Assembly: GCA_021820845.1 (NCBI GenBank)
Contig: JAKADC010000006.1
Span: 1-64,000, forward strand
Length of the DNA: 64,000 bases
From: Pseudomonadota bacterium
GTDB taxonomy: Bacteria > Pseudomonadota > Gammaproteobacteria > Burkholderiales > Thiobacillaceae
Direction of reading: 5' to 3'
Part shown: positions 1 to 64,000 of the stretch, one piece after another
Layout of the letters: every line of letters starts with the position of its first letter
Numbering within the stretch: the stretch's first letter is position 1
Made by a program: the position numbers and the translations under genes
The notes under the pieces: generated by a model
Told to the model about the DNA's origin: nothing
The model's database searches: none
The model's input: the letters and a program-made list of their open reading frames with translations, nothing else

Positions 1-1324
1 CCATCTGGCGCGAGAATTCCGGGCCGAGAACCACGGCGTTCAGTTCATCGTTGTGCACATAGCTTCGCCAGTCGAGGTTGGTCGAGCCCACCGTCGCCCA
101 GACGCCGTCGATCGAGGCGGTCTTCGAATGCAAGACCGCGTTGCGCCGCTCGTAGATCCGGACGCCGGCGTCGAGCAGCTCGGCGTAATGCGAGCGGCCC
201 GCATGGTACAGAAGCCACGAATCGGTCTTCCCCGGCAGAACGAGTTCCACGTCGACGCCGCGCTGCGCGGCAGAGACGAGGGCCTCGATCAGCTTCGGAT
301 CCGGCGCGAAATACGCGTTGGTGAGATGAACGAAGCGCTCCGCGTGGTCGATGGCCGAAAGCAGCGTGAGATAGATGGGGCTGGGGGACGCGTTGGCCCC
401 GCTGGCGATGGCGCGCACGATTTCGCCGCCTTTCGCGGAGAGCGGCGGAAAATAGTTCGCCTCGGCAAGCGGCGGCCCCTTCTGCCGCGCCCAGGTGTCG
501 ATGAAATCCCGCTGGAGTTCGGCCACGACGGGCCCCTCGACCTGCAGTTGCGTGTCGCGCCATCCAGGCTCGGGCGGCGTGCCTTGCTTCTTGACGGACT
601 TCGAGGCGGACCCGGTCGAATATGCCTCGCTGATGTTGATCCCGCCGAGAAAGGCGATGCGCCCGTCCACCACCAGAAGCTTGCGGTGATCGCGGTTGTT
701 CAGGAGCCACCTCTTGTCGCGGACCTTCGCGGGATTGACCGGGTTGAACTCGACGACCCGGACGCCCCTGGCGCGCAGGCGGTCGAAAAATTCCCGCGGG
801 GTGTTCAGGGAGCCGACGCTGTCGTAGATCAGGTTGACCTGGACGCCGCTCGCCTGCTTCGCGAGCAGCAGGTCGGCGAACTCGTTGCCGATCTCGCCGC
901 TTTCGAAGATGTAGGTCTCGAGGTTGATGTTGTTCGTCGCGGCGCGAATCGCCGCGAACATCGCCTGGTAGGTCCGGGGCCCGTCCTGCAGCAGCGTGAG
1001 CCGGTTACCCAGAACGAGCGGGCTGCCCTGATTGAGCGCCTGCTCGACCGCCAGATGTCTCTGCAGGATGCCGTTGTCGCCCGATTCTCTTTCGAGCGCC
1101 CTGATGATGCGTCCGGCTTTCTGCGGCGAGACCGGGCCGCGCGCGTCCTCGAACGCGATCGGCCCGCTCCTCGAAACGGCGGGGATCGGCGCGGCGGGCT
1201 GGTCGAGTGCGGCGCAGGACGAAAGCGCGAGCGCCGCGCCGGCGACCGCGGATCTGAAAAAAACGGCGAGGGCTCTCCGGTTGCCAACGCGGGCCACGCC
1301 TGGCGATGAACGCATCGACCTCAT
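1..1324 (-). CDS. Cardiolipin synthase / phospholipase D-family protein, 3' end cut by window edge
   Basis: Reverse-strand translation from ATG at 1324: lipoprotein-like N-terminus (ALALSSCAALDQ), first PLD motif NNRDHRKLLVVDGRIAFLGG and second motif LHSKTASIDGVWATVGSTNLDWRS; frame open to position 1. Confidence 0.88.
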   Translation of the reverse strand, partial: MRSMRSSPGVARVGNRRALAVFFRSAVAGAALALSSCAALDQPAAPIPAVSRSGPIAFEDARGPVSPQKAGRIIRALERESGDNGILQRHLAVEQALNQGSPLVLGNRLTLLQDGPRTYQAMFAAIRAATNNINLETYIFESGEIGNEFADLLLAKQASGVQVNLIYDSVGSLNTPREFFDRLRARGVRVVEFNPVNPAKVRDKRWLLNNRDHRKLLVVDGRIAFLGGINISEAYSTGSASKSVKKQGTPPEPGWRDTQLQVEGPVVAELQRDFIDTWARQKGPPLAEANYFPPLSAKGGEIVRAIASGANASPSPIYLTLLSAIDHAERFVHLTNAYFAPDPKLIEALVSAAQRGVDVELVLPGKTDSWLLYHAGRSHYAELLDAGVRIYERRNAVLHSKTASIDGVWATVGSTNLDWRSYVHNDELNAVVLGPEFSRQM

Positions 1325-1624
1325 TTTCAGCTCCCCGTGCCGCGCTATTTTTGGAATGATAGGCGGCTTTGGCCGGCTGATATCCTCGCGCCCGGGCACG
1401 GCGGGTCCGAGGTCCTGCGCCGCTTGGCGGGCACCCGGACGCGCTGCGCCGACCTGCGGCTCGCAGCGAGTGGCAACTCGCGCCGCAGCCGCGCGGGCCG
1501 AACGGAAGGGGGGGCCTCGTGGCCGAGGCGTCGGATCGGATTCACGCGCGCGTCCGTCCGTCCGCGGCCAGGAAAGGCCGCAGACGGCTGCCCCGACGAG
1601 TTCGCGCCGCCGGACGCCATGCCG

Positions 1625-1900
1625 TCAGGTATGGTGGCGGCGTCTTCCGACCGCGCTCGCGAGCACCGCGACGGCAGCGCCCGCGGCCGCGGCCATCATC
1701 AGCGATTTCAGGGGCTGCGCCTGGACGTACTGGGCCGCCTGGTCGGTCGTGTGCGAGATCGTTTCGCGCGCGCGCGCCGTGCCGTTGTCGATGGCCTCGC
1801 TGCCGCGTGCCGCGAGTTCCGTCGCGCCTTCGCGCGCTTCATCGATCGAACGGCGGGCATGCTCCGCAACGCTTTTTTCGGTTCGGGATATCGATTCCAT
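1625..1900 (-). CDS. DUF883/ElaB-YqjD-like stress protein with C-terminal membrane segment
   Basis: 91 aa; amphipathic helical N-terminus then QAQPLKSLMMAAAAGAAVAVLASAVGRRR, typical of the YqjD/ElaB family. Confidence 0.8.
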   Translation of the reverse strand: MESISRTEKSVAEHARRSIDEAREGATELAARGSEAIDNGTARARETISHTTDQAAQYVQAQPLKSLMMAAAAGAAVAVLASAVGRRRHHT

Positions 1901-2305
1901 GGGAGGCTCCTGTCATGATTTCAAGGATGCGCCTGCTCGTATCGCAGGCCTGAGTTTCATCCTAGGCATCATGCGCGGGGGCGCACTAGGGGAAGGCGAC
2001 CCCGACCGTTTGTCCGCCGCGGCGCGGGGTCGCTGTAGGCGGCATCCGACGCCGGCAGCGGCGTCCGCGTCGGACGGAGCCGACACCCCGGCGCGTCATT
2101 TTCATGCAATGTGTCGCGTCGCCGGCCGACAGTTCTCGCCCATTGCGCCACCCAAGATGAAATCGTCCGCCGCGAAAGGCCGGCGCAGGTTCTCCGGCCG
2201 GTGACCGGCAAGGCGCCGCCCGCGCATTTCGGGTGGCGGCGTGTTGCCGGAAGGGCGCGAGTTGCCCCGCGGCGTCATCTCCCACAACCGTCAGGAGGCG
2301 TCATC

Positions 2306-2479
2306 ATGCTGAAATGGGCCTTGATTTTTTTCATCGTGTCGCTCGTCGCCGCGCTCTTCGGCTTCACCGGCATCGCCGCGGGTGCGGCCGCGATCGCCAA
2401 AACCCTGTTCTACATCGCGGTGCTGCTCTTCGTCCTGTTCCTGGTCCTCGGCCTGTTCGCGGCGCGTTCGCTGAAATAG
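2306..2479 (+). CDS. DUF1328 (YtjA-like) small membrane protein
   Basis: [53 protein letters not shown]-like aggaggcg upstream. Confidence 0.85.
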
Positions 2480-2637
2480 GCCGATTTATGACAGAGGTGT
2501 GTCAGCGGTTTCTGACAGGCCTTTCAGTTGTCACCGATAGTACGGCCGGGGCCCGCCCGTAAGCTGGCACAAATGTTTCATAACGGCGTGCCGCCTTCCG
2601 GGCCGCGCCCCCGGCCGGGAAACCGCAGGAGAGGCTC

Positions 2638-2802
2638 ATGTTATATTACGCACTCGTATTCTTCATTATCGCCATCATAGCCGCGGTGTTCGGCTTCACC
2701 GGTCTGGCCGCGAGCGCGGCCGGTATCGCCAAGATTCTTTTCATCGTTTTTCTTGTGATGGCGCTTGCCGCCTTTGTGGTCAACCTGTTGCGGGGTCGCT
2801 GA
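2638..2802 (+). CDS. DUF1328 (YtjA-like) small membrane protein, second copy
   Basis: [54 protein letters not shown]; paralogous to the 2306 gene; not in the supplied ORF list because of its length. Confidence 0.82.
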
Positions 2803-2846
2803 CGCGGCCAGCAGCCGGCCGATCAATATAACAAGCGGGGGAACGG

Positions 2847-3482
2847 ATGATTCAGGTTGCCATTGTCGATGACCATCAGATTGTGCGAACGGGGTTTCGC
2901 GAACTGCTGAGCGAAGATTCCGGAATCGGCATCAGCTTCGAAGCCGCCACCGGCGACGAGGCGCTTGCGCAGTTGCGCACGACGCCGTGCGACGTGCTGT
3001 TGCTGGACATTTCCCTGCCGGGGAAAAGCGGCGTCGACGTCCTCCGTACCGTGCGCCAGCGCCATCCCGACCTCAAGGTTTTGATCCTGAGCGGCTTTCC
3101 GGAGGAAAGCTACGCGCTCGCGATGATCAAGAACGGCGCCAACGGCTACCTGTGCAAGGACTGCGAACAGCCGGAACTGCTGCGCGCCATCCACACCGTT
3201 TCGCTCGGACGCCGTTACGTGTCGCCGCGCACGGCCGAACTCCTCGCCGACGAGATGAGCGGCGAACGGAGCGGCGAGCCGCACGAGGTGCTGTCGGACC
3301 GCGAGCTTCAGGTCTTTCTGCGCCTCGCGCGCGGCGAATCGGTCACCGAGATCGCGGAGCAGCTCCATCTCAGCGTCAAGACGATCAGCACCTACCGTTC
3401 CCGGCTGATCGAGAAGCTCAATGTCGCCAGCAACGCCGAACTGGCGACGTATGCACTGAGGCACGGGCTCATCGCGCCATGA
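2847..3482 (+). CDS. NarL/FixJ-family response regulator (REC + LuxR HTH)
   Basis: REC motifs VAIVDDHQIVRTGF, LLLDISLPGKSG and LuxR HTH LSDRELQVFLRLARGESVTEIAEQLHLSVKTISTYRSRLIEKLNV. Confidence 0.92.
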   Translation: MIQVAIVDDHQIVRTGFRELLSEDSGIGISFEAATGDEALAQLRTTPCDVLLLDISLPGKSGVDVLRTVRQRHPDLKVLILSGFPEESYALAMIKNGANGYLCKDCEQPELLRAIHTVSLGRRYVSPRTAELLADEMSGERSGEPHEVLSDRELQVFLRLARGESVTEIAEQLHLSVKTISTYRSRLIEKLNVASNAELATYALRHGLIAP

Positions 3483-3922
3483 AGACGGCGCACAGTGAAA
3501 TGGGTGCCGATCCGATACGTCCTTCCGATTCGCTGTTGAGAGTCCTCCTGATCGAAGACTCGCTTCTGTTGCAGGAGCTGCTCGGCGGTCTCCTGAGCGA
3601 GATCGAGGGCGTCGAGTACTGCGGCTGCGCGGAGGGCGAGGTCGAGGCGCTGCAGCGGCTCGCCGAGACGCCCGTCGACCTGGTGATCATCGACATCGAG
3701 CTCAGACAGGGCAGCGGCATCGGCGTGCTCGGCATGATGCAGCTGGATACGGACCTGTACGGAAATCCGCGCAAGGCGGTGCTGACGAACTATGCGCACG
3801 CGACGATGCGCCAGCGCTGCGAGCGCCTGGGCATGGACGCTTTCTTCGACAAGTCGCTGCAGGTCAACCAGCTGATCGATTACGTCAACGACGAGGCGAT
3901 GCGCAAGCAGACCGTGGCCTGA
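3479..3922 (+). CDS. Single-domain response regulator receiver protein
   Basis: ATGA overlap with upstream RR; VLLIEDSLLLQELL ... LVIIDIELRQGSGIGVL; no output domain. Confidence 0.82.
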   Translation: MKTAHSEMGADPIRPSDSLLRVLLIEDSLLLQELLGGLLSEIEGVEYCGCAEGEVEALQRLAETPVDLVIIDIELRQGSGIGVLGMMQLDTDLYGNPRKAVLTNYAHATMRQRCERLGMDAFFDKSLQVNQLIDYVNDEAMRKQTVA

Positions 3923-3940
3923 GCCGACCGGCTGCGGCGC

Positions 3941-5305
3941 TCACGCCGGCAGCACCACGCGGATGGTGACGCCTGAGCCCGGCGCCGTGCGCAGGTCGAG
4001 CCGGCCCCCGTGCGTGAAGACGCGGTGCTTGATGCCCGCCAGCCCGTGGCGGGCGAGCTTGGGCGACGCGAGATCGAAACCGATGCCGTCGTCCTTGATT
4101 TCCAGTTCGATGGTCCGCGGTGTCGTGCTCAGCGACACGCGGACGCGCCGGGCACGGGCGTACTTGCGGATGTTGGTGAGCGCTTCCTGGACGATGCGGA
4201 ACAGGCTCAGCGAAACGTCGGCCGGAAGCGTCGATTCGATTTCCTCCAGATCCGCGTCGACTTCGATTTCCTCCTGCTGGCGGAATTCCTCGATCAGGGC
4301 CTTCAGCGCCTCGATCAAGCCCAGGTCGTGGAGCAGCGCGGGGCGGAGGTCGTTGATGATGCGCCGCTGCAGCGTGATGCCGCCTATCAGGCTCTGACGC
4401 AGCCGCGCGATCCGGTCCGTGACCAGCGCCTGCGATTCGGGCGGCAGCAGGCGTTCGATCCGGTCCGCGTCCAGCTTGGCGGCGGTCAGCAGCGCGCCGA
4501 GTTCATCGTGCAGTTCGCGCGCCAGATGCATTTTTTCCGTTTCCCGCACGTCGGTCAGATAGGTGGCGAGCTGCGTCAATTCCGCGGTGCGCCGGCGCAC
4601 CTCCGCCTCGAGGCGTTCGTTTTCCTCCTCGAGCAGGTGGCGGATCTTTTCCTGCAGTTCCTGCTTCCTCTGCTCCTGCGAGACCACGAGAACGAGCAGC
4701 AGCAGCGACGCGACGGCAAGCGTCACGCCGGTGATCCGGCCGGCCTCGAAGCCGCTCATCGAGCGTTTGACGTTCTCCAGGTTTTCCGTGAACAGCCTGA
4801 CCTTCATGGCGTTGTGCTGGAGGCGGTAGGCATCCATCGCCACCGTGCCCTGGTCGAACCAGTTTTTTTCCGGCGCGTCGCCATTCTCGATGTGCCGCGC
4901 CGTCATTTCCGTCCGCGCGGCCAGCGTCTGCGCCGACTTGATCAGCAGGTCCGCCGCCGCGGCATGCCGGGGGTCCGACTGCTCCCGCCGGATGACGTCC
5001 AGGCTCTCGTGGATCCGCGGGATCGTCGCGCGAAAGGCGTCGTGGTACGCCGGGTCGCGGGTGAGCGCGTAGCCGCGGACCGACGATTGGGCCTCGACGA
5101 GGAGCTGGTTCAGTCGGTCGAGGCGGTCGGCGCGCTGGTTGGTGACGCCGAACTGGCGCAAGGCATCGAGACCCGCGGAAGTCTGCATGTAGCTGGCGAC
5201 CAGCAGGCCGACCAGAAGCGCCACGCCGACGGCGAGATAGAGCTGGGTGCGGGTTCGCAGCGCGTCCTTTTCCTGCGGCACCGCGGATGAAAACAGTTTC
5301 GGCAT
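3941..5305 (-). CDS. Sensor histidine kinase, CHASE3-like sensor with NarX-type HisKA_3/HATPase
   Basis: Two TM segments, DVRETEKMHLARELHDELGALLTAAKLDADRI H-box and DDGIGFD / GLAGIKHRV N/G boxes; start at 5305 (MPKLFSS) preferred over the 5404 extension. Confidence 0.87.
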   Translation of the reverse strand: MPKLFSSAVPQEKDALRTRTQLYLAVGVALLVGLLVASYMQTSAGLDALRQFGVTNQRADRLDRLNQLLVEAQSSVRGYALTRDPAYHDAFRATIPRIHESLDVIRREQSDPRHAAAADLLIKSAQTLAARTEMTARHIENGDAPEKNWFDQGTVAMDAYRLQHNAMKVRLFTENLENVKRSMSGFEAGRITGVTLAVASLLLLVLVVSQEQRKQELQEKIRHLLEEENERLEAEVRRRTAELTQLATYLTDVRETEKMHLARELHDELGALLTAAKLDADRIERLLPPESQALVTDRIARLRQSLIGGITLQRRIINDLRPALLHDLGLIEALKALIEEFRQQEEIEVDADLEEIESTLPADVSLSLFRIVQEALTNIRKYARARRVRVSLSTTPRTIELEIKDDGIGFDLASPKLARHGLAGIKHRVFTHGGRLDLRTAPGSGVTIRVVLPA

Positions 5306-5575
5306 AGTGGGTCCGGCTGGGATGGCTTGCGACGGTTTATTGCAGGAATCCTCCGGCAGGTCAATCCGCCCGTTCCGACGTGACACCCCGGAGGTCGATC
5401 CCATGCTGGTTTCAATGATCCCATCGCCATGCAGACGGGGGGTCCGTACTTAGGCGCGCGTCCGCAGCTACCAGTTATGGGCGACGACGCATCGCGGCTG
5501 GTTCGCGGCGTTGGCGCCGTGAGCGCAGACGCGAAGCGACGCCGCGAAACTTCACCTCGCGCCGCGACAGTCCGG

Positions 5576-6871
5576 TCAGTCTTTCGGCTTTCGCGCGGCC
5601 TCTTTCTCGCCGCCGACGGCCATGGTCCTCGGCAGCAGCACCCACATGCGGCCGCGCTGCTTCATGCGCCCCGCGAGCTCGCCGGCCTCGTCGCCGAATC
5701 CCCAGAAGAAGTCTGCGCGCACGCCGCCCCGGATCGCGCTGCCGCTGTCCTGCGCCATCACCAGCCGGTCGAGCGGCTGGGTGGAGTTCGGCCGGGTCGT
5801 GGTGAGGAAGACCGGCGCGCCGAGCGGAATGAATTTCGGGTCGACGGCGATCGAGCGGCCCGCGGTCAGCGGAACGCCGAGCGATCCCAGCGGTCCCGGC
5901 AGGCCGTCGGGCAGCTCGCGAAAGAAGATGAAGCTCGGATTGCTGGCGAGCAGCGCGGGCAGCTTGTCCGGATGCTTTTTGCCCCACGCCTTGATGCCCC
6001 GCATCGACGCCTGCTCGAGCTTGAGTTCGCCGCGTTCGACCAGCAGCTTGCCGATCGACTGGTAGGGATAGCCGTTCTGGTCCGCATAGCCGACCCGCAT
6101 GTGCGCGCCGTCGGGAAGCTCGATGCGTCCCGAACCCTGAACCTGCAGGAAGAACAGCTCGACCGGGTCCTCGGCCCACGCGATCGGCGTGCCCTTGAAG
6201 CGGCTGCCCTCACCGTCGGCGGCCATCTCGATTTCCTTGCGCGTGGGGTAAGGCACGACCTTGTTGCCGACCAGCCGCCCGCGCAGGCGGAGGTTCTTCA
6301 GTTCGGGATAGACGCTCGCGAGGTCGACCGTGATGAGGTCGTCGGGCGCGGCGTAGAGCGGATAGCGCGCACGCGCGGTGCGCACGCGGTCACCTTTCAG
6401 CAGCGGTTCGTAATAGCCGGTGATCAGGCCGTCGGGACTGCCGTCCTCCTGCGTGGCTTCGTAGGGTCGAAAATGTTTTTCGAAGAACGCGCGCGCCGTC
6501 TTGTCGTCGGGGGCCGCCATGCGCGCCGCCTCGCCGCAGACGTCCGACCAGCCCGTCTGCCTGCCGAGCGTCGCGCAGCCGCGCAGGAAGGCGGTCCACG
6601 CTTCGCTGATCCGGCCGTCCTGCCCGAGCTTCACCGCCGGCCAGTCGACCGGCTTGAGCCTGGGGTAGACGGCGGCCGGCGTGGGGATGAGCGCCTGGGG
6701 TGCGGGGGCGGGTGCGGGGGCGGGTGAAGGTGCGGGCGGAGCAGCGGGCTCGACGCGGGACGGCGCGACAGGCGGCGGGGCAGCGGGCTGCGGCGGCGGC
6801 GCGGTCGGCCGGGTCGCGCACGCTGACAGCAGCAGCACGGCCAGCCACGGGCTTGCGCGGAACGGCATCAC
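5576..6871 (-). CDS. mltA: Membrane-bound lytic murein transglycosylase A (MltA)
   Basis: Lipoprotein signal LLLSACATRP, GLITGYYEPLLKG, RVGYADQNGYPYQSIGKLL, VPLTAGRSIAVDPKFIPLG, AQDSGSAIRGGVRADFFWGFGDEAGELAGRMKQRGRMWVLLP. Confidence 0.93.
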   Translation of the reverse strand: MMPFRASPWLAVLLLSACATRPTAPPPQPAAPPPVAPSRVEPAAPPAPSPAPAPAPAPQALIPTPAAVYPRLKPVDWPAVKLGQDGRISEAWTAFLRGCATLGRQTGWSDVCGEAARMAAPDDKTARAFFEKHFRPYEATQEDGSPDGLITGYYEPLLKGDRVRTARARYPLYAAPDDLITVDLASVYPELKNLRLRGRLVGNKVVPYPTRKEIEMAADGEGSRFKGTPIAWAEDPVELFFLQVQGSGRIELPDGAHMRVGYADQNGYPYQSIGKLLVERGELKLEQASMRGIKAWGKKHPDKLPALLASNPSFIFFRELPDGLPGPLGSLGVPLTAGRSIAVDPKFIPLGAPVFLTTTRPNSTQPLDRLVMAQDSGSAIRGGVRADFFWGFGDEAGELAGRMKQRGRMWVLLPRTMAVGGEKEAARKPKD

Positions 6872-6930
6872 GGGTGAAGATGGCTCAGATCAAGAACACG
6901 TCCCGAGTATAACAAGGAGCGTCGAGCCGG

Positions 6931-7023
6931 ATGGATACGCAAGGACTGGGCTGGTTGGTGCTGGAAGCCGCGACGGCGCTGGGACTCCTGCTGTTCATCG
7001 TGTGGTGGACGATGAAGAAATGA
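6931..7023 (+). CDS. Putative 30-aa single-TM small membrane protein
   Basis: ATG with aaggagc SD 10 nt upstream: MDTQGLGWLVLEAATALGLLLFIVWWTMKK*. Confidence 0.5.
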   Translation: MDTQGLGWLVLEAATALGLLLFIVWWTMKK

Positions 7024-7056
7024 CGCGATCGTCCGCCGTCTTCCGGGTGCGCAGGC

Positions 7057-7440
7057 CTAATGCAATACCCGGGGCATCGACAAGGTGAACTGGGAGATCT
7101 CGGCTTCGAACTTGTGGCCGTCTTCGGCGGCCATCTGGTAGCTGCCGCGCATCGTGCCGACCGGGGTCGCCAACGCGGTGCCGCTGGTGTACTCGAAGCT
7201 CTCGCCCGGCCGCAGCAGCGGCTGTTCGCCCACCACGCCGAGCCCCTTGACTTCCTGGACGGCGTTTTCGGCGTCGGTGATGATCCAGTGGCGCGAGATC
7301 AGCTGCGCCGCCACCGTTCCGGAGTTCGCGATCGTGATGGTATAGGCGAACACGTAGCGGTCCGCCGAGGGGTCGCTCTGCTCGGCCAGGTAAGCCGTTT
7401 TGACGGTGACGCTGATCTGGTATTTCTTGCCTTCGGCCAC
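7057..7440 (-). CDS. apaG: ApaG protein
   Basis: GTG start at 7440; VTVKTAYLAEQSDPSADRYVFAYTITIANSGTVAAQLISRHWIITDAENAVQEVKGLGVVGEQPLLRPGESFEYTSGTALATPVGTMRGSYQM. Confidence 0.93.
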   Translation of the reverse strand: MAEGKKYQISVTVKTAYLAEQSDPSADRYVFAYTITIANSGTVAAQLISRHWIITDAENAVQEVKGLGVVGEQPLLRPGESFEYTSGTALATPVGTMRGSYQMAAEDGHKFEAEISQFTLSMPRVLH

Positions 7441-7534
7441 GGGTTTGCTCGACGGGATGCGATCTTGCGAGTGTAACGCAATGACGTGACGGGCTGGTAA
7501 AATGGCCCGGTTTCCCCAAATTCCGGAGCCTCCC

Positions 7535-8218
7535 ATGACGTACCGCATCGCCCCGTCCATCCTGTCCGCCGACTTTGCCAAGCTGGGCGATGAAGTCGAC
7601 AACGTGCTCGCCTCGGGCGCCGACATCGTCCACTTCGACGTGATGGACAACCACTACGTGCCGAACCTGACGATCGGCCCGCTGGTCTGCGAGGCGCTGC
7701 GCAAGCACGGCGTCACCGCGCCGATCGACGTGCACCTGATGGTGAAGCCGGTCGACCGCATCATCCCCGATTTCGCCAAGGCGGGCGCGACCTACATCAC
7801 CTTCCATCCGGAAGCCTCCGAGCACATCGACCGCACCATCGGCCTCATCAAGGAAAACGGCTGCAAGGCCGGCCTGGTGTTCAATCCCGCCACGCCGCTG
7901 GACGTGCTGGAATACACGCTCGACAAGCTCGACATGGTGCTCCTGATGTCGGTCAACCCCGGCTTCGGCGGCCAGAAATTCATCCCCTACGTGCTCGACA
8001 AGGCGCGCGCCGTGCGCAGGATGATCGACGATCGCGGCCTCAAGGTGAACATCGAGATCGATGGCGGCGTCGGCCCTGCCAACATCGCCGAAGTCGCGCG
8101 CGCCGGCGTCGACACCTTCGTTGCCGGCTCGGCCGTGTTCGGCGCCGCCAAGGATAGCGACCCGCAGCGCTACAACAGCATCATCGCCGCTATGCGCGCC
8201 GAACTGGCCAAGGTCTGA
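7535..8218 (+). CDS. rpe: Ribulose-phosphate 3-epimerase
   Basis: [56 protein letters not shown]. Confidence 0.95.
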
Positions 8219-8302
8219 TTTTTTCCTCCGCGAAGGACGCGAAGCGGCAGGACGACGGTTTTTCGCTTCGCAACGCTTCGCGTCCCGCGCGGACAAACCC
8301 AT

Positions 8303-8986
8303 ATGAAAAGCTTCCCTCTTCCCATCAAGGCCGTCGTCATCGATCTCGACGGCACGCTGCTCGACACCGCGTCCGATCTCGCGCACGCCGCCGAACTGAT
8401 GATGGCGGAACTCGGCCTGCCGTGTCCGTCGCTCGAGACGATCTCCACCTACATCGGCAACGGCGTGTCGCGGCTGGTCAAGCGCGTGCTCACCGGCGAC
8501 ATGGACGCCGAGCCCGACGCGGCCCTGTTCGAAAAGGCCATCGCCTCGTACAACCGGCACTACAGCGCCAATGTCTCGCTGCATTCGCGCCCGTTCGAAG
8601 GCGTCGTCGAAGGCCTCCAGGCCTTCAAGGCGATGGGGCTGCACGTGGCCTGCATCACCAACAAGGCCGAGGTGTTCACCCATCCGCTGCTGAAGGACAC
8701 GGGCCTGTTCGACTACTTCGAACTGATCCTGTCGGGCGACACCTTGCCCAAGCGCAAGCCCGACCCGCTGCCGCTCCTGCACGCGTGCGAGGTGTTCAAG
8801 GTGAAGCCGGCGGAATTGCTGCTGATCGGCGATTCGCTCAACGACACGCAGGCGGCGCGCGCCGCGGGCAGTCCCGTGTTCTGCGTGCCGTATGGCTACA
8901 ACCGCGGGCGTCCCGTCGCCGAGCTCGACCTCGACGCGGTGGTGCCGAGCCTCGCCGTCGCGGCGCGGATGGTGACGAAGGCGTGA
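8303..8986 (+). CDS. gph: Phosphoglycolate phosphatase (HAD)
   Basis: VVIDLDGTLLDTASDLAHA, CITNKAEVFTHPLL, KRKPDPLPLLHACEVF, LLIGDSLNDTQAARAAGSPVFCVPYGYN. Confidence 0.92.
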   Translation: MKSFPLPIKAVVIDLDGTLLDTASDLAHAAELMMAELGLPCPSLETISTYIGNGVSRLVKRVLTGDMDAEPDAALFEKAIASYNRHYSANVSLHSRPFEGVVEGLQAFKAMGLHVACITNKAEVFTHPLLKDTGLFDYFELILSGDTLPKRKPDPLPLLHACEVFKVKPAELLLIGDSLNDTQAARAAGSPVFCVPYGYNRGRPVAELDLDAVVPSLAVAARMVTKA

Positions 8987-9109
8987 ACCTCAGGGGCGGG
9001 GATTCGGGATCCGGGGGGCAGGGAGCGCGTGGCCGATGGCCCCGCTTTTATTGAATAAGGCGCGCAGCGGCTTACCCTGAATCCTGACCCCCGATCCCTG
9101 AATCCTGCC

Positions 9110-10588
9110 ATGACCGAACAAGAATTTTTCGAACTCGCCCGCCAGGGCTACACCCGCATCCCGCTCGTGCGCGAGATGCCTGGCGACCTGGAAACGCCGC
9201 TCTCCGTCTACCTCAAGCTCGCCAACGCGCCTTACTCCTATCTCCTCGAGTCGGTCGTCGGCGGCGAGCGCTTCGGCCGCTATTCCTTCATCGGCCTGCC
9301 CGCACGCACCGTCGTTCGCGTGCGCGCCCATCTGCTGACCGTGGAAACCGACGGCCAGGTGGTCGAGGAGCACAGCCTGACCGATCCGCTGGCCTTCATC
9401 GCCGCCTTCCAGGCGCGCTTCAAGGCCGCGCCGGTGACGGGCCTGCCCCGCTTCACCGGCGGCCTGGCGGGCTACTTCGGCTACGACACGATCCGCTACA
9501 TCGAAAAGCGGCTTGCCGACCGGCGCAAGGACGACGTGCTGCACACGCCGGACATCCTGCTGATGCTGACCGAAGAACTGGCGGTGTTCGACAATCTGGC
9601 CGGCAAGCTCTATCTCGTCACCCACGCCGACCCGATGCAGGCGGACGCCTACGCGCAGGGCCACCTGCGCCTGGCCGATCTGACCGACAAGCTCCGTGCG
9701 CCGGTCGTGATGCCCGCCGAGCCGCCCGCCGACACCGCCGAGCCGAGTTCGGAATTCGGCGAGGCCGAATTCAAGGCGGCGGTGCAGAAGGCGAAGGACT
9801 ACATCGCCGCGGGCGACGTGATGCAGGTGGTGCTGTCGCAGCGCATGGCGCGACCCTTCGCCGCGTCGCCCTTGTCGCTGTACCGCGCGCTGCGCAGCCT
9901 GAATCCGTCGCCGTACATGTTCTTCTACGACCTCGGCGGCTTTCACGTCGTCGGTTCGTCGCCGGAGATCCTGGTGCGGCTCGAAAGCGACCTCGTGACC
10001 CTGCGTCCCATCGCCGGCACCCGCCCGCGGGGCCTCACGCGCGAGGACGACCAGCGCCTCGCCGAGGAATTGCTGGCCGATCCGAAGGAATGCGCCGAGC
10101 ACCTGCAGTTGCTCGACCTCGGCCGCAACGACACCGGGCGCGTCGCCGTCACCGGCAGCGTCCAGGTCACCGAGAACATGCAGATCGAGCGCTATTCGCA
10201 CGTCATGCACATCGTCTCCAACGTCGAAGGCAAGCTGAAGCCGGGGCTCACCGCGCTCGACGTGCTGCGCGCGAGTTTCCCGGCCGGCACCGTGTCGGGC
10301 GCGCCGAAGGTGCGGGCGATGGAGATCATCGACGAACTCGAACCGAGCAAGCGCGGCATCTACGCGGGCGCGGTCGGTTATCTCGGCTTCAACGGCGACA
10401 TGGATCTCGCGATCGCGATCCGCACCGCCATCGTCAAGGACGGCATGCTGTACGCGCAGGCCGGCGCCGGCATCGTCGCCGATTCGGTGCCCGACAACGA
10501 ATGGCTGGAGACGCTGAACAAGGCGCGTGCCGTCGTGCGCGCCGCCGAGCTCGCCCAGGCGCGATTCGGCGGCAACGCGGTCGACTGA
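9110..10588 (+). CDS. trpE: Anthranilate synthase component I
   Basis: Chorismate-binding motifs [78 protein letters not shown]. Confidence 0.96.
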
Positions 10589-10713
10589 CGCCGCCCCCCG
10601 GGCTTCCTGTCAGACGAATCTGAAAAAACGGCTTTCCGTGCGGGCAGCGGCGGAGCCGCCGCGGGCGCTGTCTACACTGGGTCTGTTGCAGATCCGTGCC
10701 ACGGGGGTGCTCC

Positions 10714-11703
10714 ATGACGAATCCGTTCGCCGCGCGTCTACGCCGGAACGCTCCGGCGTGGCCTCCCGATGCCGGTCCGGCGGCGAACCTCGCGGGTTTC
10801 GCGGTTAAACGCATGCATGCCGTCGCGGCATCCTTTCGGAAGCGAGGCGAGCCGGCGGGTCGAAGCGGCCTCGCGGCCCTTGCCTTCGTCCTCGTCGGCG
10901 CGGCGAGCCTCCCGGTGGCTGCCGCACCCATTCCGCTCATCCAGACCAATGGACCGATCGCGCTCGAACAGGCGCGGCTGATGCGCGACGCGCTGCTGCT
11001 GATGGCGATCGTCGTGCTGCCGGTATTCGTGCTGGCCGGCACGTTCGTATGGCGATACCGCCGCTCCCGCCAGGCGACGTACCGCCCCGACTGGTCCTTC
11101 TCGTTGCCGCTCGAACTCGCGATCTGGGGGATTCCGACGTGCATCGTGATCGCCCTCGGGTTCCTGGTCTGGACCCGCACGCATTCGCTCGATCCCTACG
11201 CGCAGGCCGGCCCCGGCAGCGTGCTCGAGGTGCAGGCGATCGCGACCGACTGGAAGTGGGTCTTCCTGTATCCGGGTCTGGGCGTCGCGACCGTCAACGA
11301 ACTCGTCGTCCCGGCCGACCGGCCGTTCAGGATCGCGCTGACCTCGGACACCGTGATGAACGCGTTTTTCATTCCCGGGCTCGGCGGCCAGATATTCGCG
11401 ATGGCCGGCATGCGCACGCAAATCAATCTGCGCGCGACGTCGCCCGCCGAGATGTGGGGCCGCAACATGCAGTTCAGCGGCAACGGCTTCTACGGACAGG
11501 AGTTCAGGGTGCGCGTCGTCGGCGCGCAGGGATTCGACGCGTGGCGGCAACACGCCCGCGCAGCGGGCGGACAGCTCACGCGCGCCGCGTACGGGGCGCT
11601 CGTCAAGCAGCAGGCGACGGCACCGGTGACCACCTACGCGCGTTTTGATCCGGGACTGTTCGACGAGGTCATCGCGAAGTACCGCACGGAGCCGCACCGC
11701 TGA
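10714..11703 (+). CDS. cyoA: Cytochrome bo3-type ubiquinol oxidase subunit II
   Basis: Two TM helices; NAFFIPGLGGQIFAMAGMRTQINLRATSPAEMWGRNMQFSGNGFYGQEFRV; lacks the Cys/His CuA ligands; followed directly by cyoBCD. Confidence 0.9.
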   Translation: MTNPFAARLRRNAPAWPPDAGPAANLAGFAVKRMHAVAASFRKRGEPAGRSGLAALAFVLVGAASLPVAAAPIPLIQTNGPIALEQARLMRDALLLMAIVVLPVFVLAGTFVWRYRRSRQATYRPDWSFSLPLELAIWGIPTCIVIALGFLVWTRTHSLDPYAQAGPGSVLEVQAIATDWKWVFLYPGLGVATVNELVVPADRPFRIALTSDTVMNAFFIPGLGGQIFAMAGMRTQINLRATSPAEMWGRNMQFSGNGFYGQEFRVRVVGAQGFDAWRQHARAAGGQLTRAAYGALVKQQATAPVTTYARFDPGLFDEVIAKYRTEPHR

Positions 11704-13730
11704 TGTGGGGACGCCTGAGCGCCGACGCGTTGCCCGTCTACAGCATCGTCGCCGCCGCGGCGGCCGGCATCGCCGTGCTGGGCGTGCTCGCCGTGATCGT
11801 GCTGCTGACGGTCACGCATCGCTGGACCTGGCTGTGGCGCGAGTGGCTCACCAGCCTCAATCACCGCCGCATCGGCATCATGTACGTGATCGTCGCGCTG
11901 GTGATGCTGTTGCGGGCGTTCATCGAAGCGCTGCTGATCCGCGTCCAGCAGGCGATCGCCTACGATTCCGGCGGATTTCTGCCGACGGAGCATTTCGCGC
12001 AGCTCTTCACCACGCACGGCAGCATCATGATCTTTTTCGTGCTCATGCCGTTCCTGACTGGGATGATCAACGTCGTCCTGCCGCTGCAGATCGGCGCGCG
12101 CGATCTGGCGTTTCCGTGGCTCAACGCGATCGGCCTGTGGCTGACGACGGCGGGGGCGGCGCTCGTCATGACGTCGCTGGTGCTCGGACGGTTTTCGACC
12201 GGCGGCTGGTCGGGCTACCCGAACTACACCGGCGCCATCGTCAGTCCCGGGGTCGGCCCGGACTACTGGATCTGGGCGCTCACGCTCGCCGGCATCGGCT
12301 CGACCGTCGCCGGCATCAATTTCATCGCGACGATCTGGAAGTTGCGCGCGCCCGGCATGACGCTGATGCGAATGCCGCTCTTCTGCTGGACGGCGCTGTG
12401 CACCTCGCTCCTGATCGTGTTCGCGTTTCCCGCGCTCACCGTCGCGACGAGCCTGCTGTGGCTGGACCGCACGTTCGGCTTCCATTTCTTCACCCAGACC
12501 GACGGCGGCAACATGATGCAGTTCGTCAATCTGTTCTGGCTCTGGGGCCACCCGGAGGTCTACATCCTGATCCTGCCCGCGTTCGGCGCCTTTTCGGAAG
12601 TCATTGCCACGTTCTCGCAGAAGAAGGTTTTCGGCTACGCGTCGCTCGTCTTTGCCACGATGGCCATCGGCGTGCTGAGCTTCACGGTCTGGCTGCACCA
12701 TTTCTTCACCATGGGCGCGAGCCCGAACGTCAACGCATTCTTCGGCATCATGACCATGGTCATCGCGGTGCCCACGGGCGTGAAGGTCTACGACTGGCTT
12801 TTCACCCTGTATCGCGGCCGCCTGCGCTTCGACACGCCGATGCTCTACGCCATCGGTTTTCTGGTGACCTTCGTCATCGGCGGCGTCACCGGGGTGTTGC
12901 TCGCCATCCCGCCGGTCGATTACACGGTTCACAACTCCGTGTTCCTGATCGCCCACTTCCACAACATGCTCATACCCGGCAGTCTCTTCGGCATGTTCGC
13001 GGCGTTCAACTTCTGGTTTCCGAAGGCGGTCGGTTTCCGTCTTGACGACGCCTGGGGCCGGCGCGGATTCTGGTTCTGGCTCACCGGCTTCTACGCCGCG
13101 TTCATGCCGCTCTATCTCCTGGGCATGATGGGCATGAGCCGGCGCCTCGAACGGTATTCGCACCCAGGATGGCAGCCCTGGCTCGTTCTGGCCGCGTTCG
13201 GCGTCGTGTTGATCGCCGCGGGCGTCGTCTGCCAGGTCATCCAGTTGTATGTGTCGTGGCGGGATCGCGAAGCGCTGCGGGACGCGACCGGCGATCCCTG
13301 GGACGGCCGCGCGCTGGAATGGTCGGTCGCCTCGCCGCCGCCCGAATGGAACTTCGCCGTCCGCCCCCGCGTACGCAGCCGTGATGCGTTCCACGAAAGC
13401 AAGGTAGAGGGCCTCGCGTATCCCGACCCCGGGCGCGACGCTTACCGCGACATCTTCGTGCCGCGGAACAGCGGCCTGGCGGTGGCGATCGGCTGGGCCG
13501 CCTACGTGCTGGCCTTCGCCGCCGTGTGGCGCATCGGCTGGCTGGCGGCGCTCGGCCTGGCGGCGTCGGTGCTCCTCGTCATCTGGCGCAGCTTCCAGAC
13601 CGGCACGACCGAAAGGATTCCGGCGCAGACGCTCTACGACTACGATCGGGGCCGCCGGGAGGCGCTGATGCGCCTCGTGCCCGGCGGCGAGATCATGCAT
13701 GGCGCTGCTGCCTCGGGGGCGCGCCCGTGA
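11703..13730 (+). CDS. cyoB: Cytochrome bo3 ubiquinol oxidase subunit I
   Basis: Heme-copper oxidase motifs WGHPEVYILILPAFGAFSEV, WLHHFFTMG, HNSVFLIAHFHNMLIPG. Confidence 0.95.
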   Translation: MWGRLSADALPVYSIVAAAAAGIAVLGVLAVIVLLTVTHRWTWLWREWLTSLNHRRIGIMYVIVALVMLLRAFIEALLIRVQQAIAYDSGGFLPTEHFAQLFTTHGSIMIFFVLMPFLTGMINVVLPLQIGARDLAFPWLNAIGLWLTTAGAALVMTSLVLGRFSTGGWSGYPNYTGAIVSPGVGPDYWIWALTLAGIGSTVAGINFIATIWKLRAPGMTLMRMPLFCWTALCTSLLIVFAFPALTVATSLLWLDRTFGFHFFTQTDGGNMMQFVNLFWLWGHPEVYILILPAFGAFSEVIATFSQKKVFGYASLVFATMAIGVLSFTVWLHHFFTMGASPNVNAFFGIMTMVIAVPTGVKVYDWLFTLYRGRLRFDTPMLYAIGFLVTFVIGGVTGVLLAIPPVDYTVHNSVFLIAHFHNMLIPGSLFGMFAAFNFWFPKAVGFRLDDAWGRRGFWFWLTGFYAAFMPLYLLGMMGMSRRLERYSHPGWQPWLVLAAFGVVLIAAGVVCQVIQLYVSWRDREALRDATGDPWDGRALEWSVASPPPEWNFAVRPRVRSRDAFHESKVEGLAYPDPGRDAYRDIFVPRNSGLAVAIGWAAYVLAFAAVWRIGWLAALGLAASVLLVIWRSFQTGTTERIPAQTLYDYDRGRREALMRLVPGGEIMHGAAASGARP

Positions 13731-14335
13731 CCGCCGTCGGGTCCGCCGCGCCCTCGATGGACCGCGTCGACGACGACGAGAACGGAAAGAGCGCGTTCGG
13801 GTTCTGGGTGTTCCTGATGAGCGATGCCGCCCTGTTCGCGGTGCTGTTCGCGACCTACGCGGTCATGATGCGCGGAACCGGCAGCGGCCCGGGCCCGGCC
13901 GAGGCGATCGGCCTCAAATACGCGTTTCCCGAGACGCTCGTGTTGCTGACGTCGACCCTGACGATGGGCTTTGCCGCGATGGCGCTGCACGCCGACGCGC
14001 GGCGTTCGCTCGTCGTGTGGCTCGGCGCGACGCTCGTGCTGGGCGCCGTCTTCCTCGCGCTCGAGGCCGCCGAGTTCCACGGCATGGCGGCGAAAGGCGA
14101 TACGCCGCAAGTGAGCGGCTTCCTGTCGGGTTTCTTCGCGCTGGTCGGCGCCCACGGGCTGCATGTGACGGCGGGGATGGTCTGGGGACTGGCGATGCTG
14201 GTCCAGGGCGCGACGTCGGACCTGTCCGCCCCGGTCCGCTCGCGACTCGGCCGGTTCGCGCTCTACTGGCATTTTCTGGACCTGATCTGGGTGGGCATTT
14301 TTTCGATCGTCTATCTTCGCGGGACGCTGGGATGA
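13727..14335 (+). CDS. cyoC: Cytochrome bo3 ubiquinol oxidase subunit III
   Basis: GTG start overlapping the cyoB stop; GFWVFLMSDAALFAVLFATYAVM, FFALVGAHGLHVTAGMVW, YWHFLDLIWVGIFSIVYL. Confidence 0.92.
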   Translation: MTAVGSAAPSMDRVDDDENGKSAFGFWVFLMSDAALFAVLFATYAVMMRGTGSGPGPAEAIGLKYAFPETLVLLTSTLTMGFAAMALHADARRSLVVWLGATLVLGAVFLALEAAEFHGMAAKGDTPQVSGFLSGFFALVGAHGLHVTAGMVWGLAMLVQGATSDLSAPVRSRLGRFALYWHFLDLIWVGIFSIVYLRGTLG

Positions 14336-14640
14336 GCCGTGAACCGGGATCGCCGACCCACCGGCGCTACCTGACGGGCTATCTGTGGGCGCTCGGCCTC
14401 ACGCTGATCGCGTTCGCCGCCGCGCGCCTCGGCGGGGCGAACCGGACACTCGCGCTCGGCGTGGTGATCGGTGCCGGATTGATCCAGATCGGTGTCCATC
14501 TGCGGTATTTCCTGCACCTCGGATTCGGGAAATCGCAGCGCGAGAACCTCGTTCTCGTCCTGATCGCCACGCTGCTCATCTTGCTCATGGTCGGCGGAAG
14601 CGTGTGGATCATGTTCGACCTCAACCGGCGCATGATGTGA
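14332..14640 (+). CDS. cyoD: Cytochrome bo3 ubiquinol oxidase subunit IV
   Basis: Overlaps cyoC; YLTGYLWALGLTLIAFAAARLGG ... QIGVHLRYFLHLGFG ... LMVGGSVWIMFDLNRRMM. Confidence 0.9.
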   Translation: MSREPGSPTHRRYLTGYLWALGLTLIAFAAARLGGANRTLALGVVIGAGLIQIGVHLRYFLHLGFGKSQRENLVLVLIATLLILLMVGGSVWIMFDLNRRMM

Positions 14641-14692
14641 CGCGTCCCCGCGGGGCCGCGCCGATCCGAAGGGTGCGCCGTTCGTCGGAGCC

Positions 14693-15985
14693 CTAGCGCA
14701 GGTCGTATTGCTTGAGCTTGCGGTAGAGCGTGCGTTCGGTGACGCCGAGCGCGGCGGCGACGCGGGCGCGATGGCCGCGATGCGTTTCGAGCAGGGACTG
14801 CAGGTGCGCGCGCTCCATGTCGCGCAGCGAGGCGCTCGCCGCATCGGGCGCCGCGGGCGCGGCGCGCGGCAGCCGCAGGTCCGAGGCGCGGATGGTGCCG
14901 TTGCGGCAGCTGAGGACGGCCTGCTGCAGCAGGTTGCGCAGTTCGCGCACGTTGCCCGGAAAGTCGTACGCCACGAGCGCCGCCAACGCGTCCGGGTCGA
15001 GGCGGCACGGCGTCTGCCCGCCCGTCAGACGCTTGAGCAGGAACGCCGCCAGCGCGGGAAGGTCGGAGGCGCGCTCGCGCAGCGGCGGCAGCGTCACGTC
15101 GATGCCGGCGAGGCGGTAATAGAGGTCGAGCCGGAAACGCTTGGCATCGACCTCGGCGAGCAGCCGGCGGTTGGTCGCCGATACGACGCGGACGTTGGCG
15201 GTCAACGTCCGCGTGCCGCCCACGCGGCGGAACTCGCCGCTCTCCAGTACGCGCAAGAGCTTCGCCTGCAGGCTGAGCGGGATTTCGCCGACTTCGTCGA
15301 GGAACAGCGTGCCGCCGTCGGCGAGTTCGAACAGGCCTTTTTTCTGGCCGCTGCTGCCGGAGAAGGCGCCGCGCTCGTGACCGAAGAGTTCGCTTTCGAA
15401 CAGGGTTTCCGGCACCGCCGCGCAGTTGATGACGATGAACGCCGCGCCGGCGCGATTCGAGCGCGCGTGGATGAAGCGCGCGGCGAGTTCCTTGCCGACG
15501 CCGCTTTCGCCGTAGAGCAGGATCGACGCCTCGCTTTCGGCGACGCGCGCGAGGTGGTCCACGCAGTTCAGGAACGCCGGAGACTGGCCGACCATCTGCA
15601 TGGCGTCGCAGTCCGTTCCCGCGTCCGCCTCGAGCGGGTAGAGCTGCTCGCCCAGATAACGCGCGCCGTTCGCGCCGCGCAGCGCATGTCCCCGGATGCG
15701 GGTGCGCTCGGGCTGGTCGTCGGCGTGGAAATGGGTGTGCACCACCTCGACCGCTTCGCCGCGCTCGAACAGGGCCCGATGCGGGCACTGCTCGCCGTTC
15801 TCGTGGCAGGGCCGCGTCGCGTGGTGCGACACGGCGTAGCAGTGCTGACCGACGACGGCGTCGGGCGAGACGCCGTAGGTCGCGGTGTAGCGCTGGTTCG
15901 CCGCCACGATGCGGTATTCGCGGTCGATCACGACGAAGGGCTGGTCGTTGGCGTCGATGAGGTCCTGCAGATTGATGGAGGGCAT
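14693..15985 (-). CDS. fisR: FisR-like sigma-54-dependent activator (PAS-type sensor, AAA+, Fis HTH)
   Basis: AAA+ motifs [18 protein letters not shown] and [43 protein letters not shown]-terminal Fis [29 protein letters not shown]; sensor C-x10-C-x6-C ([19 protein letters not shown]) matches the Cys spacing of FisR; divergent from sqr. Confidence 0.85.
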
Positions 15986-16001
15986 GATGTGCTAGGCTGA
16001 A

Positions 16002-16044
16002 GTCATGACGCATGATACCAGTGTCATGACACGTGAGTCATGCC
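16002..16044. promoter_or_regulatory. Putative upstream activating sites for the FisR-like regulator
   Basis: GTCATGAC at 16002-16009 and again at 16023-16030 (within perfect palindrome GTGTCATGACAC 16021-16032), 21 bp apart; imperfect third half-site GTCATGCC 16037-16044. Confidence 0.65.
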
Positions 16045-16103
16045 GTGTGGTGTCAGGCGAGGCGGGTCGTCGGCAAGCCATTGATTTTTGGGGAACGATC
16101 CGC

Positions 16104-16119
16104 TGGCACTTCCCTTGCT
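16104..16119 (+). promoter_or_regulatory. Sigma-54 (-24/-12) promoter
   Basis: TGGCACttcccTTGCT: GG-N10-GC spacing, near-exact match to the RpoN consensus, 45 bp upstream of the 16164 ATG. Confidence 0.88.
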
Positions 16120-16163
16120 TTACCTGTTATTGCAGTACACCCCACAACCGGACGGAGACGAAC

Positions 16164-16367
16164 ATGTCGGAAAAAATGAACTGGAAGCTGAAACCGGGCG
16201 TGACCATTGCCCCGGGGCAGGTGGAGGATGTCGCCAAGATGGCCTGCGCGCTCAAGAGCCTGTCGGCCTACACCACCTTTGTCGTGGAGCGCGAGGATTG
16301 CCCGGAGGACCTGCAGCAAATCGTGCAGGAAGGTCTCGACGCGATGGCTCGCGTCTTCGAATGGTAA
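16164..16367 (+). CDS. Conserved-looking 67-aa protein upstream of sqr
   Basis: MSEKMNWKLKPGVTIAPGQVEDVAKMACALKSLSAYTTFVVEREDCPEDLQQIVQEGLDAMARVFEW; first gene after the sigma-54 promoter. Confidence 0.72.
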   Translation: MSEKMNWKLKPGVTIAPGQVEDVAKMACALKSLSAYTTFVVEREDCPEDLQQIVQEGLDAMARVFEW

Positions 16368-16409
16368 TTCGAACGTTCAAATCGACATAAGCATAAGGAG
16401 CAACAATAA

Positions 16410-17681
16410 ATGGCACACATCGTAATTCTTGGCGCAGGCGTGGGCGGCATGACCATGGCGTATGAAATGCGCGAATCTGCCAGAGCGGAGGACAAGGTCA
16501 CCGTCATTTCCAACAACTCGTATTTCCAGTTCATGCCGTCCAACCCCTGGGTGGCGGTCAACTGGCGCACGCGTGACGACATCACGCTCGAGGCCGCGCC
16601 TTTCCTGAACAAGAAGAACATCGACTTCATCGGCGTCGGCGCTGCGCGCGTGCATCCCGAGAAGAACCAGGTCGAGCTCACCAACGGCACGATCGTGGAC
16701 TACGACTTTCTCGTCATCGCCACCGGGCCCAAGCTCGCGTTCGATGAGGTGCCCGGCCTGGGCCCGCAGGGAGGGCATACGCAGTCGGTGTGCTCGGTCG
16801 ACCATGCGGTGAACGCCGGCCGCGCATGGGAAGAGTTCGTGAGGAATCCGGGGCCGATCGTGGTCGGGGCGGTGCAGGGCGCGTCCTGCTACGGTCCGGC
16901 GTACGAGTTCGCCATGATCATGGATACCGATCTGCGGAAGCGCAAGATCCGCGACCGCGTGCCGATGACCTACGTCACGGCTGAACCGTACATCGGCCAT
17001 CTGGGCCTGGGCGGCGTCGGCGACTCCAAGGGGATGCTCGAATCCGTGATGCGCGAGCGCCACATCAAGTGGATCTGCAACGCCAAGGTCACGAAGGTCG
17101 AGCCCGGCAAGATGTTCGTCTCCGAGCACAACGACAAGGGCGAGGTGATCAAGGAGCACGAGCTGCCCTTCGGCTACTCGATGATGCTGCCGGCGTTCAA
17201 GGGCATCGACGCGGTGTTCGGCGTCGAGGGCCTGACCAACCCGCGCGGCTTCATCACGATCGACCCGTACCAGCGCAATCCCAAGTACCCGAACGTCTAT
17301 TCGGTCGGCGTCTGCGTCGCCATTCCGCCTGTCGAGGCCACGCCGGTTCCCACGGGAACGCCGAAGACCGGGTACATGATCGAATCGATGGTCACCGCCA
17401 CCGCGCACAACATCCGCTCCGTGCTCGATGGCCGCGAGCCCGCCGAGAAGGCGACCTGGAATGCCATCTGCCTCGCCGACTTCGGCGACACCGGCGCGGC
17501 CTTCGTGGCGCTGCCGCAGATTCCGCCGCGCAACGTCAACTGGTTCAAGGAAGGCAAGTGGGTGCACCTCGCCAAGGTCGCGTTCGAGAAATACTTCATG
17601 CGCAAGATGAAGAAAGGCTCGACCGAGCCGCTTTACGAGAAATACGTCCTCGGCCTGATGGGGATCAAGAAGCTCAAGTGA
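16410..17681 (+). CDS. sqr: Sulfide:quinone oxidoreductase
   Basis: FAD motif IVILGAGVGGMTMAYEM; Cys in SVCSVDHA, GASCYGPAYEF and GVCVAIPPVE; resembles the Acidithiobacillus SQR pattern including C-terminal VHLAKVAFEKYFMRKMKKG. Confidence 0.92.
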   Translation: MAHIVILGAGVGGMTMAYEMRESARAEDKVTVISNNSYFQFMPSNPWVAVNWRTRDDITLEAAPFLNKKNIDFIGVGAARVHPEKNQVELTNGTIVDYDFLVIATGPKLAFDEVPGLGPQGGHTQSVCSVDHAVNAGRAWEEFVRNPGPIVVGAVQGASCYGPAYEFAMIMDTDLRKRKIRDRVPMTYVTAEPYIGHLGLGGVGDSKGMLESVMRERHIKWICNAKVTKVEPGKMFVSEHNDKGEVIKEHELPFGYSMMLPAFKGIDAVFGVEGLTNPRGFITIDPYQRNPKYPNVYSVGVCVAIPPVEATPVPTGTPKTGYMIESMVTATAHNIRSVLDGREPAEKATWNAICLADFGDTGAAFVALPQIPPRNVNWFKEGKWVHLAKVAFEKYFMRKMKKGSTEPLYEKYVLGLMGIKKLK

Positions 17682-17700
17682 TTTTCCGCCGGCTTCACAA

Positions 17701-17725
17701 AAGCGCCTTCGGGCGCTTTTTTTTT
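17701..17725 (+). terminator. Rho-independent terminator after sqr
   Basis: aagcgcc-ttc-gggcgctt followed by a T run. Confidence 0.85.
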
Positions 17726-17985
17726 GTTGGCGCGCCGGGGCGCGAGGGGTGATCGGCCCGAGGCGGTCAGCGCGGAGGCGGGGAATTTCGCCTGCCGCAT
17801 TGCAAAGGGACAAGAATGTCCTATTAATAAAAGTGTTCGGTTTTGCAACACAATTTATTTAGTAAAGGTCTTCGTGCAACACCGTTCGTTTTTGCATCAA
17901 GATGGGGTTCGCAGCGTGGTTCTTTTGTAGGCGGACCGGCTTCAGCCGGTTTTTCATTGTCGGTTTCCCCGGGGGGAGAATTCCT

Positions 17986-19374
17986 TTGATTACCACATTC
18001 GTACGGCGCCATGTCCTGAAGGTGCGGAGGCTTCTTCCCGCATTGACGGCTCTAATTCTGCTGGGGGCATGGTCTTCCCCCACTTTCGCACTCCCGGCTT
18101 TCGCCCGACAGACCGGACAGAACTGCCTGGCGTGTCACGCGGGCGGCCAGTTCCCCGAACTGACCCCCTACGGGCGGCTGTTCAAGCTCACCGGCTATAC
18201 GCTGGGGAGCCGCTCCATCCCGCTGTCGGTGATGGCGGTGCTCGACTACACGAACGTCCGCAACACCAAGGACTCCACCGGCGTGAAGGACACCACCGAC
18301 TTCTACAAGAACGGCAAGTCCATTTTTGACGTCGGCAGCGTCTTTCTTGCGGGCAAGGTCACCGACAACCTCGGCGTGTTCGCCCAGGCGACCTATGCCC
18401 AGTACGATCACCAGAAGGACAATGGCGACTGGGTCGGGCATCTCAGCGCCGACAACTCCGAACTCCGCTACGCCGACCGCTTCATCTCGCCCGGCAACGA
18501 CCTGATCGTCGGCGCGTTCGCCAATAACAATCCGAGCATGCAGGACGTCTGGAACAGTTCGGCCGCGTGGAGTTATCCCTACGTCGGCCCGACGTTTGCA
18601 CTGGGCGCGCCTGCGGCACCGCTGCTCGACGGCGGGCTCGCGCAGAACTCGGTCGGCGCGGGCGTCTATGCCTATTGGAACAAGAGCGTCTACGGCGAGT
18701 TTTCGCTGTACAAGACCGCCAACGGCCCGTTCGGATTTCTCCATCCGTACGACAGCTCGCAGATTTCCAAGATCAAGGACGGCGCGCCGTACTGGCGCCT
18801 TGCCTACACCAAGGACTTCGGGCCCCATAGCATCATGGTCGGCACGTCCGGGCTCGTCGCCAAGATTCACGAGGGCACGGACTTTCTGGCGAGCGACGCC
18901 TCGTTGCCGACCGACCGTTACCGCGACTACGGGGTCGATGCGCAGTACCAGTACATCCTCGATCCGCACACGGTCACGGCCCACATCAGCTACATCCACG
19001 AAAACGTGAAGTGGGGCGACCAGGCCGGGCTCGGCTACGACAACGCGAGCGACACCCTGAAGGAACTCAAGATCAAGGGCGCCTACGTCTACAACGCCAA
19101 GTACGGCGCCAGCCTCGCGTACCAGCAGACCACCGGTTCGACCGATGCCGGATTGTATGGTGGGCCGGCCGAGATCACAGGGAATCTCAACAACAGCCCC
19201 GACACGACCGCCTGGGTCCCCGAGGTGTTCTGGACGCCCGTGCAGTACCTCCGCATCGGTGCCCAATACTGGCATTACACGAAATTCAACGGCGCCGGCA
19301 GCAATTACAACGGGTACGGGCGCAGCGCCAGCGACAACGACACGCTCTTCATCTACGCGTGGGGTGCCTATTGA
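17986..19374 (+). CDS. Outer-membrane mono-heme porin-cytochrome fusion (Cyc2-like)
   Basis: Signal peptide, FARQTGQNCLACHAGGQFPELTPYGRLFKLTGYTLG (single CxxCH), then a long aromatic/Gly beta-barrel-like sequence to C-terminal FIYAWGAY. Start uncertain: TTG 17986 with ggggggag SD favoured over ATG 17902. Confidence 0.72.
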   Translation: MITTFVRRHVLKVRRLLPALTALILLGAWSSPTFALPAFARQTGQNCLACHAGGQFPELTPYGRLFKLTGYTLGSRSIPLSVMAVLDYTNVRNTKDSTGVKDTTDFYKNGKSIFDVGSVFLAGKVTDNLGVFAQATYAQYDHQKDNGDWVGHLSADNSELRYADRFISPGNDLIVGAFANNNPSMQDVWNSSAAWSYPYVGPTFALGAPAAPLLDGGLAQNSVGAGVYAYWNKSVYGEFSLYKTANGPFGFLHPYDSSQISKIKDGAPYWRLAYTKDFGPHSIMVGTSGLVAKIHEGTDFLASDASLPTDRYRDYGVDAQYQYILDPHTVTAHISYIHENVKWGDQAGLGYDNASDTLKELKIKGAYVYNAKYGASLAYQQTTGSTDAGLYGGPAEITGNLNNSPDTTAWVPEVFWTPVQYLRIGAQYWHYTKFNGAGSNYNGYGRSASDNDTLFIYAWGAY

Positions 19375-19424
19375 CGGGAAAAATGGACTTGGCGGTGCAC
19401 TTTTTCTGACTTGAGGGACTCAAC

Positions 19425-20072
19425 ATGAAGACAGCTTTGTATACGACCCTGGCATTGGCCACCGTGACGCTGGTGATCGGCGGGTGCTCGAATCTCGAGC
19501 GCTCGCGCGATATCGGCAATCCGCAGGTCCAGGGCAAGACGCTCGCCATGCAGGTGTGCTCGAACTGCCACAGCATGGACGGCAATTCGGTCAATCCCAA
19601 TTTTCCCAAGCTTGCGGGCCAGCAGCCGGACTACCTCGTCGCGCAGCTGAAGTACTTCCGCGGCCACAATCGCGCCGATCCCGAAGGCTCCGAATACATG
19701 TGGGGGATCGCGCGGAAGCTGACCGACGAGCAGATCAGCGGCCTCGCCGCCTATTTCTCGGAGCAGAAGGACGCGCCCAACGTCGCCGGTGATCCTGCGC
19801 TCGTGGCCACCGGCAAGGCGATCTACGAAAACGGCATTCCGAAGGAGCAAGTCGCGGCCTGCGCGGGATGTCATGGCCAGGCCGGCAAGGGCAGCGGAAC
19901 CTTCCCCAGGCTTGCGGGCCAGCACAAGGACTACATGATCAAGCAGCTGTACGTCCTGTCGCAGACCAACCAGCGTCCCGCGGGCGCGATGATGACATCG
20001 CTGGTCCACGGCCTGACGCCGCACGACATGGTGGCGGTGACGACCTATTTGCAGGGGGTGGTGCTGCAGTAG
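19425..20072 (+). CDS. Di-heme c4-type cytochrome c, lipoprotein-like
   Basis: LVIGGCSN lipobox-like; CSNCHSMDGNS ... FPKLAGQQPDYLVAQL and CAGCHGQAGKGSGTFPRLAGQHKDYMIKQL. Confidence 0.9.
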   Translation: MKTALYTTLALATVTLVIGGCSNLERSRDIGNPQVQGKTLAMQVCSNCHSMDGNSVNPNFPKLAGQQPDYLVAQLKYFRGHNRADPEGSEYMWGIARKLTDEQISGLAAYFSEQKDAPNVAGDPALVATGKAIYENGIPKEQVAACAGCHGQAGKGSGTFPRLAGQHKDYMIKQLYVLSQTNQRPAGAMMTSLVHGLTPHDMVAVTTYLQGVVLQ

Positions 20073-20194
20073 CGGCGCGGGCCGGACGGGGCGCCGGGCG
20101 CTCCGCCGGTCCCGCGAAAAGCGGCCGGCGCGATGCGGGATTCGACCCGCTCAAGGCCGCGTCGGCTTCCCTGGGGCGCCTGCGGGCGCCTTTT

Positions 20195-20608
20195 TCATTG
20201 GCCGGACGGACCGCCGGAGCAGGGCGGCAAGAACGCTTCGATCGCGGGAAAAAGCACGCGCTCCTCGAAACGCACGTGCGCCAGCAGCCAGCCGCCGAAA
20301 CTGCCCAGCGCCTCGATATCGTTCCGTTGCAGGTCGCCTAGAAGCGACCGCAGGCGCCGGTGGTCCTCCAGCGTGCGCTCGACCAGGGGTTGCGTTTTTT
20401 CGGTGCCCTGCAGCAGCGGCAGCACATCGCGTTCCTCGTCCTGGAAGTGCCTTTCGATTTCACCGGAAAGGTCCGCGGCGACGTGCTCGCAGGCTTCGCG
20501 CACCCGCGCCGGATCGCCCGACTGCGCGGCGCGCTCGCAGAATCTCGCCAGTGAAAGCGCAGCGTGATGCTCGCGGGACAAGGGTTGCAGGAATTCGCTT
20601 CGTTTCAT
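20195..20608 (-). CDS. Hemerythrin HHE-domain protein
   Basis: LSREHHAALSLARF, IERHFQDEERDVLPLL, LEDHRRLRSLL, HVRFEERVLFPAIE. Confidence 0.88.
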   Translation of the reverse strand: MKRSEFLQPLSREHHAALSLARFCERAAQSGDPARVREACEHVAADLSGEIERHFQDEERDVLPLLQGTEKTQPLVERTLEDHRRLRSLLGDLQRNDIEALGSFGGWLLAHVRFEERVLFPAIEAFLPPCSGGPSGQ

Positions 20609-20664
20609 TGGGATTCATCCCGCCCGCCGGCGGTGCGCCGGAGCGACGCGACTGATGGCGCCGG

Positions 20665-21774
20665 TCAACCCGGCGCGGACGCCGGGGCGTGCGATCGCCG
20701 GGTGCTCCGGAAACCGCGGATCACGCTGCTGACGGTGCTCGCGACGAAGAGTGCCAATGCGACGGCATTCAGCAGGCCGCCCAGCGCGCGCACGTCGGGC
20801 AGCGCCAGCGCGTCGCCTGCGAGACGCACCAGCAGCGAGGCGTGCAGCGCCAGCAGGGGCAAGTAAAACGTCCAGTGGTAAGGCATCTTGACCCGCATCA
20901 CGGACGGAAAGATCACCGCCGCATGGCCGAACACCATCGAGAACACGAAGCCGATGAGGACGGCGTGCAGGACTGCATCGTAGGCCAGTCCGGTCAGGCT
21001 CCCCGCAGCGAGCAGTGTGACGCTGCCGACGGCAAGCCAGGCGTAGCCGGAGAGCAGGCAGACGGCGATGAAGCGGGTCAGGCCGCGCCCCTTGACCGTG
21101 CGCCGCGCGATGTCCTGGCGCAGCAGCCACAGCGCCAGTCCGAGCAGTCCGGCGCCAAACAGGATGATGCCGACGGGGTCGCTGCTGAGGAAGCCGCCGG
21201 CCAGCAGCGTTGTGAGGATCACGCCGAACGCCAGCTTGGCGCCCGGCGAGGGCGGCAGGAGCCGGGACAGCTCCAGCCGTTCGCCGGCGATCGTCAGCAC
21301 CAGGAAATTCATCCACAGCGCCACCACCCCCTGCACGGGCGAGCCGGTCAGCCACATGATGTTGCCGGCCAGCCAACTCAACGCGCCGAGCGCCATGGTC
21401 GCCATGAACAGTTCGCGCTGGCGCAGCGTGATCATCGTCGTTCCGACGAGCAGCACCAGGCTGCCGAGCGCGATCGCCGCCGCGCCGGCCTGGACGGGGA
21501 GCCCGGCGAGGATCGCCGCGCCGCCGAGGCCGGTCAGCAGCGGCCCGGCATAGGCCCAGCGGCGGCCGATCGCGACCGCGCGTTCCAGTCCGATGACGGT
21601 TCCCAGAAAACCGGACACCATCAGGGGCCCGTGCAGAAGCATGACCTGCGCCGTCGCCGGCGGCACGTTCCAGCCGAGGCGCGCGAGACCGGCCAGGACG
21701 CCGACCAGGAGGGAGGCGAAGCCCAGCAGCAGGAGCGGCAGCCGGAACGGAACGCCGAGGTCGCCCGCGCGCAT
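20665..21774 (-). CDS. NnrS-like polytopic (about 12 TM) membrane protein
   Basis: MRAGDLGVPFRLPLLLLGFASLLVGVL...LLHGPLMVSGFLGTVIGLERAVA...HAVLIGFVFSMVFGHAAVIFPSVM; start 2 bp after the upstream stop. Confidence 0.65.
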   Translation of the reverse strand: MRAGDLGVPFRLPLLLLGFASLLVGVLAGLARLGWNVPPATAQVMLLHGPLMVSGFLGTVIGLERAVAIGRRWAYAGPLLTGLGGAAILAGLPVQAGAAAIALGSLVLLVGTTMITLRQRELFMATMALGALSWLAGNIMWLTGSPVQGVVALWMNFLVLTIAGERLELSRLLPPSPGAKLAFGVILTTLLAGGFLSSDPVGIILFGAGLLGLALWLLRQDIARRTVKGRGLTRFIAVCLLSGYAWLAVGSVTLLAAGSLTGLAYDAVLHAVLIGFVFSMVFGHAAVIFPSVMRVKMPYHWTFYLPLLALHASLLVRLAGDALALPDVRALGGLLNAVALALFVASTVSSVIRGFRSTRRSHAPASAPG

Positions 21775-21776
21775 GG

Positions 21777-22028
21777 TCAGGCGCAGCAGCCGGCGACGCG
21801 GCCGATCCGGACGCGCCACACGTCCGGGCCGCTTTCCAGGTATTCCCATTCGAACTCGCCGCCGTGTTCGGCCTGGAACTGGTAGTAGAGGGGCTTCGGA
21901 TCGTGGTCGTTCACCAGGAGCAGCGCCTCGCCGGGGAGCAGTTCCGTGAACGTGCCGAAAATCAGGGGGTGGCGGTCGCGCGGTACGATGTCGCGGACGT
22001 CGATGGTGCTTTTGATGCTTGCGGTCAT
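21777..22028 (-). CDS. DUF2249 domain protein
   Basis: DVRDIVPRDRHPLIFGTFTELLPGEALLLVNDHDPKPLYYQFQAEHGGEFEWEYLESGPDVWRVRIGR. Confidence 0.85.
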   Translation of the reverse strand: MTASIKSTIDVRDIVPRDRHPLIFGTFTELLPGEALLLVNDHDPKPLYYQFQAEHGGEFEWEYLESGPDVWRVRIGRVAGCCA

Positions 22029-22056
22029 GTCATGTCTCCAGTGAATGATGGCGGAT

Positions 22057-22377
22057 TCAATTCCAGCCGAAATGTGCGCGTGCGTGCTCGCTCATCTTTT
22101 CCGGGCTCCAGGGCGGATCCCAGACCAGGTTGAGTTCGATTTCGACCCCGGCGGGCGCGATCGCTTCGAGCGCCTGCTGCGCGTCGTCGAAGATCATCTC
22201 GCCCATGGGGCAGGCCGGCGTCGTCATGGTCAGGTCGACGTGCAGCTTGTCGGCCGAAACCTCCACGCCATACACCAGGCCAAGGTCGACGATGTTCATC
22301 CCGACTTCGGGGTCGATGACGTCATGCAACGCCTCGCGAACGTCGTCTGCGGTGATTGCGTCTTGTAGCCCGGCCAT
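22057..22377 (-). CDS. MIP18/DUF59 (PaaD/SufT-like) metal-sulfur assembly factor
   Basis: VREALHDVIDPEVGMNIVDLGLVYGVEV, LTMTTPACPMGEMI, LNLVWDPPWSPEKMSEHARAHFGWN; ATG 22377 preferred over TTG 22389. Confidence 0.88.
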   Translation of the reverse strand: MAGLQDAITADDVREALHDVIDPEVGMNIVDLGLVYGVEVSADKLHVDLTMTTPACPMGEMIFDDAQQALEAIAPAGVEIELNLVWDPPWSPEKMSEHARAHFGWN

Positions 22378-22391
22378 TGCACGCCCCAAAT

Positions 22392-22414
22392 AAGATACAC
22401 GTGAAATACATCTT
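22392..22414 (-). promoter_or_regulatory. NsrR-like operator
   Basis: AAGATACACGT-G-AAATACATCTT (11-1-11); the reverse-strand half AAGATGTATTT exactly matches the NsrR half-site consensus AAGATGYATTT; 15 bp upstream of the DUF59 ATG. Confidence 0.78.
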
Positions 22415-22657
22415 TAATCTAGCCGCGTCGAAAGAAAAAAGCAATATCGGCGGCATTCTTTTCCGGGCCGCGCGTATCCTCCTCGTGCGGCGGGGACGAG
22501 CGCGCCGTTCGGCGCCTCGCCGAGGGTTTATGGCACGTCGAATCTAAGGGACAATGGCGGTTTTGATGCGTTCGCCTTCCGGCCCGCGCTGCGGCGGCGC
22601 GAAGGAACGTGCGAGGTTCACCCTCGCGGCCTGGCATAACCCGAGGATCACGACGAC

Positions 22658-23227
22658 ATGCTGCTGATGATCGACAACTACGACAGCTTCACCTACAACC
22701 TCGTGCAGTATTTCGGCGAGCTGGGCGAGGACGTCAAGGTCGTCCGCAACGACGAGATCGACCTCGCCGCCATTGCCGCGCTGAAACCCGATCACATCGT
22801 CGTGTCGCCCGGCCCGTGCACGCCGAACGAGGCAGGGGTGTCGGTTCCGCTCATCAGGGAATTCGCCGGCAGGATTCCCATCCTCGGCGTCTGCCTCGGC
22901 CACCAGAGCATCGGCCAGGCCTTCGGCGGCAAAATCGTCCGTGCGAAGGAATTGATGCACGGCAAGACCTCGATGATCCACCATCTGGATGCGGGCGTGT
23001 TCAAGGGGCTACCCAACCCCTTCCGCGCCACCCGCTACCACTCGCTCGTGATCGAGCGCGAGTCGCTGCCGGATTGCCTGGAAATCACCGCCTGGACCGA
23101 CGACGGCGAAATCATGGGCGTGCGCCACAAGACGCTCGCGGTCGAGGGCGTGCAGTTCCACCCCGAATCCATCCTCACCGAGCATGGCCACGCCATGCTG
23201 GCGAACTTTTTGCGGGGAACCCGATGA
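22658..23227 (+). CDS. trpG: Anthranilate/aminodeoxychorismate synthase glutamine amidotransferase
   Basis: [72 protein letters not shown]. Confidence 0.95.
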
Positions 23228-24255
23228 TCACGCCGCAACAGGCGCTCGCCCGGCTGGTCGAGCAGCGCGAAATCTTCCACGACGAAATGCTGTCGCTGAT
23301 GCGCCAGATCATGCGCGGCGAACTCACGCCGGTGCAGATCGCCGGCATCATCGCCGGCCTCAGGGTGAAGAAGGAAACCGTCGGCGAGATCGCCGCCGCG
23401 GCGCAGGTGATGCGCGAATTCGCGGCCCGGGTGCCGGCGCAGAACCAGGCGCACCTCGTCGATACTTGCGGCACCGGCGGCGACGCCGCGCACACCTTCA
23501 ACATTTCCACGGCCTCGGCCTTCGTCGCCGTCGCGGCGGGCGCGCGCGTCGCCAAGCACGGCGGGCGCTCGGTCTCCTCGACGAGCGGCAGCGCCGACGT
23601 GCTCGAGGCGCTCGGCGTGAACCTCGATCTCACGCCGGAGCAGGTGGCGGAGAGCATCGACGCGATCGGCATCGGTTTCATGTTCGCGCCGAAATTCCAC
23701 GGCGCGATGAAGCACGCCGCGCCGGTCCGCAGCGAGCTGGGCGTGCGCACGATCTTCAACATCCTGGGCCCGCTCACCAATCCGGCCGGGGCGCCGCACC
23801 AGCTTCTGGGGGTGTTCCATCCCGATCTGGTCGGCATTCTGGTGCGCGTCCTGCATCGCCTCGGCAGCCGCCACGTCATGGTGGTGCACGGCTCGGACGG
23901 CATGGACGAGATCACGCTCGCCGGCGAGACGATGGTCGGCGAACTCAAGGACGGCGAGGTCAGCGAATACACGATCCATCCGCGCGAGTTCGGGCTGCAA
24001 ACCTGCAGCAACGAGGCGCTCAAGGTCTGGGACGCGACCCAGGCGAAGGACATGCTGCTGTCCGTGCTCGACGACCTGCCCGGTCCGGCGCGCGACATCG
24101 TGCTGCTCAACGCAGGCGCCGCGATCTACGTGGCGGACTGCGCCGACACGCTGGGCGAGGGGATCGAGCGCGCGCGGGCAGCGATCGCGAGCGGCGCCGC
24201 GCGCGAGAAGCTGAAGCAGCTGGTGGCGTTTTCCCAGCGCGGCGCGGGGGCTTGA
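23224..24255 (+). CDS. trpD: Anthranilate phosphoribosyltransferase
   Basis: [73 protein letters not shown]. Confidence 0.96.
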
Positions 24256-24260
24256 GCACG

Positions 24261-25076
24261 ATGTCCGACATCCTCGAAAAGATCCTCGCCACCAAGCGCG
24301 ACGAAATCGCCAGGGCGGTCGCCGCCGTGCCGCTGGCCGAGATGCGGGCACGCGCGGAAGCAGCCGCGCCGCCGCGTGATTTCGTCGGCGCCCTGCGCGC
24401 GAAGATCGCCGTCGGCCGGCCGGCGGTGATCGCCGAAATCAAGAAGGCGAGTCCGTCCAAGGGGGTGATCCGTCCCGATTTCCGTCCCGCCGAGATCGCG
24501 GCGAGCTACGAAGCCGGCGGCGCGGCGTGCCTGTCGGTGCTGACCGACCGCGATTATTTCCAGGGCTGCCCGGAATACCTACAGGCGGCGCGCGCGGCGT
24601 GCCGGCTGCCGGTGCTGCGCAAGGACTTCATCGTCGACCCGTATCAGGTCTACGAGGCGCGTGCGATGGGCGCCGATTGCATCCTGCTGATCGTCGCCGC
24701 GCTCGAACTGCCGGCGATGCAGGCGCTGGAGGTGCTGGCGCACGAGCTGGGGATGGCGGTGCTGGTCGAGTCGCACGACGCCGCGGAGCTCGACGCCGCG
24801 CTGACGCTGAAGACGCCCTTGCAGGGCATCAACAACCGCAACCTGCGCAGCTTCGAGGTGAGCCTCGACACGACGCTGTCGCTGCTGCCGAAGATCGGCA
24901 ATGACCGCATCGTCATCACCGAATCCGGCATCCTCGCGCCGGCCGACGTGGCCAGGATGCGCAGCCACGCCGTCAACGCTTTCCTGGTCGGCGAAGCCTT
25001 CATGCGCGCCCCTGACCCCGGAGTCGAACTGGCCAGGTTGTTTGCCGTGCAAAGGGGGCAGCTTGCGCAGGACTGA
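24261..25076 (+). CDS. trpC: Indole-3-glycerol phosphate synthase (3' end probably recombinant)
   Basis: [85 protein letters not shown]-terminus ...[20 protein letters not shown] differs from the duplicated 3' fragment near 30.8 kb. Confidence 0.94.
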
Positions 25077-25407
25077 CCCGCGAGCAGCGGCTTTGGCGCT
25101 CGCGCTGATTGCGCCGGGGGTTGGCGCCGACGAAACGGGTGTGCGAGAGGCCACATTCAGCCTGTATGCACCTCAGGCGAAATCGGTCGAAATCATCGGC
25201 GATTTTAACCAATGGCAAAGAGGGATCACGCCCTTGGCCGGTCCGGACAAAGCGGGCTGGTGGCGGATCAGGCTGACGTTTCCGGGTCCCGGGAGCCGCA
25301 TCGAATACGTTTACTGGGTGAATAACGCTTACCGGCAGGTTGACCCGGAACAACCCGTTGTTCCGGATGGGTTTTCTGGTGCAAACAATGTCCTTGTCCT
25401 CCCATAG
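25063..25407 (+). CDS. Exported CBM48/glycogen-binding-like domain protein
   Basis: TTG start with ggggg SD inside the trpC 3' end; short signal peptide then [65 protein letters not shown]. Confidence 0.65.
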
Positions 25408-25428
25408 TCCACATCCGGTTCCACGAAG

Positions 25429-25456
25429 TGTAACTTCTTTGGCTCACGCCTCGTCT
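25429..25456 (+). promoter_or_regulatory. Candidate ECF promoter P1 (upstream of the ECF sigma gene)
   Basis: TGTAAC (25429-25434) - 17 nt - CGTCT (25452-25456). Confidence 0.75.
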
Positions 25457-25511
25457 CAAGGGAAAATTAAACCAAGCCTTGATTAAGGCTATGTGAGAGG
25501 GATGGCGTGTG

Positions 25512-26060
25512 ATGTCCGAAGACAAGGCGCTGATCGATGCCTGCCTGGCGGGACGCTTGGAAGCCTATGAGGCCCTGGTTAGACGTCATCAACAGAAGGT
25601 GTTTAACGTGCTGTATCGGTTTCTCGGCAATTACGAGGCGAGCCAGGACCTCAGTCAGGAAACCTTCCTTTCCGCCTACCAGAAGCTTGGCACGTTTGGC
25701 GGGAAAAGTGCGCTTTCCACCTGGCTGTGCCAGATCGCGCTCAACAAGGCGCGCGACATGCTGCGCAGCAATGGCGTCAACTCGCTCTGCGAGGATGTGG
25801 AGGATCATGGCGACACGCTGGTCGCGGCTGACACGACGCGGCCCGATCGTCGGGCGGAACAGGGGCAGGCGCGGGAGCGTATCCAAGGGATACTCAACCG
25901 CATGCCCCCACATTACCGGGAGGTTTTGATATTGAAGCATCTGGAAGAGCACAGCAACGAGGAGATCGCCGCCATGCTCGACGAGACCGTGGACAACGTG
26001 AAGGTGAGGACGTTTCGCGCGCGCCAGATGTTCAAGCAATTATTTGGAGAGTTGTCATGA
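25512..26060 (+). CDS. ECF-type RNA polymerase sigma factor
   Basis: Region 2 VFNVLYRFLGNYEASQDLSQETFLSAYQKLGTFGGKSALSTWLCQIALNKARDMLR; region 4 NRMPPHYREVLILKHLEEHSNEEIAAMLDETVDNVKVRTFRARQMF. Confidence 0.93.
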   Translation: MSEDKALIDACLAGRLEAYEALVRRHQQKVFNVLYRFLGNYEASQDLSQETFLSAYQKLGTFGGKSALSTWLCQIALNKARDMLRSNGVNSLCEDVEDHGDTLVAADTTRPDRRAEQGQARERIQGILNRMPPHYREVLILKHLEEHSNEEIAAMLDETVDNVKVRTFRARQMFKQLFGELS

Positions 26061-26728
26061 ACGCATTGCAATTCGACGAAGCCTGGCAGCGTTGTCTGGA
26101 TCGGGAAATGGGCCGATCCGAAGAAACCGTTTTTCTCGCTCGCCTGAGCGAGGCCGAGCGCCTGGAACTGTTCGCCACCCGCGCGGCGCTGGGTGAGCTG
26201 GAATGCCTGCCGCGCATTTCCGCTCCGGCCGATCTCGCGGCCAGGGTCATGGTGGCAATCAGCCCCAAAAAGCAAAGCGCTTTCACCCGCTTGCGCCGCT
26301 GGCTGGAGTCCCGTCCCATGCTGGGGTGGGAATTCGGCGGCGCGGCGCTGGCGGCCTCGGTGCTGTTCGTTACGCTGGCGCCCCAGTTCATGACGCTCCC
26401 GGCCGGCGGTTCGCCGCACGCGTCGCCCTCTCTGATGCCGGTCTCGCATGCGCCCGGCGGCAACGGCGGCGCATTGCAGTTCAGCCTGTACGCGCCCCAA
26501 GCCCGCAGCGTGGCGCTGATTGGCGATTTCAATGGCTGGGGCAGCACGGCTGAAATCAAGCTGAAGCCTGCCGCCAACGGCATGTGGAGCGTGGCCGTGC
26601 CCTTGCCCGCCGGCTCTTACCAGTACGCCTTTCTGCTTGACGACCGGCGCTGGGTAACCGATCCGCGCGCCGAACGGCGTGTGAACGACGATTTCGGCAG
26701 GCAGAACGCGGTTGTCACCATTATCTAG
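26057..26728 (+). CDS. Anti-sigma-like membrane protein with C-terminal CBM48/glycogen-binding-like domain
   Basis: ATGA overlap with the sigma gene; cytosolic N-terminus (EETVFLARLSEAERLELFATRAALGELECL), TM FGGAALAASVLFVTLAP, then [62 protein letters not shown]. Confidence 0.75.
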   Translation: MNALQFDEAWQRCLDREMGRSEETVFLARLSEAERLELFATRAALGELECLPRISAPADLAARVMVAISPKKQSAFTRLRRWLESRPMLGWEFGGAALAASVLFVTLAPQFMTLPAGGSPHASPSLMPVSHAPGGNGGALQFSLYAPQARSVALIGDFNGWGSTAEIKLKPAANGMWSVAVPLPAGSYQYAFLLDDRRWVTDPRAERRVNDDFGRQNAVVTII

Positions 26729-26733
26729 GACAC

Positions 26734-27687
26734 ATGATCATGATCCTCTCTCGCTTTTTCATTCTGCTGTCCGGCCTGTTGTTGGCAGTGGGTGCGCGCG
26801 CAGAGCTCCCCGCACCACTGGAGCAGGCCGCAGCCCAGGTCGCCAGCGTGCCGACCCAACGCCAGGCCTTGGTTGCCGACCTGGAAGGCGCCCTGAAGTC
26901 GGGCGTGGCGGAACAGGATTTGCAGTCGGTGATGCGGCTGGCCGCGGCGCAGAAATATTCCGCCGCCCATGCCGCGGCTTTCGTCCGGCAACTCGCTGCT
27001 GTGCGCCGGGATGACCTGCCTGCCGCGCTGGTGCGCGACAAGATACTGGAAGGCATGGCCAAGAAAGTACCAGCCGAGTCTATCCTGCTGGTGACGTCCC
27101 AGTGGCAGGGCGCCCTGAAGGACGCCGCTTCGGTCGTGCGGACAATGGAAGGGCGTGGCCTCGAATATGGCAAGGCCGGAGAACGCGAGACGCTGATCAA
27201 CCTGGGTGCCGGTCTGCGGCAGCGCTACGGCGCAAAGGACGCACTCCCCAGCCTGGCGAAATCCGCGGAGAAGGGCGGCCGGATGGCGTCCGGCGCCGAG
27301 AACCTGATCGCTGCCGGGAATCTGGCCGAGCTGTTGTTCCTGCACAACGCCACCGCGGCGCAAGCACTGGAATTGCCCATGTCGAGCCTGAGGGCAGCTT
27401 ATACTCCGGCGCAGATTCAGGCGCTGCAGCGCAGCGTGCTGGACCAGTTGCGCCAAGGCGTGGCGCCTGTCGACGTCGTTGCGGGCGTGCGGCGCCGATT
27501 CGATTCCAAAACAGACACCACTCCGCCGGCACAATCGACGTTTTCCAACCCTGGCCAGGCACCCGGAGGGGCATGGCCGGGCGGTGCGCCGGGTGGGGGC
27601 TTCCCGGGTGGGGGCGGTGCGCCGGGTGGCATGCCGGGCGGCGGGTTTCCCGGCGGTGGTTCTCCCAGAGGTGGAGGTGGCTATTGA
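26734..27687 (+). CDS. Exported helical protein with Gly/Pro-rich C-terminal tail
   Basis: Signal peptide LLSGLLLAVGARAELP; C-terminal PGGAWPGGAPGGGFPGGGGAPGGMPGGGFPGGGSPRGGGGY. Confidence 0.75.
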   Translation: MIMILSRFFILLSGLLLAVGARAELPAPLEQAAAQVASVPTQRQALVADLEGALKSGVAEQDLQSVMRLAAAQKYSAAHAAAFVRQLAAVRRDDLPAALVRDKILEGMAKKVPAESILLVTSQWQGALKDAASVVRTMEGRGLEYGKAGERETLINLGAGLRQRYGAKDALPSLAKSAEKGGRMASGAENLIAAGNLAELLFLHNATAAQALELPMSSLRAAYTPAQIQALQRSVLDQLRQGVAPVDVVAGVRRRFDSKTDTTPPAQSTFSNPGQAPGGAWPGGAPGGGFPGGGGAPGGMPGGGFPGGGSPRGGGGY

Positions 27688-27803
27688 ACTTTATGCCTAG
27701 TGCGTGGGAGGTAGGGAGTAGGCTTGCATTGCTTTGTTGTGAAAAATTTTTGAATGGCATGGCCATTATTACCTGAAACAACCCTAAAGAAAGGATGTAC
27801 CAA

Positions 27804-28595
27804 ATGGGCTTTAACACTTCTTCCTGTTTTTACGCCGCGAGCACCGCCATGCTCACGGCGCTCGCCCTGACTGCTCCGGCGCAAGCCGACGTCACCCTGA
27901 ATGCGGGCGCCAGGCTGACGCATGAAACCAACGTCAACGGTTCGCCCGACACGCCGACCAAGGCAAATCAGGAAAGCGATACCTATCTGACGCTGAACGC
28001 CTCCGCGGTTTACTACACGCCGCTCGACACCGCGAAAACCCGCTATTTCATCGGCCAGATCGGTGCGCTCTCTTCCGCCTACGATAAATTCGATAACCTC
28101 GATAACACCATGCTGGTGGCGAGCGGGGGGCTCTATCAACAGCTTTCCTCCTCTTGGTCGGGGCAGGTCACCGGCCGCGGGTTCACACGCGATACCCAGC
28201 AGAGCGCGCGCGACGCCAACGGTTTTGGCGCGACTCTTGAGATCAAGAATCAGTTGAGCCAGAGCGTTTGGATCAAGGCGATCGCCGACTACGAGGACAG
28301 CACCGCCAATCTTGATGCCTTCAGCTACACCGGTAAAACCTACGGCGTGAATCTGGGCTATCTGCCGCTTCAGAATACCCTCCTCAACCTCGGCTACAGC
28401 CACGCCACGCGCGACTTCGAGACTGCCTCGGCTTTCAACACCACCACGCAAACGCTGTTCGCCGACGTGACGCAACGGCTGGCGAAAAACTGGTATCTGA
28501 ACGGCGGCTACGCCTATCAGGACTATGGTTCGAACATCGCAGGAACAGGCTACACCAATCACATTGTGTCGCTTGGCCTGAACTTCAGCTACTGA
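27804..28595 (+). CDS. Outer-membrane beta-barrel protein
   Basis: Signal peptide LTAPAQADVTLNAG; alternating beta-strand pattern; terminal SLGLNFSY aromatic C-terminus. Confidence 0.75.
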   Translation: MGFNTSSCFYAASTAMLTALALTAPAQADVTLNAGARLTHETNVNGSPDTPTKANQESDTYLTLNASAVYYTPLDTAKTRYFIGQIGALSSAYDKFDNLDNTMLVASGGLYQQLSSSWSGQVTGRGFTRDTQQSARDANGFGATLEIKNQLSQSVWIKAIADYEDSTANLDAFSYTGKTYGVNLGYLPLQNTLLNLGYSHATRDFETASAFNTTTQTLFADVTQRLAKNWYLNGGYAYQDYGSNIAGTGYTNHIVSLGLNFSY

Positions 28596-28602
28596 ATCGC
28601 CG

Positions 28603-28630
28603 TGTAACTTAAGCGATACCATCACCGTCT
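28603..28630 (+). promoter_or_regulatory. Candidate ECF promoter P2
   Basis: TGTAAC (28603-28608) - 17 nt - CGTCT (28626-28630). Confidence 0.75.
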
Positions 28631-28697
28631 AAACCTGTAGGAAATGGATTTCGTTTCCCGCGATCAAGGCTTGACCCCAATGACTAAGGAGATTGAA

Positions 28698-29009
28698 ATG
28701 AACATCAAATACGTAATATCGACAGCGGCATGCGCCGTGTTTTTTGCCGGCACCGCCGTGGCAGCCGATCAGGCTGAGCGCGAGCCGGTTGTCGGCTTCG
28801 GCAGCGGAACCGGCATGGGCGCGGGCGGCGCCGCCGGCAGTGCCAGCAGCATGGCCGATGGCTTCGGTGCCCAAATCCAGGCCAGCGGCGCGGGCAGCCA
28901 GAGCTTCGGCGGCGGCTTCAATCAGCAGCAAACCGTGGGCTCCGGCCCGCTTTCGTCGAATCCTTCGACGACGTCAGGTTCCGGGCCGACCTTGACCAAC
29001 CCATACTGA
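28698..29009 (+). CDS. Exported Gly/Ser-rich low-complexity protein
   Basis: MNIKYVISTAACAVFFAGTAVAADQAE signal peptide; GFGSGTGMGAGGAAGSASSMADGFGAQIQASGAGSQSFGGGF. Confidence 0.7.
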   Translation: MNIKYVISTAACAVFFAGTAVAADQAEREPVVGFGSGTGMGAGGAAGSASSMADGFGAQIQASGAGSQSFGGGFNQQQTVGSGPLSSNPSTTSGSGPTLTNPY

Positions 29010-29027
29010 AAACGCAATAGCGCGCGG

Positions 29028-29062
29028 GCCCTTGCCGCAAATGTGGCAAGGGCTTTTTTTTT
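29028..29062 (+). terminator. Rho-independent terminator
   Basis: GCCCTTGCC-gcaaatgt-GGCAAGGGC followed by a long T run. Confidence 0.88.
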
Positions 29063-29073
29063 GGAACTTCCAG

Positions 29074-29101
29074 CGTAACTTTCCCGAGCAATGTCTCGTC
29101 T
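29074..29101 (+). promoter_or_regulatory. Candidate ECF promoter P3
   Basis: CGTAAC (29074-29079) - 17 nt - CGTCT (29097-29101). Confidence 0.68.
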
Positions 29102-29130
29102 CAGGAATTTTTCCTTGCTGGATTTTTCGA

Positions 29131-29535
29131 ATGGTCGAAAATCATTCATGTGCGGTTGCAATGTTGATTGCGCAGCTCACATTCCGTGGAATGCCGCTTG
29201 CTCAAGGGATGAGGCTAGCCACGCTGATCCGCCTGCATGGGGTGCAGGACAGCGAAGTGCACAGCCTGCTCAACGCTGCCAGGGACCTCCCGATTTCCGA
29301 TCCCCCGGAAAAACCGATATGCCTTGGCAAGCACACATTTCCCAGTGCGGGTGAAATGGCTAGCCATCTCATCACGTTTGGGCTTTCCCAAAAACTCGGC
29401 GTCGAAAAAATAGGCATGCTCATCTGCATTGCAGGGTGGATGCTCCGCGCAGAGCTTGAGCCGAAGCAGACCGTCCGCATTATGGGTGATGCAATCCAGT
29501 CAGCAGTGCTCAAAGCGAACTCCACGCACAGCTAA
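29131..29535 (+). CDS. Hypothetical protein, candidate ECF-regulon member
   Basis: Downstream of P3; MVENHSCAVAMLIAQLTFRGMPLAQGMRLATLIRLHGVQDSEVHSLLNAARDLP...; start chosen just after the putative promoter; SD weak. Confidence 0.5.
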   Translation: MVENHSCAVAMLIAQLTFRGMPLAQGMRLATLIRLHGVQDSEVHSLLNAARDLPISDPPEKPICLGKHTFPSAGEMASHLITFGLSQKLGVEKIGMLICIAGWMLRAELEPKQTVRIMGDAIQSAVLKANSTHS

Positions 29536-29671
29536 CGGGCGTCAGGACAAAGGCGGCTGCATCTCTCCCTACCCTGGACGCGCCGCAATAATGAACCGGA
29601 AGTTCCCGGCATGCCAATCGTCCCTGCGAGGATAGGTTTTCCGCAATTTTGCAGGATTTTGGATAGGGCGC

Positions 29672-29699
29672 TGTAACCGACGAATGCAATATTACGTCT
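29672..29699 (+). promoter_or_regulatory. Candidate ECF promoter P4
   Basis: TGTAAC (29672-29677) - 17 nt - CGTCT (29695-29699). Confidence 0.72.
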
Positions 29700-29792
29700 A
29701 AGGATGCAACAGGAGACAAATCAATGGGCTCTCTGTTCACCGCTGAACCGGGTGGGTCGAATCAACCGTCAAACCGTCACAGGAGTTTTATC

Positions 29793-30422
29793 ATGATCAA
29801 GAATGTTCCCTCTGCAATTGCAATCGCACTGCTGGCCGCTTTTCTGAGCGGTAACGCCGCGGCCGCCACCGAGCAGGAAGCGCAGGCTCAATTGGATCGC
29901 ATCCCGGCCCAGACTGCCGGTGTTCGCCAAGCCGCCCATGCCGTGCTGAGCGACCTGGTGTCGGCCGGTGTGCCTGTCGACCAAGCCTATGAGGTTGTGC
30001 GCAGCGCTATTGCGCACGATTACAGCGCCAGTGACCTGCGCCAGGTCGGGGCTGAAATCCGCGACCAGGTCCGGCAAGGCATCCCGGCCGAGCCTGTGAC
30101 CAAGCTTGCGGATCGGGCAATCGACGCGGGAAATTCCGCCGCGGCCACCCAGAATGTCCTCAACACCTTCCAGGCGCGAGTTGAGCAGGGTATGCCAGCT
30201 GACCAGGCTTACGCCAGCAGCTCGCAAGAAGTTGGTGGCGCCGGCATGGGCGGCGGCGCTGGCATGGGTGGCGGCGCCGGCATGGGTGGCGGCGCCGGCA
30301 TGGGTGGCGGCGCCGGCATGGGTGGCGGCGCCGGCATGGGCGGTGGCGCCGGCATGGGCGGTGGCGCTGGCATGGGCGGTGGCGCCGGCATGGGCGGTGG
30401 CGCCGGCATGGGTGGGCGCTAG
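29793..30422 (+). CDS. Exported protein with ten tandem GGGAGM-type repeats
   Basis: MIKNVPSAIAIALLAAFLSGNAAAATE signal peptide, helical VSAGVPVDQAYEVV / QGIPAEPVTKLAD / QGMPADQAYASS repeats, then (GGGAGM)n. Confidence 0.78.
   Translation: MIKNVPSAIAIALLAAFLSGNAAAATEQEAQAQLDRIPAQTAGVRQAAHAVLSDLVSAGVPVDQAYEVVRSAIAHDYSASDLRQVGAEIRDQVRQGIPAEPVTKLADRAIDAGNSAAATQNVLNTFQARVEQGMPADQAYASSSQEVGGAGMGGGAGMGGGAGMGGGAGMGGGAGMGGGAGMGGGAGMGGGAGMGGGAGMGGGAGMGGR
30235..30418 (+). repeat. 18-bp in-frame tandem repeat, about 10 copies
   Basis: Repeated ggcgccggcatgggtggc / ggcgccggcatgggcggt with synonymous T/C changes. Confidence 0.93.
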
Positions 30423-30472
30423 TTGGTTTTTACCCCACAGACCGCCCCCTTGGTCTGTTGAGGTGAAAAAGA

Positions 30473-30504
30473 GCGGCAGACGGGATTCCCCGTCTGCCGC
30501 TTTT
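30473..30504 (+). terminator. Rho-independent terminator at the end of the ECF cassette
   Basis: GCGGCAGACGGG-attc-CCCGTCTGCCGC-TTTT, perfect 12-bp stem. Confidence 0.88.
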
Positions 30505-30648
30505 GCTTGGCAAACCGTCCTTTCGGAGCGGGGACATTCCCTAAGTGGAGTTCCTTACGACGTTGTTCCCGGCAAAGCCGGGTCGAGTCGCGGGCGGTTT
30601 CATCCGGCAGGATGAGGTGCCCCCCGAAAGATCGTCAATCGCCACGTG

Positions 30649-30876
30649 CAAGGCATCCACAACCGCCATCTGCGTACCTTCGAGGTGAGCCCCGACACGA
30701 CGCTTTCGCTGCTGCCGAAGATCGGCGGCGACCGCATCGTCATCACCGAATCCGGCATCCTCGCGCCGGCCGACGTGGCCAGGATGCGCAGCCACGCCGT
30801 CAACGCTTTCCTGGTCGGCGGAGCCTTCATGCGCGCCGCCGATCCGGGCGCCGAGCTCGCGCGGCTGTTCGCCTGA
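30649..30876 (+). pseudogene. Duplicated 3' fragment of trpC
   Basis: [75 protein letters not shown]; 91 bp (30730-30820) identical to trpC 24903-24993. Confidence 0.95.
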
Positions 30877-30895
30877 GCGGCTCCGGCGCTACGCG

Positions 30896-32398
30896 TCAGC
30901 GCTTGCCGCCGAACAGGCTGCCCAGCACGCCACGGATGATCGCGCGGCCAACCTGGCTGCCGATCGAACGGGCCGCCGATTTTGCCATCGCCTCGACCGC
31001 GCCCTCGCGGCGTCCGTCGCGTCCGCCCAGGATGTCGCCCAGCACGCCGCCGAGCGCGCCACCCGCGGGCTGGGCACCGCTTTTGGACTGCTGCACGGCT
31101 TCCGCCTGGGCGGCGGCCGCCTGCTCGGCGCGCGCTTTCAGCGTTTCGTAAGCGGATTCGCGGTCGACGGGTTTGTCGTAGGTACCGGCGACCAGCGAGG
31201 TCTGTATCAGCTGCCTGCGCTGCGCGTCGGTGATCGGGCCAATCTGTCCCTGCGGCGGCACGATGAAGGCGCGCTCGACCACGCCGGGACGGCCCTTGGC
31301 GTCGAGGAAGGACACCAGCGCCTCGCCCACGCCGAGTTCGGTGATGACGGTGGCTTCGTCCAGCGCCGGGTTGTCGCGCATGGTTTCGGCCGCAGCCCTG
31401 ACCGTCTTCTGGTCGCGCGGCGAGAAGGCGCGCAGCGCGTGCTGCACGCGGTTGCCGAGCTGCGACAGCACCTTGTCCGGCACGTCGGCCGGGTTCTGGG
31501 TGACGAAGTACACGCCGACCCCCTTGGAGCGGATCAGCCGCACCACCTGCTCGATCTTTTCCACCAGGGCGTCGGGCGCGTCGGTGAACAGCAGGTGCGC
31601 CTCGTCGAAGAAGAACACCAGCTTCGGCTTGTCGAGGTCGCCGGCCTCGGGCAGGTTCTCGAACAGTTCGGACAGCAGCCACAGCAGCAGCGTGGCGTAT
31701 AGCTTGGGCGACTGCATCAGGCGGTCGGCGGCCAGGATGTTGATGACGCCATGCCCGCGATCGGTCTGGATCAGGTCGGCGATGTTCAGCATGGGCTCGC
31801 CGAAGATCTGCTCGCCGCCCTGCGATTCCAGCGCCAGCAGGCCGCGCTGGATGGCGCCGATAGAGGCGGACGAGACGTTGCCGTATTCGGCGGTGAATGC
31901 TTTCGCGTTGTCGCCGACGTAGGCGAGCATCGCGCGCAGGTCCTTGAGGTCGAGCAGCAGGAGGCCGTTGTCGTCGGCTACCTTGAACACCAGATTGAGC
32001 ACGCCGCTCTGCGTCTCGTTGAGGTCGAGCATGCGGCCCAGCAGCAGCGGGCCCATGTCGGAGACGGTGGCGCGCACCGGATGGCCGGCGGCGCCGAACG
32101 GGTCCCACAAGGTGACCGGATAGCCCTGGTGGGCAAAGCCTTCGAGCTTGAGCGCCGCCACCCGCTCCTCGACCTTGGCGTTGCCGCCGCCGGGCTGCGA
32201 CACGCCCGACAGATCGCCTTTCACGTCGGACATGAAGCAGGGAACGCCTATGCTGGAGAAATGCTCGGCCAGCGTCTGTAGGGTGACGGTCTTGCCGGTG
32301 CCGGTGGCGCCGGTGACGAGGCCGTGCCGGTTGGCCATCTGCGGCAGCAGGAAAAGATCGTTGGCGGCGTTCCGGGCGACAAGCAGCGGTTCGGTCAT
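30896..32398 (-). CDS. HerA-like helicase/ATPase, DUF853 (YjgR-like)
   Basis: Walker [89 protein letters not shown]. Confidence 0.92.
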
Positions 32399-32524
32399 GG
32401 CGGTTCCTGGTTCGGCAATGCAGGAATTCTAGCGAGTTCGGCGGCAGCGCGTCGCGGGCAAAGAATAGAAGCAAACGCTAATGTTCCGGGTATCATCGCG
32501 CTATTACGAAAACGGGGGAAGTGT

Positions 32525-33844
32525 GTGGCAACGGAGCAGCGGGTGCATGAAATCGTCATCGTGGGTGGCGGCGCAGGCGGACTGGAACTGGCGACCCGGC
32601 TGGGCGACAGGATCGGGAAGAAGCGCGCGAACATCACCCTGATCGACGCCTCGCCCTCGCATCTGTGGAAGCCGCTGCTGTACGAAGTCGCGGCGGGCAG
32701 CCTCGATTCGTATGCCGAGCGGCTGGAATATCTGGCACAGGGGCACTGGCACCATTTCACGTTCCGCCTCGGCCGCATGGACGGCCTCGACCGGCAGCGC
32801 CAGGAAGTCAGCGTCGCGCCCACGCGGGACGAGAACGGCCTCGAGATCATCCCGCGCCGGACGTTCCGCTACGACACGCTGATCATCGCGGTCGGCTCGA
32901 TCGGCAACGATTTCGGCGTGCCGGGGGTGAAGGCGCATTGCATCATGCTCGACACGCCCGAGCAGGCGCGCGAATTCCATCGCCGCCACATCAACGCCTG
33001 CCTGCGCGCGAACACGCAGAACGAAGCCGTCGCGCCCGGCCAGCTCACGATCGGCATCGTCGGCGCCGGCGCCACCGGCGTCGAACTCGCGGCGGAGCTG
33101 CACGACACCACGCGCGAACTGTCGGCCTACGGCATGGACAACATCGAGCCCGACAAGAGCCTGAAGCTCCTGATCGTCGAGGCGTCCGACCGCATCCTGC
33201 CTGGACTGCCGCCCCGGCTGTCGAATGCGGCCGCCGAGCGCCTGGCCGAGCTGGGGGTGGAAACGCACACCCGCGAACGCATCGTCGAAGTGCGTGCCGA
33301 CGGCATGCTGACCGCCGAGGGCACGTTCATTCCCGCGAGCATGATGGTGTGGTCGGCCGGCATCAAGGCGCCGGATTTTCTGAAGGATATCGACGGACTG
33401 GAAACCAACCGCATCAACCAGCTCGTCGTGCGGCCGACGCTCCAGACGACGCGCGACGAGAATATCTTCGCCTTCGGCGACTGCGCGGCCTGCCCGATAC
33501 CGGACGGCAAGGGCTCTGTCCCCCCGCGCGCGCAGGCCGCGCACCAGCAGGCTTCGATGCTGGTGAAGTCGGTGTGCCGGCGCCTGTGCGGCAGGCCGCT
33601 GCCTGAATATGTGTACCGCGACTACGGCTCGCTGGTCGCGCTCGGCCGCTTTTCCACCGTCGGCAACCTGATGGGCGGTCTCACCGGCGGCAGCATCATA
33701 ATCGAGGGCGTGATGGCGCGCTTCGTCTACTGGTCGCTGCACAAGATGCACCAGATCGCCTTGCACGGCTGGTTCAAGACCTCCCTCACGACCTACGCGC
33801 ACTTCATCAGCACGCCGACGCGGGCGCGCATCAAGCTGCACTAG
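32525..33844 (+). CDS. ndh: Type II NADH dehydrogenase
   Basis: GTG start with gggggaa SD; IVIVGGGAGGLELATRLGD, IGIVGAGATGVELAAEL, NIFAFGDCAACP, C-terminal membrane-anchoring segment. Confidence 0.88.
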   Translation: MATEQRVHEIVIVGGGAGGLELATRLGDRIGKKRANITLIDASPSHLWKPLLYEVAAGSLDSYAERLEYLAQGHWHHFTFRLGRMDGLDRQRQEVSVAPTRDENGLEIIPRRTFRYDTLIIAVGSIGNDFGVPGVKAHCIMLDTPEQAREFHRRHINACLRANTQNEAVAPGQLTIGIVGAGATGVELAAELHDTTRELSAYGMDNIEPDKSLKLLIVEASDRILPGLPPRLSNAAAERLAELGVETHTRERIVEVRADGMLTAEGTFIPASMMVWSAGIKAPDFLKDIDGLETNRINQLVVRPTLQTTRDENIFAFGDCAACPIPDGKGSVPPRAQAAHQQASMLVKSVCRRLCGRPLPEYVYRDYGSLVALGRFSTVGNLMGGLTGGSIIIEGVMARFVYWSLHKMHQIALHGWFKTSLTTYAHFISTPTRARIKLH

Positions 33845-33875
33845 ACTGTCGGGCCGGCGCCAGTCCGTGGCCGAG

Positions 33876-34886
33876 CTAATCGTTCCACAACCACGCCGCG
33901 CCGCGCACGCCGCTGGAGTCGCCGTGTTTGGGCGGCACCAGCCGGGTGTCGACTCGATCGGAAAACACGTAGCGCGGCCACAGCCGAGGCACGGAGTCGT
34001 ACAGGCGGCCGATGTTGGACAGTCCGCCGCCGAGCACGATGACGTCGGGGTCGATGAGGTTGATGACGCCGGCGAGCGCCCGCGCCAGCCGCTCCTCGTA
34101 GCGCGCGAGCGTCGCGCTGCAGGGGCCGTAGCCCGCGTTCGCAAGCTGCACGATCTCGTGCGCGGGCAGGTCCTCGCCCCCGTAGCGCACGTGGTCGGCC
34201 GCGAGCGCGGGGCCGGACAGCCAGGTTTCGATGCAGCCTTTCTTGCCGCAGTAGCAGGCCGGCGCGGCATCGAGCTCCCGCCGGCTCGGCCACGGGTGAA
34301 GAATCGCCTCGCCGGTGGCGGGATGCTGTCCCGTGTCGGCCCGGTCGGACGGCGCTGCGGCGAACTGGAAATAGGGCAGCGGCGAATGGCCCCACTCGCC
34401 GGCGATGGCGTTGACCCCCTTGAGGAGCTGGCCGCGAGCCACGACGCCGCCGCCGACGCCGGTGCCGAGAATGACGCCAAACACGCAGCCGGCCCCCGCG
34501 GCGGCGCCGTCGGTGGCTTCCGAGAGCGCAAAGCAGTCGGCGTCGTTGGCGAGCCTTATTTCGCGGCCGAGCGCGCGTTCGAGATCTTCCTTGAGGGGGC
34601 GGCCGTTCAGCCAGGTCGAGTTGCAGTTCTTCATCAGCCCGCTGGCGGGCGAGACCGCGCCGGGCGTGCCGATGCCGACGCTGCCGCCCTGACCCAGCTC
34701 GTGTTCGGCCGCGTGGACCAGCGCGGCGACGGCGGCCACGGTGGCGGGGTAGTCGTCCCGCGGGGTCGGCACGCGCCGCCGTAAGATTTCGCCCCCGCGC
34801 GGGTCGAGCGCGACGAGTTCGATCTTGGTCCCGCCGAGGTCGACGCCAAGGCGGGGCGAGGGGGGCGAAATGCTAGAATCACGCAT
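33876..34886 (-). CDS. ROK-family sugar kinase
   Basis: [67 protein letters not shown]. Confidence 0.92.
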
Positions 34887-34906
34887 TATTTTGCGTTGGA
34901 ATCGAC

Positions 34907-35638
34907 ATGGCAGGACACTCCAAATGGGCCAACATCCAGCACCGCAAAGGGCGCCAGGATGCCAAGCGCGGCAAGATCTTCACCAAGCTTATCAAGGAAA
35001 TCACCGTGGCCGCCAAGATGGGCGGCGGCGACCCCGCGATGAACCCGCGCCTGCGGCTGGCGATCGAAAAAGGCAAGGCCGATTCGCTGCCGAAGGACAA
35101 CATCGAGAACGCGATCAAGCGCGGCACCGGCCAGCTAGAGGGCGTGAACTATGAGGAAGCGCGCTACGAGGGCTACGGCATCGGCGGCGTCGCGGTGATG
35201 GTCGACTGCCTCACCGACAACAAGACGCGCACCGTCGCGGACGTGCGCCACGCCTTCACCAAGCACGGCGGGAACATGGGCACGGACGGCTGCGTGGCGT
35301 TCCAGTTCAGACACGTGGGACAGATCATCCTGGAACCGGGTGCCAGCGAGGACGCGGTGATGGAAGTCGCGCTCGACGCCGGGGCCGACGACATCGTCCC
35401 GAACGAGGACGGCTCGATCGAGGTGCTGACGTCGCCCGATCCCAAGGCGTTCGAGGCGGTGAAGGAAGCGCTGGAAAAAACCGGCTTCAAGCCGGCGGTG
35501 GCCGAGATCACCATGCGTCCCGAGGCCGAGACCGAGCTTGCCGGCGACGATGCCGTGAAGATGCAGAAGATCCTCGACGCGCTCGAAAGCCTCGACGACG
35601 TGCAGGAGGTCTACACCAATGCGGTATTGCCGGAGTAA
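34907..35638 (+). CDS. yebC: YebC/PmpR-family regulatory protein
   Basis: [50 protein letters not shown]. Confidence 0.96.
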
Positions 35639-35646
35639 CCTGTCCT

Positions 35647-36162
35647 TTGCGCATCCTCGGCATTGATCCCGGCTTGCGCCTCACCGGCTTCGGCGTCATC
35701 GAACAGAGCGGCCAGAAGCTGGCTTACATCGCGAGCGGCGTGGTCAAGAGCGGCGAAGGCAGTCTGCCGCAGCGGCTCGGGGTGCTGTTCGCCGGGTTGA
35801 ACGAAGTGATCGGTACCCACCGGCCCGACGCGTGCGCGGTGGAAATCGTCTTCGTCAACGTCAATCCGCAGTCGACGCTGCTGCTCGGCCAGGCCCGCGG
35901 CGCCGCGATCTGCGCGGCGGTGTCCAGCAGGCTGCCGGTGGCGGAATACACGGCGTTGCAGGTGAAGCAGGCCGTCGTGGGGCACGGCAAGGCAGCCAAG
36001 GAACAGGTGCAGGACATGGTCAAGCGTCTGCTAAACCTGCCGGCCGCGCCGACGGCGGACGCCGCCGACGCCCTCGCCTGCGCCATCGCGCACGCCCACG
36101 GCAGCCGCCTCGGCGCGCAGTCGACGGCGGGTTATCGCGTCAAGGGCGGCCGGCTGGTATGA
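35647..36162 (+). CDS. ruvC: Holliday junction resolvase RuvC
   Basis: [46 protein letters not shown] start. Confidence 0.94.
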
Positions 36163-36175
36163 GCGAGGATTTCAC

Positions 36176-36751
36176 ATGATCGGCCGCATCGTTGGCATCC
36201 TCGCCGCCAAGCAGCCGCCGCAGGTGCTGGTGGACGTGAACGGCGTCGGCTACGAGATCGACGTGCCGATGAGCACGTTCTACAACCTGCCGGCGATCGG
36301 CGAAAGGATCAGCCTGCTCACCCACCTGGCGATACGCGAGGACGCGCATCTGCTGTACGGGTTCGCCAGCGAGGTCGAGCGCGCGGCGTTCCGCGAACTG
36401 CTGAAGGTCTCGGGCGTGGGCGCCAAGACCGCGCTGTCGGTGTTGTCCGGCCTTTCGGTCAACGACCTGTCGGCGGCGATTGCGGCGCAGGAAATCGGCC
36501 GCATCGTCAGGGTGCCCGGCATCGGCAAGAAAACCGCCGAGCGCCTGCTGCTCGAACTCAAGGGCAAGCCGGTTTTCGCCGGCGCGGTGGCGAGCGCCGG
36601 GCCGGGCGGGGTCCCGGACGACGTGCGCCAGGCGTTGCTGGCCCTCGGCTACAACGAGCGCGAGACGACGGAGGCCGTGCGCCAGCTTCCCCCCGACCTG
36701 ACGGTGGGCGAGGCGATCCGGCAAGCCCTGCGGATATTGTCGAAGGGCTAG
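36176..36751 (+). CDS. ruvA: Holliday junction DNA helicase subunit RuvA
   Basis: [68 protein letters not shown]. Confidence 0.95.
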
Positions 36752-36754
36752 GCC

Positions 36755-38251
36755 GTGCGCGGATCCATGCACGCCCCCGCTTCCCTGCGCCGCCATTTCC
36801 TCTGGCTGCTGCTCGGGGTCGTGGCGGTGTTCGCGTCGGGCATCGCGCTCAGCATCTGGTTCAGTCTGCGTGCGGGCGGCCAGGAGCAGCAGAGGTTCCT
36901 CCGGTTGGAGGCTGTCCAGACGCGCGCCGGCGTGGTCCGGCTGCTCGAACATTACCGGCTGGTGCTCGACAAGGCCGCGCACGATCCCGAACTCGTCCGG
37001 CTGATGCGCGCCGGCACGGCCGAGGAGCGGCGGGCGTGGGCCGTTTCCCGCCAGCGGCTGCTGCCCGATGTTCTCGACATCGCGCTGCTCGATTCGCGCG
37101 GCCGGGTGCTCGCAGATGCCCTGCCGCCGGACGCGCGGCCGCGTTCGCGCCAGATCGCCCGCCGCCCCACCGCCTCCACGGCAGTCCGCCCCGTGCTGCG
37201 CCGCGAGAAAAACGAGCCGGGACATTTCGACCTCGCCGCGCAAGTGCGCGCGCCGGGCGGCGGCGATCTCGGCGGCGTCCGCCTGAGCGTGCAACTGGCG
37301 GCCTTTCAGCGCGTGATCGACGACAGCATCCGCCCCGGGCACACGCTCGTCATCCGCGACGCGGCGGGCGACATCGTCGTGGGCCGGGCGGAGATCGCGG
37401 GACGTTCGGGTGCGGTCCGCCAGGCGATCCCCGACTCGGACTGGACCCTCGTGGCCCGGTCGCCACTGCAGTTTTTCAGCCTCGGCGGCCAGCAGCAGGT
37501 ATTGGCAGGGCTGGCGACGCTGGGGCTGGTGTTGCTGCTGCTGGCGGCGAGCCTGTTTCGCGTGCGTCGTGCGATGCTGAACGACATCGTATCCACCCGC
37601 GACGCCCTGACCGCACTGGCACACGACGACCCCGTTCCGTCCATCATGCCGCACTACGTCGAGTTCGAGGCGGCCGCGCAGGACATCAACCAGATCGCCC
37701 TCCATCTGCAGGAACAGCGCTCGCGTCTCGAGCGCCTGAGCCTGACCGACCCGCTGACGGGCCTCCCCAATCGCCGGGCGTTCGAAACGCGGTTTCCGCA
37801 GGCGCAGGGGCTGGCCGAAAGGCAGCACCCCGTCGCGCTCATTCTGCTCGACATCGATCACTTCAAGGAGGTCAACGATCGCCACGGGCATGGCGTCGGC
37901 GACCAGGTGCTGCTGGCGCTGGCGCAGTCCCTGAAAGACCTGACTCGGCGTGCCGATCTGGCGGCGCGGCTGGCCGGGGACGAGTTCGTGGTGCTGCTCT
38001 CGGATCTCGACGCCGACGGCGTGGGCGCCTGGTACCAGCGCCTGGCCGACCGTTTCAGGAGCGAGTTGAGTCTGTTCGGCCTCGATTTGCATACGGGCTT
38101 GAGCGCGGGCCAGACGTGGCTGGGCGGGCGCGCCGGGGATTCGATCGACAACGCGCTGATGCGGGCCGATCACGCCCTGTACGAGGCCAAGGCACAGGGG
38201 CGCGGCAGGCTGATCCAGCATGTCGAGCAGCACGGCGATAGCGCGGGGTAA
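36755..38251 (+). CDS. Membrane-bound diguanylate cyclase (GGDEF)
   Basis: Two TMs with periplasmic sensor; [57 protein letters not shown] (AGDEF). Confidence 0.88.
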
Positions 38252-38282
38252 AATCCGGACGTATTCCTTTCAGCCTGGTTCC

Positions 38283-39311
38283 ATGATCGAAACCGACCGC
38301 CTCATCGCGCCCGCCGCCGCCAGCCCCGTCGAGGAGCAGATCGAGCGCGCGCTGCGGCCGCGCACGCTGGCCGAATACGTGGGCCAGGCCAAGGCCCGCG
38401 AACAGCTCGAGATTTTCATCCACGCGGCGAGAAAGCGCAGCGAGGCGCTCGACCACGTGCTGCTGTTCGGCCCGCCAGGGCTCGGCAAGACCACGCTGGC
38501 GCACATCATCGCGCGCGAGATGGGGGTCAACCTGCGCCAGACCTCGGGGCCGGTGCTGGAGCGCGCCGGCGACCTGGCGGCACTCCTCACCAACCTCGAA
38601 CCGCACGACGTGCTGTTCATCGACGAGATCCACCGCCTCTCGCCGGTGGTCGAGGAAGTGCTGTATCCGGCGCTGGAGGATTTCCAGATCGACATCATGA
38701 TCGGCGAAGGCCCGGCCGCGCGCTCGGTCAAGCTCGACCTGCCGCCGTTCACGCTCGTCGGCGCGACGACGCGCGCCGGCATGCTGACCAACCCGCTTCG
38801 CGACCGCTTCGGCATCGTCGCGCGGCTGGAATTCTATTCGGCCGAAGAACTCGGCTACATCGTTCACCGTTCGGCAGGTTTGCTGCAGATGAACCTCGAC
38901 GCGGCCGGTGCGCTGGAAATCGCGCGGCGTTCGCGCGGCACCCCGCGCATCGCCAACCGCCTGCTGCGGCGGGTGCGCGACTACGCCGAGGTGAAGGCCG
39001 AGGGGCAGGCTACCGGCGCCGTCGCCGACGCGGCGCTCGTGATGCTGGACGTCGACCGGGCCGGGCTCGACGTGATGGACAGGAAGCTGCTGTCGGCCGT
39101 GGTCGAGAAGTTCATGGGCGGGCCGGTCGGACTGGACAATCTCGCCGCGGCGATCGGCGAGGAGCGCGACACCATCGAGGACGTGCTCGAACCCTACCTG
39201 ATCCAGCAGGGCTACCTGCAGCGTACCCCGCGCGGGCGGATCGCGACGCCGCTGGCATACCGTCACCTGGGCCTTGCCGCGCCCGCCGATCCGAACGCGG
39301 ACCTGTTCTGA
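38283..39311 (+). CDS. ruvB: Holliday junction DNA helicase RuvB
   Basis: [74 protein letters not shown]. Confidence 0.97.
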
Positions 39312-39712
39312 TGGCGTTCGTCTGGCCGGTGCGCGTCTACTGGGAAGACACCGACGCGGGCGGCGTGGTGTATTACGCGAATTACCTCAAGTTCATGGAG
39401 CGTGCACGCAGCGAGTGGCTGCGCGCGCTCGGGTTCGAGCAGGACGTATTGCGCGACGAGGCGGGGATCGTGTTCGTGGTGCGGCGCGCGGAAATCGACT
39501 ACCTCTCGCCGGCGCGCTTCAACGATCAGATCGAAGTGTCGACCCGCCTGCACGACATGGGGCGCGCCAGCCTCAGCATGAAGCAGGAACTTATGCGCGG
39601 CTCCGTGCGTCTGGCGGAAGGGGTGGTGACGCTGGCCTGCGTCGATGCCCTGCGTTTCAAACCCGTTAAAATACCCGAGGCTCTCCTCCAAGCACTGGCT
39701 CGCGCAACGTGA
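39311..39712 (+). CDS. ybgC: Tol-Pal-associated acyl-CoA thioesterase
   Basis: VRVYWEDTDAGGVVYYANYLKFMERARSEWLRALG. Confidence 0.93.
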   Translation: MAFVWPVRVYWEDTDAGGVVYYANYLKFMERARSEWLRALGFEQDVLRDEAGIVFVVRRAEIDYLSPARFNDQIEVSTRLHDMGRASLSMKQELMRGSVRLAEGVVTLACVDALRFKPVKIPEALLQALARAT

Positions 39713-40404
39713 CTCCCGAAATCGGTCAAGATCTCTCGCTGTTCCATCTCATCCTCCATGCCTCGCTGCCGGTCCAGATCGTCATGGCCCTGCTGCTCGG
39801 CGCCTCGCTGATGTCGTGGTGGTTCATCTTCATCAAGATGTTTTCCATCAAACGCGCCATCCAGGTCACCGACCGCTTCGAGCGTGAATTCTGGGGCGGC
39901 GGCGACATCAGCGCCATCTACCAGCGGGTCGCCGGCGAACGCGAAGGCGCGGGCGAGATGGAGCGCATCTTCGAAGCGGGGTTTCGCGAATTCATGAAGC
40001 TGCGGCCGCAGACCGGGCTGTCGCTCAACGCCATCATCGACGGCACGCGGCGGGCGATGCGCGCGACCTATCAGCGCGAGCTCGACGGCCTGGAGTCGCA
40101 TCTGGCGTTTCTCGCGACGGTCGGATCGGTATCGCCCTACGTCGGGCTGTTCGGCACGGTGTGGGGCATCATGATCGCCTTCATGGGGCTGTCGAGCGTG
40201 GCGCAGGCCACCCTCGCACAGGTCGCGCCGGGCATCGCCGAGGCGCTGATCGCCACGGCCATGGGCCTGTTCGCCGCGATTCCCGCGGTGGTCGGCTACA
40301 ACCGCTACACCCACGACATCGACCGCCTGGCCAACCGCATGGAAAGCTTCATGGAGGAGTTTTCCAACATCCTGCAGCGGCAGGTGACGTCGAAGGCGCC
40401 CTGA
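39709..40404 (+). CDS. tolQ: Tol-Pal system protein TolQ
   Basis: MotA/TolQ/ExbB motifs LATVGSVSPYVGLFGTVWGIMIAFMGLS, APGIAEALIATAMGLFAAIPAVVGYNRY. Confidence 0.94.
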   Translation: MTPEIGQDLSLFHLILHASLPVQIVMALLLGASLMSWWFIFIKMFSIKRAIQVTDRFEREFWGGGDISAIYQRVAGEREGAGEMERIFEAGFREFMKLRPQTGLSLNAIIDGTRRAMRATYQRELDGLESHLAFLATVGSVSPYVGLFGTVWGIMIAFMGLSSVAQATLAQVAPGIAEALIATAMGLFAAIPAVVGYNRYTHDIDRLANRMESFMEEFSNILQRQVTSKAP

Positions 40405-40407
40405 CCC

Positions 40408-40818
40408 ATGGCGCGGACGCGCAAGCAGGTCGCCCAGATCAACGTCGTTCCGATGATCGACGTGATGCTGGTGCTGCTGGTGATCTTCATGGTGACGGCA
40501 CCGTTCATCAACCCCGCGCAGGTCGAGCTGCCGAGCGTCGGCAAAACCTCGCAGGCGCCGCAGAAGCCGCTCGAGATCATCATCCGCGAATCGGGCGAAT
40601 ACCTGCTGCGCGACCGTGCGGGCAACGGCGACGAGCGGGTGGTGGCAAAAGCGGGGCTCGCCGACGCGATCGCCGCGCTGCATCGTGACGCCCCGGATCA
40701 GCCCGTCGTCATCGCGGCGGACAAGAGCGTCCGCTACGAGGAAGTGATGCACACCATGACGCTTCTGCAGCAGGCCCGGATCACCCGCATCGGCCTGCTC
40801 GCGCGCCCGGCGCCATGA
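40408..40818 (+). CDS. tolR: Tol-Pal system protein TolR
   Basis: QINVVPMIDVMLVLLVIFMVTAPFI; VVIAADKSVRYEEVMHTMTLLQQARITRIGL. Confidence 0.93.
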   Translation: MARTRKQVAQINVVPMIDVMLVLLVIFMVTAPFINPAQVELPSVGKTSQAPQKPLEIIIRESGEYLLRDRAGNGDERVVAKAGLADAIAALHRDAPDQPVVIAADKSVRYEEVMHTMTLLQQARITRIGLLARPAP

Positions 40819-41702
40819 TCTCGGCCGCGGACGCGCCGCGTAACGCGCGCTCGCCGCGCAAGGCTCTCGCGGGCGCCCTCGCGCTCGGCGTCCACGTCCT
40901 GTTCGTCCTGCTGCTGATTTTCGGCGTGTCCTGGCAGACGCGCCGTCCCGCGCCGGTGATGGTCGATCTGTGGCAAGCGCTGCCGGAACCGTCCGCGCAG
41001 CCACCGGCTCGGCCGCAGCCGTTGCCGCCGCCCAAGGCGCCCGAGCCGGTCAAAGCCGCGCCGCCGCCTCCCCAGCCGGTCGAGAAGGAACCGTCGCCGC
41101 CCGAGGCGCCGGACATCGCGCTGGAAAAAAGGAAGGCCGAAGCCGATCGCCTGAAGAAGCTCCAGGCCGCAAAGGCGGCTGAAGAAAAAGCCAAGGCGGA
41201 AGAGAAGGCCAAGGCCGAGGAAAAGGCCAAGGCTGAAGCGGCACGGAAGGAACGCGAAAAACAGGCCGCCGAGCAGAAGCGGCAGGCGCTGCTGAGGCAG
41301 ATGGAGGCGGAGGACATGAAGCAGCAGCTGGCGGCGGACACCGCGGCCAACGAAGCGCGCATGACCTCGCTGAGCGAGGCGCGCGCCGCGGCGAGCAAGC
41401 GCCAGGCCGAAGTCGCGAGCGTGGTCGGGCGGTATCGCGACCAGATCAGCGCCAAGGTGCGCGGCAATACGAGGCTGCCCGACGATCTCAAGGGCAATCC
41501 CCAGGTGCGCTGCCTGGTGAAACTGCTGCCGACCGGCGAAGTCGTGAGCGTGCGGGTGACGCAGTCCAGCGGAAATCCCGCCTACGACGAGGCGGTGGTG
41601 CGTGCCCTCGAAAAGTCGTCGCCCTTGCCCTTGCCGGCCGATCGCGACGCGCGCGCGGCCTTCGTTCCGGAACTTTCGTTCGTTCACCGTCCCAAAGAGT
41701 GA
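40815..41702 (+). CDS. tolA: Cell envelope protein TolA
   Basis: Single N-terminal TM, Pro-rich then Ala/Lys/Glu helical domain, TonB-like C-terminus VRCLVKLLPTGEVVSVRVTQSSGNPAYDEAVVRALEKSSPLPLP. Confidence 0.92.
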   Translation: MISAADAPRNARSPRKALAGALALGVHVLFVLLLIFGVSWQTRRPAPVMVDLWQALPEPSAQPPARPQPLPPPKAPEPVKAAPPPPQPVEKEPSPPEAPDIALEKRKAEADRLKKLQAAKAAEEKAKAEEKAKAEEKAKAEAARKEREKQAAEQKRQALLRQMEAEDMKQQLAADTAANEARMTSLSEARAAASKRQAEVASVVGRYRDQISAKVRGNTRLPDDLKGNPQVRCLVKLLPTGEVVSVRVTQSSGNPAYDEAVVRALEKSSPLPLPADRDARAAFVPELSFVHRPKE

Positions 41703-41839
41703 GCGCCTCCTCGCGCGCTCCAGGGAAACGTCCCCTCGAAAATCGCAGCCGCACCGGCCTGACTTCGGCCCGCGCGGGCCGCATGAGCCGAGTGGGGCCT
41801 ATGTTAGACTGACCAATCAAGAAAGCGTCTGCGAACACG

Positions 41840-43123
41840 ATGTCCGTATCCAAGCTGCGTACCCTTTTCCTGTTCCCCCTGCTTTGCCTGCTTGTGCTGG
41901 CGCCGCTCTCCGCGCGGGCCGCGATGGAAATCGAGGTCATCGGCGGGGCGGCCAGCAAGATCGCCGTGGCGATGGTGCCGTTCCAGGCCGCACCGGGCCA
42001 GCCGAGTCCAGGGCTCAGCCAGATCGCGGGGGACGATCTCAACCGCAGCGGCCAGTTCAGGCTGGTCGACACGACCGGGGCGCAGCAGCCCTCGGCGCCG
42101 GGGCAGGTCGACTACGGGGTGTGGCGCGGGAAGGGCGCGGATGCGGTCGTCATCGGCCAGGTGGCGGCGCAGTCCGGCGGTCGTTTCGAAGTCCGCTTTT
42201 ATTTGCTCGACGCCGTCAAGCAGACCCAGCTCGCCGCTTACAGCTACACCCTCTCGGCAAGCCAGTGGCGCGCCACCGCGCACCAGATCGCGGACGTCAT
42301 CTACGCGAAGCTGACCGGCATGCCCGGTGCGTTCAGCAGCCGCATCGCCTACGTGCAGAAGCAGGGACGCCGCTATGAGTTGCGGGTGGCCGACGCGGAC
42401 GGACAGAATCCGCGCACCGTCGTGCGCTCCAACGAGTCGGTGATTTCCCCGAAATTCTCGCCGGACGGCAGCCGCATCGCCTACGTCTCGTTCGAGGACA
42501 AGAAGCCGATCGTGTACGTGCAGTCGCTGCAGGACGGACACCGCCGCAAGATCGCCGCCTTCAAGGGATCGAACTCGGCACCGGCCTGGAGCCCGGACGG
42601 CCGCCGCCTGGCCGTGGTGCTGACGCGCGACGGCGCTTCGCAGATCTATGTCGTCAACGCCGACGGCAGCGGCCTCACGCGTCTCACCCGGGGCGGCAAC
42701 ATCGACACCGAGCCGGAATTCTCCCGCGACGGCAAGACGCTTTATTTCACATCGGATCGCGGCGGCAGTCCGCAGATCTATCGCATGCCGGCGAGCGGCG
42801 GCGAAGCGCGGCGGGTGACCTTTGCCGGCAGTTATAATGTGTCCCCCGCGCTGAGTCCCGACGGACGGTATCTGGCGTACATCAGCCGCGAAGGCGGGCG
42901 CTTCCGCGTAGCCCTGCAGGAGCTGGCGTCGGGTCAGACCCGCGTGCTGACCGACACGACGCGCGACGAGTCGCCCAGCTTCGCACCGAACGGCCAGATC
43001 GTGCTCTATGCCACGGTGCAGGGCGGGCATGGGATACTCGGCACGGTGAGCCTGGACGGCAAAACGCACGCGCGACTGTCGGAGTCCGGCGTCGATGCGC
43101 GCGAGCCGGTCTGGGGGCCGTGA
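41840..43123 (+). CDS. tolB: Tol-Pal translocation protein TolB
   Basis: WD40-like PD40 repeats SPKFSPDGSRIAYVSFEDKKPIVYVQSLQDG etc. and N-terminal TolB domain. Confidence 0.94.
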   Translation: MSVSKLRTLFLFPLLCLLVLAPLSARAAMEIEVIGGAASKIAVAMVPFQAAPGQPSPGLSQIAGDDLNRSGQFRLVDTTGAQQPSAPGQVDYGVWRGKGADAVVIGQVAAQSGGRFEVRFYLLDAVKQTQLAAYSYTLSASQWRATAHQIADVIYAKLTGMPGAFSSRIAYVQKQGRRYELRVADADGQNPRTVVRSNESVISPKFSPDGSRIAYVSFEDKKPIVYVQSLQDGHRRKIAAFKGSNSAPAWSPDGRRLAVVLTRDGASQIYVVNADGSGLTRLTRGGNIDTEPEFSRDGKTLYFTSDRGGSPQIYRMPASGGEARRVTFAGSYNVSPALSPDGRYLAYISREGGRFRVALQELASGQTRVLTDTTRDESPSFAPNGQIVLYATVQGGHGILGTVSLDGKTHARLSESGVDAREPVWGP

Positions 43124-43212
43124 TCGTCCCAGCCGTTTGACATAGAAATCGCGGCCGCCGGGGAATGCCGGCCGCTCGCACCGGATCGTTATTTATTCAA
43201 AAGGAGAGAGAA

Positions 43213-43767
43213 ATGAACAAGATTGTTTGGCCGGTCCTGGTCGCGCTGGCCCTGTCCGCGTGCGGCACCACGGGTACGAAAGCCACGGTCGAGGATCGCA
43301 CCGGCGGCAAGACCGGCACGACGTCCCAGCAGGCCGGCACCGAGACCACGGGCGTGGGCAGCGGAGGCGTAGCTGGCAATGCGATGGGCGGCGAATCCGG
43401 CGACCCCCGCAAGAATCCGGCGAGCCCGCTCTACAAGCGCAGCGTCTATTTCGACTACGACAGCTTTGTCGTGAAAGACGACTATCGCCCGATGCTCGAG
43501 GCCCATGCCGCCTACCTCAACTCGAAACGCGATGCGCACGTCATCCTGCAGGGCAACACGGACGAGCGGGGCAGCCGCGAATACAACCTGGCGCTCGGCC
43601 AGAAGCGCGCGGAAGCCGTGCGCAAGGCCTTGTCCGTGCTGGGCGTGAGCGATTCGCAGATGGAAGCGATCAGCTACGGCGAGGAAAAGCCGCGCAACGA
43701 AGGTCATGACGAAGCGGCTTACGCCGAGAATCGCCGGACCGATCTGGTCTACAGCGACGAGCAATGA
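43213..43767 (+). CDS. pal: Peptidoglycan-associated lipoprotein Pal
   Basis: Lipobox LALSACGTTG; OmpA-like VYFDYDSFVVKDDYRPMLEAHAAYLNSKRDAHVILQGNTDERGSREYNLALGQKRAEAV. Confidence 0.96.
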   Translation: MNKIVWPVLVALALSACGTTGTKATVEDRTGGKTGTTSQQAGTETTGVGSGGVAGNAMGGESGDPRKNPASPLYKRSVYFDYDSFVVKDDYRPMLEAHAAYLNSKRDAHVILQGNTDERGSREYNLALGQKRAEAVRKALSVLGVSDSQMEAISYGEEKPRNEGHDEAAYAENRRTDLVYSDEQ

Positions 43768-44588
43768 CCGTGATCCGCCGCTACGGCCTTCTCGCCGCGT
43801 CCCTGCTCATGCTGGCCCAGCCGGCACGGGCGGCGCTGTTCGGCAACAGCGACGAACTGGCCCGTCAGCAGCAGGCGCTGCAACAGCGGGTGGACGCGCT
43901 CGATGCGCGGCTCGGCAAGCTCGAGGCCGCGATGCAGCAGAACCAGCCGCTGCTGGACATGCTGAAGGAAGTCGAAGCGCTCAAGGCGGAGATCGCCCGC
44001 CTGCGCGGCCGCTCCGAGGTTCAGGCGAACCAGCTGGACACGCTGGGCAAGCGGCAGAACGACCTGTACGCCGATCTCGACCAGCGGCTCGCCGACCTTG
44101 CCAAGGCGGCAAAGACCCCCGACGCCGCCCAGCCTCCCGCAGCCGGGTCCGAGGCGGGGCCCGGTGCGCCGCCGCCACCCGCCCCGAGCGGCGCCGCGTC
44201 CAAGCCCGACCCCCTGGCCGAGTCGCGCAGCTACGACAGCGCGCTCGCGCTGTTCCGCGGCGGCAAGTACAAGGGCGCCATCGCCGGATTCAACGACTTT
44301 CTCAAGGCCTATCCCGGCAGCGCGCTGGCAGCCAACGCCCAGTACTGGGTCGGCTACTCGTACTACGCGCAGAAGGATTACAAGGCTTCGCTGGCGCAAC
44401 AGAAGAAACTCGTGGCCACCTATCCTGACAGCCCCAAGGTGCCCGACGCGCTGCTCAATATCGCCACCAATCAGATCGAACTGAACGATATGGCCGGGGC
44501 GCGCAAGACGCTCCAGGAACTGGTGGCCAAACACCCGGGGACGCCCGCAGCCAAGCTCGCCGAGCGCCGCCTGGCCGCGTTCAAGTAG
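43764..44588 (+). CDS. cpoB: Tol-Pal system protein CpoB/YbgF
   Basis: Coiled-coil N-terminus and TPR SYDSALALFRGGKYKGAIAGFNDFLKAYPGSALAANAQYWVGYSYYAQKDYKASL. Confidence 0.92.
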   Translation: MTVIRRYGLLAASLLMLAQPARAALFGNSDELARQQQALQQRVDALDARLGKLEAAMQQNQPLLDMLKEVEALKAEIARLRGRSEVQANQLDTLGKRQNDLYADLDQRLADLAKAAKTPDAAQPPAAGSEAGPGAPPPPAPSGAASKPDPLAESRSYDSALALFRGGKYKGAIAGFNDFLKAYPGSALAANAQYWVGYSYYAQKDYKASLAQQKKLVATYPDSPKVPDALLNIATNQIELNDMAGARKTLQELVAKHPGTPAAKLAERRLAAFK

Positions 44589-44594
44589 GCCGCC

Positions 44595-45353
44595 GTGTCC
44601 GAGTCCTTGACGTGCCGCCCGCGTGAGCCGGGCCATGGTTCTCACGCCGCCGGCGCCTCGCTGGCGGCGCGCGGTCCGCAAGCGGCAGGGTCCGAAGATG
44701 CTGAAGCGTCAACAACCACGCTCCGCCTGACGGAGGTGTTTCTGTCCTTGCAGGGCGAGACCAGCCGCGCGGGCCTGCCGACGGTATTCGTCCGCCTCGC
44801 TGGCTGCCCGCTGCGCTGCCGCTGGTGCGACACGACCTACAGCTTCCAGGGTGGCGAGACCATCACCCTTTCGGCGCTGCTGGCGCGGGTGGCGGACTAC
44901 GGCGTGCCCACTGTGTGCGTCACCGGCGGCGAGCCGCTGGCGCAGAAAGGCTGCCTGCCGCTGCTGACCGCGCTGTGCGACGCGGGCTATTCGGTGTCGC
45001 TGGAAACCAGCGGCGCGCTCGATGTCGGCAAGGTCGACCCGCGGGTCTCGCGCATCGTCGACATCAAGCCGCCGGAATCGGGCGAATCCGCGCGCAATCG
45101 CTGGGAGAACATCGTCCACCTGACGCAGCGCGACGAGATCAAGTTCGTGCTCGCCAACCGCGCCGACTACGAATGGGCGCGCGAGATCATCGCGGCGCGA
45201 CAGCTCGATCGCGTTTGTCCCGTCCTGCTCTCACCGGTCCAGGGCGAACTGCCGCCCGCGCAACTGGCTGGGTGGATCCTGGCGGATCGCCTGCCGGTGC
45301 GGATGCAGGTGCAACTTCACAAGATCCTGTGGGGCAACACCCCCGGCACATGA
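44595..45353 (+). CDS. queE: 7-carboxy-7-deazaguanine synthase
   Basis: [51 protein letters not shown]. Confidence 0.93.
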
Positions 45354-46030
45354 AGCCCGCGGTCATCCTGTTGTCCGGCGGGCTGGATTCCGCCACGGTG
45401 CTGGCGATCGCGCGCGAGGCGGGCTTCGCCTGCCACGCGTTGAGCCTGGATTACGGACAGCGCCACAACGCGGAGTTGGCCGCGGCCGCGCGGGTGGCCC
45501 AAAGCCTGGGCGCCGTCGAGCACCGGGTGATCCGTCTCGGTCTCGGCGACATCGGCGGCTCGGCGCTGACCGATGACACCATCGCGGTGCCCGAAAGTCC
45601 CACCGAAGGCATCCCCGTCACCTACGTTCCGGCGCGCAACACGGTGATGCTCGCATTGGCGCTCGCATGGGCCGAAGTGCTCGGTGCGCGCGACATCTTC
45701 ATCGGCGTCAACGCCGTCGATTATTCCGGCTATCCCGATTGCCGCCCCGAGTTCATCGCGGCCTTCGAGCGCATGGCCAATCTCGCCACCAAGGCGGGCG
45801 TCGAAGGCGCGGCGCTGCACATCCATGCGCCGCTGCAGCAGCTGTCGAAGGCGCAGATCATCCGGCGAGGCGCGGAGCTCGGGGTGGACTACGCCCAGAC
45901 CGTGAGCTGCTACCAGGCGACGCCGGAAGGCCTTGCCTGCGGGCGTTGCGATTCCTGCCGTCTGCGACGAGAAGGGTTCCGCACCGCGGGGATTCCCGAC
46001 CCGACGTGCTACGTTCACGCCGCGAGTTGA
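45350..46030 (+). CDS. queC: 7-cyano-7-deazaguanine synthase
   Basis: [82 protein letters not shown]. Confidence 0.96.
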
Positions 46031-46199
46031 ACCCCGCGCACGAACGCGCACCGTTCATTCATTCCTGTCTTCTTTGATCTGTGCGCGCAGGGCCTGCTGG
46101 TATGTTTTGTCCAGTCTGGCGCCGGCGCAAACCCATTAAGATTCGACTGATTGGGACCCCATCGGGTCGCTTTGCCAATAGTCGAGGAGGAATGGAGCG

Positions 46200-47378
46200 A
46201 TGACCTACGAGGATTTCGCGAGCGCACAATCGTTTTTACTGTGGTCGACTTTCGCGATCGCACTGATCATGGGCGCCGTGGTCAACAAGACCAATTTCTG
46301 TACCATGGGTGCGGTGTCAGACTGGATCAACATGGGGGATACCGGACGCCTGCGCGCCTGGATCCTCGCCATCGCAGTCGCGGTGCTGGGCGTGACGGCG
46401 CTCGAGGCGGCGCACCTGGTGAACGTCGGCGGCACCTTTCCGCCCTACCGGCAAAGCAACCTCGTCTGGCTCGACAACGTGGTCGGCGGCGCCCTCTTCG
46501 GCATCGGCATGACGCTCGCCTCGGGCTGCGGCAACAAGACCTTGGTCCGTATCGGCGGCGGCAACCTGAAATCGGTCATGGTCCTGCTGGTCATCGGCCT
46601 GATCGCCTACTTCATGGTCAATCCCTTCCCGGGCAGCGACAAGACCCTCTATTCCGCCCTGTTCTATCCCTGGACCCACCCCGCCGCGGTCGCGCTTTCC
46701 ACCAACCAGGACCTCGGCGCCATGCTTTTCGGTGACCGCGTCGCCACCGGCCGCATGATGGCGGGCGGCGTCATCGGCGTCCTGCTGCTCGCATGGGCCT
46801 TCAAGTCGGCCGATTTTCGCGCCAGCTTCGACAACGTCCTCGGCGGCGTCGTAGTGGGCCTTGCCGTGCTCGCCGCCTGGTACATCACCAGCAACGTCAA
46901 GGTCGACTCCGGCGGCGACGTGCTTTCGCTGCAGGCCTACGTGCAGGACTGGGACATGTACGCGCCCGCCGATGCGGTGAGGCCCGCCGCCGCCGGCCCG
47001 CTCGCCTCGCAGTCCTTCACCTTCATCAATCCGATGGGTCAGGCGCTCGGCTACGCGGCCAGTGGATTCAAGCACACGCTGCTCACCTTCGGCATCATGG
47101 CGGTGGCCGGTGTCCTGGCGGGGTCCCTGCTGTGGTCTCTGGTTTCGCGCAGCTTCCGCATCGAGTGGTTCGCGTCGTTCCGTGATTTCTTCAGCCATCT
47201 GGCGGGCGCGATCCTGATGGGCTTCGGCGGCGTGCTGGCGATGGGCTGCACCATCGGCCAGGGCGTCACCGGTTTTTCCACCCTGGCCTTGGGATCCATC
47301 CTCACCTTCGTCGCCATCATCGCCGGCAGCGCGGCGACGATGAAAGCGCAGTACTACGTGATGATGCGCGGAGCGTGA
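46200..47378 (+). CDS. YeeE/YedE (TsuA-like) sulfur-compound transporter
   Basis: NKTNFCTMGAVSDWINMGD, GIGMTLASGCGNKTLVRIGGGNLKS, GFGGVLAMGCTIGQGVTGFSTLALGS. Confidence 0.88.
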   Translation: MTYEDFASAQSFLLWSTFAIALIMGAVVNKTNFCTMGAVSDWINMGDTGRLRAWILAIAVAVLGVTALEAAHLVNVGGTFPPYRQSNLVWLDNVVGGALFGIGMTLASGCGNKTLVRIGGGNLKSVMVLLVIGLIAYFMVNPFPGSDKTLYSALFYPWTHPAAVALSTNQDLGAMLFGDRVATGRMMAGGVIGVLLLAWAFKSADFRASFDNVLGGVVVGLAVLAAWYITSNVKVDSGGDVLSLQAYVQDWDMYAPADAVRPAAAGPLASQSFTFINPMGQALGYAASGFKHTLLTFGIMAVAGVLAGSLLWSLVSRSFRIEWFASFRDFFSHLAGAILMGFGGVLAMGCTIGQGVTGFSTLALGSILTFVAIIAGSAATMKAQYYVMMRGA

Positions 47379-47485
47379 CGATGCTTCAAAAAAACGCGTC
47401 TGCTCTTTACCGGCCCGCACAGCTTCGGCTATAATCTCGCGCTTTCGTGGATGGGGCTTCAGCCGCCAGGCTTAGTCAAATCCCC

Positions 47486-47561
47486 GGGTCGGTAGCTCAG
47501 CCGGTAGAGCAGCGGACTTTTAATCCGTTGGTCGCGAGTTCGAATCTCGCCCGACCCACCA
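47486..47561 (+). tRNA. tRNA-Lys (anticodon TTT)
   Basis: gggtcggtagctcagccggtagagcagcggacttTTAatccgttggtcgcgagttcgaatctcgcccgacccacca; cloverleaf with encoded CCA. Confidence 0.97.
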
Positions 47562-47570
47562 GAATCCAAG

Positions 47571-47597
47571 CGGCCTGCAGCGATGCAGGCCGTTTTT
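47571..47597 (+). terminator. Rho-independent terminator after tRNA-Lys
   Basis: CGGCCTGCA-gcga-TGCAGGCCG-TTTTT. Confidence 0.85.
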
Positions 47598-47895
47598 CTT
47601 TGCCGAAAAGCGGCTTGTCTGACACGGTTTCTGACAGTTCCAGCCAGGAAGCCGATGCCAGCCAGTGCAAGCGACTGCGGGTGACCGGGGCCGTATAAAA
47701 CCGGGTCCTACACGCAACTCCGATCACTTTTAAGGAGTTGCAGATGTTTAGACTGGCGCCTATCGCTTATTACCCTTCCATGGCCGGTGGCCTCGACCTG
47801 TGCGGGGAGGGCTGATCATGGCCACCGTGTACAGGGAGTCCACGTACAAGAAAAAGGCCAAGGGCAAGACGGACGAGGTCTGGTCGGCCCGGGTA

Positions 47896-49250
47896 TCGTC
47901 GAGGAAAGCCTTGTACTTCAGGGCCGCTGCCTTGGAAGGCGCGACCAGCTGGGCCTTGAAGCCTGTGCCCTGCCAGTTCTGCTGGAAGTGAGCGCTGATG
48001 TCGAAGGCGCGCATGTAGATAACCTGGTCGGCCTTGTTGAGCATTTCCGCCCGGGCGTACTTCTTCTTCAGGTCGGCCTTCTGCGCCGGGGTCAGCCCCT
48101 GGGTATGGCGCTCGAACCAGACGTCGATGGCAGCCTTGTTCTGCTCGATCTCCACCAGCCGGCCCTCGTACAGCAGGGGCACGATGGCGCCGTCCGACAC
48201 TGCCTGGTTGATGGCATAGGTGTGAATGATCCCGCCGAAGCGCGCCACGTCACTTTTCTCGCGCTTCAGCAGAGGCGTGCCGGTAAAGCCGATGTAGCAG
48301 GCGTTGGGGAACATCTGCCGCATGCGCGCGGCAAAGGAGCCAAGCTGGGTGCGCTGGGTCTCGTCCACCAGCACGAAAATCTCCGTGGAGTCGTCCTGAA
48401 ACTTGCGGATTGAAAGCGCCTTCTCGAATTTGTGGATCAGGGTGGTGACGATGTGCGCCTTGTGCTCGGCCACCAGGTCTACCAGATGCCGGCCGGACTC
48501 GGCCCGGTCCGGCGTCAGGCCGCACGCCGCGAAGGTGTTGCCCAGCTGCTTGTCCAGATCCACCCGGTCGGTGACCAGTACGATGCGCGGGGTGCGGATA
48601 TCCGTCTCCATCACCAAGGCTTTCGCCAGCATCACCATGGTCAGCGACTTGCCCGACCCCTGGGTGTGCCAGACGATGCCGCCCGCCCGCCGGCCGGCCT
48701 CGTCTCGCTGCTTCACCCGTTCGACAATGCGCTCCACGGCAAAGAACTGCTGATAACGGGCCACCTTGCGCCGCCCGCCGTCGAACACCGTATACAGGAG
48801 CGCCATGCGCAGCAGCCGTTCCGGCCGGCACAAGGCATAGAGCGTCCGGTCCTGCTGGGTCAGCGCGCGTCGCACCAGGTAGCCGGCATCCGGTTCGCGC
48901 ACGCCAAAGCCCTCGGCCAGCAACTCGTACAGCCCAGCCTTAGCCTCCTGGGGCAGCGGCCGGTCCAGAATCTCGCGCAGGGCGGCGCCTTCCTCGTCCT
49001 GCTCCTCCCGTTCTTCGCGCCAGACCGCCCAGTACTTGGCCGGCGTGCCCACGGTGGCGTACTTGCACTCGTTCTTGTTGGTCCCGATGACCAGCTGCAC
49101 ATACGTGAAGAGTGCCGGGATGTATTCATCCCGCTGATTGCGGATGGTCTGCGAGACCGCCTGCCCCACCTCGGTCGTGGGCGACTTGCACTCAATGACC
49201 ACAAACGGGATTCCCACTTTGCACGGCATATTGAATAGCCGAGAGCCGCT
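47896..49250 (-). pseudogene. Type I restriction subunit HsdR, central fragment, 5' deleted and 3' detached
   Basis: VGIPFVVIECKSPTTEVGQA, GGIVWHTQGSGKSLTMVMLAKAL, VTDRVDLDKQL, FVLVDETQRTQLGSFA, GFTGTPLLKREK; homology stops at ...YKAFLDD. Confidence 0.9.
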
Positions 49251-50439
49251 GTCCCTGCGCGAGCCAGGACAGCAGACGCATGCCCGGCAGGCCGATGACC
49301 GCGTCGAGCAGGTTTTCCTCGATGAGCTTCTGCCGGATGCGCCCCTCGGCGCCGCCCCTGAACAGCACGCCATGTGGAACCACCACCGCCACCCGGCCGA
49401 CCTGGGGCTGGGCCGTCTCGATCATGTGGGTGATGAAGGCATAGTCCCCCTTGGACTTGGGCGGCACCCCGCGCCAGAAGCGGTTGAAACGGTCTGATTC
49501 GGCGTGCTCGGCCCCCCACTTGTCGAGACTGAAAGGCGGGTTGGCGACGACTACGTCAAATCGCATTAGGCGGTCCGACTCGACCAGGGCCGGACTGTTG
49601 AGGGTGTCGCCCCACTCGATACGGGCGGCGTCCTTACCATGCAGGAACATGTTCATGCGCGCCAGCGCCCAGGTGCTGCCGTTCACTTCCTGTCCGAACA
49701 GTGCGTAGTCGTTGCTGCCCTGGGCGCGGATCAGCTCGCCGGCCTCGATGAGCAGACCGCCAGAGCCGCAGGCGGGATCACAGATGCGGTTGCCGGGTTT
49801 GGGCCGCGCCAGGCGCGCAAGCAGCTTCGAGACTTGCTTGGGCGTATAGAACTCGCCGGCCTTCTTGCCGGCATCGGCGGCGAAGCGCTCGATGAGGTAG
49901 ATGTAGGTGTTGCCGATGACGTCCTCGGACACGCGCGACGGCCGCAGGTCCAGCTTGGCAAAGTCTTCCAGCAGGTTCTTCAGGCGGCGGTTGCGGTCCT
50001 TGGTCTGCCCGAGGTTCGCTTCGGAGTTGAAGTCGATGTTGCGGAAGACACGGTCCAGCTTCGCCTTGTTGGCGTCCTCCACGCCGTCCAGAACGATGTT
50101 GATCAGCTCGCCGATGTTGGCCTCGTTGCGGCGCTCATAAAGGCTGTAGAAGTCCGCCGTGAAGCGGTCGATGACCGCGCCGGTCTTCTCGTCCTTGAAC
50201 TCCACGTACGGGAGGGTGAAGCGCTCACGGTCGAGCTTTCGACGGATGCGCTCGTCGTCGTCGCCGTACTGCTGACGGTAAGCCTCGTAATGGTCCTTCC
50301 ACTGGTCGCTGATGTACTTGAGGAACAGCATCACGAGGATGTAGTCCTTGTACTGCGCCGGGTCGACGACACCGCGGAAGGTGTCGCAGGCGGCCCAAGC
50401 GGTGTTGTTGACGTCTTGCTGGGTCAGTTGGTCGGTCAT
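49192..50439 (-). pseudogene. Type I methyltransferase HsdM, 3'-truncated and joined to hsdR remnant
   Basis: AGEFYTPKQVSKLLARLARPKPGNRICDPACGSGGLLIEAGE, FDVVVANPPFSLDKW; ends LLDAVIGLPG then non-homologous tail. Confidence 0.87.
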
Positions 50440-50798
50440 GTCCAGTTCCTCAGGCCGGTGCTTTTCACTAGGTGTTCACCCCAGGTCTTGTTGAGAAGTT
50501 CTCCGCAGGGCGGGTCGTAAATGGCGCGGAGTTCCTTCAAGATCTTTTCTCGTGTCCCTTGCGTCACGTAGAGCACAGCGACGGCGATTTCACGGTGGCC
50601 GAAGCGGGGCCAGAGATAGCGCCGGTTGTTGGTTTCGATGAACTCCCGCAGGTGTTTGCAGTCGGCGATATCCAACACCTCCCAGGATGTACCGCCGTCT
50701 TTCCCAAGGATGACATAGACGCCCGAACACCAGGCATGGATGTCACGGGTGTCCCAGTACGGGCCATCAAACTTGTACTCGCCAATCCGAATCGTCAT
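50436..50798 (-). CDS. GIY-YIG-like small protein upstream of hsdM
   Basis: SGVYVILGKDGGTSWEVLDIADCKHLREFIETNNRRYLWPRFGHREIAVAVLYVTQGTREKILKELRAIYDPPCGE; ATGA overlap with hsdM. Confidence 0.5.
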   Translation of the reverse strand: MTIRIGEYKFDGPYWDTRDIHAWCSGVYVILGKDGGTSWEVLDIADCKHLREFIETNNRRYLWPRFGHREIAVAVLYVTQGTREKILKELRAIYDPPCGELLNKTWGEHLVKSTGLRNWT

Positions 50799-50998
50799 AA
50801 TGAATTACCTCATAGGTGGTGCCACTGCTTATGAACCGGCGGTAGATGTGTTAGCGCACTTCTGCCGCCACCCTCACCCGGTTTTCACCGAGCTTCTTTC
50901 GCGGTCCTCATCAGAACCGCATCCATCAGCTGCTCGCGCCGGGCCGTTATGCCGGCCATCAGAACCTGCTCCCGCAGCGCAAGAGAAGCCAGTTCCGC

Positions 50999-51533
50999 TA
51001 TCGGCGAGGTCACCAGCGAGGTGATCATCTCGGCGCCCGATGAGCGCGAGGGCTTTGAGGAGGTGGATGCCGAGGAGTCGGAAGACGAGGTCGTGGCCTT
51101 CTGGCAGCGCATGATGAAGCGCTACGGCGGCCAGGAGGAGTATGAGAAGCAGATCATCAACGGCTTCAAGTTCGGCAGCGATCCCGAAATCCTGATCGTG
51201 GTGGACAAGCTGTTGACCGGGTTCGATGCGCCGAGGAATACGGTGCTCTACCTGACCCGCAAGCTGAAGGAGCACACCCTGCTACAGGCCATCGCCCGGG
51301 TGAACCGCCTGTACGACGATGACGAAGGGGCCAAGCCGAAGGAGTTCGGCTACATCATCGACTACGCCGGCATCCTGGGGGAGCTGGACCAGGCATTGAC
51401 AACTTACAGCGCGCTGGAGGGCTTTGATGAGGCCGATCTGGCCGGTGCGTTGGCGGGCATCAACGAGGAGGTCGGCAAACTGCCGCAACGCCATGCGGAT
51501 CTGTGGGATGTGTTCAAGGCTGTAGCTGTGTAA
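50999..51533 (+). pseudogene. HsdR C-terminal fragment in opposite orientation
   Basis: IGEVTSEVIISAPDEREGFEEVD...LIVVDKLLTGFDAPRNTVLYLTRKLKEHTLLQAIARVNRLYDDDEGAKPKEFGYIIDYAG; continues the sequence ending at 47896 on the minus strand. Confidence 0.92.
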
Positions 51534-52395
51534 TCAACCCGGCCACCGGGCTGCCCATGATTGACGGCTGCTGTGCCTCGGTGGATGTGGGTGGCAGTCC
51601 TTTCGGGATGGATATCCATCATTCGATGGACATCGGCACATCCAGTGGAAACGATTACGCTTGGGGAAGCGTGTCCTCCTGGGATGATCCTTTCTCCAGT
51701 TGAGCAGAGGTAACAAGGCAGAAATAATGTGGAGCCGGCGCTCCGCATGACAAGTAGGCGGAGCGCCGTAAGTGATGCTTTCCGGAATGACCCGATTACT
51801 CTCTCCCTCCGTATGGGCGGCTCGCAAGAAGTGATAGAGCTTGCAGCGCCAGCCATGGATATCCTCCATTGATCGCCGCCTTTGTCACTTTGGTCTTCAC
51901 CGCTCTAACAGCGTGGCTGGTCTTCGCAGCCGGCTTAAATGTGCCGATGGCCGCCTTGGCAGTTCTCCTTGGAGCACTGGCGCTGGTTGTTGTGCTCTTC
52001 GGCGTGGTCGGTCTGCTTGCTGGCAATGAAGACTGGCCAGCCGTCTGGAATAGTTTCACGCACACCGTCGCCAAGGACTTCGACTGGCTGGTGAAGTGCG
52101 CTCGACCAAGCCGGCGCCGATCACGGTATATCCGGAAATGACCAGGGCTTCCGCTATGAGCTGCGGGAGGCCGAGTTCTTTCCCGAGTTCTTTCTGTTGC
52201 GGGAGCCGTATAGCGAGGGGCGTTTAGACCTGTTTTTCCTGGTAGCTATCGACCAATAATGGCCTGTCAGAGTTGCGGGGCTGCATGGCCGTTCATCGGC
52301 CGAAGCCGACCTTGAACCTTGGGTCAGACTAGGTCAGCAATGCATCGAATACCCCTTCAGCATCCTTCAAGGGGAATAGTAACCGTCCAATGGCA

Positions 52396-53466
52396 TCATG
52401 AATGCATATGGCGGTGGTGAGTGTCCGGGTAATGCGCATGCGTGTGCGTCACCGCGACATGGCGATGCAGATGGGCGTGCGGCTCGCTGCCGCCCCACTC
52501 GAGTTCATGGTCGTGCTGGTGATGCGCGTCGTGCACGTGACGGTGGCGATGCTCGATGGCTTCATGGGTATGCTCGTGCTCGTGCCGTTCGGTCAGGTGC
52601 AGCCAGACCCCAGCCGCCATCAGCACGCTCGCCAGCCAGAATGGCAGTGAAGTGGGCTCGCCCAGCATCAGGATGGCCGTGGCAGCGCCGATGAAGGGCG
52701 CGGTCGAGAAATAGGCGCCGGTTCGTGCGGCGCCGAGACCACGCAAGGCCAGCACGAACAGCACCAAGCTAAGGCCATAGCCCAGGAACCCGATCAGCAT
52801 CGCTGGGGCGGCCACCTCCGGTGCCGGCCAGGTCGCGCCGACAGAAAACGCCACAGACAGGTTGGCCGACCCGGCGACCAGGCCCTTGCTCCCCGCGATG
52901 AACAGGGCATCGCTGGCCGAGACCTTGCGCGTGAGGTTGTTGTCGACGGCCCAGGCAAGACAGGCGGCAGCGATCAGGGCAGGACCGAGGAAGCCGGCTG
53001 TCATCTGGCTTGAGCCCGGCACGGCGAGCAGCACCCCGCCGGCGACGATCAGCATCATGCCGAACACGATGCGGCGATCGGCGTTCTCGCGGAACACCAC
53101 CCAGGCGAGCACGGCGGTCAGCACCGCTTCGAGGTTGAGCAGCAGCGACGCGGTCGAAGCCGGCGTGCGCGCCAGTCCCGCCATCAGCAGCACCGGACCG
53201 GCAACACCGCCGGCTGCAATTGCGCCCAGCAGCCACGGCCACTCGGCTGCGGCAAGGCCGGGGCTCTTCCAGCCGCGGTCCCGCCACAGTCTGAGGACGG
53301 TCAGGCCGAGGCCGCTGCCGAGGTAGAGCAGCCCGGCCAGCAGGAAGGGCGACAGGCTTCCGGCAAACAGCTTGGCAAACGGCGTGCTCGCGCCGAACAG
53401 GATCGCGGCACCCAAGGCTGAGGCGATGGCGGGGGAAAAGTGCAGGGGGTTCATCCGGTATTCCAT
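52396..53466 (-). CDS. EamA/DMT-family permease with His-rich C-terminal tail
   Basis: Multi-TM GAAILFGASTPFAKLFAGSLSPFLLAGLLYLGSG...; tail HLTERHEHEHTHEAIEHRHRHVHDAHHQHDHELEWGGSEPHAHLHRHVAVTHTHAHYPDTHHRHMHS. Confidence 0.87.
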   Translation of the reverse strand: MEYRMNPLHFSPAIASALGAAILFGASTPFAKLFAGSLSPFLLAGLLYLGSGLGLTVLRLWRDRGWKSPGLAAAEWPWLLGAIAAGGVAGPVLLMAGLARTPASTASLLLNLEAVLTAVLAWVVFRENADRRIVFGMMLIVAGGVLLAVPGSSQMTAGFLGPALIAAACLAWAVDNNLTRKVSASDALFIAGSKGLVAGSANLSVAFSVGATWPAPEVAAPAMLIGFLGYGLSLVLFVLALRGLGAARTGAYFSTAPFIGAATAILMLGEPTSLPFWLASVLMAAGVWLHLTERHEHEHTHEAIEHRHRHVHDAHHQHDHELEWGGSEPHAHLHRHVAVTHTHAHYPDTHHRHMHS

Positions 53467-53545
53467 CAGTGGGTGAGGCCGCAGCGCATCGCTTATTCTG
53501 CCATGGCAGCCAGCGGCAGCTGTCCCCCGAGCAGTACGCTTACCG

Positions 53546-55810
53546 CTACGCCCGCAGTAGCCGCAACCCGTTGAACACGACCAGCAGGCTCGCCCCCATG
53601 TCCGCGAAGACGGCCATCCACATCGAAGCGCCATCGAACAGCGCCAGAAACAGGAAGACGACCTTGATGCCGAGCGCCAGCGTCATGTTCTGCCAGAGCA
53701 CCGATCGTGTCCGCCGGGACAGGCGGATGGTTTCGGGAACCTTGCGCAGGTCGTCGTTCATGATGAGCACATCGGCCGCCTCCATCGCCGTGTCGGTGCC
53801 GGCTCCGCCCATGCCGAAGCCGATCGCGGCCGCGCTGAGCGCCGGCCCATCGTTGATGCCGTCGCCGACCATTGCAACCGGCCCGTCACTGGCCAAGCGT
53901 TGCACAGCCTCCACCTTACCCTCAGGCAGAAGGTTGGCACGAACCTCCGTGATGCCGACCTGCCCGGCGATGGCTTGTGCCGTCGCGGCATTGTCGCCAG
54001 TCAGCATGACGGGCCGCACACCGAGTGCCAGCAGCTCGGCGACGGCCTGCTTGCTGGTCTCCTTGGTTGTGTCAGCCACGGCGAAGAGTGCTAGCACGCT
54101 CCGGGAATCCGCCAGGACCGTAATGGTCCGGCCGATGGCCTCGTGCTCGTGCATGAGCGCTTCGAGTTCCGCGGAGCACTGCATGCGCTCTTCGATCCAG
54201 CGGTGGTTGCCGAGCACGTAGTCGTGCCCGTCGATGGTGCCGAACACGCCGCGGCCGAGCTCGGCTCCGAACGACTCCACCGGCAGCGCATCGCCACCCA
54301 GTCCGCTTGCCACCGCCTGCGACACCGGATGGTCGGAACGGCCCGCGAGGCTGCGCGCAATGCGAAGCACGTGCTCCGGCGCGGATCCCTTTGCGAGAAC
54401 GACCTGGGCGACCAGCCTGGGCTTGCCTTCTGTCACCGTACCGGTCTTGTCCAGGGCGACAGATTTGATCCGGTGGGCCTCTTCAAGGTAAACGCCTCCC
54501 TTGATAAGGATGCCGCGCCGGGCAGCGGCCGCCAATCCGCTCACCACGGTCACCGGCGTCGATATGACCAGAGCGCACGGGCAGGCGATGACCAGCAGAA
54601 CCAAAGCCTTGTAGACCGAGGTCAGCCAAGGCCAGCCGAACACGAGCGGCGCGCCCGCCGCGACGGCCAGTGCCAGGAAAAAGATCGCAGGTGTGTACAC
54701 GGCCGCGAACCGGTCGACGAATCGCTGCGTCGGCGCCCGCTTCGCCTGGGCGGCCTCGACGGCATGGATGATGCGGGCCAGCACAGTGTCGCTGGCAGCG
54801 TGCGTGACCTCGTATTCGAGCGATCCGCTCTGGTTGATGGTGCCGGCAAATACCTCGTCGCCGGGCGCCTTATCGGCCGGAATGCTCTCACCCGTGACGG
54901 GGGACTGGTCAACGGCAGCACGACCCGACGTGACCCGGCCGTCGAGGGCGAAGCGCTCGCCGGGTTTGACCCGTGCGATGACGCCGACGGCGACATCCTT
55001 CGCGTCCTGGGTCCTCCAGGAGCCATCCGGCTCGCGCACCTCGACCTGCGGCGGCGAGAGCGCCAGCAGGCCGGAAATGGCGCGGCGCGCGCGCTCCACC
55101 GAGCGCGCCTCGATCAATTCGGCCAGCGAGTACAGCACCATCACCATTGCCGCTTCCGGCCACTCGCCTATGACGAACGCGCCTGCCACCGCCACCGCCA
55201 TCAATGCATTGATGTTGAGCTGCCGGCGCAGCAGCGATGCGATCCCCTTGCGGAAGACGCTGGTGCCCGCTAGCGCGATCGCGCTAGCGGCGACGGCCAT
55301 GCCGAGCGCCTTCCAGACCATCGTATCGGGGGCGAAGTAATGCACGAGCTCGGCGACAACCGCCACGGCGAGCGCGCCCACGAGCCGAACGAATTCGGCT
55401 CGCTGGGACTGGATGGCGGCTTCGGCCGACGGCGGGGAAGAGAGGAGTTCGGTCTTGAAGCCGATGTGGTTGATGGCCTCGATGATGGCGGGCCAGGATA
55501 CGTTCGGCGCCTCGATGGCCAGTACGCGGCCGGCCAGGTCGAAGCTCAGGCGTCGGATGTCCTCGAAACGCTCCAGCGCGGCCCGAATCTGCCCCTCCTC
55601 TACGGGGCAGTCCATGGCGGGGATGCGCAACATCAGCGCGCCTGACGCCGAGGGATGAACTGGAATAATCGGTACGGCACATGCAGCGCTGCCGCAGCTG
55701 GACTCTGAATGGGTGTGCGTAGGATGTGCATAGCCGTGCGTGTGGCCATCGTCGTGGGCGTCGTGATGCGCCTCGCAGTCGCAGCTGTGGGCGTGTTCGG
55801 GAAGGGGCAT
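53546..55810 (-). CDS. cadA: P1B-type Zn/Cd/Pb-translocating ATPase
   Basis: HMA-like MDCPVEEGQI, CPC motif LLVIACPCALVISTPVTVV, DKTGTVTEG, MVGDGINDGPALSAAAIGFGMGGAGTDTAMEAADVLIM; His/Cys-rich N-terminus. Confidence 0.93.
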   Translation of the reverse strand: MPLPEHAHSCDCEAHHDAHDDGHTHGYAHPTHTHSESSCGSAACAVPIIPVHPSASGALMLRIPAMDCPVEEGQIRAALERFEDIRRLSFDLAGRVLAIEAPNVSWPAIIEAINHIGFKTELLSSPPSAEAAIQSQRAEFVRLVGALAVAVVAELVHYFAPDTMVWKALGMAVAASAIALAGTSVFRKGIASLLRRQLNINALMAVAVAGAFVIGEWPEAAMVMVLYSLAELIEARSVERARRAISGLLALSPPQVEVREPDGSWRTQDAKDVAVGVIARVKPGERFALDGRVTSGRAAVDQSPVTGESIPADKAPGDEVFAGTINQSGSLEYEVTHAASDTVLARIIHAVEAAQAKRAPTQRFVDRFAAVYTPAIFFLALAVAAGAPLVFGWPWLTSVYKALVLLVIACPCALVISTPVTVVSGLAAAARRGILIKGGVYLEEAHRIKSVALDKTGTVTEGKPRLVAQVVLAKGSAPEHVLRIARSLAGRSDHPVSQAVASGLGGDALPVESFGAELGRGVFGTIDGHDYVLGNHRWIEERMQCSAELEALMHEHEAIGRTITVLADSRSVLALFAVADTTKETSKQAVAELLALGVRPVMLTGDNAATAQAIAGQVGITEVRANLLPEGKVEAVQRLASDGPVAMVGDGINDGPALSAAAIGFGMGGAGTDTAMEAADVLIMNDDLRKVPETIRLSRRTRSVLWQNMTLALGIKVVFLFLALFDGASMWMAVFADMGASLLVVFNGLRLLRA

Positions 55811-55838
55811 ATCGGTTCTCTGAATTGGCATCATGAGC

Positions 55839-55869
55839 ATTGGAATCCCTGTAGCCACTACAGAGTCAA
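55839..55869 (-). promoter_or_regulatory. MerR-type promoter/operator for the P1B-ATPase
   Basis: Minus strand TTGACT-N19-TCCAAT with perfect dyad CTGTAG-nnn-CTACAG (55849-55863) in the long 19-bp spacer. Confidence 0.78.
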
Positions 55870-55913
55870 TCGCCTACACTGGTTTTTTCAATCCTCTTGC
55901 GCAGGAGTCGCCC

Positions 55914-56369
55914 ATGAAGATCGGCGAGCTGTCGAACACATCGTCCACCCCCATCGAAACCATCCGCTTTTACGAGCGCGAGGGCTTGCTGCCGGCGCCT
56001 GGTCGCACGCAGGGCAACTTCAGGACGTATCAGCCTGTGCATGTGGAGCGCTTGCAGTTCATTCGCTACTGCCGTGCCCTGGACATGTCGCTGGATGAAG
56101 TGCGCGTGCTGTTGCGGTTCAAGGATAGGCCCGACGACAGCTGCGGTGACGTCAATGCGCTGCTCGACGCGCACATCGGCCACGTATCCAAACGAATTCG
56201 GGAGCTTCGCGCCCTGGAGAAGCAGCTGCAGGGACTGCGTGAACGCTGCTGTGAAATCCGCTCCGTCGAGGAATGCGGGATCCTGAGCGGCCTGGCCGAG
56301 GGGGCTCAGGACGCGCTCGGTAGTCCGTCGGCGCCCAAGTCGCACCTAAGACGGGTGCACTCGACCTGA
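55914..56369 (+). CDS. cadR: Cd(II)/Pb(II)-responsive MerR-family regulator
   Basis: MKIGELSNTSSTPIETIRFYEREGLLPAPGRTQGNFRTY; DDSCGDVNALLDAHIGHVSKRIRELRALEKQL; divergent from cadA. Confidence 0.9.
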   Translation: MKIGELSNTSSTPIETIRFYEREGLLPAPGRTQGNFRTYQPVHVERLQFIRYCRALDMSLDEVRVLLRFKDRPDDSCGDVNALLDAHIGHVSKRIRELRALEKQLQGLRERCCEIRSVEECGILSGLAEGAQDALGSPSAPKSHLRRVHST

Positions 56370-56413
56370 ATCCGGCTGACATTCCGCGTCCGCAATTGTA
56401 CCGACCGCATGTT

Positions 56414-57887
56414 TCATGCGCTCGGGTCACGTGGTCGGACGCTTAGCATGGGTATTTCCGCTGGGATGCGCTCGAAGGGGGGGTGAGACGGACTTGATAG
56501 AGTCTTCGCGTGTGTGTGCTGATGCGCCGCCGGCGCAAAGACGCCACGGCCCGTCAGCAGCTGCAGCGCCGCGGACTGTTCAGCCAGTTGCCTGGCATTG
56601 GCCTGCAACGCCAGGCGCTGGTCGAGCAGGGCCTGGCGCTGTGCCTGGGCCTGCGGCAGGGTCGCGTCGCCTTCGCGCAGGGCGGCATCCGTTGCGCGCG
56701 CCGCTGCGCGCAAGGCCGGCAAGGCGGCCTGGAGCGCTTCGCGCTGCCGCTGTAGCAGTGCAATATCGGCTAGAAGCCGTTCGGCATCCGCGCGGGACTG
56801 GCGCAGCCGCAACGCGTACTCATCGTACAGTGTCTGGCGCGTGGCCTCCTGGACCGCGATCGTCCCACGGCTGCCGTTCAGGATCGGCAAGCTGAGGGTG
56901 ACGCCGAAGCCGACGGTATTGATGTCCGAGGTGTCCCGAGCCCTCGAAAGTTCCACGCCGACCGACGGAAACTGTGCGAGCACGGCCTTGCGCAGCGTTT
57001 CTTCCTGGCTTTGGTAGCCAGCCTGCAAGGCCATCAAGTCCGGACGGATCATGGGCAAACGGTCCAGCGTTGCGGCGGCGCCTTGCACCGCATCGGGGTC
57101 GAACCGCGGCAGGCCCGCCAGGCGCAGCGGCGTTCCCGGGGGCAGATCGAGCAGTGCGTCGAGTTCGGCGAGCCGGGCTTCATGCTGCCGGGCGTCGTCG
57201 GCGAGTTTTTGCTGCAACGCTTGCAGCTGGACCAGGTCGGCATCGGCCGTAGCGCGCGGCTCGATTCCGGTCGCTGCCGCGGCTCGGTCGCGCCGCAGGC
57301 GCTCAAGTACGGCGTCGTGCTCCGCGCCAAGCAGCGCATCGCGCTCGCGCAGGCCGACCAAGGCGATGTAATCCGCCTCGGCGGCCGCAGCCGTCTGCCA
57401 CTCCTGCCAGAGGATCTGCAGATCGACCTGGCGGAGATGGGCCTTCGCTGCGGACACGGCGGCGCCGCGAGTGATCAGGCGGCCCAGGTCGAAGCCGAGG
57501 CCCAGGTTGTAGCCCGTGGTGGTGGCGTCGCCGGAGTTCCCCAGCGGAATCTCGCGCGCGCCGCTGAACTGGGGGTCCGGGAGCAGCCCGGCCGCGAATG
57601 CCTGGGCCTTGGCCACGCCGGCTCGGTCCCGCGCCGCCTGCAGGCGGGGATCGTTGAGCACCGCCAGGGCCGCGACGGCCTGCATGGTCAACGGGGCATT
57701 CAGGTCGATGGGCTGTGCGGCCAAGGCCGGCAGCGCAATGTCGCGGGCGTCGACCCGCAGATCCGCCGGACGGGTCCAGGGCACCTGTGTCGGCAGCGGC
57801 TTGGGTGCATAGCCGGCGCACGCCGCCAGCAGGCCGCACAAGCCTAGGCCGGTGAGGCCGCGCAGCACTTTGGTCCCGGTCCTCATG
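56414..57887 (-). CDS. TolC/CzcC-family outer-membrane efflux lipoprotein
   Basis: Lipobox GLLAACAGYAP; long coiled-coil OEP repeats; downstream of RND genes. Confidence 0.87.
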
Positions 57888-60800
57888 CCGATTCCCCTGC
57901 CGCTTCCTGCCGCACAAGCTGCTTGCGGCGCCAATGCAGGTACAGCGCCGGAATCAGGTTGGTGCTGCGCAGGGCGCTCCAGATCAACCCGCCGAGGATC
58001 ACCACGGCGAGCCCCTGCTCCGGCGCCGCGCCCTCGCCCAGTCCCAGCGCGGTGGGCAGCATGCCCAACACAGCAGTCACCGCGGTGAGCACGATCGGAC
58101 GGAAGCGCACCTGGATCGCCTCGCGCACCGCTTGCTCCACCGGCATGCCGTCGTTCTCGTTGCGGCGCACCCGATCGAGCAGGACGATGGAGTGGCGCAG
58201 GCCAATGCCGACCAGGGTCAGGAAGCCGATCATGCCGGTGGCGTTCAGGCCCACACCGCTCACGACCAGCGCCACCGTGCCGCCGGTGAGCGCCAGTGGA
58301 ATCTCGAGCAGTAGAATGCCCGGGATCAACAGGCCGTCGAACTGCAGCAGCAGAATGCCGACCATGATCGCGAATGCAGCAAGCGTCGCCAGCAGCAGCC
58401 CCAGGGCGGCCTGCTCAAGCTCGGCGGCCAGGCCGCCGAAACCGATCCGGTAGCCTGGCGGCAGATGCAGGTCCGCCAGGGCGCGATGGGCTGCTGCCTC
58501 CGTGCTGCCCAGCGGCCCGGTCGGCGTGGCCAGGATGTCCAGCGCCCGGGCGCCGGCGACGTGGCGAATCTGGTTGGGGGTCTCGACCAGATTCAGGTTC
58601 GTCAGTTCGCCAAGTGGCGTCCAGCCGCCCCCGGTGCGAACCGGTAGTGCCGCCAGCTCTGCCAGCGAGCGCTGTGGCGCGTCGGCCAGCCGCAGGTACA
58701 GCGCCAGCGGCACATTGCCCTCTGGCACGCGGCTGATGGTCTCGCCGTCGATTAGCGGCTTGAGCTGCGAATACAGTGTTGCCGGGGTCAGGCCGTGCAC
58801 CGCGAGGGCTTGCGCCCGGGGCTCGATCTGCAACTGGGTGACCGGGTAACCATCGTTGTTGAACACGTCGCTCAGAGCCGGGATGCGGCGCAGGCGCGCG
58901 GCGATGTCCTCGGCGATCTGCCGCAGCTGCGAGACCTCGGTCCCGAACACATGGATGACGAAGGGTTGCGGCAGCCCGGAGAGACTTTCGCCGACGCGCT
59001 CGAGGGTCGGCGTTCCGACGGCGAGCTGCACCCCGGGAATCTGCGATTCGCGCTGGATGCGCTCGCCGATGGCATCGAGGGCATTGACGCTCACGCCGGG
59101 CTTGAGCGCCACCTGGATCTCGCCGGCGTAGGCCGGCTCGGTGTAGGTGGTTTCCGAGGCGGAGCCGATGCGGGCGTAGACGTGCGCCACCGCCGGATCG
59201 CGCAGCAGCTGCGCGGTGATGCGCTGCGCGGCCGCGCGGGTGTCGAGCAGCGAGGCACCGGGGGGAAGCGTGAACGACTCCAGTAGCGCGCCCTCGTTGG
59301 GCAGTGGCAGGAAGTTGATCGGCACCAGCACCAGACCGACCAGGCTGACCAGAAGCACGGCGAAGGTGATCGCCAGGCTGGTCCGCGGCGCGCGTGCGAC
59401 CCACTCGAACAGGCGTTCATTGCCGCGCTGCAGCCCGTGCAGCAGGCGCTGGCCGCTGCTCGTCCCCGGGCTCGGCCGTGCATTGATGAATCCGAGCCCC
59501 ATGGGGATGAGGGTCAGCGACATCAGCAGTGAGGCCAGCAGCGCCAGAATCATCGCCAGCGAGAACGGGATGAAGAACAGCCCGACCAGGCCGCCGACGA
59601 ACAGCAGGGGCACGTAGATGGCGATGTTCGTGAGCGTGCCGGTGACATCCGGAACCACAATGCTCTTGACGCCGTTCCAGACACCCTGCCAGTGCGTGTC
59701 GCCGCTCTCCCAGCGGTGATAGATGCTTTCCAGCACGATAATCGCATCGTCGGCGAGCAGGCCCACAGCAACGGTGAGCGCACCAAGGGTCATCAGGTTC
59801 AGGTCCTGACCGAGCGCGTGCAGCGCGGCGATACCCAGCAGCAGCGATACGGGGATGCTCAGAGCGAGCACGACGATACCCCGGCCAGCGCCCAGCACCC
59901 AGAACAGCACCAGCACCGCCAGCACGGCACCGATCAGCAGGTTGCGCCCGAGGTCCGCGCCGACGATACGGACCAGGTGTCCCTGATCGTAGGTCTGCAC
60001 CCAGCGCACGCCGGTGGGGAGCTGCGCCAGCGTCTGGTCCAGCGTGGCCTGCACGGCCTGGGTGACGGCCAGGGTCGACGCGCCAGGCTGCTTGATCACG
60101 GTGAGGGCAACGCTGGGTCGGCCGTCGAGTGATACGGCGTTGTGGGCCGGCACAGCGGAGCGGATGACCCGCGCCAATGCCCGCAGGGGGACCGGCCCCT
60201 CCGGCGTCGCCACCGAAAGCTGCTCGAGCTGTGCGATGTGCACGGGCAGGCTGCGGGCCTCGATCAGGACATCGTTGTGGCCCAGCGTCAGGTAGCCGGC
60301 CGGCGCCAGCAGGGTCTGGGAACGGACCGACTGCACGATCGCACTGACGTCGACGCCGTAGCGCCGCATGGCATCGAGGTCGGGCTGGATCCACAGGGCC
60401 TCGCTGCCCGCGCCGTAGACCTGCACAAACTGCACGCCGGAGAGCGCCCGCAGCGCCGGGGCGATGTCCGTCTCGACCGCGCGCTGCACCAAGGCCGGGG
60501 CGATGCCGGCCGGGATCTGCGCCGTGTAGTCGGCGACCTCGTTGATCGCGTTGCCCATGATCTGCGCCACGGGATGGGCCTGCTCGGGCAGTTGCCCTCG
60601 GGCACGGTCGATCGCGCCGTTGACCGCCTGCAGATCGACCTGGGCGTTGGTGCCCTGGCGGAAGCGCACGTCGATCTCGACTGTGCCGTTGCCCATTACT
60701 GAGCGCACGTCGCGCAGATTTGCGAGGGTCAGGATCTGGCTTTCAAGGGGATAGACGACGAGGTGCTCGAGCTCGGTCGCCGTGGTGCCAGGCAGGTGGG

Positions 60801-60954
60801 CGGTGACGCTGATCTGCGGGTATTCGAACTGGGGCAGCACCTCGACCGGGGTGTGCAGGAAGGCGTTCACGGCCCACAGCAGCACGGCGCCGAACACCAG
60901 CAGCCAGAGCAGCCGGCGCCGCAACAGGCGAGGTATGGGAATGTCCTGCGGCAT
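57883..60954 (-). CDS. RND efflux permease (CzcA/AcrB superfamily)
   Basis: 1023 aa; VEVLPQFEYPQISVTAHLPGTTATELEHLVVYPLE, TVAVGLLADDAIIVLESIYHRW, GMIGFLTLVGIGLRHSIVLLDRVR. Confidence 0.93.
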   Translation of the reverse strand: MPQDIPIPRLLRRRLLWLLVFGAVLLWAVNAFLHTPVEVLPQFEYPQISVTAHLPGTTATELEHLVVYPLESQILTLANLRDVRSVMGNGTVEIDVRFRQGTNAQVDLQAVNGAIDRARGQLPEQAHPVAQIMGNAINEVADYTAQIPAGIAPALVQRAVETDIAPALRALSGVQFVQVYGAGSEALWIQPDLDAMRRYGVDVSAIVQSVRSQTLLAPAGYLTLGHNDVLIEARSLPVHIAQLEQLSVATPEGPVPLRALARVIRSAVPAHNAVSLDGRPSVALTVIKQPGASTLAVTQAVQATLDQTLAQLPTGVRWVQTYDQGHLVRIVGADLGRNLLIGAVLAVLVLFWVLGAGRGIVVLALSIPVSLLLGIAALHALGQDLNLMTLGALTVAVGLLADDAIIVLESIYHRWESGDTHWQGVWNGVKSIVVPDVTGTLTNIAIYVPLLFVGGLVGLFFIPFSLAMILALLASLLMSLTLIPMGLGFINARPSPGTSSGQRLLHGLQRGNERLFEWVARAPRTSLAITFAVLLVSLVGLVLVPINFLPLPNEGALLESFTLPPGASLLDTRAAAQRITAQLLRDPAVAHVYARIGSASETTYTEPAYAGEIQVALKPGVSVNALDAIGERIQRESQIPGVQLAVGTPTLERVGESLSGLPQPFVIHVFGTEVSQLRQIAEDIAARLRRIPALSDVFNNDGYPVTQLQIEPRAQALAVHGLTPATLYSQLKPLIDGETISRVPEGNVPLALYLRLADAPQRSLAELAALPVRTGGGWTPLGELTNLNLVETPNQIRHVAGARALDILATPTGPLGSTEAAAHRALADLHLPPGYRIGFGGLAAELEQAALGLLLATLAAFAIMVGILLLQFDGLLIPGILLLEIPLALTGGTVALVVSGVGLNATGMIGFLTLVGIGLRHSIVLLDRVRRNENDGMPVEQAVREAIQVRFRPIVLTAVTAVLGMLPTALGLGEGAAPEQGLAVVILGGLIWSALRSTNLIPALYLHWRRKQLVRQEAAGESA

Positions 60955-60957
60955 GGC

Positions 60958-62037
60958 TTAATCGGGCGGCTGATAGGACCGGGCGATGCCGCGGTGGTAC
61001 TCCAGGAAGGCGTCCTGTACCACCACCTGCTGCCCGGGCACGAGGCCGGACACGATCCAGGTCTGCCAGCCCTGAGTCGGCCCCGGAACCACCTGCCGCG
61101 GCGTGTTGCCCTTCGGCGTGTGCAGCAGCACCCACCAGGCGCCACGATCCAGGATAAGCGCCGTGGTTGGCACCGCGACCATCTGGCGCGGCGGTCCCTC
61201 GAGGGCGACCGTGCCCCATTGCCCGCTCGCCCACCACGCGGGGAGGTCGGACGCTGTCGGGACCAGTCCGACTCGCAGGCCTGCGTCGGCCGCCAGGCCG
61301 GACGCAATCGCGGCGACCTTGACCGGAATGGCCTTGCCCGCGCCGGATGGCCGGAAGCGGCCGGTCATCCCGGCGCGCAGCAGCACCGTGTTCGCGCCGT
61401 AGTAGGTCGCGCGGATCCAGAGATGTCCGGCGGGCTGCAAGGTCAACAGGGTTTGACCGGCTGAAATCTGTTCGCCGTTCGCGGCCTGCACGGCGATCAC
61501 CGTGCCTGCAGCCGGGGCCCGCACGGTCTGCTGGTCCCGGGCCTCCCGGAGCTGCGCATCGGCCGTCTGCACGGCCGCGTGCGCGGCGGCCAGGTCGCTT
61601 TGCGCGGCGTCGACGGCCTGCCGCGTCGCCAGCTGGGCCACGAACTGGCGCTTGACGATCGTCAGCGCCCGATCCGCGGCGTCTTCACGCGCCCGCGCGC
61701 TGCGCAGGGTCTGCTCACGCGTGGTCAGCAGAGACTGCATGCGCGGCCCGCTGATCCGCGCCAGCGCCTCGCCCGCCGCCACGAGGCTGCCCGGCACGAC
61801 GTGCAGGCCGGTCAACGTCCCGGGGTCGACCGCCCGCACCTGGGCGACTGCGATCGGCTCGATCTGGCCGTAGGCACTCAGGGTACCGGCAACGGTCTGT
61901 GCGCGGACGGTGACGACATCGCCCGACTGCACGTCAGCGGCGATCGCCCAGGGGCCGGCAGCAGCCAGCATGCAGCCGGCGAACAGGAGCGAAGCGGCCG
62001 TGTGCCGCCGGCGGGCGCTCAGATGGCCCATGTCCAT
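60958..62037 (-). CDS. RND membrane-fusion (periplasmic adaptor) protein
   Basis: VDPGTLTGLHVVPGSLVAAGEALARISG, coiled-coil hairpin, QTVRAPAAGTVIAVQAANGEQISAGQTLLTLQP. Confidence 0.9.
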   Translation of the reverse strand: MDMGHLSARRRHTAASLLFAGCMLAAAGPWAIAADVQSGDVVTVRAQTVAGTLSAYGQIEPIAVAQVRAVDPGTLTGLHVVPGSLVAAGEALARISGPRMQSLLTTREQTLRSARAREDAADRALTIVKRQFVAQLATRQAVDAAQSDLAAAHAAVQTADAQLREARDQQTVRAPAAGTVIAVQAANGEQISAGQTLLTLQPAGHLWIRATYYGANTVLLRAGMTGRFRPSGAGKAIPVKVAAIASGLAADAGLRVGLVPTASDLPAWWASGQWGTVALEGPPRQMVAVPTTALILDRGAWWVLLHTPKGNTPRQVVPGPTQGWQTWIVSGLVPGQQVVVQDAFLEYHRGIARSYQPPD

Positions 62038-62915
62038 TCCAGCAAGAGGTGGACAATCCATTCGCCGTACGCAGCGCCCGATGCAGCTGCGATCCCGGCC
62101 ATGGCGGCCAGCAGCGCGGCCACGGCCGTGTCACCGTGCCGGAGCCACCCGTGCGCCCCATCGCTGTCCGGCAAGGGTGCCAGGAGCCTGGCGACGCGCG
62201 TTTGAAGCGATCGTGCATCGCCAAGGAGGGGGGCATCGACGGGCGAGAGCCAGCGCGGTGCTTGTGGTCCGAGGGGCGAGGAAGCAAGGCGGGCGGTGGT
62301 CACAACGGCCGCCGCGAGATCGATGCCGGACGCCCCGCGGCTGCGTGCCTCGTCGTCGCGGGCGCATTCCAGGATCTCGAGCCAAGTGTCGAGGCGTTCG
62401 CGCGCCCAGGGCCAGGGCCACTGCAGGTCCGTCGCCATCTGGGCGAGCCAGATGCGCAGGGGATCGCGATGCCTCACATGGGCCTGCTCGTGTTCCCACG
62501 CCGCGCGGATCTGCCCCTCGTCCAACGCCCGGGCGAGGAATGGGGAAAACAGGATGTGGGGTCGCCAGAGTCCGGTGCTACAGATCGGGAGCTCCGCGGG
62601 TTGGCGCAGGATGGCCCAGGCGGCTCTGAGCGCCGCGCGCAGTGCGATCAGCGCGAAGGGCAGGCATGCCGCAACCAGCATGCCGGGATCGGCACGGTCA
62701 TGCACGGGATCGGATTCCTGCAGCGCCCAGCCGCAAAGCCAGGCGGCGACCAGCAGAGCGGGAACGATGGGCAGCCACAATTGCAGCCACGCGCGGCGCT
62801 CGGCGATTTGCGGGGCTTCGCCAGGGCACTGCCGGCGTGGCATCAGCGCAAACGGTTGCACGGCCAAGCCGCCGAGCAAGAGCAGCAATACCGTCAGCAG
62901 CGTTTCACGACCCAT
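62019..62915 (-). CDS. BlaR1/MecR1-like M56 membrane metallopeptidase
   Basis: Multi-TM N-terminus, RPHILFSPFLARALDEGQIRAAWEHEQAHVRHRDPLRIWLAQ (HExxH). Confidence 0.82.
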   Translation of the reverse strand: MGRETLLTVLLLLLGGLAVQPFALMPRRQCPGEAPQIAERRAWLQLWLPIVPALLVAAWLCGWALQESDPVHDRADPGMLVAACLPFALIALRAALRAAWAILRQPAELPICSTGLWRPHILFSPFLARALDEGQIRAAWEHEQAHVRHRDPLRIWLAQMATDLQWPWPWARERLDTWLEILECARDDEARSRGASGIDLAAAVVTTARLASSPLGPQAPRWLSPVDAPLLGDARSLQTRVARLLAPLPDSDGAHGWLRHGDTAVAALLAAMAGIAAASGAAYGEWIVHLLLEWTWAI

Positions 62916-63300
62916 GCCCTGGACTCCTTTTGCTCTGGATGGCGCGCTCGAGCGCGTCGAGCAGCTCGGGATCGATATCGCTGACGGCATCGACCAGCGC
63001 TGCCACTGCGGCATGGGGGACCGGCCCGAGAAAGCGGCTCATCAGCTGCCGGGCCCGAACGCGCTCCACCTCGCGCCGGTCCACCTTGGGGCTGTAGACA
63101 TAGGCATTGCCCTCGCGGCGGCGTGCAATCAGCCCCTTGTCCCGCAAACGATCGACCACCTTTGCGGTCGTCGTGTAGACGTTGCCGGCCGGGACCCCTA
63201 GCCGTTCGTGCAGCTCACGCACGGATGCCGTGCGAAGTTCCCAGAGGAGGGTGAGCACCGCAAACTCCAGGTCGTCAGCGGGGGGGCGAAAATTGACCAT
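62905..63300 (-). CDS. BlaI/MecI/CopY-family transcriptional repressor
   Basis: LEFAVLTLLWELRTASVRELHERLGVPAGNVYTTTAKVVDRLRDKGLIARRREGNAYVYSPKVDR. Confidence 0.9.
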   Translation of the reverse strand: MVNFRPPADDLEFAVLTLLWELRTASVRELHERLGVPAGNVYTTTAKVVDRLRDKGLIARRREGNAYVYSPKVDRREVERVRARQLMSRFLGPVPHAAVAALVDAVSDIDPELLDALERAIQSKRSPGHGS

Positions 63301-63310
63301 GATTTTAGAG

Positions 63311-63326
63311 TACGACCGATGTCGTA
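63311..63326. promoter_or_regulatory. BlaI-type operator
   Basis: Perfect 16-bp palindrome TACGACCGATGTCGTA, 11 bp upstream of the blaI-like ATG. Confidence 0.8.
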
Positions 63327-63620
63327 GTTTTTCAACCGTTGCGGGCCTGGCGGGCACTCCGTCTTGGCTTCTTCGGCCGAAGCTGCCAGTTGCGTCCAGA
63401 GCCGGGGCCGCCTGCTATAGGCGGGTAACCGGTCGGTTATCTCCAAGAATCTCGCGAATGACTGCTCCGAGTGCGACTGGATTCACGACAAAGGCCACGC
63501 TCACCGGTTCGTCCCGCGTTGAACGCTTGTGTCCTGCTGGACTCGCTGCGCAGCAACGCCGGGGCAACGCCGGGGCAACGCCGGAGGCGAATAGGAAGGT
63601 CCTAGATCCTGGTCAAGAAC

Positions 63621-64000
63621 TCATGGCCCGGCAGCGATAAGCAACGTGTCTCCATTCCAGTTGCGACCATTCCCCTCAACTTCTTCCGCCATCCCAACGT
63701 TTCGCTTCACGATCCGCTCACGAAACCCGGCTACAGCGGGGTGCAGCAGCGCGAGCGCTTCGCTGTAGCCGTCGGTCGTTCCGGGAAAGCTTATCAGGGG
63801 GAGTCGCGCGAGGCGCTGCCGCGCGACGGTGCCCTCCCATAGGGGCGCCCCGGAGGGTTCCAGCGCAACGGCGGTCGGCCACATGCGCAGAATGAACTGT
63901 TCGCCCGGATGCATCCTGGGGTCGCCGGCATGGACCATGACCAGCACCTCGGAACGGCCATCATGAATTTGCGGCAGCACGGGAAGCCGACCAATGGGAG
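63621..64000 (-). CDS. LssY C-terminal-domain-like protein, 5' end cut by window edge
   Basis: PIGRLPVLPQIHDGRSEVLVMVHAGDPRMHPGEQFILRMWPTAVAL...; frame open to 64000. Confidence 0.5.
   Translation of the reverse strand, partial: PIGRLPVLPQIHDGRSEVLVMVHAGDPRMHPGEQFILRMWPTAVALEPSGAPLWEGTVARQRLARLPLISFPGTTDGYSEALALLHPAVAGFRERIVKRNVGMAEEVEGNGRNWNGDTLLIAAGP

Follow-up and report, generated by a model that had tools for sequence, protein, structure and literature searches.

A gene cassette in the window (the whole stretch of DNA analysed, 64,000 nt) very probably encodes an ECF sigma factor that activates its own expression and controls a small, local set of genes, namely the cassette itself. The cassette genes follow one another in the order exported CBM48-domain protein, ECF sigma factor, likely anti-sigma factor, p3, p4, p5, p6 and p7. 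A local, autoregulated regulon is well supported by the confinement of the promoter motif to the cassette, by the N17 spacing of the sites in relatives, by an A that was invariant without having been searched for, and by the low background in congeners.

Predicted promoter motif and its distribution

Exact matches to YGTAAC-N17-CGTCT were found at 25429–25456, 28603–28630, 29074–29101 and 29672–29699, all on the plus strand and within 4.3 kb, against 0.01 expected per window from dinucleotide shuffles. The preliminary description had placed (T/C)GTAAC-N17-CGTCT at these four starts, always with 17 nt between the boxes and upstream of the ECF sigma gene and three other cassette genes, and was confirmed on each of these points. 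The sites lie in the intergenic gaps 25408–25511, 28596–28697, 29010–29130 and 29536–29792 (limits set by gene starts that are partly inferred), each upstream of a gene. Extended by two bases, they were taken as the predicted ECF promoters P1 (TGTAAC-N17-CGTCTCA, 25429–25458, plus strand, upstream of the sigma gene), P2 (TGTAAC-N17-CGTCTAA, 28603–28632, plus strand, upstream of p5), P3 (CGTAAC-N17-CGTCTCA, 29074–29103, plus strand, upstream of p6) and P4 (TGTAAC-N17-CGTCTAA, 29672–29701, plus strand, upstream of p7). P3 follows directly on a terminator-like hairpin with a T run (29026–29062, plus strand) between p5 and P3, which suggests that p6 needs a promoter of its own. The AAC in the −35 and the CGT in the −10 element, described beforehand as typical of ECF factors, agree by sequence match with the listed ECF hallmarks (AAC/CGT promoters, a co-transcribed anti-sigma factor and autoregulation; PMC8103513). 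For Bacillus subtilis SigX, a passage quoted in PMC12153292 gives TGTAAC as the −35 and CGWC as the −10 element.

Genome-wide counts were obtained by pattern searches (2,849,024 bases, 24 contigs). GTAAC-N17-CGTCT was matched four times, always at the window sites. When gaps of 8–30 were allowed, 12 further matches were obtained at other spacings; they were scattered over spacings and both strands and therefore represent a background of about half a match per spacing. The variant GTAAC-N17-CGTCNNA gave one additional match in the same genome, antisense within a coding gene, and apart from this match the genome pattern search revealed no further regulon members outside the cassette. The absence of the strict motif elsewhere supports the claim of a self-contained regulon; weaker variant sites may still exist in the rest of the genome.

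Related cassettes were found in four other genomes. Three were identified in the p3 search, namely Thiobacillus MAG_95 (L031), LL2.bin39 (L032) and SKS1.bin131 (L033, on the same contig as L030); the fourth, G576 (L075), belongs to another family of the class, its sigma factor being 61% identical and its anti-sigma factor 38%. In these cassettes a further 13 sites, each with N17, precede the equivalent genes. P1 and P4 have counterparts in L031, L032, L030 and L075, P2 in L031, L032 and L030, and P3 in L031. A site is thus present before p7, as before the sigma gene, in 5/5 cassettes, before p5 in four, and before p6 in both cassettes that carry p6. Only the sites at the sigma gene and p7 are clear in L075, the most diverged cassette. 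The GTAAC and CGTC parts in the relatives were located by searching for them, so that their invariance is partly due to selection. The A two bases after CGTCY was never part of any search and is invariant at 17/17 sites of the five cassettes, which extends the motif to GTAAC-N17-CGTCYNA. Among the 17 sites the hexamer may begin with T, C or A, and one site has an A in place of the Y. When the window is compared with L031, none of the ten box positions differs at any of the four sites (40/40 identical), as against 141/232 identical bases around them. GTAAC-N17-CGTCYNA was also counted in 57 Thiobacillus genomes: two carriers of the cassette gave 4 and 5 matches, and the 55 genomes without it gave 0–2 each. 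Reading of the ORFs around the promoter-like matches in the congeners G076 and G079 did not reveal a related sigma gene or cassette gene. L032 has an additional TGTAAC-N17-CGTCC site (9018–9045) upstream of the barrel gene p4; in the window no site was found upstream of p4.

These distributions bear on what the sites are. That they form a chance cluster or duplicated sequence has a negligible probability. A chance cluster was ruled out by the expectation per window, the genome-wide confinement and the conservation in diverged cassettes. Duplicated promoter blocks were rejected on their unrelated spacers and flanks: the four window sites share 1–7 of 17 spacer positions, and their 40-bp flanks are identical at 8–14 of 40 positions, so they are not recent duplicates. 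The earlier view of functional conservation in place of duplication is supported. Its premise of unrelated spacers holds without being absolute, since the sigma and p6 sites are slightly alike (TT...CGTCTCA, 7/17 spacer positions). A sigma-70 region 2 is present in eight proteins of the genome, and the sites could be promoters of another host sigma factor while the cassette sigma factor controls something else; this is improbable, as the motif is restricted to the cassette in this genome, is at background in the 55 cassette-free congeners and travels with the cassette sigma gene to other genomic locations. Short, two-part sites upstream of genes would also suit a DNA-binding regulator in place of RNA polymerase with an ECF sigma factor. 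Such an explanation is very improbable given that the sites are asymmetric, always point toward the gene, have a fixed −35/−10-like spacing and ECF-type AAC/CGT cores, and that the cassette encodes a sigma factor and, by Pfam, no other recognisable DNA-binding regulator. Recognition of P1–P4 by the cassette sigma factor is thus the preferred reading.

Sigma factor, likely anti-sigma factor and candidate signal

The sigma gene (25512–26060, plus strand) encodes a protein of 183 residues in which Pfam places Sigma70_r2 at 23–88 (2e-17) and Sigma70_r4_2 at 123–173 (3e-14); TIGR02937 is over its cut-off. The protein has sigma2 and sigma4 domains only, as in group IV. Positive autoregulation is predicted from the site that precedes the sigma gene, and co-transcription with an anti-sigma factor from the adjoining downstream gene of anti-sigma layout in 5/5 cassettes.

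The first 4 bases of this gene (26057–26728, plus strand) lie within the sigma gene. In the encoded protein, helices at the N terminus are followed by one likely membrane helix (hydropathy peak near residue 96) and a C-terminal CBM48/AMPK1_CBM domain (CBM_48, 4e-11; AMPK1_CBM, 5e-9). A weak anti-sigma match was obtained with NCBIfam and none to an anti-sigma domain with Pfam. In the structural model, which is of low confidence (mean pLDDT 54.5), helices span residues 3–14, 20–28, 32–49 and 58–67, that is, three plus one before the membrane stretch; class I anti-sigma domains (ASDI) consist of a three-helix bundle plus a fourth helix (PMC7406223). The Hx3Cx2C zinc motif is absent from the protein in the cassette alignment; the motif is optional and is found in about half of ASDI members (PMC7406223).

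The profile of the C-terminal domain is over the cut-off, and the domain aligns with the glycogen-binding domains of AMPK-beta. Both aromatic ligand positions of the AMPK-beta glycogen-binding site are kept (W161 and W199) and are invariant in four cassettes. Upstream of the sigma gene a second CBM48-domain protein is encoded (25063–25407, plus strand; Pfam CBM_48, 3e-10; TTG start inferred), the gene of which overlaps the trpC end. Its start resembles a signal peptide when read from the sequence, and it is conserved beside the sigma and anti-sigma genes in 5/5 cassettes. When 300 genomes of the order were searched with the anti-sigma protein, the matches besides the window were restricted to the CBM48 region, mostly in long frames of the size of branching enzymes. 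No relevant paper on an anti-sigma factor with a CBM48, glycogen-binding or isoamylase domain was found in the open-access literature; the CBM48 anti-sigma factor and the target set appear to be undescribed in the literature searched.

RsgI anti-sigma factors with a C-terminal CBM, which bind polysaccharides, offer a functional parallel (PMC4711584). RsgI1–RsgI6 of Clostridium thermocellum share with the predicted layout of the cassette protein an N-terminal sigma-binding part, one membrane span and an outside CBM at the C terminus (PMC4711584), and by this analogy the CBM48 suggests a carbohydrate signal. The arrangement may work like RsgI without being a member of SigI/RsgI: SigI has a C-terminal domain of its own, different promoters and no sigma4 domain, whereas the cassette sigma factor has sigma4; the RsgI modules are CBM3, PA14 or GH10, and their targets are cellulosomal enzymes, of which the cassette contains none. 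Systems of the RpoE–RseA, SigW–RsiW and SigX type resemble the cassette in the sigma2–sigma4 protein, the overlapping downstream gene (here for a likely anti-sigma factor) and the autoregulatory promoter, which is predicted for the cassette; they differ in that the cassette anti-sigma factor has no zinc motif and ends in CBM48, and in that a single small cassette holds every copy of the strict motif in the genome.

Predicted targets and proposed regulation

The predicted targets are mostly exported, partly glycine-rich, and outer-membrane proteins. p3 (26734–27687, plus strand) is an exported repeat protein, modelled as all-helical with a disordered Gly/Pro-rich tail (pLDDT 77); no family match was found in Pfam or NCBIfam, the model gave no significant fold match in the PDB, and a profile search of solved structures returned nothing useful. 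p4 (27795–28595, plus strand) is an outer-membrane beta-barrel protein with an EpsL-like N terminus (DUF2860 and BBP2_2 just over cut-off). p5 (28698–29009, plus strand) is a small exported Gly/Ser-rich protein (19% Gly, hydrophobic N-terminal signal) with orthologues in L031 and L030. p6 (29131–29535, plus strand, start inferred) has no evident export signal and no Pfam or NCBIfam match; its only orthologue is in L031, and it is absent from 3/5 cassettes. p7 (29793–30422, plus strand) is an exported helical protein with profile similarity to p3 and about ten GGGAGM repeats at its end. The repeats are encoded by an 18-bp tandem repeat (30237–30412, about 9.8 copies), the unit and copy number of which vary between cassettes.

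In the proposed scheme the co-encoded anti-sigma factor would keep the sigma factor at the inner membrane until the periplasmic CBM48 meets its ligand or the anti-sigma factor is cut by proteolysis. The ligand would most likely be an alpha-1,4-glucan or a similar carbohydrate. The released sigma factor would bind RNA polymerase and transcribe from P1–P4: P1 would drive its own operon (sigma factor, anti-sigma factor and p3, with p4 perhaps reached by read-through), P2 would drive p5, P3 p6 and P4 p7. Expression of the regulon would yield glycine-rich exported proteins together with outer-membrane proteins, which probably form a surface or matrix structure.

A glucan as the signal is a tentative proposal, which we hold at somewhat below an even chance; the ligand is a guess, because no glucan-processing enzyme is encoded in the cassette. 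The same regulon could respond to envelope stress with an RseA-like release, the CBM48 being structural or binding another carbohydrate or partner, for example the upstream CBM48 protein. CBM48 domains are also able to mediate protein contacts, and this reading, which we regard as a serious possibility short of being probable, would suit both the largely exported and outer-membrane targets and the missing glycan enzyme; the conservation of both aromatic glucan-site positions across cassettes and the second exported CBM48 protein alongside speak against it. The most specific version of the glucan proposal is a transferable, self-contained module in which the anti-sigma factor directly senses extracytoplasmic alpha-glucan through an AMPK-type CBM48 and switches on a new kind of secreted surface structure, glycine-rich and with helical repeats; taken as a whole, this version is rather unlikely.

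The logic of such a regulon is not new, because small accessory ECF regulons are known: most ECF factors of Sinorhizobium meliloti raise 10 or fewer genes (PMC6180224), and Acinetobacter SigAb has three direct targets and a 17-bp spacer (PMC12153292). The predicted regulon is similarly small and accessory; promoter cores, signals and targets differ, and in the present case all predicted members travel together in a single cassette. What seems new is the sensor domain, together with the set of targets. If the proposed regulation is true, the cassette would provide a compact, orthogonal sigma/promoter set with a strict motif that the host genome lacks elsewhere. Such a set could serve in synthetic biology and in studies of the transfer and insulation of accessory regulons. 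The CBM48 anti-sigma factor would offer a direct test of whether bacteria read outside sugar polymers through an AMPK-like domain.

Origin and rarity of the cassette

The cassette is flanked by two trpC ends on the plus strand: an intact 3' end with donor-type last 49 bases (24820–25046) and a displaced native 3' end, an 89% copy, that forms the right border of the insertion (30647–30873) and now lies 5.8 kb downstream. Over its last 49 bases the intact end matches MAG_95 at 45/49 and the cassette-free G059 at 38/49 positions, whereas the displaced copy matches G059 at 48/49. In many congeners, such as G059, trpC is followed directly by a herA-like gene. These donor-type and native ends indicate that the cassette arrived by recombination in trpC, the simplest reading being a donor piece of trpC plus cassette as in MAG_95. 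Different genes neighbour the cassette in L030, L032 and L075, which argues that it moved as a unit. Having its own sigma switch and four predicted promoters of a kind unique in the genome, the cassette looks like a mobile unit that regulates itself and serves to make secreted and outer-membrane proteins.

The cassette is rare: it was found in 2/57 Thiobacillus genomes, and p3 in 3/118 genomes of the family, the window's own included (a fourth p3 match was short and covered the Gly-rich tail). At the threshold used, sigma orthologues were present in 2/274 genomes of the class and in 0/398 others drawn from the phylum. Plasmid carriage was considered and rejected, as p3 was not matched in any of 72,556 plasmids and CBM48 was matched only partially.

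Gaps of about 1–2 kb between trpC and the herA-like gene were observed in the congeners G060, G079, G083, G090 and G102, so this may be a recurrent insertion spot. On the reverse strand of L075 the CBM48–sigma–anti-sigma block occurs twice, 100% identical and about 4.2 kb apart, near an unaligned gap; the double copy is probably a scaffolding artefact and not a real tandem.
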